NCBI GenBank assembly: GCA_947561395.2
Contig: OX387194.1
Location: 10,588,048-10,652,047, forward strand
DNA from: Buxus sempervirens
Lineage: Eukaryota > Streptophyta > Magnoliopsida > Buxales > Buxaceae
DNA: 64,000 bases
Reading direction: 5' to 3'
The stretch's first letter is position 1. Every line of letters begins with the position of its first letter. Below, one piece after another: positions 1 to 64,000 of the stretch. The translations under genes and the position numbers were made by a program. The notes below the pieces were generated by a model. The model searched no databases. It was not told the DNA's origin and worked only from the letters and a program-made list of their open reading frames with translations.

Positions 1-2160
1 TTATTGGGTCAATGGAAGTTAAAACTCTTGCATTATAATGATAATGGAATTAAAAACTCTTGCACCCACATATAATGTAAATGATAAAGCATAGTTAATT
101 CATATCAAATGTTCAAAATATACATTATTAAGCATGAAACTGTTGACACGGTAACTTTTTAGGGACAAAAAACTTCAGAAGACAAGAGCTACAGTTTGTG
201 GAATAAGCCTAGCTAAGTACTATAGGACAGATGAATGCTAGGCCAGACAATGTGATGACATGAAAAGCATAAGTCTGGTTACCTTGCAATTGCCCATGCA
301 CCTAACCTGTGCCTGCTCCCTCCCACCCCGAACTCAACAACACTCCAAATTAAGTTGAAAGATAATCATATTTCATACCCTAGAAGAAAAATAATTATAA
401 GAAGGAATTTTCTGCATGATTAAATCCATGAATAAATGTAAAAAAAATTTTGAAAGATAAGCATTTCATTTCAAAAGTAATAATCCCAAATTAATTTCTA
501 TGCACTGTATAAATATATTTATACAGGCTGAAGGTGCAGAAGGCATAATCCATTCCACACCTTCAGCCTGTTTCCCTCTTATATAAATGTAAAACATGAT
601 CCAGCAGATCACTCCCACATTCATACCTATGCACTGACCCAATCAAGTCACTCCAAACTGTATAACAGTCAGAATATGACTTCAATTAAATTAGTAGATT
701 GAAACCTAAGTTACATGCACAAGGGACTGGCTGAAGGTGCTTAAATTCCCTTGATGGAATTCATCTTCAAACTGTTCCTCTATACGGTGGTCAAACAGTC
801 AGAAGATGACTTCCAATAAAGGAATTTTACCACTGTATACTTCTAACTGTATAAGTATTTCATCAAGAAGTGGTCAAAGAGACAGAAGATAACTTCCAAC
901 AATGGTCAAACAGCTTCAACTCTTTATCCTCGCTTTTGCATGCATCACGAGGTTATTATTTGATAAGTCCTAAGTTGGAATTAAGTGCTTAATTATGCAA
1001 TCCCAAATGCAGCCGAAAACAGCCACTATCTGGGGATTAATTTTGATTTTAGCAATATAACTATATATGGATGGCAATATCAGTTCGTTGACATATAGAG
1101 AAATAAGAAACTTACAGAGCTCTAAAATGAATGAGGTACTGTCCACCATACTGAAAATAAGCACTGGGCCTGCAACATAGAAGAAAAGTGTTTCAGATAT
1201 AACTGCAAGGCAGACCCATCAGCAATTGAGCAGGACTATTTCTGCCTTCACAAATTCTGAACCAAAGTATATTGAAAGTCCATGGGTAGCCCCCACTTAC
1301 AAAACAAGATTGAGAGGTCTTTCAGAACCCATACAAATGAACTGACCAAGTACAAGGTCCCTCCTAACCAGATCAGGTACAGCAACTGCCAATTCAACTA
1401 GAAACTTGTTATAATGGTTAATACAGAACAAAATGGAAACCAAATGAGCTAAAATAACAATATTATGAGGAACTATACAATAACACATTAAGATTTGACG
1501 TTAGAAAATTTATTAAATTATCATATAAGAAATTTTTATGCAAGCACTTGATTCCATCCATGCATTACTAGCACTGACATATAAAAACGAAAAATAAAAT
1601 GACTTTTAAAGTTATTACCAGAGATTTCTGAAAGCTCAAGATCTTGCTTGTTAGTAATGTCATATAGCTAGAGAAAATTTGATTAAGAAGATCATATAAA
1701 ATGGAAATGGCGAGACAAATGCTTATTCTCCTAAGATCTTGATTGCTAGTAACATCATATAACCAGAGAAAATCTAATTACCAGCTTTAAAAGCAATGTC
1801 ATTCGTTCGTAGTAAGTTTCATAAAGAAAAATATGATTCATTAAATCCACAAAACAGATCTGCGAAATCTTCACAGATCTATTCAGAAATTGAAACACAC
1901 CTCTGAATGCAGATGTCAAGCAACCATCTAATCTGAAGATTTATCTAGAAATTGGAACCCCAAGGCTTCATCAGTCATTACCACATGCTGTTTTTGTCAT
2001 ATAGAATGCAAGAGAGAGAGAGAGAGGGATCAAGAGAGATAGTATATTCACAGCGAGAGGAGGGGAGACAAAAAAAGAGAGAGAGACTGAAAGAGATGAG
2101 AGATTTATAGAGAGAAAGATAGGGTAGACAGAAGACACAAACACAGATGGAGGGAAAAAG
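1..2160. other. Gene-free AT-rich stretch, possibly interior of a CACTA element
   Basis: No convincing coding exon is visible on either strand. There are loose repeats of a motif like CAGAAGATGACTTCCAA between about 780 and 900, and a GA-rich simple repeat near 2010-2110 that resembles the 5' UTR of a minus-strand gene. A short minus-strand segment near 1307-1400 is bounded by AG and GTAAGT splice-like signals, but its peptide is not recognisable. Because a CACTA-like end follows at 2319, this stretch may be cargo of an element whose left end lies outside the window; that is inference. Confidence 0.35.
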
Positions 2161-2164
2161 TGGT

Positions 2165-2319
2165 AAATATTTGCCTTTAAGTGGCGATCTATTAAAGGCC
2201 GCTGCTAAAAGCCTCTTAACTCATTCATTGGGGGAAAAAGGCCTTCTTAATTGCTGCCCCTGAATCCTCTTTTCTTTCCTTTTTTTCCCTCTTTTTTTTT
2301 TTTTTTTTTGGGTATAGTG
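2165..2319. mobile_element. CACTA-like right terminus (element extends left)
   Basis: The segment has the GCGG/GCTGCTAAAAG subterminal motifs seen in the two better-supported CACTA elements of this window, followed by a T tract and a terminal TAGTG. The terminal bases GGGTATAGTG differ from the usual TTTTGTAGTG, and no left end can be seen, so this is a weak call. It may be the right end of an element that starts outside the window. Confidence 0.35.
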
Positions 2320-2678
2320 AATAACTCCGTAAACAATTGATTATCAATCATTAAGATGGCAAGAAAAAGAACACAATCTTGAGCACTAAAATGACAACAA
2401 AAACAAGAGAAATATATTTCAATCACAACAAAATTTTAGCCTTTTACCGGCAGACAAAAACCGCGGGTAAAGCCATAAAGACCACCGCTAAAAGGTACTG
2501 GCCCCGACAATTATCCGCTGCTAAAAGTATTGTCGCTGAATCATTTAGCGGCGGTTTTAAGACCGCCACAAATGTGTTTCATTTTTCAAAAAAAATTTAT
2601 TTTTAGCGCGTGAGATTCCCTTGCCTATACCCCACCCCCATTGCCCGTGACCGTGACCATGCCCGTGCCCCCTACCCC

Positions 2679-2841
2679 ATTGTGAGCATTTCTTCTGAAG
2701 CCAAAATCTGGTGGTTCAGTGAAACCACCGGCTGACATGCATTTGGGGGTGTAGGCCCCACCATTGAAAAATGCCATCCATCCGCAAGTTTCATGCTGGA
2801 ACCATTGGGTAACCATTGGGTGGCTCCAGGTGAAACGGTCT
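2679..2841. mobile_element. Small non-autonomous element (MITE family 1), copy 1
   Basis: A 163-bp segment flanked by the 8-bp direct repeat CCTACCCC (2671-2678 and 2842-2849). A related copy lies at 57373-57522 in unrelated surroundings. Both contain a fold-back core GGTGGTT...AACCACC and the segment ATCCATCCGCAAGTTTCATG. Terminal inverted repeats are poor. The 8-bp duplication would fit a hAT-type element. Confidence 0.6.
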
Positions 2842-2865
2842 CCTACCCCTTGCCCCCTGGCCCCA

Positions 2866-2905
2866 CTCCCTGCTCCTTGCTCCTTGCTCCTTGCTCCCTG
2901 CTCCC
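2866..2905. repeat. Short tandem repeat, TGCTCCT unit
   Basis: About five copies of a 7-bp unit TGCTCC(T/C), embedded in a C-rich stretch. The open reading frames that run through it are products of the repeat and are not considered genes. Confidence 0.85.
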
Positions 2906-3485
2906 AAACGCCCTCCCACTTACTCCGTGCTCCTTTCTCCATGCACCCACCTGCCCTTTCTTATTAAAAATTAAGAAAATATAAAAAGTGCTTATTTTAA
3001 AGGCCTTGTTACAAAGCATTACGAAAACCTTGTTTATTAGCCTAAACAAATCTGTACAAATTTATAATTAAATCATGCATATTCAAGAAATAAAAGTAAA
3101 ATTCTTCTCAAGTATAACTAAGTTGAAATCGATCAAGATTCTAAAAAAAAAACTGAAAAAGGAAGAAGGTTTTCTAAAGAAAGAATTTATCGAAGAATAA
3201 CTAAAATACAAAGGAAGCACTCCCCACCCCTAGAAAAAATTCAAAAAAAAAAAGGAAAACAATGAATTTATTTAACAAAACTGAAATAATTCGAAACCAA
3301 TTTATGCACACTTACAATAAATTATTCATGGATGAAGTGAACTGAACAGCATGCCAGCTGATTTCAGTAAAATGGCACTAAAGTTCCCAATCAGCATGCC
3401 AAAAGATATATAAGTAAACTCTGGATATAAATTGAAAGGAAAATAATGCTAAATAAAAATCAAAATTGTCACCATTGTTCACTAC

Positions 3486-3700
3486 AACAATGGTGTCTTA
3501 TGAGAAAAATATCCTCCTTTAAGGAGCGCATAGAAATCAACCTTCTTAGGTTTAAAGGTTTCTCACTTCTTCAATGGTTCTCTGTAGGCAGCAACAAATT
3601 CATTCTAGAGACCAACCCAATATGAACGACCGTTGCACTTATGGATGGGTGAAACGCAGGGTGACATCACACACCATTCATACCAAACCTGCATATCCAG
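3486..3700 (-). pseudogene. Decayed protein-coding remnant, family not recognised
   Basis: Read on the minus strand, one frame stays coding-like through about 65 codons but has two in-frame stops. Readable pieces include [33 protein letters not shown] and FKPKKVDFYALLKGGYFS. The composition and continuity look like an old exon, not random sequence. The remnant lies inside the outer CACTA element, so it may be cargo. I do not recognise the family. Confidence 0.35.
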
Positions 3701-4969
3701 GGAACCATTAGCTCACAGAAATAAGAATCTGCACTTCAAAAACAGGGAAAGCATACAACAACATGAATGAACTACCGCACAATGTTTTTAAATTAAAGGC
3801 AATAATTCATATGGTCATCAAAATGTCCCGCAAATATCAGGCCATCTAGTCATAGATGATCAAAACATCCAGCCTAAAGATAATATGTCAGAAAACAAAT
3901 TTTCTGTTTTTTTTCTCCCCATCTTTAAGATCCTAAACAAGCAAAGGGATGTTTGACCAATCTAAAAGCAAACAAAATTTCAAGTTGTTTTAACGATTTT
4001 GAAAACAGGAGAAGAGAAAAACATGCTAGGAAACAATTAGTCAAAATCAGTTACAAGTTTTACAAATCAATAAAGATACATTTAGTAGGTCTAATGATCA
4101 TGATATAAAAGTTGTTTGAAACGATCATATCAGTGGCGGTGAACGTGGTCTTAATAGCACTGGTGGCGGCAGTAGTGCTCATAGAGGCAGTGGTTTGGTG
4201 GTGGTGATGGCAGGGTAAAAATCGTGCACATGCAAGCTGTAACACTGTATATAGTTCAATATGCTGAGCCAAAGCTACAACTCTAGCAAGCTAAAATTAT
4301 TCTAATAACAAGTTAATGAAATGGCACCCCTACAAATAAAGGGGAAAAGAATTTAGCCAGGAAAAATATAGGATCTATAAGAAAGGATGTGAGAGCCAAT
4401 CAACAAAAAAGATGAGAAATTGAAGTCCTACAAACACTTTAAACAGAGAAAATGGAGAAGTGACCAGCTGTGAAACATGGGAAAAATCACCGGGATGATT
4501 CCCCCTCCGTCAACACACGGGGCTCAACGTAAAAATGGGAGAGTCGCCACCATTCAGATTTTTGGAGGTGTGAATGGACACCAAAAGATTCAAAAATAAG
4601 CAAAAAGTGCTAAAAGGCAAGTTCTAGAGTAAAAATAACTCTACTTGAAAATCAAATCCAGAGATGGGTAAAGGGATTGGATTATGAACGGGGAAAGGTG
4701 TTAGGCACCCCCATTCACCCACACAAGGTGGTTGCCAAGTATTGTTCATGCAAAAACACTACAAAATTTCGATGAATTAGAGGCAGATTTGTAATGGCGG
4801 TTCAAAAAAACCGCTAGTAATAATTTATACAGGGGCGCTCCTGACCCGAGCACCCCAAAAAAACCCACGGTGGTTAGATGTTAATTCTCATCAACGGCAT
4901 TTATTTTCTAAGCGCCATAACTCATTTTTAGTGGCTGCCGCTAATAGACACTCATTGAACCCGTGCGCC

Positions 4970-4989
4970 CCCCCCCCCCCCCCCCCCCT
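4970..4989. repeat. C homopolymer tract
   Basis: About 20 consecutive C residues within the 5'-UTR-like leader of the inner CACTA cargo. Length may be unreliable in an assembly. Confidence 0.85.
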
Positions 4990-7099
4990 CCTGCTTCTTC
5001 CTCCACCCTCCCAAATTCCCGATCAGGCATTTCTTCTCTCGATTGAAGCCCTAGCCATTTCTTCTCTCCCAATCGGCTTTGCATCGGCATTTTTCGACTC
5101 GGCGCAGGGGAAATCCTAATTGGATTCTTTTTTCACAGAAAGAGAAACAAAGAGGAAACAGACTCGTGGAGCCTTGGTGCCTGTGATGCGTGGAAGTGGT
5201 GACAGAAAAGGGGGAGATCGTGTTGGAAGCTCTTGAAATGGCGGATTGAGTCTCTAGGAAACCCTAACTCGTCCATAAACCGCACTATTGTCGTCTTTAC
5301 TTCTTTCGGATCCGATCGGTCTAGTATCTGAGGTATGATCGCTTTTATGCTGTGCTAATAGATTTATTGATTTGTTGAAATTCTGGTGGTTGATAGAAAC
5401 GGTCCCGAGCTTGTCGCTGGCTTGCCTTAGCCGCTCTCCCTGCATTTCCATTCTCGTGCGACGAGAGGAGCTTGAATTTATAATATATAACCCTAATTCC
5501 TTTATCTTCTCTGTTCCAACCAGATAGAACCTTGAAGGAGTCTTTGGTTGCTCAAATATCAGATTGCTATCAAGACCGTGAGTCTCCTTGAATCCACTTT
5601 TGTTCAATTGAAAGCGACATTGTGAGGTATTTCCCTGTTTGTATCGTGATTTCAGGAAATATATCGTGATTTTTGTCCATTTTATTATGCTTTCGATCCA
5701 GCCTTTTTTTTTTGTAATTTTCTAAGTTATTGGAGGATCTTGTTGATGTTTTTCTGTGTTTTGCCATAGAGATTGGCTTAACATCGTTTTTATTCGTTCT
5801 CTGTTCTGTATGTTGCAATTAGTTTTTCATGTAGAGGATTTAGAAAGGCGTGTTTTGGTAATGATTCTAATAAGGGGAAAGAGACAAAAAGAAAAAGGAT
5901 TTATAGGCTTGGGAAATGAGCTCGATCAAAGCTTCTATTTTTGTAGGTACCATATCCCCTCACCGATTTCAACTCCATAGTTGAACTAACTTGGACAATA
6001 ATTGAAACTTGTAATTTTTACGGAATTTGTCAAATGTTTTTTTCACTCTTTCTACTTCATCTCCATGACTCTCCTGTTCATAGACTACACATCTAGTAGA
6101 GGCTGAGAGGTTTTCCACAAGATTTGTACTATCTCCAATGGCTGAATATAGCACCTCTGAAATATATACTGTTTAAAACAACTGTCTTCATTTTTACTTA
6201 ATAGAGATATGCAGCCCATCAAATCATGAGCTCATTCTCTGCTGCACCATCTATGCTACCTTCCTCCTTTACCTTCTTTCTTGCATACTGGGCCTACTAT
6301 ATATACACTCATGAGAGGTATCTCTGACTCTATTATAAGGAAGAAAAATCCACACACACACACACACACAATTATTTGGCTACTCAAGATCAATCTGAAC
6401 TTAGCACACCAATTTAAATTCCACATCACTGATTCAAATTCCATATCATCATTATCCTGTGCAACTGACTCATGCAACTGATGGGATCAAACTATTAATA
6501 ATCTCTCGTGAGCTGTATTGGCATTTTTACCGTCTGATTTTATTTAACTTTATTTTTTGCCTTTTTATGTAATGGTATATAACAACATGATTATTCAGAA
6601 TGTCATTAAACAGAATTGTGGAGATTAAGCTCATCTTAAGTATTGTTTAGATATCCTTTTGTACACTCACCAGTCCCAACAAATTCTGTCATGCTCAAAC
6701 CAAGCTGCTATAACTTGGATAGGAGATCACATCCTCAATATACTGATGCAGAAAGATACACATCTGGTACAGAGAAAGACCCTTTCAGCCCTTTTGTTTT
6801 GTGATAAATTTTCTGGGGTGATAAATAGATGTAGCAAATACTAGCAATATGAATTCAGAATAATACCTTGTTAAGGCTCAAATATCAAAACCCAACCATT
6901 TTTTGCAAGCTACATCAAGCGAATCTAAGAAGGAACTACAGAATTTTTTTGCAAACTTGGCTAACTTTTGGAACAATAGAAATTTTAGGAACTACATAAA
7001 TATCTTCATGCACATTTGGGAACAATAGAATTTCTGCACTTGAATTAGATTCACGGGTTATTGCTTATTAAATTGTTCTTTTTTGATTGCTGCGGAAGG

Positions 7100-7428
7100 T
7101 TATCTGTATAGACAATGGTTGTGATGTAAGTCCTTGTTTTGTTATAGCATTTCTAATTACTTATTTGATTTGTAGAAATTATAGGGCTGATGTTAGCTTT
7201 TGCACTACAAATGCTTGTAAAAGGAATGCATCTAATGATACTGAAAATATGCTCTTTATTATCTGAATGCTGTCACTTCACTATTGGTATTTACTGTTGC
7301 TGGCTCCTTGTTTTGCAGATATTCTGAATGATTCATGGTCCCCAGCCATGACCGTTAGTTCAATCTGTATCAGCATTCTTTCCATGTTATCAAGCTCAAA
7401 ACTAGAACAACTCCAGATGTTATTGGGT
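7100..7428 (+). pseudogene. Captured fragment of a ubiquitin-conjugating enzyme E2 (UBC16/17/18 type)
   Basis: An exon-like segment starts at 7319 directly after a TTTTGCAG acceptor and encodes DILNDSWSPAMTVSSICIS followed by ILSMLSSS. This matches the region of plant UBC15-18 (E2 W-like) enzymes that follows the active-site cysteine loop. About 200 bp upstream, near 7100-7122, a degenerate TATAGACAATGG segment ending at a GTAAGTC donor resembles the preceding exon that normally encodes IYSNGHICL. The catalytic Cys codon is not preserved. After SSS the frame is lost. The fragment has no complete UBC fold and cannot be functional. It lies wholly inside the inner CACTA element, so capture by the transposon is the likely origin. 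Confidence 0.7.
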
Positions 7429-7878
7429 AAATCCTGCTCTTCTTTTTACTCCTTTTGGTTGAAATTTTCTGGGGTTTAATGCATTCTAATCAAAACTACC
7501 ACAGACAAACCTGCTTTGGGAATCCTATGATCTCTCTGTAATAGTCTCATCTGAAGTGAATAATAAAGGTGTTTCAATAATATGTACTTTCCTGGCTAAA
7601 TTTCTTTGGGCAGGAATTGATTAATCAATCTAGGCTACTCCTGTCCTAACTTTCAGAAATACATCAGAGGCTGAGGTATCTTTTTGAAGCCTTCTGTAGT
7701 TCAAGTGTCCTTTTTTTATTTCTCCTTAGCAGGAAACTTTTAGAAAACAGCAACTTATGTCAATAGAGTGTACTAGTCAGGTAAATTTTATCCCTACTTT
7801 TGTGTGGATATTGTGCCAAATGGTTTTCTTATTCATTCATAGTTAAAGTGATTTACAAAATTAAATTTTTCTTTGCAG

Positions 7879-8490
7879 TTCCAGAATGGGATGCATTTAC
7901 CCATAGTAATGGGAACCTCACTGAACTTGTACCAAAGGCTTTAGAAGTTTATCAATCTAGTTTGCCACATGAACATAATTTTTTATTAACATCTACAGGT
8001 TTATTGGCCCATCCGCCACAACCTGCTCAATGATCAATTTAATTGGGTAGATACAGTTCTTATCATTTATTCAGCCATATAATAGATGGCATTCCCGTAT
8101 TTATAATTTTTCCTATTCTAATGGCTGACTACAGTTTACTTTCTAGAGACATGCAGTGCTCTGCAGATGCCTCCCTTCCAAGCTATTCCAGTTTACTTGG
8201 TACAAGCCAACAAGGAAATGATGTAGTGCAAGAAGGTGGTCCTATGAATGAGTTAGACAGAAATGCAAGAGCTCTTATTTGTTTTTCCTACCACCAGTCT
8301 TATGTCTTCTCCTTCCACATGTTTGAAAGTTGCAGCAACTGATTTGCTTTTAATATTGGAAAAGCTCTTAGTGAATTTGTTATTTGCAACAAAGAAGGGA
8401 GCAAGTTTAGAAGGAAGATTTCCATATACGGTTAGAAAACCTGAGTTGATCTTACATAGGCTTTTGCAACATCTATGGTTTCAGGTTTAC
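7879..8490 (+). pseudogene. Captured exon-like fragments of an unrecognised gene
   Basis: After a TTCTTTGCAG acceptor, 7879-8033 encodes a protein-like stretch beginning VPEWDAFTHSNGNLTELVPK and ending at a stop. Two further coding-like stretches follow, about 8130-8340 (with SLPSYSSLLGTSQQG) and about 8290-8490 (with LLLILEKLLVNLLFATKKG), in different frames, as expected for exons with decay or unspliced introns. I do not recognise the protein. Position inside the CACTA element suggests it was captured together with, or next to, the E2 fragment. Confidence 0.45.
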
Positions 8491-10722
8491 CTTATATCAA
8501 GTTCATTTTATTAAAACCTAATCCATTTTTCCCTGTTATGTTCATCTGTAATTTTGTGGCAATTTCTATGCTAAGGCCCTTTTAAAAACTTTGTTTGGAT
8601 TTTTACCTCTTATAATGATCTCTGTGTTTGGACTTTTCATTTAAGTTGTGTTTGCTAGTCTGTTTATATTCTGATACAAAATGTCTGATTGTCATAGAGG
8701 AGGTAATGATATTAATTGAGAATTTTCTTTGTAGATATGGTTTGAATTGTCATTAGATTGGTTACTTTCAAGACCTTGTTATGGGTTATCGTGAGTGTGC
8801 TTGAATCCATTGAGGAATTTTTTTGCATTTTTGTGGGGATTTTATCTGGAGGAGTCATTATTCATTTCTAGCTATTTGCTTACTTTACCATGTGTTGGGC
8901 ATTTGACAAAATTTTTCCATGCTTTCAGGAAGTGTTGCTTATTAAAACCCAGAGATGCTCAATGTAGGCCTTGGGGATTACTCCTTTCTCAAGGCAAGGG
9001 ATGGTAGTGGGGCGGGTTAGACGGATAACACACCCCAACTTGATGTCTAGTGTTTGGTATTAGGTTAGGGGCAAATTTGGGTCTAGTCCAACCCACCCGA
9101 CCCCTTTCATCATATGTTTAAGTTATAACTTTTTTATATGTTTTATATAAATAAATCCTTTTCATATGTTTAGCATTTTGGTACCTCGAACCCATCCTGT
9201 TGCCGTTCATGCTTTCTCCAAAAGTTTTGGTGATGATGGGACGTTTCATGGGAAAGGAGCACCACAACGGTCAAAAAAAAAAAATTTTAAATACACAATT
9301 ACCGGCGGTTGGAAACCGCCGGTAATAGTCTAACACAGCAATGACAAACAGCGGCGATTGGCGCCACTAAATGTATTTTTTATTACCGGAGCTTGTAAAA
9401 ACGCCGTTAAAAGCGCTGCAGATACAATCTGCGACGCTCGATTTAATGGCAGTTGGGCAAACGCCAATAATATAATTACCGGCGGTTTTTTATTTTTACC
9501 GGCGGTTTTAAAAACCTGTTTTTTAGTAGTGAAAGTAAGAAAGCTTGCTAAAATCATTAAAAAACATTGAAAAAGATTTAAACAAATGTGTGATATCTTC
9601 ACATGAGAAATCCAAATGGATTCCAGATCCTCTTTTATGTCAATATCACTTCTGGAATATCACCAAAAGATGGAAATCAAAGCAAAAGTTACACAAAACC
9701 AAGTTGAGTTAAATCCGGGAAATTCGGTAAAAGCAAGAACCATTTGTCTTGAAATCATTCAAATCCAATTTTAAATTGAATCAAACCAAATCCATTTGAA
9801 AGATTATGGTAAATAAGAGTCTCATGCAAAATTTCAAGTAAATCCGGTTGAAATCCTAGGAGTTATGCCTCCTTTAAAGTTGCTACTGGAGATAATTAAA
9901 AGTGGCAAGTGGGCAACTTCGGAAAATCATTTAGAAACATCGGCTCCATATAAATTCATGAAATTTAGTGTGAGTGAAGTCTGTATGGCCATCTTTCAGA
10001 TGAAACTAGCCTCATATAAAAATTCATTCGGATGTGCCCTGGGTGGTCTCCCGAACAGGCCCCGAAGATCACAAATTTACCCAGAAAAGTGCTGTTGAGC
10101 AGTTCTGAGTAAATCTGTTACCAACAGCACAAATGGAGTCAAAAAATTATGAAACCAATTGGATTTGAAAATAGACTCATAAAGGAGTTCCCAGAAACAA
10201 AAATCACTCGAATCGGACTTAAAACGAACACATGGTGCTCAGTCGAAGTGACAAGTTATGTATTCAGATCAGAACTGACCTATCAACTTCGACAGAGAGG
10301 TGTCAAAAATCTGCTTGATAGAAATTAATGAAATTTGGTAGGCATAAACTAGACAGCCTCACCTTTCCCATGGTTCTGGAATCACTCCAAAATTCATCCG
10401 GACGATGAAGTTATAAGTGTCCGAAGTCGAGGTACAGTTGCTGTCAAGTTAAGCCATTTTTTATGAAAACCAACTCCAAACAGTGATAAAGTGTGTGTGA
10501 TCCGTGCAAGATTAATTAAAATCCTTTAAAAAACATTTGAAAACATTCCAGAATTGATTGAGGCTATTTATTTCAGATTTATCACGATAAACGCAATAAA
10601 TCCAAAATATGAGCCTATCCCGCCAAAATCATATGCTATGTATGTGTAGGTGTAAAAACCATTCCAATAACGTAGCAAAGATAGTATGCATTCATATCGC
10701 TCAAAATAAGGTTCTAAAACAA

Positions 10723-11105
10723 CCTAGGGTTCCGTTCCATTATCGTTTCCCTTAGTTCTCTCTCCCCGTTAAATACGGTTTTTCAAGATAATCTTGGGGT
10801 ACTTTGAATATGAAAGGGTTTCCATAGAATCACAAGGCTTATAGCATGCATTTAGATCAATAAAAAAGGGATCTAGAACACCCTAGGGTTCCGTTCCATT
10901 ATCGTTTCCCTTAGTTCTCTCTCCCCGTTAAACACGGTTCTTCAAGATAATCTTGGGGTACTTTGAATATGGAACGGTCTTCACAGATTCAGAAGGCTTA
11001 TTCAAAAGAGGTTCTAGCACTAGGATCAATCCCCAGTCTCGTTTCTCCTAGATCCCGCCTTCACGTTTTACGGCTAGGGGGAGTCTTGAGATACTTTGAT
11101 CCGGG
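10723..11105 (-). repeat. Repeated R/U5-type units of solo LTR copy C
   Basis: Two near-identical segments start with CCTAGGGTTCCGTTCC at 10723 and 10882 (159-bp spacing). A third related unit near 11022-11105 contains ACGTTTTACGGCTAG. Equivalent repeated units with the same motif occur in LTR copies B and D, downstream of the TATA box in the LTR's own orientation. Confidence 0.75.
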
Positions 11106-11506
11106 AAAGGGTTTCATACACACATCAAGGCCTTATTCTACAGAAAGGTAGAAGAAGAGATCTAGATCTAGAAATGTAAAAACAAAAATTAAAAAGAGGT
11201 TTGAAGCTTACCTGGGTTCTAGAAGCACTTCCGCAGCAGTTTCCTTCTTCTCTCGGAGCTTTTCTTGGCAAAAGTTCTTGGCAAGAATTGTTGGCAAGAG
11301 AGTTAATGGTCATTTGCTTAAGGAGGAGCCTCCTATTTATAGGCAAAGGCTAGGGTTAGGGTTGGTGAGATGGTAGACACAACATAATGTCCATGGCCCA
11401 CCAACCTTAACCCTAAGGTTATTTCCGAGATTTCCACTCATTTAATGAGGGACATGATGGTAAAAGGTGAAATCTCTCGGAAAACCCTAATTTTGAGCAA
11501 AACTTA

Positions 11507-11650
11507 TATATCCGACATATCAGGTCGGATACACGAGTGCCTTAATGTATCCGGCATATGATGCCGGACACACTAGAGCTTGCTTGTATCCGGCAACTTA
11601 TGTCGAATACGAAGAGATATACTTGTATCCGGCCTGAGTTGTCGGATACA
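11507..11650 (-). repeat. U3 palindrome array of LTR copy C (4 x 39 bp)
   Basis: Four 27-bp imperfect palindromes start at 11507, 11546, 11585 and 11624, exactly 39 bp apart. Each has the form TGTATCCGG-N9-CCGGATACA with a few substitutions, separated by 12-bp linkers. The array ends about 166 bp upstream of the LTR TATA box in minus orientation. Copy D has the same unit and the same spacing. Confidence 0.9.
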
Positions 11651-11989
11651 AGGAAAAACTTACTTTTTCACATTTTTGTGCTGGCTTCAAAAGAGATAAT
11701 GATTTTTGGTAATTATTGATCATTTTTACTGTGCAATTTGGGGTGTCTACACCAGCGTACCTTAAGCTTCACCTTCTCCATTTCTCCTTGCCCTCAAAAG
11801 TGAATAGCAAATATGGACAGATATCTTTAGAAGCTGCAAAATGGGACCCGGAAAAAAAAAGGAAGGGGAAAATAGATTCCCCTTATAATAGGGAAAATTT
11901 GTGAGGTGGTTCGTGCTTCGGGAATGCATAGCAGGAGTATCTTGTAATAGGGAAAATTTTTAAAAGAATAACATAAATAAAATCCTGTG

Positions 11990-12261
11990 GTCGAATAAAT
12001 ACCAAAGGAAACAATTGTGACACAATCAATCACCATTGCCTTTTCATAGCTAGTTAGGTACAGGACATGATTCTTGTTATGATATCCCAGCAATTCAAAA
12101 GAACAGTTTGAATAACAATTACCGAGTCTAATAAATACCAAAGGAAACAATTGTGACATAATCAATCACCATTGCCTTTTCACAGCTAGTTAGGTACAGG
12201 ACGTGATTCTTGTTATGCTATCCCAGCAAATCAAAAGAACAGTTTAAATAACAATTACCAA
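11990..12261. repeat. Tandem duplication, 136-bp unit
   Basis: Two adjacent copies (11990-12125 and 12126-12261) of a 136-bp sequence containing CCAAAGGAAACAATTGTGAC, differing at a few positions. It lies in the cargo part of the outer CACTA element and holds no gene. Confidence 0.9.
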
Positions 12262-12945
12262 AATAACTTACACCAAGTGATGTTGTATGAGTAATCCCAT
12301 GACAATGGGTAGAAACAGGTTTTCCAGCCCAAAAGAAACCATTCACAACCTGCTAATTACAAGACCAATTAGTAACTCATATTCCTATGACACACACAAG
12401 CAAAAAGGATATTCTGAACTCAATGAAGTTCTAGGTAGCCTCCCCCTTGGGTCAAAACTAAATGAATTACTTTGGCTAGAAAAACAGGGTTTTCAGAGCA
12501 TTGGGAACAAATTAGCAATGTTCTTACTCATCATAATAATGATTGGCCATTACTCTAGCATTGATAAAACAGACGTATCAATTCAAAAATAAAATAAAGA
12601 AGTAAAAAATGAAAGAAAAGTATGACTACATAATGCAATTTGGAAAAAGAGAAAACAAGTCGTAAATTTCCCTTCATTTGTAGGTTGAATCAACATAAGC
12701 AAAAAATCATTCTTTTGATGAAATCATGATACTCCTGCTATGAAATCATTATAGAAAAAATCACCTACACATTTTTGTCAAACTTTAGTCATTCCTTTTA
12801 CATACGCATAAGGAATGACACTGGATTGCAGAGAAAAGAATAGAAAAAAAGACGCATAAGGAATGACACTAGACTGCAGGAGAAGAATAGAGAAGAAGGA
12901 TGTTTTCCATAATGAAATGAATGCAAAGGTGAAACAATTTTGCAC

Positions 12946-14150
12946 CTCATGAAGAGTACCATCACCTCAAACTGCTACAACAGCATCAGCACCCTCCCAT
13001 ATAGCCTGCATATAACCCCACACCATCAGATACTAATATATCAAAACTTCCAATCACACTCAATAATTTGCACCTCTCTTGTTATGTCAATGGCAGGGTA
13101 AGGACCTGAAGTCAAAGATTCACATATCTGCACATTATAGAGAAATACTCAATATAAGATTAAAACACAGCAGCATAGCATTCATTAAAACTGAAAATAA
13201 ATAAACATATATAGAAACCCCACATACAAACTAATGTTTTAAATTCCTCAAAAAAAAAAGACTAATGTTTTCAATCCATTGGGATTATTTGAAGCTAATT
13301 GCATGGCCACCAAATTTGATAAATACCTTATGACTGATTTGGTGGCATTAAATACCAAATTAAAGCTGTCTCATAAACAATTATACCTAATATATGGCCA
13401 TTACATAAAACATGAACGTATGGCTCATCCACTCGATAATATCACCACAAAAAAATTCAATGTTATTCTTGCAATCCATCCTGCTGAACAATAGTTACAA
13501 GCGTGCGAACCTATTTAAATCAAGAGAAATGCTTCGCTGATATATTTGGCAACACTAAAAAATTCCCAATCTAATCCCAACAAAAAACCTATATATGAAG
13601 TGGTCCAAATCAATAGATATAAAAGAAGCATCACAACAAGAGATAAGAGGAGCTCATTTTGAGAAACTAAAATTATATACTTAGACAGAAGATGACACCA
13701 ATTTAATGATTGAAGAGAGGAATTAAATAACGAGCTCACTTTAAAAAGAGAATTCGGTATAAGAAAACAGCAATTTGACCTCAAACGCAGGGAATCCTAA
13801 GTTATCACGCAAACATCAGCATCAAACCAAGAACAAGAATTAAAATGCCGCTCACGTTGCAATCGCTGCTGAGGTGAGACCTCAGGTAAGACAGTAGTTT
13901 CTTCCATTCCTTTCCTGTTCGACCATTAGCACCTGATCTCAAGACCAAAGCATTTGAACTTTCAGAAGCTTAAGATCTACAGATGAGAACAGAATCTGAA
14001 GAAATTACAGAGAAAAGAACACATACCACTGGGATTGATGATAAATACGAGATCACCTCTTCAAGTAGGTGCTCCTCTGTAACTGATACGGTCGGTAGAT
14101 AGATCCGGAGCCATGGATTTCTCTGCTCTGAAAAGAGAGGGTTTCACCAT
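12946..14150 (-). pseudogene. 5' half of a sphingoid-base/diacylglycerol-type lipid kinase gene (LCBK2-like), captured by CACTA
   Basis: Four minus-strand exons can be read: 14150-14027 (MVKPSLFRAEK... to DLVFIINPSG), 13932-13856 ([19 protein letters not shown]), 13127-13074 (ICESLTSGPYPAIDITRE) and 13005-12946 (AIWEGADAVVAV, stop, GDGTLHE). Donors GTATGT or GT and AG acceptors fit, and the reading phase is kept across junctions. The peptides match the N-terminal half of the DAGK-catalytic family that includes plant LCBK2-like proteins; the GGDGTLHE motif is the nucleotide-binding loop. Two in-frame TGA codons, one replacing the first Gly of GGDG, show it is dead. Later exons are not found. 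A UTR-like CT-rich leader lies between the first exon and the CACTA terminus, consistent with capture of promoter plus 5' half. Confidence 0.8.
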
Positions 14151-14972
14151 TGCTACTATATATAGTTTCTTCAATTGCTTGATTAAAAATATTGAACAGC
14201 GTTCTCCACTTAAAAATAATTTAGTAATAGAACAAGAACGGAAACCTTTTGGCAGCGAAGTGTCTTCCTTAGATTTTTGAACGATCTCCATTGGCTCCAT
14301 CCAGCGAAAACCTTCAATCAAGAAGAAATCATAAACATCAGAGTCTAACAAAAAGCAATCGGTCAAATATCAGCCAAAAGCAATAGACAAATGGGAAATG
14401 CTCTTACAAACCTTTAGAAAGAATGAAAACTAAAAAAATCTGCAACAGGTGAGACGAGAAGGGGGAATGAAAGAGATAAGAACAAATCAGCCGAAAAAAA
14501 ACTGATTCAAACGAAACATCGAGAATCTAGCTACAGACAAATCAGAAAAATAAGGAAGAATCATATCTTAAGGAGTTTAAAAAGAAGAAATTTAGGGATA
14601 AGAGGGGAAGATAGCAAAGCTCTTTTTAGGTTTCGGAATTCGTAGAGGAAAATGAGATCGGAAGAGAGATAAGGTTGAGAGAGATGAAGAGAAGAACAGC
14701 ATTGGCAGGAGATTGCGGGAACAGGTCGGAAGAGAGTGATTAGGGCAAGAAAGATGGAGAGAAGGCGTCCTTTCGCAGGGGCATGCAATAGGGAATGGGT
14801 TGGAAGAGGGAAATGGCTTTCACAAGACAGATGGATCAGGGAAAGAGAGATAGAATGGGGAAAAGAAGGAATTAGGGTTAAAATGGGATGACTTTTAGCG
14901 GCGGTCACTAAGAGACCGCTGCTAAAAGTCCACTAAACCCCGCTGCTAGAGCCCTCCTCTTTTGTAGTGAAT

Positions 14973-16052
14973 ATATAATGAATATGTAAGCCCTAAAAAA
15001 TGTCTAATCTTATCCGTAAAATTCCAAAGATACAAGTGTGTACAAAAGCAACTTAACAGGAGCTAACAAAATATAGACAATGAGCAAAAAAATGAAGTCA
15101 AGCATACAAAACTTTTGAAGTTTTATGCAGAACTGAAAATAAAAAATATGGCCCTTCTCTAAAAATAACTGTATAATTTGACCTTCCCAATAAATCTATC
15201 ACCACACTATTAAGATCAGATCCTCATGGAAGCAATCAGAAATAGAAAAATGCACCCATGGTTTATATGTTTCTTTTGATAGAGCTTATGAAAATCAGTT
15301 CCAAAATATAAGTACAGAATCAACCAGCGGGGGGGGGCAAAGATAAGGAAAAGATCAAAAAGACAAATGAAAGTAATTTTAATTAGAAATTCAATGTATG
15401 ATGCATGCTTGGAATTGATTTTAGATCTCCATGTGCAAAAATTTCTAAAATTGTGATGAACAAGTGATTGAAGGGTCCATAAAAGAACATGTAGATCAGT
15501 TTTCAGTACTGAAATAAGTGGCAAAAATTACAAGCACACCTTGTCTTGAAGACGTTATAAAAATGCAAGTTTGACCAAGTAAGCCAAATCTTTATAGAGT
15601 TACAAGCATGCCACCAACTAAGAAACACTAAATAACAAGCTTTCTGCTTATATCTTGGAAAAACACTCAACCACAACAACAAAATGCCTTATCCTAAATA
15701 GTTATGATTAACAACACAACTCCTATGTCACCATCCCAAATCTATCAAAAACCATATCTTCAGTTATGTTATGCATATTAAAACCATTTTTGATTGAATC
15801 TATCCAAGTCCTATTTGGCACCTTCTGACATTTGCTATTATTTAGGTCTTGACTACACAGGATACAGTTGTATTATCTACTATTTGGGTAACTCGTAGAC
15901 ACATATATTCACTCAATACCTGATCTTTCCTATTCCTCCCACATACCTACTATCCTAATTCTAATATTTCCAATAAGGAAAATCAGGTATATTCTACAAT
16001 AACAGCCTTGTTACTCTGGTGCTATTGTAATTTTGTCACAGTCCACAATAAA
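14973..16052. other. Gene-free intergenic region
   Basis: AT-rich sequence between the CACTA element and the PPR locus. It contains a G8 tract near 15330 and AT-rich low-complexity sequence. No coding exon or RNA gene was recognised. Confidence 0.5.
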
Positions 16053-16188
16053 GGAGATTCTTTCAAGGTATATTTTAGAAGCTGCTGATTATGACTCCAA
16101 AACATATCGCTATGTCTTGAGGAGATTCTTTCAAGGTATATTTTAGAAGCTACTGATTATGACTCCAAAGTGTATTGTTATGTCTTGA
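16053..16188. repeat. Tandem duplication, 68-bp unit
   Basis: Two adjacent copies (16053-16120 and 16121-16188) beginning GGAGATTCTTTCAAGGTA, about 90% identical. No coding role is apparent. Confidence 0.9.
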
Positions 16189-16908
16189 AAGTTGGAGCAG
16201 CGTTTAGATATTGAGAGTTGAGACATTTATTTCATGGAGCTCCGTTCCTTTTATGTTGGTAGCTAAAAAAATTGAGAAATATAATTTTCAAGGACAAATG
16301 GAAATTACTGCATTAGCTTGCAATAACTATCAAATGGGGTCACAATCCACCATCGACATTCTAAGATGCAAACCGTTGAGCATGCAATCCTGTCCTCAAA
16401 TAAAACAACAGATTGAATGAACCTATATGGGATTATACATAATCAAGTACTTCATCAAATTTTCAAACAATTGATTAGGTGGATAAATCATGAGTATGAA
16501 CACCAAAATGAAAAATAAATATTTAATAAACAAGATTACCTTTCCCAGCTTCACAATGCCATAGTTTTGAATTTAACAAGCCAATATATCAATCAAAAAG
16601 GGGGACCCAGGACCCACATGACTCTGGATTTGGAAGATAATATCTCTGAATCAAACAATTGCCACGATGGGAGATGTATCTCAACAACGGAAATAACATG
16701 ACACAATTAGACACCTTGTCTCAGTCACCCTCTGTTTCTCAGCACTCACATCCCAACATTAATAAGGTACACTTAAGAGCTGCCAGTGAAACTCATAGTG
16801 CAGGACAGTGTCTTAAAAGATGAAATTTCAATCAACCCCAACAACAGTCTCATTCAAAAGCTTCACCCTCTTCCAAAAGCCCTATATCCAAAGTGGAAGT
16901 TGAGAACA
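16189..16908. other. Gene-free region, 3' flank of the PPR locus
   Basis: No exon recognised. Its right end would be the 3' untranslated region of the minus-strand PPR gene. Confidence 0.4.
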
Positions 16909-18354
16909 TTACAAATGTTCATCAACTGATGTTTCATTCAACAATTTAGTCCCCAACTCATTCCTCGGCTTAGCCAAGAGCCCTCTTGCAAACATCTCTT
17001 TGTCATACTTTCGAGCCATCTCCACCATACCCTTTGTCACTAATGCATCAATCAAAGCATTGTATGCAAATTCATCTGGACTAAGCCCATGTTCTTCCAT
17101 CTTCCTCCAAACAATAAAAACCGGCCTAAGAAATCCCCACCTCCCAAATTTCCTTATAAGCATCACATAAGTATCCATCCTTGGACGAACCCAACATTCA
17201 ATCATCCTCTCAAACAGCTTAAGGATCTCATTTGGCCTATTGAGACAACCAAATAGGCAATGATATGTAATCACATTTGGAAAACAACCCTTCTCAAACA
17301 TTTGATCAAGTAATGCATACGCTTGCCTCACTCTTCCCGCTTCACACAAAAGCTTCATGATTGTATTATAAGTTACAACATTCAGTCTGCATCCAAGTTC
17401 CAACATCTCATGGTAGAGCCAAATTGAGACGTCAACGCCATCCAAAAGACCCACAGCATGAATAACCGTGATATATGCCACAACATCCAATTTAATTCCC
17501 TTCTTCTTCATCTCTTTGTATAATTTAACTGCTTTCCATGGCTTCCCACACTTACAAAGAATATCCATGTATATGGAGTATGAATGGAGGTCACAAGCGA
17601 TGCCTTTTCGATCCATGTCTTCCCAAAACTCCCTTCACTTGCTCCACCAGCGCATTTTAAACCACCCACGAAGAATCATGTTATAAATTTTCGTATTTAA
17701 ACCAAAAACCGAGTTTTTTCCCATGCAAATCTCCTCAGCTTCAATGACATGCTTGTATTCGCAAAGCGCATCAACGAGATTGGAAAACGAGGTTTCATCC
17801 TTCAAATTAAACTCCTCTGTCCGATCGTAAGTATCAATCGCTTCTCGAACCATATGCGCGGCCACATACCGCTTGAACATTATCCGAAACGTAGTGTGAT
17901 CCGGTTTAAACAATCCATTTCTGCTCATTCTATCAATCAAATTCCAAGCGAGATCGAATTCAAAAAACTTACCTAAAACATCGATCATTCGGTTATACGT
18001 ATCGACGTTATGCTCGAATTCACACTCACTTTCAACCCAATTAAAGAATTCGAAAGCTCGTTTCCAATCATTGGCATAGCTGGAGATCGTCTCTCCTACT
18101 GTCCTCCCGTCGAACTCGACTGAATTGGTGGTGACGGGCAGATTATCGTTTGAATTTCTGAAACCCCAACTAACAGATATGGATTTTGAATCGTCATTAC
18201 AGAATGATTTGGGCTTTAGGGTTTCTCGCGAGTGTCATCGATTGAGTGACGTAAAAGAGCTGAAGCCGATACAGAATTCGATGCGACTGAGAAGAGACGG
18301 AGAGTGAAGAATTGGGTTACCACATCGATTGAAGATTGAATGTAGGAAGAGCAT
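16909..18354 (-). pseudogene. P-class PPR protein gene, broken by two in-frame TGA codons (At1g80550-like)
   Basis: One continuous, intronless 481-codon frame runs from an ATG at 18354 (MLFLHSIFNRCG, a plausible mitochondrial presequence) to the stop at 16909. It is interrupted by TGA at 18237-18235 (codon 40) and TGA at 17637-17635 (codon 240). Between and after these stops the sequence is fully PPR-like: NDWKRAFEFFNWV, FNLKDETSFSNLVDALCEYK, SYSIYMDILCKCGKPWKAVK, VVTYNTIMKLLCEAGRVRQA, AYNALIDALVTKGMVEMARK. From memory it resembles the Arabidopsis mitochondrial-type protein At1g80550, whose equivalent of WWSK-stop-REFWEDMD has Cys at the stop. PPR proteins bind organelle RNA. With two stops and no frameshifts it is probably a recent pseudogene; a sequencing error at both sites is the alternative. 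Confidence 0.8.
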
Positions 18355-19013
18355 TCTTGGCACATTAAAACAAAAGATGAAGTCCAGATGAAGTCCCACT
18401 GAGCAAGTGCAAATAGGGCTGGCAACGGGTCGAATACGGTACGGATCTGTCATGATCCGAATCCGAACCGAAAATAAAAATCCGATATCCGAATTCGATC
18501 CGAAATCCGACGGATCTTTTATGTGAATCCGAATTCGAAACCGAATTTATATAATGTATCCGAATTCGAAATTCGACCGAATAAATAACCGAAATTCGAA
18601 TTCGATCCGAATTAGATCCGATTTGAACTTAAAATTCAAAAGTTAAGTTTAACTATTAAAGCAAATTTTAATTATCAAAACTAATGAGCCATATAAATAT
18701 TAAAGCAAGATATGAATAAGGATAGTTCAACCATGGTTTATACAAAGTTTACCAATGATTTAATGAAAAGTATATATTAATTTCGGTTCGGATCTTTTTC
18801 GGATTGGATATGGGCAGATTCGGATTCGGACCCGAATTCGGTCGGATCCAAAATCCGATATCCGTATTCGAACCGCGGATCTATATTTTCGGATCGGATT
18901 CGGGATTTTCGGATCTATACCACATCGATTGAAGACTGAATGTAGGAAGAGCATTCTTGGCAGATTAAAACAAAAGATGAAGTCCAGATGAAGTCCCACT
19001 GAGCAAGTGCAAA
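18318..19013. repeat. 600-bp-spaced direct repeats flanking a TCCGAATTCGATCCGA-rich element
   Basis: A 96-bp sequence at 18318-18413 recurs at 18918-19013 with about two differences. It holds the PPR start region (minus-strand MLFLHSIFNRCG and MLFLHSVFNRCG). Between them lie 504 bp that begin TAGGGCTGGCAACGGGTCG and are rich in CCGAAT/ATTCGG motifs, which pair as a long fold-back. The left end resembles a widespread plant repeat family, but the matching right end is missing. Either the segment was tandemly duplicated with the element inside, or the element's insertion created an unusually long duplication. Confidence 0.75.
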
Positions 19014-19213
19014 ACCCTCGGAAAGGAGAGAATCTGAAACGAAAGTTTCGAATAGTAGGGTCAGCACAGAAGATGGCCTACCGGACCATTGAAGGAACCG
19101 ATAGTCCAATGGTTTAACCGTCTGGTTCAACTGATTATGTCGAGTGACTGCAAGTAGGGGTGTCAAATAGGCCGTGCCGGACATTACCAAAAAAAAAAAA
19201 TAGGCCATGCCGG

Positions 19214-19220
<7 letters not shown>

Positions 19221-19250
<30 letters not shown>
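19221..19250. repeat. C homopolymer tract (about 30 bp)
   Basis: About 30 consecutive C residues preceding a GC-rich element. Apparent proline-rich and glycine-rich reading frames across it are artefacts. Exact length should be treated with caution. Confidence 0.85.
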
Positions 19251-19254
19251 ACAG

Positions 19255-19983
19255 TAGGGATGAGCGGCGGGCCGGCCGTGCCCCGACCCGTTTTCCCAAT
19301 ACCCCGGCCCGGCACGGCACGGCACGCCCCAGCAAGCTTGCCGTGCCGGACCACCACTGGGCCTGGTGGGCCAGGGTATTAAACCCCTTTTTTTAAAAAA
19401 AACCTAAAAAAATCCCAAAAAATTCTAAAAAATATTTTTATTATTCACAAAATTTTGTTTTACACTTATTGGGATAGATTTTGCTCAAAAAAATAAATAA
19501 ATTACACCCATTAGAGACTTAAAGTAGTCTAATTAAAAACCATAGACTTAATAAATATATTTAATTGGAGATTTTATAACAACTTTCTGGGCTTATTTAT
19601 ACCATATTATTTTCTTAGTTTTGATTGATTATATAAGAGCTTTTATAATTATATTTTCCAAATCCTTAATTTTTAGCTAAAATAATTGAATTATGATATT
19701 ATTGATGTAAGAGGATGCTATGTCCTAGTGGTTAAAGAGACAGGTTTTCAATCTCTTGGGTAAGGTTTGAACCTTGCTATCAACAATTTTTGGGCAAGGT
19801 TCGAACCTTGCTATTGGGCTTGCCCCATAGCGGGCTTGCCGTTGGGGCGTGCCCTGGCGGGCCGTGCCCCCAGGGCCCTAGGCCAGCCACGGCACGCCCC
19901 AATGGGTGGGCCGTGCCGTGCCAGGCCGCTGGCGTGTTGGGCCGTGCCATGCTCGGGCCGGCACGGCCCAATACTCATCCCTA
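19255..19983. mobile_element. hAT-like non-autonomous element, GC-rich ends
   Basis: The element starts TAGGGATGAGCGGCGGGCC and ends with the reverse complement of TAGGGATGAGTATTGGGCC. Subterminal regions are highly GC-rich with repeated GGCACGGC/GCCGTGCC motifs, while the middle (about 19380-19780) is AT-rich. CCCCCCAC lies next to both ends (the left copy with two extra bases), which may be an 8-bp target duplication inside a C tract. No transposase is visible. A second TAGGGGTGTCAA end at 19155 suggests it landed in a related, now incomplete element. Confidence 0.6.
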
Positions 19984-20142
19984 CCCCCCACCCACTTGTT
20001 CGGCCATGCCCGACCAATTTTCAATGGTACGGCTTCTAGTTTGTGGATTTTAGATAATAATTTGGATTTTCAAAATCAAGATTGTAATTGCTCATTGTTA
20101 GAATCCAAAATCTGGTTTGGATACTTTTGATTTTAGCACCTT

Positions 20143-20262
20143 GTTTAAGTGGGACCCACTACCATTAATAGTTTCTTAATACTTGTGTGCAAGTGGGACC
20201 CACCACCATTAATAGCTTTTAAAGTTTGTGTTCAAATGGGACCCACTACTTTTTAAGTATCA
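20143..20262. repeat. Tandem repeat, 44-bp unit x about 2.7
   Basis: GTGGGACCCACTACCATTAA-like units start near 20149, 20193 and 20237, exactly 44 bp apart, with moderate divergence. Confidence 0.85.
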
Positions 20263-20745
20263 AAAAATATAAAAACCCATAAAAAGAGGATTATGGTTTT
20301 TTGGTAGATTTTAGTATCTGCTTTTAAAATCAAACTTTCAAAAACCCTACCAAACAACACTTTCGATCCCAGCTTACAATGGTTGAGTTGAAACCAGAAA
20401 GTCTTATAGCAAACTCCACATCCATGTATGCGCTCTTGAAACAAATTAGAAATAATTGCTAATAAGAAATTGTAATTAATAAAATAAATTGTAATTAATA
20501 AAATAAATTTATTTTATTACAATAAGAACTTAGCCATTTTGTATAAATTATAGCTAATCACTAACATTTTAAAATTAGTAACAAATAAAGATATTATTAC
20601 TACTTTATGCTTACATATAAAGTATATGTTATTGTAGACACCCCAAATTGCACTATAACATGAGAGAACACTAAAATGAATTTTTTAATGATTTGTTTGA
20701 GCTTTGACAAGTGTCAAAAACTCAAAAGTATTCAAAAAAGGGTGC

Positions 20746-21000
20746 TTACCACACATTTCATGCGGTTTTTGGCCATTTGGTTTCGACCACACTGTGTATG
20801 CGGTTGCAACCATACACAGTGTGGTTTTGGTCCATGCCTCGCATATGCATGCAAGTGGACTGCCAGGCTGTTCGGCCACACTGGCAGCCATCATTAGTGT
20901 GCAACTGAATTTGGACCGCCTTGTATGTGCGGTTTGTGGAGATTTGTGCTACAACCACAAACAGAGTGCAATTTGTCAAACCGCACTATGTATGCGGTTT
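20746..21000 (+). repeat. U3 palindrome set of LTR copy A (irregular)
   Basis: Four related 23-bp units resembling AAACCGCACTATGTATGCGG plus TTT occur at 20746, 20784, 20913 and 20978. The unit at 20784 is extended into a 38-bp inverted repeat with 14-bp perfect arms, CCACACTGTGTATG (20787-20800) and its complement (20811-20824). Further inverted repeats (GTTTGTGG/CCACAAAC, CTGCCAG/CTGGCAG) lie between. The set ends about 200 bp upstream of the TATA box, the same relative place as the arrays in copies B, C and D, but its sequence is unrelated to theirs. Confidence 0.75.
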
Positions 21001-21200
21001 CTGTCAATTGCGTCATTTGCGCAAAGACTCGAGATCTGAGCCTTATTTACGCATCTTACCTCTCTCTGGGAGACCTGCTTTCCCTAGTTTGCCCTCCGAA
21101 ACTTGTAGAATTACTCCAATTCATGCATTTAATGTGAATTGGAATAATCTAGAAGCATTTATTGGTCTACCTTTGGGTCTTTGATACCCTTGGTTGTGCT

Positions 21201-21209
21201 TATAAATAA
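21201..21209 (+). promoter_or_regulatory. TATA box of LTR copy A
   Basis: TATAAATAA, in the same place relative to the downstream CCTCCTC...CAAATGGC segment as the TATAAATAG boxes of LTR copies B, C and D. Confidence 0.65.
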
Positions 21210-23044
21210 AGGGGTCCTCCTCTTGCAAATGGCTGAGAATTTGAAGCTTGGATGCTCTAGAAGAAAAAGTGAACCTCTGCCCGATTGCTGTCTTAAGACT
21301 CTCAAGCTACTAAGGCAAGGTTCTAGCTATTCTTCTAGTCTTTCCATTACATTTCTGCACTCTCACCTTCTCCCTTTCTGTAGCATAAGGCCATGAGTGT
21401 GTGTGCAAACCCAAACCTCTTCTAAAGTACCTAAGAATCATCTCTAGCTGTAAAACGTGAAGAGAAAACTTGGGGAAACAGATGTTGGAATGGATCTTCT
21501 AGGATAGAACCTTGCTTGAATGATATGCATTAATCTTATGCTCATGAATGCTTTGGTGTGATTTGAATTTAGATCTGGATGAAATGCAAGGATCCATGCT
21601 CTCTATATCAATGGATCCAGATTTTCTTCTACAAATTGTTTTCCACCATGAACAAACACTTTTCACCTCTTTTTGTCAAGAATAGGCTAGATCTAGGATT
21701 CTCCATGTTCAATATGGAAAATCTGAGGTCCAGGGCCTTAAAATGAATTCCTAGGACTTCATGTGAGTTTTCTAGTGATTTCAAATCATTTTTAGTCAAA
21801 TCCATTGCACACATGCACTGATTTTGCTTCAATTCACTCAGATTTTTAAAACCTGGATAGCACCTGTTGCCTGTCTTAAAACATTCATATTTTCATCATC
21901 CGGATGAATTTTTGAGTGATTCTAAAGACATGTAATAGGTGTATGTGTCTAGTTATTGCTTGCAAAATTTCAGCAATTTCTATGGAGCCATTTTTTGACA
22001 CCATCTGATCCAAGTCGGCAGGTTAGTTCAGATCAAAATGCTGAACTTGCTACTTAGATCAAGAACCATTTGCTCATTTTAATTTGGATTCGAATGATTT
22101 TTGTCTCCATATTTTCCTTTGTGAGTCTATTTTCAAATCCAACAGGTTTCAAGAGTTTTCTCCTTAATTTGTGTCTTGTGTGTTTGATTGACTCAGAGCT
22201 ACTCTATAGCAAAATTCTAAGTTAATCTGTGATCCTCTAGGCATGTTCGAGAGGTCATACAAGGCACATATGGATGAAGTTTCGTGTGAGGCCTCTTTCA
22301 TTTGAAATATGGCACCACATACTTCATTCATGCAAGTTTTTAGCAATTTATATAGAGCCGATCTCCCTGGGAAGAGTTCCAAAGTAAGGCACTCGTCACT
22401 TTTTCTGGTTTTCAACAGCAGATTTGCTTGAGTATTTCTCTCTTGCTTTTGATCGGATTAATCTGAATTTTATACTGAGTATTCTACTTCATATCAACTT
22501 TTTATTGGCTTTGGTTTCGTTGAATTTGAATTCAAATCGAAGGTCTTATGGTTGATCAAAGTTTTCAAGCTATTATAGCCTCATTGTTTTGGATTTTTCT
22601 AGATTTGTTTTAAAATTGATTTTTATCAATCTTTACCTTGATTTCACTTAATCATGAAGTCCTAGAGGTGATAGATCCAAAGAGAGAGTCCAGGTCTTAT
22701 TGGACTACTCATATGGAGAAATCACATATGTATTTGCGTTTCTTTAAGTCTTTTTGATTGTTTTGATTAGCAAGTACCTTTTCTAGCATAAACAACATAT
22801 GGCAACCGTCTTATACGGATGAGTGGGGGTGTCTAACACCTTCCCTTGCTCATAACCAAATCCCCTTACCTGATCTCTGGATTTAACCCGAAATAAAGTT
22901 GCTTTAAACTCTATTTTGCTTTATTACGATCCCTTTGGTGTCCATTCACACCTTAAAATTGAATGGTGGCAACTCCGAACTTTTGTAAATCCCGTGTGAT
23001 GATGAGGAAGTCATCTAAGTGATTTTTCCATGTCTCACAGTTAT

Positions 23045-24290
23045 TGATTTCTTTCAAGATACATTGAAGATAATTATTTTAAGAACTATACATTTTAAGT
23101 TCTTCAATTATAGTTATTACAATATTATTAAAATTGATTGTATTTTAATAACATTAGTTCTTATTATTTGTTTTTAAAATTTATTAGTCTTAACTAAGAA
23201 TTAAAATTACAATATAACTAATTAAATTTCTTATTGTAATATGTTCTTTTAGTGTATTGGAAAATATTTGAATTCATATCTTATATTTTAATGAAAGTTT
23301 TTTTAAGTTCTTACTGAAATAGGATTTTATCTTAAAATAGTTATCTTCATAATTTTAAAATCTTTAAGAAATTTACTTATCATTGGATTATTACTAATAA
23401 CTCTTTAATTATTTTGAATCTTAACTAGACGTCCTTAGTAGAGTACAACTAGCAAATAGCAAAAAGCAATTGAAAAATTGGTGCTTATTCGGTATTCTTT
23501 GATTTCATTGAAAATACTCTATAGAAGAATACCGATTTTAGCAAGAAGGTGATTGTTATAAGACAACTACATGAGATCACAACCAATCTTAGATCAATTG
23601 CCTGCACTTGGGGGATTTCACTGTAGTCCTTAATTTGAGCATAAATTATAAAATTTTAGTTGAGTATTTAAAGAAATTGAAGAAGTTCAATACAAGTTCA
23701 TTTGTGGACATCAAGATTTTGACATTGAAAATTTTACCTAGACGGATTTTGGCAATTTGTTCGTGGAAAATGCCGTTTTGGATAACCATTAAGAAATTTA
23801 TTTCACATTTATTTCCTCCATTATCTTCCTCTAATGAGCATTCATTTTTGTTCTTTTATAATGATAAATCTATTTAATTATTCTTGTTTCATTTACTCTT
23901 TCTTTTGTTGTTTATAAAACAAACAAACTTGGAGACATGCGTAATCTAATAAGAAATGAAAAATAAATAATATGAACACGTAGAGATTTCTTTCCTTTTA
24001 CTGTAGACACATTTGTTTTCAAATATAGAAAGTTTTTAATACAGTATAATTCAAAAAACTTCAGTTAGAGTTATTGAGGCAATACTGCAACACTTGTATT
24101 ACAACGCACGAAGCAGGTGCCCTTAACTAGTTTTAAGAATATCTCGAGAGTTTAATTTCATTTACTCTTTCTCTTGTTGTTTATAAAACAAAAAAAAATT
24201 GGAAACAAACGTAATCTAATAAGATACGAACAATAAATGATATGAATTCGTAGAGATTTCTTTCCTTATATTGTAACACGTTTATGCTCA
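23045..24290. repeat. AT-rich gene-free region with a dispersed direct repeat
   Basis: Very AT-rich. A roughly 115-bp sequence at about 23888-24003 recurs at about 24157-24272 (sharing TTCATTTACTCTTTCT, GTTGTTTATAAAACAAA, CGTAGAGATTTCTTTCC). No coding exon was recognised. Confidence 0.6.
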
Positions 24291-24296
24291 ACTATG

Positions 24297-25018
24297 GCAA
24301 GTAAACTGCAAGCTCTCTGGGTGGAAGGCTAAGCTCCTCACACAAGCCGGCAGGTTAACATTGATCAATTATGCTGTAAGAAGATAAATAAGGCACTTTT
24401 TGCTAAAGTTGCGTGGGAGTTGGCGGTTAATGAGGACAAGTTGTGGTCTAAGTTAATGAAGGCCAAGTACTGCGCTAATGAGAAGTTCCTTAAAGTGCAG
24501 GCCAAGAGTGGCAACTCTTGGCTCTGGAAACAGGTTTGTAAATCCAGAGAGGTTATTGAGAAAGGTAGGGGGTGGAGCCTATCAAATGGGAGGGCGGTTG
24601 CTATTGAGGACAGTAGCTGGAGGCCCTCTATCTCCAATGAAGATATGAGGAGACCCCTCCCAAGGCAAGATATGGAAGTCACAGAGCTGATTGACCAAGA
24701 GAGGAAGTGCTGGATTTTTGAGAAGGTGAGGGACGTGTTTAATGAAGAAGCAATGGGAAGGATTCTAACGATACCCATTAACAAATTTGCTGCAAGCGAT
24801 AGACTTGTATGGACAGGGACTTCTTCAGGTAAGTATACAGTTAATTCTGCTTACAGGATTCTAAGCAACTATGACTGTAATTTTGCAGATGACAAGAGGT
24901 GGCTGAAAATTTGGCACCTCCCGTGTGCCCAGAAGATAAGAATATTCCTCTGGAAGGTGATGCAAGAGGCACATCTCACGAATGACTTGATAAGCAGCAG
25001 AATTGGCAGCCCTCTTGA
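24297..25018 (+). pseudogene. LINE (non-LTR retrotransposon) fragment, 5' part up to the LTR insertion
   Basis: Near 24303 the reading CKLSGWKAKLLTQAGRLTLI is typical of the post-reverse-transcriptase region of plant L1-type LINEs. An internal deletion then joins it to NKALFAKVAWELAVNEDKLW at about 24387 in another frame. The frame continues through WLWKQVCKSREVIEKG, GRAVAIEDSSW and IFLWKVMQEAHLTNDLISSR, the start of the zinc-binding zf-RVT domain, and is cut at 25018 by a solo LTR. The reverse transcriptase itself is absent, so the copy is 5'-truncated. Confidence 0.85.
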
Positions 25019-26831
25019 TGTGAGACATGGGAAATAATCAAATCTGGATCCAATGACCTCCTCTAATCATCACACGGGATTAAATAAAACAAAGAGTCGC
25101 CACCATTCAATTTAGGTGTGAATGGACACCAAAATATTAAATAAGTATAAAAGGCAATTTTTAGGGTAAAAATAACCCTCCTTTAAAAACAACCAGAGAT
25201 GGGTAAGGGGATTAGGTTATGAACAGGGGAAGGTGTTAGGCACCCCTATTCATCCACACAAGGTGGTTGCCAGGCATTGTTCATGTTTTTCAAAGATAAA
25301 AGGCTTGCTATAAAATTCATGAAAAATCACAAAAAAGACAAAAATATATGGTTTTTTCATATGAATAGTCTGATTGATCCAGAACTTTCAAATATGATCA
25401 TACCATTCCTAGGGTTTCATGATCAAAACGAATTAAGATAAAATCAAATAAAATCAATTTAAAGTGAAAAATCCAAAAATCTGGCTTCAAGTTAAATTCT
25501 AGAAATCTAGAAAAATATGATTTTTATAAAATATTTCAAAATTGAACTTGAATAGTCCAGGACATAGGTAGAGCCTATATTTCACATTAAATCAAAAAAT
25601 CAAAACCAAAAATACCCACGTTGATGAAAAACACCAAAAAGGGAGAACTTAGACCGTAGGGTTTTCTCTAAATAATGAAAAACAATTTAAAAACCACATC
25701 ATGAAACCCTAGAATTTACTTTCAGGCTTCTGGATCCAGATCTATCATATTGATCATGATAAATCCAAGATCTTAGCCTAAAATCACAAAAATCACGAAA
25801 ACAGTGCTGTAGGTGCAAAAGTGGCAAAAATCCAAATTTTATAAAAAAGTGGGGATCTCATGCTATAAACATCATGGATTCATGTATTCATTCAGATTCA
25901 TCATAAAAAGCATTAAAACATGATCAAGATATTCAAAATAGCCACATCTCACAGATTTGAGCACATGGGGGTCTACCCTACGGATCCACCTGTTCTCTTT
26001 TCCCCTAGCTCTCTCTTCACGTTTTACGGCTAGAGAGGATTCTTGAGGTATTTGGAGATAGGTTTGGTTAGACAATCACAATCACAGGCTTTATTCTATA
26101 AAAAAGAGAAAAACAGATATGGGGTTCTATTTTAGGGATCCACCTGTTCTCTTTTCCCCTAGCTCTCTCTTCACGTTTTACGGCTAGAGAGACTCTTGAG
26201 GTACTTAGAGACAAGTTTAGGAATACTAGATACAAAAGATGTCCTTATTCTACAGCAATAGAGATGATCCTATTACATCTAGAATTGAAGACAGAAAATA
26301 AAAGGGAAAAGGGACTTACCTGGATTGAGCAGGCAGAGCAGCAGGGGTTCCTCTTCTTCTCTTGGAGCTTCTTAGACTTCAAATTTTCGTGGCCTTTTGC
26401 TTGAGGAAAGGCCCTCTATTTATAGGCAAACACAGGGGTATGGTTGGTCCAAGGTTTGGCAAGATAGAGTTTCAGTTTGAGTTAAACACAAGATAATGCC
26501 CATCCTTTATCCATAAGGATATTTCGCACGAATAAAATATATAATTCACTCATTTAAAGGGATATTAGACTAAAGATAAGGCTCAGAAATCGAGAGAAGA
26601 ATAAAACTCGCACGAGTCTAGAATGCCCGTAAACGATTTACGGTCCCACGATGTCCGTATATGTATTACGGGCGCTGCGTGCCCATATTCAAAATTCGGG
26701 CGCGCTTAGCCCGTAGATACAATACGGTCCAGGCTCAAATTATCCATTTTCATACATTTTTGGCCTGTTTTAAATCCCAATTAATATTTTCAATTATTTT
26801 CTCATTTTTAGTGCAATTTGGGGTGTCTACA
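25019..26831 (-). mobile_element. Solo LTR, copy B (1.8 kb), inserted in the LINE
   Basis: In minus orientation it starts TGTAGACACCCC at 26831 and ends CCCATGTCTCACA at 25019. The flanking duplication is CTTGA (25014-25018) versus CCTGA (26832-26836), one mismatch. Removing the LTR and one duplication copy restores the LINE zf-RVT frame from SPL into ERCVLCSKEQESHFH. The TATA box (minus) is at 26417-26424. A 155-bp-spaced repeat with ACGTTTTACGGCTAG occurs at about 25982 and 26137. It is shorter than copies A and C. Confidence 0.88.
26627..26727 (-). repeat. U3 palindrome array of LTR copy B (4 x 28 bp)
   Basis: Four 17-bp palindromes start at 26627, 26655, 26683 and 26711, exactly 28 bp apart. 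They have the form CCGTA-N7-TACGG (the first CCGTAAA-CGA-TTTACGG; the third is decayed) with 11-bp linkers. Another short palindrome, ACTCGCACGAGT, lies next to the array at 26606-26617. The array lies about 200 bp upstream of the LTR TATA box. Its sequence is unrelated to the TGTATCCGG units of copies C and D. Confidence 0.85.
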
Positions 26832-28740
26832 CCTGAGAGATGTGTTCTCTGTAGCAAGGAGCAGGAATCTCATTTCCATCTCTTTGTTAAATGTGACTAT
26901 ATTCATGCTATTTGGTTTGGAGGGGCCGGGGGCAGAATCCCCCCCCCCCCCAAAACTCAGCAGCAATCTTGCAGGAACTGGGTCTTTGAAGTGTTAATGG
27001 AGCCAGAGAAACTTGAAGATATTCAATCAGGGAGTATCCTAACAGCCTGGGCACACGTGTGTTGGGCTGTGTGGACAGCCAAAAACAAGCTTATATTTGA
27101 AAATATTAGGCCTTCAGTTCAAGTAACAATCTCTTTATTCCATAAATTGCAGGAAGACTCGTTGCGGCTGAAGGAAGCTAGAAGCAAGAATCATGGAGTA
27201 GAGCAGGCGGTGGAGGACATTTATGTGGGATGAAATAGGCCTAGCAATGGATGGACAACGCTTAATACGGATGGAGCAGCGAGAGGATCGCCTGGGATTG
27301 CTGCCATCGGAGCAGTTCTGAGAAGTGATGAAGGAAGAATTAGAGGGGCTCTGGCATACCGAATTGGCGTCTCAAACGCCATTGTTGCTTAAGCCATGGC
27401 TGTTGTTGAGGGATTGAAAATGGCGCTGGCATGTAACATCAGCAAAATCCGGATTGAATGTGACTCCCAAGGCATAGTTAACAGTTTTTTGAAGCCCTCC
27501 TCTACCCCATGGAAAATAGCTCCCCTGATAGATGAAGCAAGACACCTGGCTGGGTTTTTCATCAGCGTGAAGATGGTCAGTATTTATAGGGAGGCCAATA
27601 TGGTGGCAGATCGAGTTTCTAATCATGCTCTCGATCTAGTCTCTTGCTGCTGGTTCAACAACTTTCCACCGGAGATCGTGAAGATAGCCACGGAGGATGT
27701 AATTGGAAGATGTACCCGAAGATCTGTTCGAAGCGTTGCTCAGAAAGTGTGTTAGTTTGTAATCACTTGCTGTTGTTAGTATTAAAAGAAAAAAAATGTA
27801 AGAGAATATATTCTCCATGCAGCAGACAAGAGTTGTTGCAGCACGTAGCTGGTGCACACCTAACTCTGTCCTTCTAAGAGTCTTAAAGTAATTTAGAAAA
27901 AACTCATTTGAGCGAACAAGGGTTTCTACGACCAGCATGGGGTACGGCAGAGTTTTCCGGTGGTTGGAAAACGGCACAAACAGTGGTAGTGAGAGTTCGA
28001 GAAGGTGCAAAAGACCTTTGGTGTGGGGCGGTTGTGACTGATGGCTTCTGCTATGAACAAAGAAGAGGAAGATGATGATAACCCTCCTGATGTGGACAAC
28101 AACTGCGGTCAGCGTTAGTTTTGCCTCAATGAGGTTGACAATTGTCGCCGACTGTCTACTTATCCTCCTCTCCAATCGTATGTGTTGTTAGGTTTCTTCT
28201 TTCTTTTGTGTAGTTTTCAAATGTTTGTTTTGTCCAGATCGAAGGTCGATTTGTTTTTTGTTTTGCTCATTGTTCTTTGTTTGTTTCTGTCTTCCATCTA
28301 TGGTGGTGATCTTTTGTTATTGATCCAGGTACAGGTTTTTTGGAATCCTAGTCCCTCTGTAACCCTCCCGGCTAATTTGCTTCTTGCTTGGGTTAGTGTT
28401 GATGTTTAAATCACTAACTCTATTACTCTTGCCAATTTTGCACCAATTTCCCACTTGATGGGTTTACAAATCCGCTTTCATGTGGATCAATTCTCAGGCG
28501 TTACCGATGGTCTTCTATCGGCTAGAGTGGCTCCGGCTACTAGCCTAAATTTCCTCTTCGCAAGAGCAATTGCAAGGGTTTACGGTCGGACTTATGATTC
28601 TAAATTAATTTGCATATGTAGCATGTTGGTACGGTCATCTTGTATTTCTTTTGTTTTGGTTTCTGCAAATGTAATGTGCATCCTTTTGAATGAAAATGCC
28701 AAGGCATATTTCCTATAAAAAAAAGAAAAAAGAAAAAGAA
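26832..28740 (+). pseudogene. LINE fragment, 3' part with zf-RVT and RNase H remnants
   Basis: The frame resumes with ERCVLCSKEQESHFHLFVKC, completing a zf-RVT domain, and runs to a TGA at 27232. The same frame then continues into an RNase H domain: TTLNTDGAARG (first Asp), IVA-stop-AMAVVEGLKMA (a TAA at the expected catalytic Glu), IECDSQGIVNSF (Asp) and REANMVADRVSNHA (last Asp). From about 27755 the sequence is non-coding and ends in an A-rich tract at 28718-28740, as for a LINE 3' UTR and tail. A 10-bp C run sits at about 26940. The copy is clearly dead. Confidence 0.8.
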
Positions 28741-29298
28741 GAAACTCATTAAACCCGGTTATAAAATTAAATCTACCTAAAATTAAACGAAAATCCTAAA
28801 ACCAATCTACCTAATCCAAATAATAAAATCAATTTGGTTTAGGTCGACTTAGGTCAAACAAGTTTCTCCATAGGCATCAAGCAATGCTAATTTGTATCAC
28901 AAATAGTGGTGGCACATGTAATACTGCACGTACCCACTTAGAGTCTTAGACCGTTATATATATTTTATTATTATTATTTTTAAATATATTACATAATTCA
29001 TGAATGGATAGTTATCTAAGAGATCTATCTCTTTAAAAATTAGGTGAGTAATTCAGTTTGGTTTCTAAGAAAAAGTTAATAAGGAGGGTGTTGGTTCAGT
29101 TCGGGTCGCTACAATGTCTTTTTTCGGTTCAACCGGTTTGATTGGTGGCTCGATCTGAGTCCGAACCACTAAGGCCAATTTCCCGTTGTTGTATTTCGAC
29201 TATTTTTCGCTCAATTTCGGTCACTGTACTCTTCTCTTGCTTCTCCCTGTTGCTGGTTCAGTTACAGAGGTCCTTCTCCTGTCTTCTCTCCTCTAACA
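28741..29298 (+). promoter_or_regulatory. 5' flank and probable promoter/5' UTR of the IPMDH gene
   Basis: No gene is visible before the IPMDH start codon. An AT-rich block (about 28950-29000) is followed by a CT-rich leader, GTCTTCTCTCCTCTAACA, immediately before the ATG at 29299, as in many plant 5' UTRs. No specific promoter element can be assigned with confidence. Confidence 0.4.
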
Positions 29299-39766
<10,468 letters not shown>

Positions 39767-42700
39767 AATTCAATGAACAATTGTTGGGAACTGACAGAAA
39801 GCACGTCCGTGGCTCAAACTCCATTACTAGAGTACAAGGGAAGCTTGAGAACCAAGAGCTATATTGGACAGAAAGATGAAATTTCCTTCAAATTTCAGTC
39901 AATTTGACTAAAATAAGATTTTAGGAAGTTTATAGTGTAATTTAATTTCCTGTATCTGAGCTATTATTAGTAGACTTCATGAGATTTAGTAGAACTGTCT
40001 TCTATGAGTGAACTTATTAACGGCAAAACAATTTCTATGATGGTTTCATCTCCATTTTTATGTAAGACATAGCGTGCATAAATTGTATCCATATGCAGGT
40101 ATGGCAACTCTATACCGTCACAAGGGTGATGGTGCTATTTAAGCACAAAGAACCTGTTTACCATATTTCTTTTATAACGATAATATATTCTAATCCAGAT
40201 ATCAAATTTCAGTGAAAAGTTCATCCTCTGAAGAGAGCCCCGGTTGAGATTTTCAGAGGCTCATTCATTCAGTCAAGCAGGAATTTTTGTGGTTAGGATC
40301 ATTCAACCAAGCTGATCATATGTACATAGGGGCTCAAACATGTGCTCTTTTGGTTATACAGCTCAGGCAGAAGTCCCAATTGTGAAGTTTGCTTTTGGAT
40401 ACCGTAACCCCACAATTTTACTACTTAGTATTGGAGCTATCCTCTAAGCATACATAACTAGATGGGTTTGGGTTGAGATACAAAAATTTCTTGATGAGGA
40501 AGCTCTCATCCTTCTTTGGTATAAGTGCATCGTTTATTGTAGCTCTGCTGGTAAGATTTACTTCACTCTGGTTATGCCCATCCATTATCCTTTACCTTGA
40601 GAGTCCTGTTGATCTAGTCAAGTGTTCAAATTAATCAACTCAAGACAGAGAGAAGTTATATTAAACATAGGTTCAAAGAGAGCGAAAAATGAAGAATGGC
40701 TTAGTGCTAGAGCCTTACACGTATTACAATAACAAATGAAACTGCTGTAATGAGTCCTCTAAATCTGCAAAAGTAATGGCATCAATCCCAGTTCCAGTTC
40801 CTGAAGCGGCGAGTTTTCTCATGACTTTGGGAAGCAAAGGACAGTCAGTTCAGGTCCAATGCTCAGTGAAATAGCTTGGCGGAGTCAGTTTGAATCCCAC
40901 AGGTAAACTCCTGCCTCCACAATACATCTGCCATTGATGATGATTCAATAATAATTAGCTTGATATCTTTTATTGAACTCATCAGGATACAGATCATTAC
41001 TGTTATGAGCATTCAATATCTGAATGAGACTCCTCACTGAAATGATATAAAATATGACTATCTTATGATATATCTGGTAAATAGGGCCCTTGCATGTGAC
41101 AATCCTACCCATAACAATCCAAGAATTATAGGGAAAAAAAAAATGGAAATGTAGGTACTCTTTCTTAAAATGAAATGGCTTTACTCTGAATCCTGCATGT
41201 ATGAGAGTAATAAATGGAACTGCTGAAATGGGTCAGCCAAATATCCTCAAACAAACTAAATCAACAAAATTAATGGGGGAAAAAAAGGCTATCTTCCAAT
41301 AATTACAACAGAAGACAGAGTAGTCTTTGATAATTCATTTAGGTTGGCACACTGAGAATTATTGGGAAAAGAATCAGCCCTCCTACGCCAGTTTTTGCTT
41401 TCTTGTAAATTAAGAACACGATTATGCTAAGGTCTTCACTAATTCTTAACGTTCTGTTTTCCATTGAAATTCATGATCTTGGGCTATAACTCTTCAATTG
41501 AGGTGTGTATTTATTATCCATTCAATGAATAAAAGTAGATTTGAATCAAGGAAACCGATTTTTGAGGATCCCTTTCTTAAAATTTTAACAATGGTTACCT
41601 GGCATGATGTTATATGCATATTTCCCTTTTTTTCTTTTCCTTTTTTTCTCTAATAACAGCTTTGGAGTAGGTTTATGTTGCTTTATCTCAAGTAAAACGT
41701 CATAATCAATTAAACAGTGCACAATGCTGGAACAGTGGATAGTCCTGAACCATAGGCAGGTTCCAGTCTCTTGTAAATCAAAAGCCTGAAAGTACCTAAA
41801 CAATTAAAGTAGCATTCACATATCTCTCTAGAAGTATTAAATCTCAGGAAGAGGACAGACTGCTTATGAAGGAAGAAACCAAAAATCTAGGAGCAAAGAA
41901 GTTTAGAGATAATTTTTAATGGGCCTTCTCATGTGCAGATACAATATTTACATGTGAAAACTAATTCATCCTTTTTCAGCTAGGTTCACACACTCCAGAC
42001 TCTTCTCCTCCAATATATTTAGTAGTTGCTGAGAAGATGGTACACCTAGCAACTGTAAAGAAAACCTAACGGACTTATCCCAGCAAGCATGTTGGGTTCT
42101 TCACTAGTAAGAGAAATTCAAAAGCATTTAATAGACCACTAATTAAATTAAAATGTCATGACAATAAAAATAAAAGTTTTAGTAGATTCCATAATCCATA
42201 TAAATTATTATGTAATTGTCCGGAATGCTTGATTTACTTTGATTTTGTAACACAGTTTGTTCTGTTTCTGTAATTTGATTCACAAAGTTCTAATGCAGAT
42301 ACATATGGAGCATTTTTGGGGTTGCCTATCGAATGTATCTTTTCACCGTATTCACTAAAAGGCCTGCAAAATATTACCTCTCAGAACACACACCTAAAAA
42401 CCAACTTCTGAACATAACCCTAAAGAAAAGATTGCAAGAAACTAGAGAGGGTAATTGAACAAATGAATCAGTTATCCTTACCGTAGTGGAAATCTATGGT
42501 CAACATAACACGCTGCATCACCCACAAAGAATAAATGGCAAAGGAAGAATGAAAAAAAAAGAAAAAAAAGGAAAAAAAGATATAAGGAAACAAAAACTGA
42601 TACAGCTAACATCAGTAAAATGAACACTAAACAAGTATCAAGTTTCTGTTCAAGTGATATGGACGTCTATTGCTGGAATTAACCACTTAATACAATAAGT

Positions 42701-43205
42701 TGACATGGTAGTCAAAACTGATCTTTCACAATTTAGTCAAGAAAATCTCTTTCTCAATTAACAACTATATTTATTCAACTGAAATACTGAGTAACTTACA
42801 ACATAAACCCAGCTCCAAGTAGTTGTGGAAAGACCAAAATGTATGATTCAAATAAAAGAAAATCCATTTATTATTTGCCTTCAACAAATAGCAACAGATT
42901 TTAAGAAAAATAAATGAATGAATGCATCTGCATTCAGAATTATTTACATGAAAGAAGATGGCTCACATTGAACAGATCCGTAATTATCATTGGGAACAAT
43001 AGATGGATTTTAATTACAGAAGCTAATTCTAAGATCACTAAAAAGATTAATGAACAACACAAATTGAGTTGGGCTAAAGGAATTGAAATATTAGATTGAA
43101 AGTAAAAATCAAGGTGTGATTATAATGAACTTGCCTTCCTAGCCTACTGGATCTTTTTGAATGTATTCCAATGTTGCAATGGCAGTCTTACTGCTCATGC
43201 CAGTA
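39767..43205. other. Gene-free intergenic region downstream of IPMDH
   Basis: 3' flank of IPMDH, then AT-rich sequence. No exon, RNA gene or clear element was recognised. A-rich runs occur near 41140 and 42550-42590. Confidence 0.45.
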
Positions 43206-43419
43206 AAGCAGTTGGAATGAAGAAAAAGGTCTATCTGGTAAGTCTTCAAGCCATCTCCGGTGAACCTGGTCCATCTACTTAATAATTCATGGTCTTTATA
43301 TATCACATGTTTGAAGCAATTGGAATGAAGAAAGGTCTATCCAATAAATCTTCAAGCCATCTCCAGGAACCTGGTCCATCTACTTGATGATTCATGGTCT
43401 TTATATATCACATGTTTTA
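43206..43419. repeat. Tandem duplication, 106-108-bp unit
   Basis: Two adjacent copies (43206-43313 and 43314-43419) with GTTGGAATGAAGAAA, CAAGCCATCTCC, ACCTGGTCCATCTACTT and TTCATGGTCTTTATATATCA. No gene is seen in it. Confidence 0.9.
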
Positions 43420-43840
43420 TTCTATTTTTAATATTCAAGCATGGACATGAGCTGGAGTTGAATGATCTAGAGAATCAAGCAACTTGCAAACAAGTACCCG
43501 CAGTGCATCAGGCTATTAGAAGACTATTAACATGTTTGTCAGGAAGGCTCTGAAGAACTAATACAAAAAGAAAGGATCAACAGAATCAGTATCTTTTTTT
43601 CTTTTAAACAAATGAGTCAGTAGCTGTGGAAAAATTTGAATGGTCAACATAAATACAGAAAAACACAGACAATAGAGACTCAGAACTCCCACAACAAAAG
43701 GGGAGGAAAAATAAGTTTCACTGCTAAATGAATACAACAAGTATGATAAGAGGTCAAAGACTAACTGTGTACAAGTTAAGAGGTACAAAAGAATGAAATA
43801 AGAAAAAATTACATGAATGACATCCTGGAAAGAGTTTTTG

Positions 43841-45457
43841 TCACTGCACTATTATGCTGCCCCAAGGCCATTTTCCTTCTCTCATGTTGCTCTCAATCTC
43901 AGTTTTTGCCAGGTTAAGTAAGAATAAAACCGCAAAGAAAATAGCAGCAATAAGCATCACAAAGACACTGTTCCATCCCTTTGTTGAAATGTATCCAGTC
44001 AGCAATGGACCCAGAGCTGCCCCAACAGAACCAGTACCATCTATAATAGCTGTCACAGTGGCAAGAGATTTAGAACTCCCTCTGATAGACTCTTTTGTGC
44101 CCAGATCAGCTGCAACAGCGGTTGTAATGAGAGAGTATGGACCATTGACAAACAACCCAGAAACAAACATCAACCCAATGTTGGTTTGCAAAGAAATGCT
44201 TCCATAAATTCGATAAAGAATAAGAGATGGTATCGAAAATAACAAAAAGAGAACCGAAGTGACAGCACGAGCATCAATTATATCAGAAATATACCCAGCA
44301 GAAATTCCGCCAAATACTCCACCAATATCAAATATCGTTGAAAGAAACCCAGCAGTTTTGTCTGATAAAGGAACCCCAGCAACAGCTTCATAAACAAAAC
44401 AAAAGTAAAGTAAATATACACCATTCTAACCATTTAAAGCCATGTGTAACAAATGAATAACTATACAAGAAACAAAGTTACCTGTGTGCCTTATGTAGAA
44501 TGGCAACCAGTACAGGAAAGTGTAGGCCACTAGCTTAGAGAAGAAGAGGCAGAAAGCATATGGAGCCACATCGGGTACTTGCCAAGCCTCAAAGAACCCA
44601 ATTGCAGCTGCAAAATCTGAAGACTCCGACGGAAGGAGACGTGTTTCTTCCTCCTCAACATTCCGTGTAATTTCCACTGATCCTTCCTGAGAATTCATTT
44701 CGATCTCCCTCTCCGGAGATTCAAAATCGACTTCTTTCGGATCTACAATGAGAAACTGAAAAACCAAAATCCCAGCTGCAATAATGAAAATTCCTGGCAA
44801 TACAAACGACCAACCCCAACCAAATCCCAACACTGACGACGCAACGATCGAACCAAAGATATTCCCAACTGAAGAGTGAGAATTCCAGATTCCCATTATC
44901 AGTCCTCTCTGCGATTTCTCAGACCAGTTCCCAACGACCGCAACCACACAAGGCCATCCGGTCGACTGAAACAATCCACTCACAATCTGAACCACCAAGA
45001 AAAACCCTAACGTATGAACCTTCCACCAATACCCCAGACCAAAAACAATAGTAGTTATTCCGCTACCTAACATTCCAAATGTAAGAAAGAGCCGAAGATC
45101 GTACCGATCACCGAAGTGTCCAGCAACATACATTCCGATCGCATACGCAGATAAGAAAGCGAGATCGAGCTCTCCGAGCCTGCGGGTTCCGCCCTCTCCA
45201 TCAAACGGAGCCCAACCAGTGTCGATGGAGCTCGAATTTCGATCAAGCTGGGAAATTTGCGAGTCGATCGATGTATCTTTGGGGCCCAGAACGCTTTTGA
45301 CGATGCTTGGAGGCTTACGGGAAGCGTGGAACGAAGCGTAGGCGATGAAGGTGATTAGAAAGACTAATACCTGGTTAAAAACTCTGCTTCTTTTAGCAGA
45401 TTTGATTAATGAGAGTAGATCGAAACCGGAAGCTGAAGTTAGGGTTACTGTTTCCAT
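43841..45457 (-). CDS. G3Pp: Glycerol-3-phosphate transporter-like MFS protein (SLC37/G3Pp family)
   Basis: Two exons, 45457-44482 and 44385-43841, joined by a GT-AG intron, give 506 aa. It is a 12-helix major-facilitator protein of the organophosphate:phosphate antiporter type. N-terminal YASFHASRKPPSIVKSVLGP is characteristic of plant G3Pp proteins. GHFGDRYDLR is MFS motif A, and QSTGWPCVVAVVGNW and GIWNSHSSVGN are family signatures. The central loop after VDPKEVDF is acidic (ITRNVEEEETRLLP). The second exon has KTAGFLSTIFDIGGVFGG, FVNGPYSLITTAVAADLGT and VTAIIDGTGSVGAALGPLL. The family exchanges glycerol-3-phosphate or related sugar phosphates for phosphate; substrate and membrane for this copy cannot be read from sequence. 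The start at 45457 gives a normal-length N-terminus. Confidence 0.93.
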
Positions 45458-46540
45458 TTGGATTAGCGGAGATCTATCGAACGAAACAAAACCCTAATTT
45501 TGGAGAAATGGAGGAGACGGAGACGGAGACAAAGGGGGTCTCCGAGACCGGTGATCCTTCGCCATTCCTTCATGTGAAGCTTCGTTCTCTTCTCTTCTTC
45601 AAGTTTTCTTCATAACTGAATCATGGTCAAAGAAAGCGCTGGGTTGACCAAATTGAACCGGTTCGGCCCAGATGGGTTAATGTTGGATTGAACCGATGTC
45701 TGGTTTAACAAACCGTTAACGATCCGGGTCGGGATGAAACCGCTACTCGCATGACTTTGCTCAAGCCCAAGGAAAGTTTAGCATGGGCTCATGTCCGTAA
45801 TGAGAAATTACAATGGCTGGGCTGCAGGGTTTTTGGGCCTTAAGAATTAGTGGTTGGAAGTTGGAAAATTCCATTTCTAGAGAAAAAGAAAATGCTAGGG
45901 AAAGTGACTTATCTTGTTTGGTTGGAACTTGGAACTAGATATGACCATTAAGGATTTAAGATGAAAACCTTCGAAAAATTTCTCTTACAAAAAAGATAAA
46001 GGTTTTAGAAGAAAATAGAAAGAAATAACATAACTTCTTTTGATATTGTTACTTAATTTACTTTCTAACTTTGTGTTTATTGATATAAACTAAAGTTATA
46101 AAAAAAAATCACAAATTGGTGAAAAATTATTTGAAAATCATCAAAATTTTACTTTATTTTCTTTATGACCTTTTTTTTTTTCCTATAATGTGGAACCTAC
46201 TCTAGGCAGGGCTCATTAGAGTTAAATCTAGTCATCTATACTATCATATAAATCAAAAATGCCAAAATTTGGCTTGATGGCCTTTTAAAGCCTTTGATGT
46301 AGTCTCAAAAAATTAGTCTTCTTGTGTGTTATCATAGTGAACCCCTACCATTTGGCGAATTAAAGGTGTAATACTAGAATTTTAATGTTGGGGTTGTATC
46401 ATCTATAGCAAAGATGCTCCATACAACCCTACACCATGACACATAGGTGTGGGGCCCGTAGAATATTCACTTGGTGGACACCATAGCTATGTGTCTCGGG
46501 GCATCTTTCTGCCCATGCAATGTTAAGCAATTCACCTTGG
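45458..46540. other. Gene-free region between the transporter gene and the flotillin duplication
   Basis: The right-hand end is the edge of the segmental duplication. It contains the 5' flank of the minus-strand transporter gene, a few AACCGGTT-like motifs near 45655-45720, and AT-rich DNA. No exon was recognised. Confidence 0.45.
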
Positions 46541-48499
46541 CCAGTTCGTTTCCTACAAATCTATACTATTAGTAAAACCAACTTTGGAGAATATTCTCCA
46601 GATTTTGGCTCTCATTTTTTCCCCCTAAGTAGTGCCCTCCATAACGAAAAGAATCCCAAACTATAACCACGACCCTGCTCTTTTCATTTTCAAATTTAAA
46701 CCCTCTACTTCTATGCTACGATTATATATCATTAACTATTTCTCCCATCGGGAATTATTCCTCTTTCATCCATCCTCAAAACGAGAAGGGCATCTACTGC
46801 TACCATCATAAATTAAAAAGCTTCTTCAAGAATTATCTTCATGTCCAAAAAATAATAATGATAAAATAAATTAAAATTGTGTTTCGAGCTTAAGAACACA
46901 TTATGGGTTGAGGATGTGCAGCATGCACGTGCCACCACTAATATATCAAAAAAGGCAACAATACAACGAACCTGCTTTCTAATTACAGTTTAGATTATTA
47001 TTCTTGCTCATGGGTTCTCAAACCTCTGAACGTCTTTGTTCTATGTTGATGGATGGGACAAGAGAAAAAAGGCCATGTAGATTCATGGTCATGATGTGCA
47101 CGAGAGAGATGAAATTGTCTGCTGCTTCTTTTTACAGTAGATAATGCCGCTTGAATGATATGCTGCCAAATGCAACATTTCAAAGCAACTGTTTTTTATC
47201 AACGTCTTTTCCTTATTGCAAAAACTTTGGCGGCAGCATCATTTGTTGCAACTTGCAAGCTCAAGCAAAAGACGATTTCAACAACTCAAATAATCTAATC
47301 TTTAAAAAAATTAAATTGTTCAAATAACACAAATAACCGCGTAAAGAATTTTAGAAAAAATTTAAAAAGAAGAAAAAAAAACGTAGAAGTCGTCATGAAA
47401 TGAGAATATTTATTAGAAAATTACGTGCGAAGACTCCCAACTGGAATTTTTTTGGTGCAAGAAGACTCCAACTGTAAGTTACTATGCAAATTTCCACGAA
47501 TAAATTAAAAAGGAAGTCAAAAGTTATCCTGGTATGCCTGGTAGGGTTAGCTGCATGGTGAGATATTGTTATTCCTGCCATGGAGCAATGGTGAAAATTA
47601 AGAACGTTGACCTCACGTAGATCCCTCTAGCAATCCACGTGTATAATACAGTATTTATAGATTTGTTACAGATTTATGTTGTTTTCTTAAGTAAGATGCT
47701 GTCATGTTGAGCATTTAACGATTAATGTTTTTTCTTTCTTACGAACATTTACATGGGGGTATCCGACTCTTACAACAAAAACCAATGTACTTTAAAAGAG
47801 ACGCTGTCACATATGTGATGCAACAAGAAAAAAAATTCTGTACAATTACAACCGATTTCTTCTACGGTATCGGCATTTACGATGTTTTTACAACGTCCAT
47901 TTCATGCACACTTATAACAAGACAAAATTTGCAACCCTTAGGTACCCCAAAGTACACACGGGTGGAGGAGAAAATTGCATTTAATTTCAAATTGAAATAA
48001 AGAATCACCAATTATCTGGACATCATCTATAATAATTTATGCAATTTGAGTGAGATGTTGTCACAAGAACCATCTCATGACCAGAGTTTTTTCAATAAGA
48101 AGCCTGTTTACAATTTTTAATGACAAAAACCCTCAAATCGTGAGATGATATATCCACGTGAGAGCATCTTACTCAAACTAAGTAGGCTACTGCCGTAGAA
48201 ACACTAATGATGATTTCAAAACCCAGTTACTTGGATGTTTTGTATTGCAAGAGTTTGCAAGCTCATGAGGTAGAAAGTGCATTTCTTCTAATGGTAAAAG
48301 CCACTTGCTGGGGTGTGGGCATGCAACATAGTGTTCCATAGATGGTAACATGGAACGCACGTAGGGGCATGCAACTGTGCATTTGATAGATGGTACAATG
48401 AAACGCACTAGATGAGTCCCTCTGAGGTAAAATATGTGAACTTCCCCATCCATGCTAGTACCGATGGTATCACCAAGGGTAGTAAACGAAATCTCTTCT

Positions 48500-48797
48500 C
48501 ACTACAAAAAAGCGGGGCTTTAGCGGTAGGTTTTTTTGCGGCGGTTTTAAGCGGTGGAAGACATGTGTATCGCCATTGAAACAAGTTTTTAGCAACGGTA
48601 AATTTATACCGCCGCTAAAAAGAATGGCACGAACTTCAATTTTCGCTCGAAGGTTTGGCGCGTGTTTTTACTGGTACTGCTGCCTGTAATAATGCCAATT
48701 ACCGCCGGATAAAAAAATATTTGTTATGTTTTCTTAAATTAAAATATATATTTTTTGCAGCAGTAATTACCACACCGAAATATATTTTTAGCGGCGG
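48500..48797. mobile_element. CACTA terminal fragment in duplication unit 1
   Basis: It begins CACTACAAAAAAGCGGGG, a canonical CACTA terminus, and continues with GCGGCGGTTTTAAGCGGTGG and several TTTTAGCGGCGG/ACCGCCGCTAAAA subterminal motifs. The opposite terminus is missing. Relative to units 2 and 3 about 55 bp of flanking sequence has also been lost at the right side (rejoining at GGTAATTAAGT), so the element is a deletion remnant. Confidence 0.8.
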
Positions 48798-48953
48798 TAA
48801 TTAAGTCCCATTCATATTCTCTAAATAATTCAAATTATTAAACATCTTATCCTACGTGAAACAAGTTCAATTTAAGAGCCGTGGTTGAAAGTCGCTACAT
48901 AAAGGATCCAGAGGATTTCAATTGCTAGAGTTGAGTGCAGTCTAACCGTAATT

Positions 48954-48961
48954 ACACGTGG
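48954..48961 (+). promoter_or_regulatory. G-box/ABRE-like motif, unit 1
   Basis: ACACGTGG, conserved at 57592 in unit 2, followed in both by GCCACGTA about 30 bp downstream. In unit 2 it lies 414 bp before the flotillin ATG. In unit 1 the long-TIR element has pushed it to about 1.9 kb. A role in flotillin regulation is inference. Confidence 0.35.
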
Positions 48962-49018
48962 ACAATTATGCTTTCCGTGTAAGCCGCCACGTATGAATTC
49001 TGAGTCTCACTCTATCTC

Positions 49019-50643
49019 TTTCAAGAGTCGATTTCCTCTGCTCCCTTTACTTTTGCTCCCCATTTGCTCCCTCAATCACCGCTCGCCACACGTCCTCAAA
49101 AGGGCCTACCATAACTGCTGCGTTAACTTGGGTTAACGCTTGCCCAAGGACCCACCATAAGAGCAAATTCACTCTCCCGCCCTTTCTTATTTCTTGTTTC
49201 TTCTTCCTCCATCACTCTCGTCTCTCTCTTCCGTTCCGCGTAATCTTTCTTCCTCCACACCAACAGTGTTTAGACAGAATCACGGTTGCACCAAGAAACG
49301 GAACCCTAAGCTGCTTAAAGTGTAGCAAAGCGCTCTTCCCAACTCATGAACTGCCCCCAGGCTGACAAGAAATTAATCACAAAGCCAAGGGGATCGCCTG
49401 GACTGGAAGCCTAGAGGCGTTTCCTTCTCCGGTGAGTTGCCTGATTTGGTCTTGTATCGAATCTAGACTCAGATCCCTTTTGGAGGTGGAACCTCAAACA
49501 TCGGATTATATTCCAAACAAGCTTATCACAATCCCCACCCCAAAAATATGCCATGAAAAACCTATTGCATTGTTTACATGAGATTAAAAGTAACCCTGCA
49601 AGACCAAAAAGGCCATGAAGCGCCAGTTTTGATTTGTAGCCAAGGTTATCTTTGACCCCAACAACATCGCGCCGAATGAGATTTGTTTTGAAATAATCCA
49701 ATTGGGATTAATATAATTTCCTCAAATTTTCTGAGAAAGAGTAATCTAGCACAGTCTGAGTTGCCTTGTAGCTGCTTTAGTCTGAGTTCGATGAAATCCA
49801 TAAACTTTCCACACAGGATGAATAATAGTTATGATTTGGCTTTGATCAGTTTTGCACTGCTTATAATCAACGACACTGTCACTGGGGTTCTATAAATGGG
49901 TGTCGCTTTCTTTTGACACCATGATCCTTTATGAAAAGAGACAAGTCTGATCAACCGTTTGGTTCCCAAATTTCTGTCCATGCAATCGAAACCTAACTGT
50001 CTCATGCATAATAATAATATATAATAGTTTCTAGTTAGCATGCACTTTGAACACAAAATTCGACGATTCTTAGTTAGGGACTTTTAATACTTATCTTTGC
50101 TTAAGGAATATTCATTAGTTATTAGGAATTCACATTAGTGAACATTCTTTTCTGAAGTGGAAACAATTCAAACTAGAAAAAGGCTGATAAACTGAAAAGA
50201 AGACAACAGAAGAGTACAAAGAAAGAGAGGTGTGGCTGACAAACCCTTACGGATATTTCAATCTTTTATTCTATTTGATACCAAACTCAGCTCTTAGTGA
50301 ACAGGAGACCCAAATGAACAATCTGTTTACCAACCTGCTCAAATCTACCGCAAAGTACACGAAGATCAACAAGAAAACTTATTTGCTCTGATAGAAGAAG
50401 AAAGATTACAGACGGAACGGAAGAGAGAGACGAGAGTGATGGAGGACGAAGAAACAAGAAAGGGCGGAAGAGTGAACTTTGCTCTTATGGTGGGCCCTTG
50501 GGACACAAGCTTGCAATGTAAGCGTTTAACCCAAGTTAACGCATCAGCTATGGTGGGGCCCTTTGGGGACGTGTGGCGAGCAGTGATTGAGGAAGCAAAT
50601 GGGGAGCAAAAGTAAGGGGAGCAGAGGAAATGGACTCATGAAA
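49019..50643. mobile_element. Mutator-like element with about 240-bp terminal inverted repeats
   Basis: Left arm 49019-49256 and right arm 50394-50643 are inverted copies along their whole length. They share CATTTGCT(C/T)CCTCAATCAC, GCGTTAACTTGGGTTAA, CACCATAAGAGCAAA and CATCACTCTCGTCTCTCTCT; the right arm has an extra segment of about 15 bp. The 1.1-kb interior has no transposase and no recognised gene; CT/AG composition and GTGAGT-like sites leave host cargo possible. Long arms suggest a Mutator-like or Pack-MULE element. No target duplication was found. The element is absent from unit 2, where about 120 bp of other sequence occupies the place. Confidence 0.7.
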
Positions 50644-50721
50644 TTGCGCATTTAAGATATATTCAAATTAAATTCTCTTTTAGGAAGACGAGATTTTCGT
50701 CACAATTTAGGAAACCATATC

Positions 50722-50730
50722 TATAAAAAT
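50722..50730 (+). promoter_or_regulatory. TATA box of flotillin copy 1
   Basis: TATAAAAAT about 160 bp before the ATG. The position is conserved as TATAAATA at 57847 in copy 2. Confidence 0.6.
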
Positions 50731-50882
50731 ACGCCTGTGATCTTCAATGCTTTGAGATATAAATGAGAATTTGCCTTTTATTGTGATCTGTGAGACGAGA
50801 CTCCATTACCAAACCTTGATACTCTAATCCCTTCTTAGGGCTCTACTGCATCGATCGATCTCTCTCCGTGCTTCGATCAGCC

Positions 50883-52574
50883 ATGTATAGGGTGGCGAGC
50901 CCATCGGAGTATCTGGTGATCACCGGAGTCGGGATACGCGACATAAAGCTTTCAAAGAAGGCATGGGTTCTCCCAGGACAGTCTTGCACCATCTTCGACG
51001 TCTCTCCGGTGAACTACGCCTTCGAAGTCCAGGCAATGAGCGCCGAAAAGCTCCCTTTCATCCTCCCAGCAGTCTTCACCATCGGTCCTCGCCTCGACGA
51101 CGAGCCTAGCCTCCTCAAATACGCCAAGCTTATCTCCCCCCATGATAAGCTCTGTCACCACGTCAAAGAGCTCGTTCAGGGCATTATCGAGGGGGAGACT
51201 CGGGTGCTCGCGGCCTCCATGACCATGGAAGAGATCTTCCGGGGCACCAAAGAGTTCAAACAGGAAGTTTTCGAGAAGGTGCAGCTCAAGCTCAATCAAT
51301 TCGGGCTTCTAATCTATAACGCTAACGTGAAGCAACTCGTCGATGTACCTGGTCACGAGTACTTCTCGTATCTCGGCCAGAAAACCCAGATGGAGGCGGC
51401 GAATCAGGCTAAGGTCGATGTTGCCGAGGCGAAGATGAAGGGAGAGATCGGATCGAAGCTCCGGGACGGACAGACGTTACAGAACGCGGCGAAGATTGAT
51501 GCGGAGACGAAGATCATATCGACGCAGAGGGAAGGAGAGGGGAGGAAGGAGGAGATTAAGGTGAAGACGCTGGTGAAGATATTTGAGAATCAAAGAGAGG
51601 CGGATGTGGCTGAAGCCAATTCCGAGTTGGCGAAGAAGAAGGCCGGGTGGACTCAGGAGGCGCAGGTGGCTGAAGTGGAAGCCGCAAAAGCTGTGGCGCT
51701 TCGAGAAGCCGAGTTGCAGAGGGAAGTCGAGAGGATGAACGCGTTAACTCAGACGGAGAAGCTCAAGGCCGAGTTTCTAAGCAAAGCCAGCGTCGAGTAC
51801 GAAACCAAGGTACGCAAGCGTAATAGCTTATCCTCTCCGCAGTCATCGACCAGTTCTTGGTTTGCAAATTTTATGGAGCCGAGTTTTATTTAACTCACAA
51901 CCGAGTTATAATTTTTTTATTGATATAATTAAGTTATATCTGAGTCACTACCGAGTTACACACTGACTCAGTGAGTTTTCCGACTCACTAACCAAGTTTT
52001 AATTAGATTTTTGGCTTAAACGTCTTATTCATTAATTATCTTGTAAAAAAAGGTTCAAGAGGCAAACTGGGAGCTCTATAAGAAACAGAAGGCAGCAGAA
52101 GCAATTCTGTTCGAGAAAGAGAAGGAAGCTGAAGCACAGAAGGCGATTGCGGAAGCGGGGTTCTATGCCAGGCAACAAGCGGCTGACGGAGAACTATATG
52201 CGAAAGAGAAAGAGGCGGAGGGAATGGTGGCGCTGGCACAAGCTCAAGGTGTCTATCTGAGTACCCTTTTGAAGGCCTTGGGTGGTAACTATGGTGCACT
52301 GAGAGATTACTTGATGATCAATGGAGGAATGTTTCAGGAGATTGCTAAGATTAATGCCGAGGCGGTTCGAGGATTGAATCCGAAGATAAGCATTTGGACT
52401 AATGGGAATGGTGGGGAGGTGGTGGATGGAATGGGAAGTGGCAGTGGTAATGCCATGAAGGAGGTGGCGGGGGTGTACCGGATGTTGCCGCCGCTGTTTA
52501 AGACTGTAGAAGAGCAGACTGGGATGCTGCCACCACTATGGATGGGAAAATTAGCAAACTCAACCACTGATTGA
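50883..52574 (+). CDS. FLOT: Flotillin-like protein, copy 1
   Basis: Exons 50883-51809 and 52053-52574 (GT-AG intron of 243 bp) encode 482 aa, the normal plant flotillin size. The ATG at 50883 ([18 protein letters not shown]) matches the family start; a GTG in frame 15 bp upstream is not a plant start. The N-terminal SPFH/PHB domain includes [33 protein letters not shown] and [40 protein letters not shown] and [20 protein letters not shown] follow, then a coiled-coil rich in Ala-Glu repeats ([18 protein letters not shown]). The C-terminus ends [16 protein letters not shown]. Flotillins scaffold sterol-rich plasma-membrane nanodomains and endocytosis. It sits 3.4 kb after the duplication's CACTA remnant and just right of the long-TIR element, so its distal promoter differs from copy 2. 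Confidence 0.93.
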
Positions 52575-52692
52575 GATGTTTTCCATTTTCCTCTTTTGGG
52601 GATGAATTTGTGATTAACTTTGTTTTTGTTGCTTTGCTTTCAGGCTTTCAGTGAATCATGTTCAAGAAAGGTTGTTTTGTTCTTACCCTTTA

Positions 52693-53795
52693 AATAAATA
52701 GAGGCTGCAGTAAGAAAATATAATGATGAATGTTTAATATTTAAAATTATTAATGTTTCTTTTCTATTCTTTTATTTTTTTTTCTTGGACCAAAGAACAT
52801 TGATACAGGAAAAAAAAATTATTAAAACTTACAATTTCAACTCTGTAACTAACACAACCCCAAATACCCAAATTTTATCAGGTACACCAATTTATATTGT
52901 TGTAAAATTGTAATCATGCAGGTAAACCACTTTATATATGTTTACAATAATTTGATTTTTTATAAACACAAACATTCAATATATTAAACTAGGAAACAAT
53001 CATTTCATGGTTCCACTATCTTGAAAAAAAAAATTAATTTAAAACACTATCAACTCAGCAGTACAACACCATAACACTCAAATTTAAATTATAATTCTGC
53101 ATAGACCCCAATTTTAAAATATACATAACAATCCGAATTATTTTTACAAACACAGGACCTGCAAGTGTAAGTAGTACGAATGAGATATCTCATGGTTCCA
53201 CTACTTTATTCAATAATTAATATAATAATCCATGAAGAACTAAATTGAATTCGGTCCTAGCCCATGATAAAAATTAATAAAATATTCAACGAAATCCATA
53301 TTGTTACGTTAGTGACATACGCTTTCAAGGTTAAACAAAAACCTGAATTAATTTATAATAAACTAGAAAATCCCATTTCAGCAAAGTTTTCCCAACCTTC
53401 AATTCAACGCGCGACTAGATCAAATAAAAAAAATAAAAGAAGATTGTAAGAGACAATGCAAAGAATCATAAAAGATAAATTAGTCCTACTTACCTCAACA
53501 CCCAAACTGAATTTCCCTTGATTTCTTCTTCTCTAAGATTTCTAGCAACAACCCATGTTTTGCAGCCAACAAAAATGAGAATTAGGGTTGTTTCACCATA
53601 ATATTCCTTCAATAAGGAATTAATCTCAGCCATCGATTATATTATATCAAAAGAAATATAAGATGTGATATGGTGGGTGCTCATGCACACAAATTCCATA
53701 CCACATCCAATCAAAACGAAATAAAAAAAAATTATATGAAGTCTTAGTCAAAGTTTCAACTCATTAATAACTAAGCTTTGACTAGGACCTTACAG
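52693..53795. other. Unique AT-rich spacer between duplication units 1 and 2
   Basis: Not shared with the other units. It replaces the first roughly 580 bp expected at the start of unit 2. No gene, repeat ends or target duplication was recognised. Confidence 0.5.
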
Positions 53796-53960
53796 TTGTT
53801 TCCTCCTACAGTAGATGATGCCGCTTGAGTGATATGCTGCCAAATGCAACATCTCAAAGCAACTGTTTTTCATCAACGACTTTTTCTTATTGCAAAAACG
53901 GTAGCCGTACTTTTACGGCAGCATCATCTATTGCAAGCTCAAGCAGAAGACCATTTCAAC

Positions 53961-54461
53961 TAGGACTGCAACTCGGTCCGGGTAAACCCGAACCCAACTG
54001 ACTTCGGTTCGGTTCGGTTTTCTAAAAGTTCGGTTCGGTTTTGGTCCATAAAACACTAACCCGAATTAAGTTGATTCGGTTTTGGGTTAGGTGTTCAGTT
54101 AAACTGAACTGAAACCGAAACCGAATATTTACCTACACGAACCGAATTATTATATAAAATATTAAAGTTTATAAGTTTACCTTTAAAATTTAATAGAATT
54201 ACAAATCCACCACTCTCTTAACTCAATCCCATTCACAAATTATATGTTGGTTTAGCCTGATTCGAACCGAACCAAACTGAATTGACCTCATGTAATTCGG
54301 TTCAGTTCGGTTTGGGTTTCGGTTATTTTATTTAACCTCGGTTCGGTTTTCGGTTTACAATTCGGTTCGGTTTGGTTTTGGATTGAATACATGTAGTTTC
54401 GGTTTGGTCTTAGGTTGACATCAACCCGGACCGAACCGAACCGAACCGAGTTGCACCCCTA
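53961..54461. mobile_element. hAT-like MITE (family TAGGGGTGCAACTCGG), 501 bp
   Basis: Starts TAGGACTGCAACTCGGTCCG and ends with the reverse complement of TAGGGGTGCAACTCGG. The interior is rich in GGTTCGGTT/AACCGAACC. A perfect 8-bp duplication ATTTCAAC flanks it (53953-53960, 54462-54469). The empty site is preserved in unit 1 near 47275 (GATTTCAACAACTCAAATAA). The insertion is therefore younger than the duplication, or was lost from the sister. Confidence 0.92.
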
Positions 54462-55670
54462 ATTTCAACAATTCAAATAATCTAATCTTTAAAAAAATAA
54501 ATTGTTCAAATAACACAAGTAACCGCGTAAAGAATTTTTGAACAAATTTAAAAACAAGGAAAAAAAAAAACGGAGAAGTCGTCATGAAATGAGAAAATAT
54601 ATCTTCGAGTTAAATTTGTTTGTTAGAAAATTACGTGCGAAGATTCCAACTGGAATTTTTTATTTTCATTTTTTAGTGCAAGAAGACTCCAACTGTAAGT
54701 TACTATGCAAATTCGCAAATTCCCACGAATAAACTAAAAAGGAAGTCAAAAGTTATCCTGATATGCCTCGGTAGGCTTAGCTGCATGGTGAGATATTGTT
54801 ATCCCTGCCACCTGGAGTAATGGTGACAATTAAGAACCTTGACCTCATGTTGATCCCTCTATAAATCCCCGTGTATAATACAATATTTATAGATTTGTTA
54901 CAGATCTATGCTGCTTTCTTGAGTAAGATGCAGTCACGTTGAGCATTTAACAGGTAATTTTTTTTCTTTCTTACGAATGTTTTACACGGGGGCATCCGAC
55001 TCTTACAGCAAAAACCAGTGTACTTTAAAAGAGTTGCTGTCACATATGTGATGCAACAAGGCAAAAAAGAAAAAAAAAATCTTTACATTTACAACCAATT
55101 TCTTCTACAGCGTCAGCATTTACAATGTTTTTACAGCGTCCATTTCATGTCGACACTTAAAACAAGAAAAAATTTGCAACCCCTAAATACCCCAATTATC
55201 TGGACATCAACTACAATAATCTATGCAATTTGAGTGAGATGCTATCACCACGAGCATCTCATGATTAGAGTTTTTTCAATAAGAGACATGTTTACAATTG
55301 TTAATAACAAAAAACCTCAAATCGTGAGATGATATATCTACGTGAGAAACCACCGTCTCTCCTCTCTCTCTTCTACATGGGGAAACGAAAAAGTGGTTTT
55401 CACTTTTTCAGGTGGTGGTTGCTTGCTTACTTGGCAAGCAACCATTGGATATGGCTGAGTCCATTTACGGGCTCAACCATAGATGATCCCATTCCCAGTT
55501 ACTTGGATGTTTTGTATTTGAAGAGTTTGCAAGCTCATGAGATAGAAAGAGCCATTGGCAGGGGTGTAGGCATGCACCATAGTGTTCCATAGATGATAAC
55601 ATGGAACGCATGTAGGGGCATGTAACATGTGCATTTTATGGATGGTACAGTGAAACGCACTAGATGAATC

Positions 55671-57148
55671 TAGGGGTGCAACTCGGTCCGGTTAAACCCG
55701 AATCCGAACCGATCCAAACCGATTTCGGTTCGGTTCGGTTCGGTTTTTTATATATTTGGTTCGGTTTTGGTCCAAAAATCGTTAACCCGAATTAGATCGG
55801 TTCGGTTTTGGATTATATGTTCGGTTAAACCGAACCGAACCGAAACCGAACCGAAATCATATATTTCTCTAGACCGAACCGAACCGAACCGAACCGACCC
55901 AAAAAATACAATTATTTTAATATACATTATATATATAATTTAACCTTCAAACTTTAAAAGTATTACAATTGAACCCTCACTTAAATCGAACGTACCCAAA
56001 TGCCCAATCCCCCATTTGCAAACCCTAGTTCTTGCTCAAGCCTCAAGCAACACTTTGCAAACCCTAAGCATCACCTTTTCAAACCTAGTACATGCTCAAT
56101 CCTCAAGCAACCCAACACCTTTGCCCCCAACGATTGACGAGTGCCAACTGATCATCGACGGCCACTGCCGATTCTTGAACCCACTAAAACAGATGCTCTG
56201 CGAAGGTATTGATGATCTCTGCGTCTAATCCGATACCCATGTTGTAGCCGTCGGCAAGCACGTTTACTCCACCTTGGTATCTGTTGAAGTAGGTCTTTTG
56301 GAACCCCTTCATTAGATCCATGAACGGAGTAGCATCCAGCCATCCTCCTCCACTCTCTCTCTCTCTAAAATGCTGAAACAGAGAGATTCTTCTTCTTCAC
56401 TTCTCGCCTTCATGATTCATCCATCCAAAACAAAAAGTTAAGTAAAGCATCGATTAGATGGTCACTTTCATGATTCATCCATCCAAAACAAAAAGTTAAG
56501 TAAAGCATCGATTAGATGGTCACTTCTCGCCTTCATGTGAAATCCTCTCTCCATACCCAAGCTTCATTAGATGGTCAAAATGTCGTCTTCTGGCCCTCCT
56601 CGTACAACAGCGATTTCGGAGATCAAACCCAAAAAATTTTAGAATTGATGGAGATGTTGTTGGATTCGAGCTGGGAATGGGACCTGATCCCAAACCCTTT
56701 TTTCTAATCCCTTTTAACGTGCTCTTTCAACCAAAAGAAATTCTGTCTTTTCTTTTTTCTAAATACTGTCGCATTTGCAATTCTTCAAATCGCTTTCCAT
56801 TCAAGCGGATCTTCGGGGATCTGAGAAAGCGGATCTTGTCTCTCCTTCCCAAACCCTTCGTGTTTCAGAGATGTTGATTCGTGAAGGTTTGGGAAGTTGA
56901 GTAAAGAGAAATACAGAAATGGAGAACGAATCGGTTCAACCCATACCTAACCGAACTGAACCGATCTTATGGAGTTTGGTTCGGTTCGGTTTGGATTTCG
57001 GTTTTTTAAATCATTTTCGGTTCGGTTTTCGGTTTTTCATTTTCGGTTTGCAATTCGGTTCGGTTCGGTTTTGGGTTGATGTATATAATTTTGGTTCGGT
57101 CTTGGATTAGCTTCAACCCGGACCGAACCGAACCGAGTTGCACCCCTA
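55671..57148. mobile_element. hAT-like element of the same family with about 1 kb of extra cargo
   Basis: Starts TAGGGGTGCAACTCGGTCCG and ends with the reverse complement of TAGGGGTGCAACTCGGTTCG. The perfect 8-bp duplication GATGAATC lies at 55663-55670 and 57149-57156. The empty site in unit 1 is near 48412 (GATGAGTC). The outer 250 bp on each side resemble the 501-bp relative. The middle (about 55960-56930) is unrelated, more like host gene DNA (CT-rich leader, AAACCCTAG motifs), and contains a 57-bp tandem duplication near 56409-56522. No transposase was recognised. Confidence 0.9.
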
Positions 57149-57372
57149 GATGAATCCATCTTAGGTAAAGTATGTGAACTTCCCCATCCGTGCTAGTACC
57201 GATGGTATCACCAAGGATAAGAAGGATAGTAAACAAAATCTCTTCTCGTTGGAGGGGTAAATCATAACCTAATCAACTTACTGCATATATCCTTAATCAA
57301 GTTGGGTAATTAAGTTCCATTCATATTCTCTTAATAATTCAAATTAATAAACATCTTATCCTACGTGAAACA

Positions 57373-57522
57373 TGAGCATTTTTTCTAGAGCCAAAATCCG
57401 ATGGTTCAGTGAAACCACCGGCTAAGATGCATTTTGGGGTGTGGCCCTACTATTGAAAAATGTCATCCATCCGCAAGTTTCATGCTAGAACCACTAAGTA
57501 GCTCCAGGTGAAATAGTGTCAC
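57373..57522. mobile_element. MITE family 1, copy 2
   Basis: A 150-bp relative of 2679-2841, inserted in unit 2 between GTGAAACA (57365-57372) and ATGAAACA (57523-57530), a 7/8 target duplication. Unit 1 has the uninterrupted sequence CTACGTGAAACAAGTTCAA near 48855. Confidence 0.8.
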
Positions 57523-57591
57523 ATGAAACAGTTCAATGTAAGAGCCGATCGTGACTGAAATGCACTCGAGTAGGGTGCAGTCAGTGTAATT

Positions 57592-57599
57592 ACACGTGG
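57592..57599 (+). promoter_or_regulatory. G-box/ABRE-like motif, unit 2
   Basis: ACACGTGG, 414 bp upstream of the flotillin copy 2 ATG, with GCCACGTA about 30 bp downstream. Conserved in unit 1. Confidence 0.4.
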
Positions 57600-57846
57600 A
57601 CAATTATGCTTTCCATGTAAGCTGCCACGTATGAATTCTGAGTCTCACCGTATCGCTTCCAAGCGTACAGTGCTTCGCACACAAACCAACCTCCATCTCA
57701 TACGGTGTAAGTCTACGCAGTTGCCAATGAAATTCGGCATTACTCCCCGCAAGCTTAACAGACCTACAAAGTCTTTTAAGATATATTCAAATTAAAATTT
57801 CTCTCTTAGCAATACGAGATTTTCGTCGCAATTAGGAAACCATATC

Positions 57847-57854
57847 TATAAATA
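57847..57854 (+). promoter_or_regulatory. TATA box of flotillin copy 2
   Basis: TATAAATA about 150 bp upstream of the ATG, in a segment nearly identical to copy 1. Confidence 0.6.
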
Positions 57855-58005
57855 CGCCTGTGATCTTCAATGCTTTGAGATATAAATTAGAATTTACCTT
57901 TTATTGTGATCTGTGAGACGAGACTCCATTACCAAACCTTGATACTCTAATCCCTTCTTAGGGCTCTACTGCTTCGATCAATCTCTCTCCGTGCTTCGAT
58001 CAGCC

Positions 58006-59692
58006 ATGTATAGGGTGGCGAGCCCATCGGAGTATCTGGTGATAACCGGAGTCGGGATACCCGACATAAAGCTTTCAAAGAAGGCATGGGTTCTCCCAGG
58101 ACAGTCTTGCACCATCTTCGACGTCTCTCCGGTGAACTACACCTTCGAAGTCCAGGCGATGAGCGCCGAAAAGCTCCCTTTCATCCTCCCGGCCGTCTTC
58201 ACCATCGGTCCTCGCCTCGACGACGAGCCTAGCCTCCTCAAATACGCCAAGCTTATCTCCCCCCATGATAAGCTCTCTCACCACGTCAAAGAGCTCGTTC
58301 AGGGCATTATCGAGGGGGAGACTCGGGTGCTTGCGGCATCCATGACCATGGAAGAGATCTTCCGGGGCACCAAAGAGTTCAAACAGGAAGTTTTCGGGAA
58401 GGTGCAGCTCGAGCTCAATCAATTCGGGCTTCTAATCTATAACGCTAACGTGAAGCAACTCGTCGATGTACCTGGTCACGAGTACTTCTCGTATCTCGGC
58501 CAGAAAACCCAGATGGAGGCGGCGAATCAGGCTAAGGTCGATGTTGCCGAGGCGAAGATGAAGGGAGAGATCGGATCGAAGCTCCGGGCCGGACAGACGT
58601 TACAGAACGCGGCGAAGATTGATGCGGAGACGAAGATCATATCGACGCAGAGGGAAGGAGAGGGGAGGAAGGAGGAGATTAAGGTGAAGACGCTGGTGAA
58701 GATATTTGAGAATCAAAGAGAGGCGGATGTGGCTGAAGCCAATTCCGAGTTGGCGAAGAAGAAGGCCGGGTGGACTCAGGAGGCGCAGGTGGCTGAAGTG
58801 GAAGCTGCCAAAGCGGTGGCGCTTCGAGAGTCCGAGTTGCAGAGGGAAGTCGAGAGGATGAACGCGTTAACTCAGACGGAGAAGCTCAAGGCGGAGTTTC
58901 TAAGCAAAGCCAGCGTCGAGTACGAAACCAAGGTACGCAAGCGTAATAGCTTATCGTATCCGTAGTCATCGACCGGTTGTTGATTTGAAAATTTGTGGAG
59001 CCGAGTTTTGTTTAACTCACAACCGAGTTATAATTTTTTTTATTGATATAATTATCTCTGAGTCACTACCGGGTTACACACTGACTCAGTGAGTTTTCCG
59101 ACTCACTAACCAAGTTTTAATTAGATTTTTGGCTTAAATGTCTTATTCATTAATTATCTTGTGAAAAAAGGTTCAAGAGGCAAACTGGGAGCTCTATAAG
59201 AAACAGAAGGCAGCAGAAGCAATTCTGTTCGAAAAAGAGAAGGAAGCTGAAGCACAGAAGGTGATTGCGGAAGCGGGGTTCTATGCCAGGCAACAAGCGG
59301 CTGATGGAGAACTATATGCGAAAAAGAAAGAGGCGGAGGGAATGGTGGCGCTGGCACAAGCTCAAGGTGTCTATCTGAGTACCCTTTTGAAGGCCTTGGG
59401 TGGTAACTATGGTGCACTGAGAGATTACTTGATGATCAATGGAGGAATGTTTCAGGAGATTGCTAAGATTAATGCTGATGCGGTTCGAGGATTGAATCCG
59501 AAGATAAGCATTTGGACTAACGGGAATGATGGGGAGGTGGTGGATGGGATGGGTAGTGGCAGTGGCAATGCCATGAAGGAGGTGGCCGGGGTGTACCGGA
59601 TGTTGCCGCCGCTGTTTAAGACTGTAGAAGAGCAGACTGGGATGCTGCCACCACCATGGATGGGAAAATTAGCAGACTCAAGCACTGATTGA
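58006..59692 (+). CDS. FLOT: Flotillin-like protein, copy 2
   Basis: Exons 58006-58932 and 59171-59692 give 482 aa, with the same exon lengths and intron position as copy 1. By eye 14 residues differ between the two proteins (about 97% identity), for example Arg/Pro in GVGI(R/P)D, Asp/Ala in KLR(D/A)GQ, and the C-terminal LANSTTD versus LADSSTD. The SPFH domain and Ala-Glu-rich coiled coil are intact, and no stop or frameshift is present. The promoter keeps the conserved ACACGTGG and TATA elements without the long-TIR insertion found in copy 1, so this may be the copy with ancestral regulation; that is inference. Confidence 0.93.
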
Positions 59693-59807
59693 GATGTTTT
59701 CCATTTTCCTCTTTTGGGGATGAATTTGTGATTAAGTTTGTTTTTGTTGCTTTGCTTTCATGCTTCCAGTGAATCAGGTTCAAGATAGGTTGTTTTGTTC
59801 TTACCCC

Positions 59808-61935
59808 AATTCGTCTCTCTCATATCATTAGCAACACCAACTTTAATAATATTCTCCAAATTTTGGTCTTTCCTTTTTTCCTTTTTTCCCCAAGTATTGC
59901 CTTCCATAACCAACAGAATCCCAAACAAGAACCACCACTGTGCTCTTTTCAATTTCAAATTTAAGCCTCTACTTTCTATGCTACAATTATCATTAACTGT
60001 TTCTCCCATCTGGAATTATTCCTCCTTCATTCATCGTCAAAACGAGAAGGCCGGGTATCTGCTGCCGCCATCATAAATTAAAAAGTTTCTTCAAGAATTA
60101 TCTTCATGTCCAAAAAATAATAATAATAAAATAAAGTAAAATTGTGTTTCCAGCTTAAGAATACATTATGGGTTGAGAACATGCAGCTTGCACTTGCCAC
60201 CACTAATATATCAAAAAGGCAACAATACAACGAACTTGCTTGCTAATTACAATTTAGATTATTATTCTTGCTCATGGGTTCTCAAACCTCTGAACGTCCT
60301 TGTTCTATGTTGATGGATGGGACAAGAGGTAGATCAAAAATTTGATCTTTCTTATTAAAGAGAAAAAGGCCAGGTAGATTCATGGTGACGATGCACACGA
60401 GAGAGATGAAATTGTCAGTCAATTCCTCTTATAGTAGATGATGCCGCTTGAGTGATATGCTGCCAAGTACAACATCTCAAAGCACCTGTTTTTTATCAAC
60501 AACTTTTCCTTATTAATTGCAAAAACGGTAGCCATACTTTGGCGCAGCATCATCTGTTGCAAGTTGCAGGCTCAACCAGAAGACGATTTCAACTATTCAA
60601 ATAATCTAATTTTATAAAAAAAATAAATTATGAAATGAGAATATTTGTCTTCGAGTTGAATAATGACATTCTTGTTTATTGGAAAATTACGTACGAAGAC
60701 TCCAAATGGAAGTTACGATGCAAATTCCCACGAATAAAATAAAAGGGAGTCAAAAGTTATCATGATATGCCTTGGCAGCCTTAGCTGCATGGTGAGATAT
60801 TGTTATTCCTGCCACGTGTATCAATGGTGACAAGTAAGAACATGACCTCACGTAGATCCCTCGAGCAATCCACGTGTATAGTACATTATGTATAGATTTT
60901 TTCCAGGTCTTTGTTGCTTTCTTGAGTTAGATGCTGCCACGTTAAACATTTAACGTGGCAGGTCTTTGTTGCTTTGTTGCTTTCTTGAGTTAGATGCTGT
61001 CACGTTAAAAAAATTCTTTACATTTATAACAAGAAAGAACTTGCAACCGGCAAATACCCCAAGGTACACACCTGTGGAGGAGAAAATTGCATATAATTTC
61101 AAATTAAAAAAAAGAGTCACCAATTATTTGGACGTCATCTACCATAATCTATGCAATGTGAGTGAGATGCTGTCATGAGAAGCATCTCACGTCCAAAGTT
61201 TTCTTAATAAGAAACCCTTACAACTTTTAATGGCAAAAAAAAAAAAAAAAAACCCTCAAATCTGAGATGCTCCAAGTCTTACTCAAACTACATAGGTTGC
61301 TGCCATGGAAGACTAATGATGATTTTAAAACACATTACCTGGATGTCTTATATTGTAAGAGATTGCAAGCTCATGAGGTAAAGAAGTGCATTTCTTTTTC
61401 TTTTTTTTTCCGGTAAGAAAAAGAAGTGCATTTCTTATAGTGCTAAAAGCCATCAGATGGGATTTTGTTTGGGGTGTGGGTCTCTATTGAAATAGGGCAT
61501 GCAAGCGCACGTTTAATGGATGGTACCATGGAATACATTAGATGAGGGAGCATGCATTAGAATCTGCTGCTGCCGTGGGATGCTTCCACGTGGAGTATCT
61601 AACGGCCCTTGTTTTTTCAATGTGAACTTGTCTCTTCACATTGAGAAATGTGAACAACAATGGCCGTGATATGCTCCATGTGGAAGCATCTCACCGCTGC
61701 AACAGGCTCATGTGGCAGACGATTTCACCAAGGGTAGTAAACAAAATCTCTTCTCCTTGGAGGGGTAAATAATAACCTAATAAACTGATATGAGACAAAT
61801 ATTGAGGGTCCATGAGATTGATATTGCATCCTAATCAACTTAGGTAAGTTCCTTTCGTATTCTCTTAATAATTCAAATTATTAAATATCTTATTTTACAT
61901 TAAAGAAGTTCAATATAAGAGCCGTTGCGGCTGAA
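59808..61935 (+). repeat. Segmental duplication unit 3 (upstream part only)
   Basis: Collinear with 46541-48880 of unit 1 (for example CGAGAAGG, CTCATGGGTTCTCAAACCTCTGAACG, TAGATGATGCCGCTTGAGTG, GCTGCATGGTGAGATATTG). Similarity stops after AATATAAGAGCCGTTGCGGCTG. No flotillin exon follows inside the window. It has its own additions, including a short duplication around 60907-61010 (GGTCTTTGTTGCTTTCTTGA) and a hairpin element at 61563-61706. Confidence 0.8.
61563..61706. repeat. Long imperfect hairpin (MITE-like), unit 3 only
   Basis: Two arms of about 55 nt pair over TGCTGC-TGCCGTGGGATGC, TTCCACGTGGAGTATC and AACGGCCCTTGTT on the left and their near-complements on the right (AACAATGGCCGTGATATGC, CCATGTGGAAGCATC, CACCGCTGCAAC). 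The loop contains a smaller hairpin, ATGTGAAC/GTTCACAT-like. The element is missing from the equivalent positions of units 1 and 2. Confidence 0.75.
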
Positions 61936-61939
61936 ATAC

Positions 61940-62460
61940 ACTAGGGGCCCAATTGCTTCGCAGAATTGAGGGGTGGAATTGGGGTAAGAATTGGAATTGG
62001 GAATCCAATTCCAATTCTTATGATTGGTTAAACATTTGGAATTTGGAATTTGACTTGAAAGCTAATTCTATAGAATTAGCTTATAGGCTATTTTTGAAGT
62101 TATCTAATTCCCTATTATATCGAGAAGAATCGGGGATACAAGATAGAGAATTAGAAGCACGATAGAAGCCCGATAAAGAAGCTACCAAATCTCGTTCTCC
62201 TCTTCCTCGCTAGTGTTGCGAAGCTACCAAATTTCGTTCTCCTCTTCCTCGTTAGTACAGAGACTAGTACGTATCTTCTCCCTTCTTCTCTCCTCTCTCT
62301 CTCTCTCTCACATCTCTCTATCTCTTCTGTTTCCTCTCTCCCCTTCTTCTATATTTCTATCTCCCCCAATTTCTCTCTTCCATTTCCTCTCTCCCTTGTT
62401 CTTTCTCTTCTGCAACCCCTATAAGAACCCATGGTTCCCTTCTTGGAATACCTAACTAAA
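61940..62460. repeat. Fold-back sequence and 42-bp tandem repeat, no gene
   Basis: A perfect inverted repeat with 16-bp arms, TAAGAATTGGAATTGG and its complement, spaced by 4 bp, lies at about 62004-62039 in an AATTGGAATT-rich stretch. A 42-bp unit beginning GAAGCTACCAAAT is duplicated at 62178 and 62220. A CT-rich low-complexity stretch (62280-62420) follows and resembles a plant 5' UTR, but no coding exon was found. Confidence 0.7.
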
Positions 62461-62901
62461 CGTAACTAAATATATAAACTATACATACAGTAAGTTCAAC
62501 AGAAATCATAAAAAACAAACCCCAGACAACCATGAACCGATCTTTATTATCGTTATAGGTACAGGAAGTCAAATGTTGCACAGTACATAACTAACCAAGT
62601 TAGAGAAAATCATAGCGGCAACTCAACCACCCCATCTAACACGACACGGATTTCAATTCTATTCAACCACTTTTCACTCTTAATTTCTTCAATATTGCAT
62701 GATGGTGAATTGGTGATGAATAATGTATAGTTAATTATACAATGGAACCAGAGTTTCAAAGAGGAATATCCCATTTGTGTTGAGATCATACTGACATGCA
62801 TTATTACCTTCTTGTAATATTTTATATCTTAAATGTGATCACAAGTTTCTACTTGCATCAACCTATCAAGTTGATCATAATCCTCTAGTCTTTCATGGAG
62901 G
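62461..62901. other. Gene-free spacer
   Basis: AT-rich, with nothing recognisable between the CT-rich stretch and the start of LTR copy D. Confidence 0.45.
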
Positions 62902-62990
62902 TGTAGACACCCCAAATTTCACAAACAATCATAAAAAATCATCATCTCCTTGAAAGCCAGCACAAAAATTGGAGAAAATGAAATTTTACC

Positions 62991-63134
62991 TGTATCCGGC
63001 AACTCAGGCCGGATACAAGTAGTTTCCTTTGTATCCGGTCTCAAGTGCTGGATACAAGGAGCCTTTAGTGTATCCGGTATCGTATACCGGATACATTAAA
63101 GCCCTAGTGTATCCGGCCTGATATTCCGGATACA
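62991..63134 (+). repeat. U3 palindrome array of LTR copy D (4 x 39 bp)
   Basis: Four 27-bp palindromes start at 62991, 63030, 63069 and 63108, exactly 39 bp apart with 12-bp linkers. Each is TGTATCCGG-N9-CCGGATACA (one arm substitution in unit 2). Unit 3 pairs over 12 bp per arm. The array ends 156 bp before the TATA box. It is the best-preserved of the four arrays. Confidence 0.95.
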
Positions 63135-63289
63135 TTAGTTTTTGCTCAAAATTAGGGTTTTCCGAGAGAAATCACTTTTTACCATCATGTCCCTCATTAA
63201 ATGAGGGGAAATCTCGGAAACAGCCCTAGGGTTAAGGTTGGAGGGTTCTAGACATTAAGTTGTATCTACCAACAACCCTAGCATTTGCC

Positions 63290-63298
63290 TATAAATAG
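63290..63298 (+). promoter_or_regulatory. TATA box of LTR copy D
   Basis: TATAAATAG, identical to the box in copies B and C (minus strand), with the same downstream GGAGG...CCTCAAGCAAATGG context. Confidence 0.65.
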
Positions 63299-64000
63299 GA
63301 GGCCCCTCCTCAAGCAAATGGCCAAGTTTTTGGAGATTGAAGAGCTCTGAGTGAAGAAGGGAACCGCTGCCGGATTGCTTCCAAAACCCCAGGTAAGCTT
63401 CAACCCTCCTTTATTTTCTGTATTTAATTTCTTAGATCTAGATCTCTTCTTTTACCTTTATGTAGAATAAAGCCTTGTTTGTGTATGGAAATCCTTCCCC
63501 GGCTCAAAGTATCTCGAGACTCCCCCTAGCCGTAAAACGTGGAGGCGGGATCTAGGAGAAACGAGACTGGGGATTGACCCTAGTATTAGAACCCATCTTG
63601 TATAAGCCTTTTGATTGAATGCAAACCGTTTCATATTCAAAGTACCCTTGATTATCTTGAAGAACCGTGTTTAACGGGGAGAGAGAACAAAGGGAAACGA
63701 TAATGGAACGGAACCCTAGGCTATTCTAGAACCTTATTTTGTTGAATCTATATGCATTCTATATTGTTGTATTGGTATTGTATGGATTTTCACTCTTGCA
63801 CACATATTGCACTATTTTGGTGGGATAGGCTCACATTTGGGGATTTATTACATTCATTGTGATAAATCTCTAATAAATGGCCTCAATCAATTCTGGAATG
63901 TTTGAAAATGAATTTTAAAGCTTTTGTATTTATCATGCACGAATTGCACATACTTTGTTACATTTTGTATTGGTTTCACTCGAAATAGGGTTTACTTGAC

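Follow-up and report, generated by a model that had tools for sequence, protein, structure and literature searches.

Four LTRs and their arrays

The window analysed in our study is the whole 64-kb stretch of Buxus sempervirens DNA, in which the LTR start TGTAGACACCCC has exactly four exact occurrences, at 11751 (-, LTR A), 20633 (+, LTR B), 26831 (-, LTR C) and 62902 (+, LTR D). LTR D (62902..64000, +) opens with this start and runs past the window edge. It carries an array of four 27-bp palindromic units (array D, 62991..63134, +), which begin at 62991, 63030, 63069 and 63108 with spacings of 39, 39 and 39 bp, as an earlier note on this DNA had described. The 17-bp cores of these units lie at 62996, 63035, 63074 and 63113, and the right arm of the second unit is imperfect (GCTGGATACA). 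The array is located approximately 155-300 bp upstream of the TATA box TATAAATA (63290..63297, +).

The other three copies are complete solo LTRs, each set between short flanking duplications. LTR A (4469..11751, -), flanked by GCTGG/GCTGG, is split by a CACTA-like insert at ~4757-9531 and holds an array in 39-bp steps (11512..11645, -), with cores at 11629-11645, 11590-11606, 11551-11567 and 11512-11528. LTR B (20633..23039, +), flanked by GTTAT/GTTAT, has an irregular array of the type CCRCx-N7-xGCGG (20749..20997, +), with cores at 20749, 20787, 20916 and 20981. LTR C (25019..26831, -) sits inside LINE-like sequence between flanks with one mismatch (TCAGG/TCAAG), and its array (26627..26727, -) follows exact 28-bp steps, with cores at 26711-26727, 26683-26699, 26655-26671 and 26627-26643. 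The proposal that sister LTRs hold an array in the same U3 slot was upheld for all three, although, with the copies lettered in window order, the partner of D is A (82 % identity over 879 bp, both of the 39-bp type) and not C, which is of the 28-bp type, while B is irregular. The LTR start, the TATA region and the R/U5 sequence are common to all four copies, as had also been claimed; the copies share one LTR frame and do not belong to unrelated LTR families.

Several further features were seen in the window. The CACTA-like element within LTR A (4757-9531) has the ends CACTACTAAAAA...TTTGTAGTG. The R/U5 block around TCTAGCCGTAAAACGTGAAG is tandemly duplicated in LTR A (162 bp, 88 %; 10681-11001) and in LTR C (101 bp, 89 %; 25965-26218), apparently through separate events, and the conserved motif of the R region showed weak folding (z -2.1, -1.2). 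A near-identical 2-kb duplication (50651-52688 and 57775-59806; 96.5 %) contains open frames, which we take to be flotillin-like.

A core common to the array types

The arrays of the sister LTRs had been called 'unrelated' and 'wholly different', a description that our data contradict. Each of the four U3 regions in the window contains four units that match CCG-N11-CGG with at most one mismatch, and 11 of these 16 units match exactly. This core was first spotted by eye and was then tested free of that choice, using the 64 trinucleotides with their reverse complements at gaps of 0-30 bases (31 spacings) across the four LTRs. Of the 64 x 31 combinations, CCG-N11-CGG alone gave every LTR two or more exact sites; AAA-N7-TTT equalled its 11 exact sites summed over the four, but had only one in LTR C. 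In 60 dinucleotide shuffles no combination gave at least two sites in all four LTRs, and CCG-N11-CGG itself averaged 0.12 sites (maximum 1). Of the 13 exact CCG-N11-CGG sites in the 64-kb window, 11 fall within the four U3 regions. The array types of the four LTRs are therefore related via one core. They grade into each other to this extent, and the 28-bp and irregular types further overlap in CCG[T/C]A-N7-T[A/G]CGG, yet the types are discrete.

Occurrence in the genome and in a sample of LTRs

The host genome (676 Mb, 247 contigs) contains 13,023 exact TGTAGACACCCC LTR starts, compared to 38 for the reversed pattern, and 14,723 exact TGTATCCGG-N9-CCGGATACA palindromes, compared to none for the reversed pattern. 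The bare core CCG-N11-CGG showed a modest, 1.3-fold excess (163,369 versus 126,325 for the reversed control). A scan of viral contigs for two LTR motifs returned no matches.

A sample was assembled from 60 loci around the first of 100 listed starts among the 13,023, on contig C1 (2.2-7.7 Mb), together with the window. Its 69 starts, window included, yielded 65 LTR rows once four short or identical ones had been dropped; rows were trimmed at the next LTR start where present, and 20 shuffles served as control. At least three units in step were required to type 31 rows as 39-bp and 18 as 28-bp, whereas no shuffle contained such a series for either step. The other 16 rows were typed by hand as irregular (10 rows), degenerate 39-like (L036, L043, L052 and L054, the last judged from one unit) or without any unit (L040+301 and L053-290). 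Most family members in the sample have arrays: at least two exact core sites were present in 55/65 rows (shuffles: mean 0.05, maximum 1), and the 65 U3 rows together hold 197 exact core sites against 2.6 in shuffles. A lone site with one mismatch is weak evidence by comparison, as it occurred in 63/65 rows and in 36 of the shuffled ones. Row counts are non-independent throughout, because the rows are related by descent.

Spacing was close to fixed in both regular types, with the reservation that the requirement for three units in step makes the interval and unit figures lean to regularity. Among the 39-bp rows the interval was exactly 39 in 89/93 cases and four units were present in 27/31 rows; among the 28-bp rows the interval was 28 in 46/54 cases and 27 in the other 8/54, with four units in 16/18 rows. 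Discrete unit families, with arms homogeneous within a copy, were thereby recovered much as the earlier note had anticipated. The irregular type has steps of 38, 23 and ~68 and no regular spacing. The 39-bp step exceeds the 28-bp step by about one helical turn, but the irregular steps misfit strict helical phasing and no claim is made for it.

Two variants of the unit series were also observed. One row, L045, has one exact additional 28-bp unit. In L026 (start 1078) and L027, which are the two LTRs of one element, the spacer of unit 1 reads as the reverse complement of its counterpart in sister LTRs (ATTGAGTAT versus ATACTCAAT), which marks an inversion between the palindrome arms.

The host element and a second LTR-like repeat

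The LTR starts of L023 and L024 lie 20 kb apart, and the two LTRs differ by 0.25 % over 1.2 kb. A 6-kb stretch between them (L069) encodes RVT_1, RT_RNaseH, RVT_3, H2C2 and rve in this order, and the position of RT and RNase H before integrase is the Ty3/gypsy order. Within Ty3/gypsy, a second RNase H is the mark of the Tat (Ogre-like) lineage. By its domain order (RT, RNase H, second RNase H, integrase), the element with such LTRs would be classed as Tat-like Ty3/gypsy. Differences between the LTRs of one element were 0.08-0.5 % in four of five pairs, the exception being L028/L029 at 11 %, which indicates that the arrays sit in recently moving copies.

The same CCGTA-N7-TACGG unit was found in a second repeat. 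Two regions of contig C1, L070 (38800-41300) and L071 (46300-48300), are 67 % alike, and their similarity to LTRs B, C and D is confined to the array of C. In L071, CCGTA-N7-TACGG units at 28-bp steps lie upstream of a TATAAATA; in both regions such units at 28-bp steps also occur ~800-900 bp downstream of TATAAATA. We take the LTR-like L070 and L071 for probable LTRs of another family.

These observations bear on whether the sites are read by a protein of the element itself, one that counters silencing and co-evolves with its sites, as VANC does in VANDAL transposons. VANC targets are described as short motifs in arrays, with the motif of an array differing as a whole from one related element to the next (PMC5735166), and the Buxus subfamilies likewise differ in their motif as a set. 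However, VANDALs are DNA transposons, and their element-encoded protein binds a nine-base motif that has a single orientation and is not palindromic. Within the 6-kb stretch of L069 only pol domains were found, its 200-aa open frame giving no Pfam hit, and the CCGTA-N7-TACGG unit in the other LTR-like repeat argues for a shared host factor. We therefore consider an element-encoded reader quite improbable.

Conservation and the type of constraint

In the 39-bp type (27 distinct rows x 4 units), pairwise diversity in the arms TAT-CCG / CGG-ATA was 0.00-0.07, whereas the N7 spacer reached 0.34 and the linkers 0.37; the arms are nearly invariant although they contain CpG. The unit of the 28-bp type (16 rows) is G.CCGNA-N7-TNCGG.C, with a diversity of 0.07 in the core and 0.40-0.44 in linkers and spacer. 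Unit selection at no more than one core mismatch depresses core diversity in these figures, whereas TAT, ATA and the outer G and C played no part in selection. Core mismatches were mainly C to T or G to A (14/16 and 9/13), the pattern that deamination would leave in decaying silent copies.

The contrast between arms and intervening sequence also weighs on a neutral origin, in which a chance palindrome without function would have been tandemly duplicated and homogenized. Units have indeed been duplicated and inverted, as the extra unit of L045 and the reversed spacer of L026/L027 show. Duplication predicts, however, that spacers and linkers should be as alike as the arms, and the opposite was seen in 43 rows: when units are pooled, diversity in spacers and linkers comes close to random (0.56-0.59), unlike that in the arms. 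The likeness of the arms is therefore not a mere result of unit duplication. In addition, the three types have their core in common. Neutral duplication is disfavoured as sole cause by the near-random spacers and linkers beside conserved arms, and we regard a functionless origin as very improbable.

A further possibility is that the units are selected as hairpins in RNA or single strands. U3 stands at the 3' end of the element RNA, where stem-loops could have a function in the life cycle of that RNA or be a source for small-RNA silencing, as has been reported for the palindromes of maize Sireviruses; small RNAs are described as concentrated on these palindromes, with CACCGGACNNNGTCCGGTG as a hotspot in maize (PMC10760457, PMC5311732). 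The evidence for such a role, also raised in the earlier note, was mixed. Array D folds far beyond shuffles (z -12.6 sense, -10.6 antisense) and array C moderately so (z -2.9, -3.8), but the folded part of array B was non-significant (z -1.5). Both inner pairs of the units covary in the 39-bp type, being complementary in 68/82 and 60/82 cases compared to 49.7 and 31.1 in shuffles; units 3 and 4 often have either C..G or T..A and seldom an intermediate. In our reading, a preference that is symmetric shifted jointly in several units, though a pairing constraint or an origin as perfect hairpins could also account for the covariation.

Mismatches, by contrast, had no preference for G-U. At the fourth base of the half-site, C..A and T..G combinations numbered 8 versus 7 in the 28-bp type and 10 versus 7 in the irregular type, and the two sides varied independently in both (Fisher p = 1, with 12 A..A 28-bp units and 1 G..G irregular unit excluded). 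In the 39-bp type, A..C outnumbered G..T by 12 to 1, the opposite of what a sense-RNA stem would lead one to expect. The independence of the fourth base fits half-sites that would be read separately in DNA, rather than a G-U-tolerant RNA stem, and a stem by itself requires no fixed CCG-N11-CGG. Selection for a sense-RNA hairpin is disfavoured by the mismatches, and a hairpin role in general appears unlikely to us.

Of the three roles proposed in the earlier note, sites for a dimeric transcription factor provide the best fit. From the units, their core, spacing and usual number, the invariance of the arms, the mosaic LTRs described below and the same unit in another LTR-like repeat, we infer with moderate confidence that the arrays are clustered, dyad-symmetric sites to which a dimer of a DNA-binding protein, probably one of the host's transcription factors, would bind and so activate the LTR promoter. 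Each unit would present a pair of CGG-type half-sites whose distance is constant (CCG-N11-CGG), and the few bases flanking each core would add a subfamily-specific preference. This reading draws on the core common to all types, the invariant arms, the near-fixed spacing, the independent half-sites, the position upstream of the TATA box, the CCGTA-N7-TACGG units of L070 and L071 and the presence of arrays in recently moving copies. The inner-pair covariation of the 39-bp type, the merely 1.3-fold genome-wide excess of the core and the unequal spacing of the irregular type argue against it. LOB-domain (LBD) factors are a candidate for the binder, offered as a lead only.

Relation to known systems

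The closest precedent is the palindromic motifs of Sireviruses. PMC2829016 describes the LTRs of these Ty1/copia elements as containing many palindromic repeated motif (RM) boxes with a CGG/CCG core; their signature is CGG...CCG at shorter, varied distances, with at least three and usually eight or more boxes per LTR, and the motif is termed Sirevirus-specific among the Ty1/copia elements compared. In both systems, palindromic boxes with a CGG/CCG core cluster upstream of a conserved TATA, and the boxes vary by element while the core is kept. The core differs in orientation and distance, as the invariant part in Buxus is CCG...CGG at 11 bases, and the host element, unlike a Sirevirus, has the Ty3/gypsy order of L069 (RT and RNase H before integrase) and is Tat-like. 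The maize Sirevirus palindromes likewise form clusters within the cis-regulatory portion of the LTR, vary in sequence and have strong predicted folding, whereas the Buxus arrays are strict in period and number.

Other systems share single aspects with the arrays. In the Tnt1 superfamily, subfamilies differ in U3 while the rest of the element is common, which has been termed modular evolution (PMC1838419), but the part of that paper used here mentions no array of palindromes with a conserved core. Del LTRs have CpG islands on their 5' side (PMC4029996); these are defined by composition, and palindromes go unmentioned in the portion of the report used. No report of palindrome arrays in Tat/Ogre elements was found in the literature surveyed, which covered few subscription papers. 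The arrays are real and functional-looking, apparently new for the Tat-like lineage (they were new to us) and unusually orderly, but their kind has already been described in Sireviruses.

Palindrome arrays thus extend beyond the Ty1/copia Sireviruses. How large plant retrotransposons choose and change their host activators is poorly known, and this one family, with more than 13,000 exact LTR starts, offers a natural series of one LTR frame, three promoter-site types, mosaics and one core. What protein recognizes palindromes in LTRs was asked of Sireviruses in 2010, and the series makes this question directly testable.

Evolution of the array types

A tree of R-U5 sequences was built with a quick method and a midpoint root for 63 rows, leaving out two rows without TATAAATA. 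Three rows (L016+301, L040+301 and L044+301) bear the R-U5 of a second, downstream LTR, and long branches make the placement of L015+301 with L026+301, and of L029 and L067, unsure. A single clade with support 100 unites the 28-bp rows (16 rows), and another, also with support 100, holds nine of the ten irregular rows, the tenth being L044+301 with its downstream R-U5. The 39-bp type is paraphyletic, with L009 sister to the 28-bp clade and L036 and L037 basal on the other side. Under the midpoint root, the probable ancestral state is the 39-bp array, from which the 28-bp and irregular types would have arisen by two separate changes. The suggestion that a modular array is replaced as a set held up, as the outer letters of the units change together while the place and number of units (usually four) persist.

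Mosaic LTRs reveal that U3 modules recombine. The first 540 bases of L044+301 have 87-97 % identity to a long-U3 39-bp LTR, and past approximately base 600 the row has 77-92 % identity to irregular-type LTRs; irregular units begin at 584, which places the mosaic break next to the array. Similarly, L064 matches L025 at 92-98 % identity as far as base 600 and L018 at 96-100 % past base 800. If the arrays are sites for a dimeric host activator, their types may have been switched as a set as lineages adapted to another factor or to an altered preference, with U3 modules traded between subfamilies through recombination. A broader proposal, which we hold to be doubtful, is that LTR retrotransposon families unrelated to one another could share CCG-N11-CGG as the docking grammar of a single class of dimeric plant regulator. 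The flanks and the 28- or 39-bp step would then specify the subfamily, like an address that recombination in U3 can exchange, and sister families might in this way answer to different paralogues of the regulator or evade each other's silencing.

A long-U3 module of ~550 bp was also observed before the array in L009, L025, L044, L059 and L064. Its copies are 84-94 % alike over aligned stretches, and arrays of the 39-bp as well as the irregular type are joined to it.
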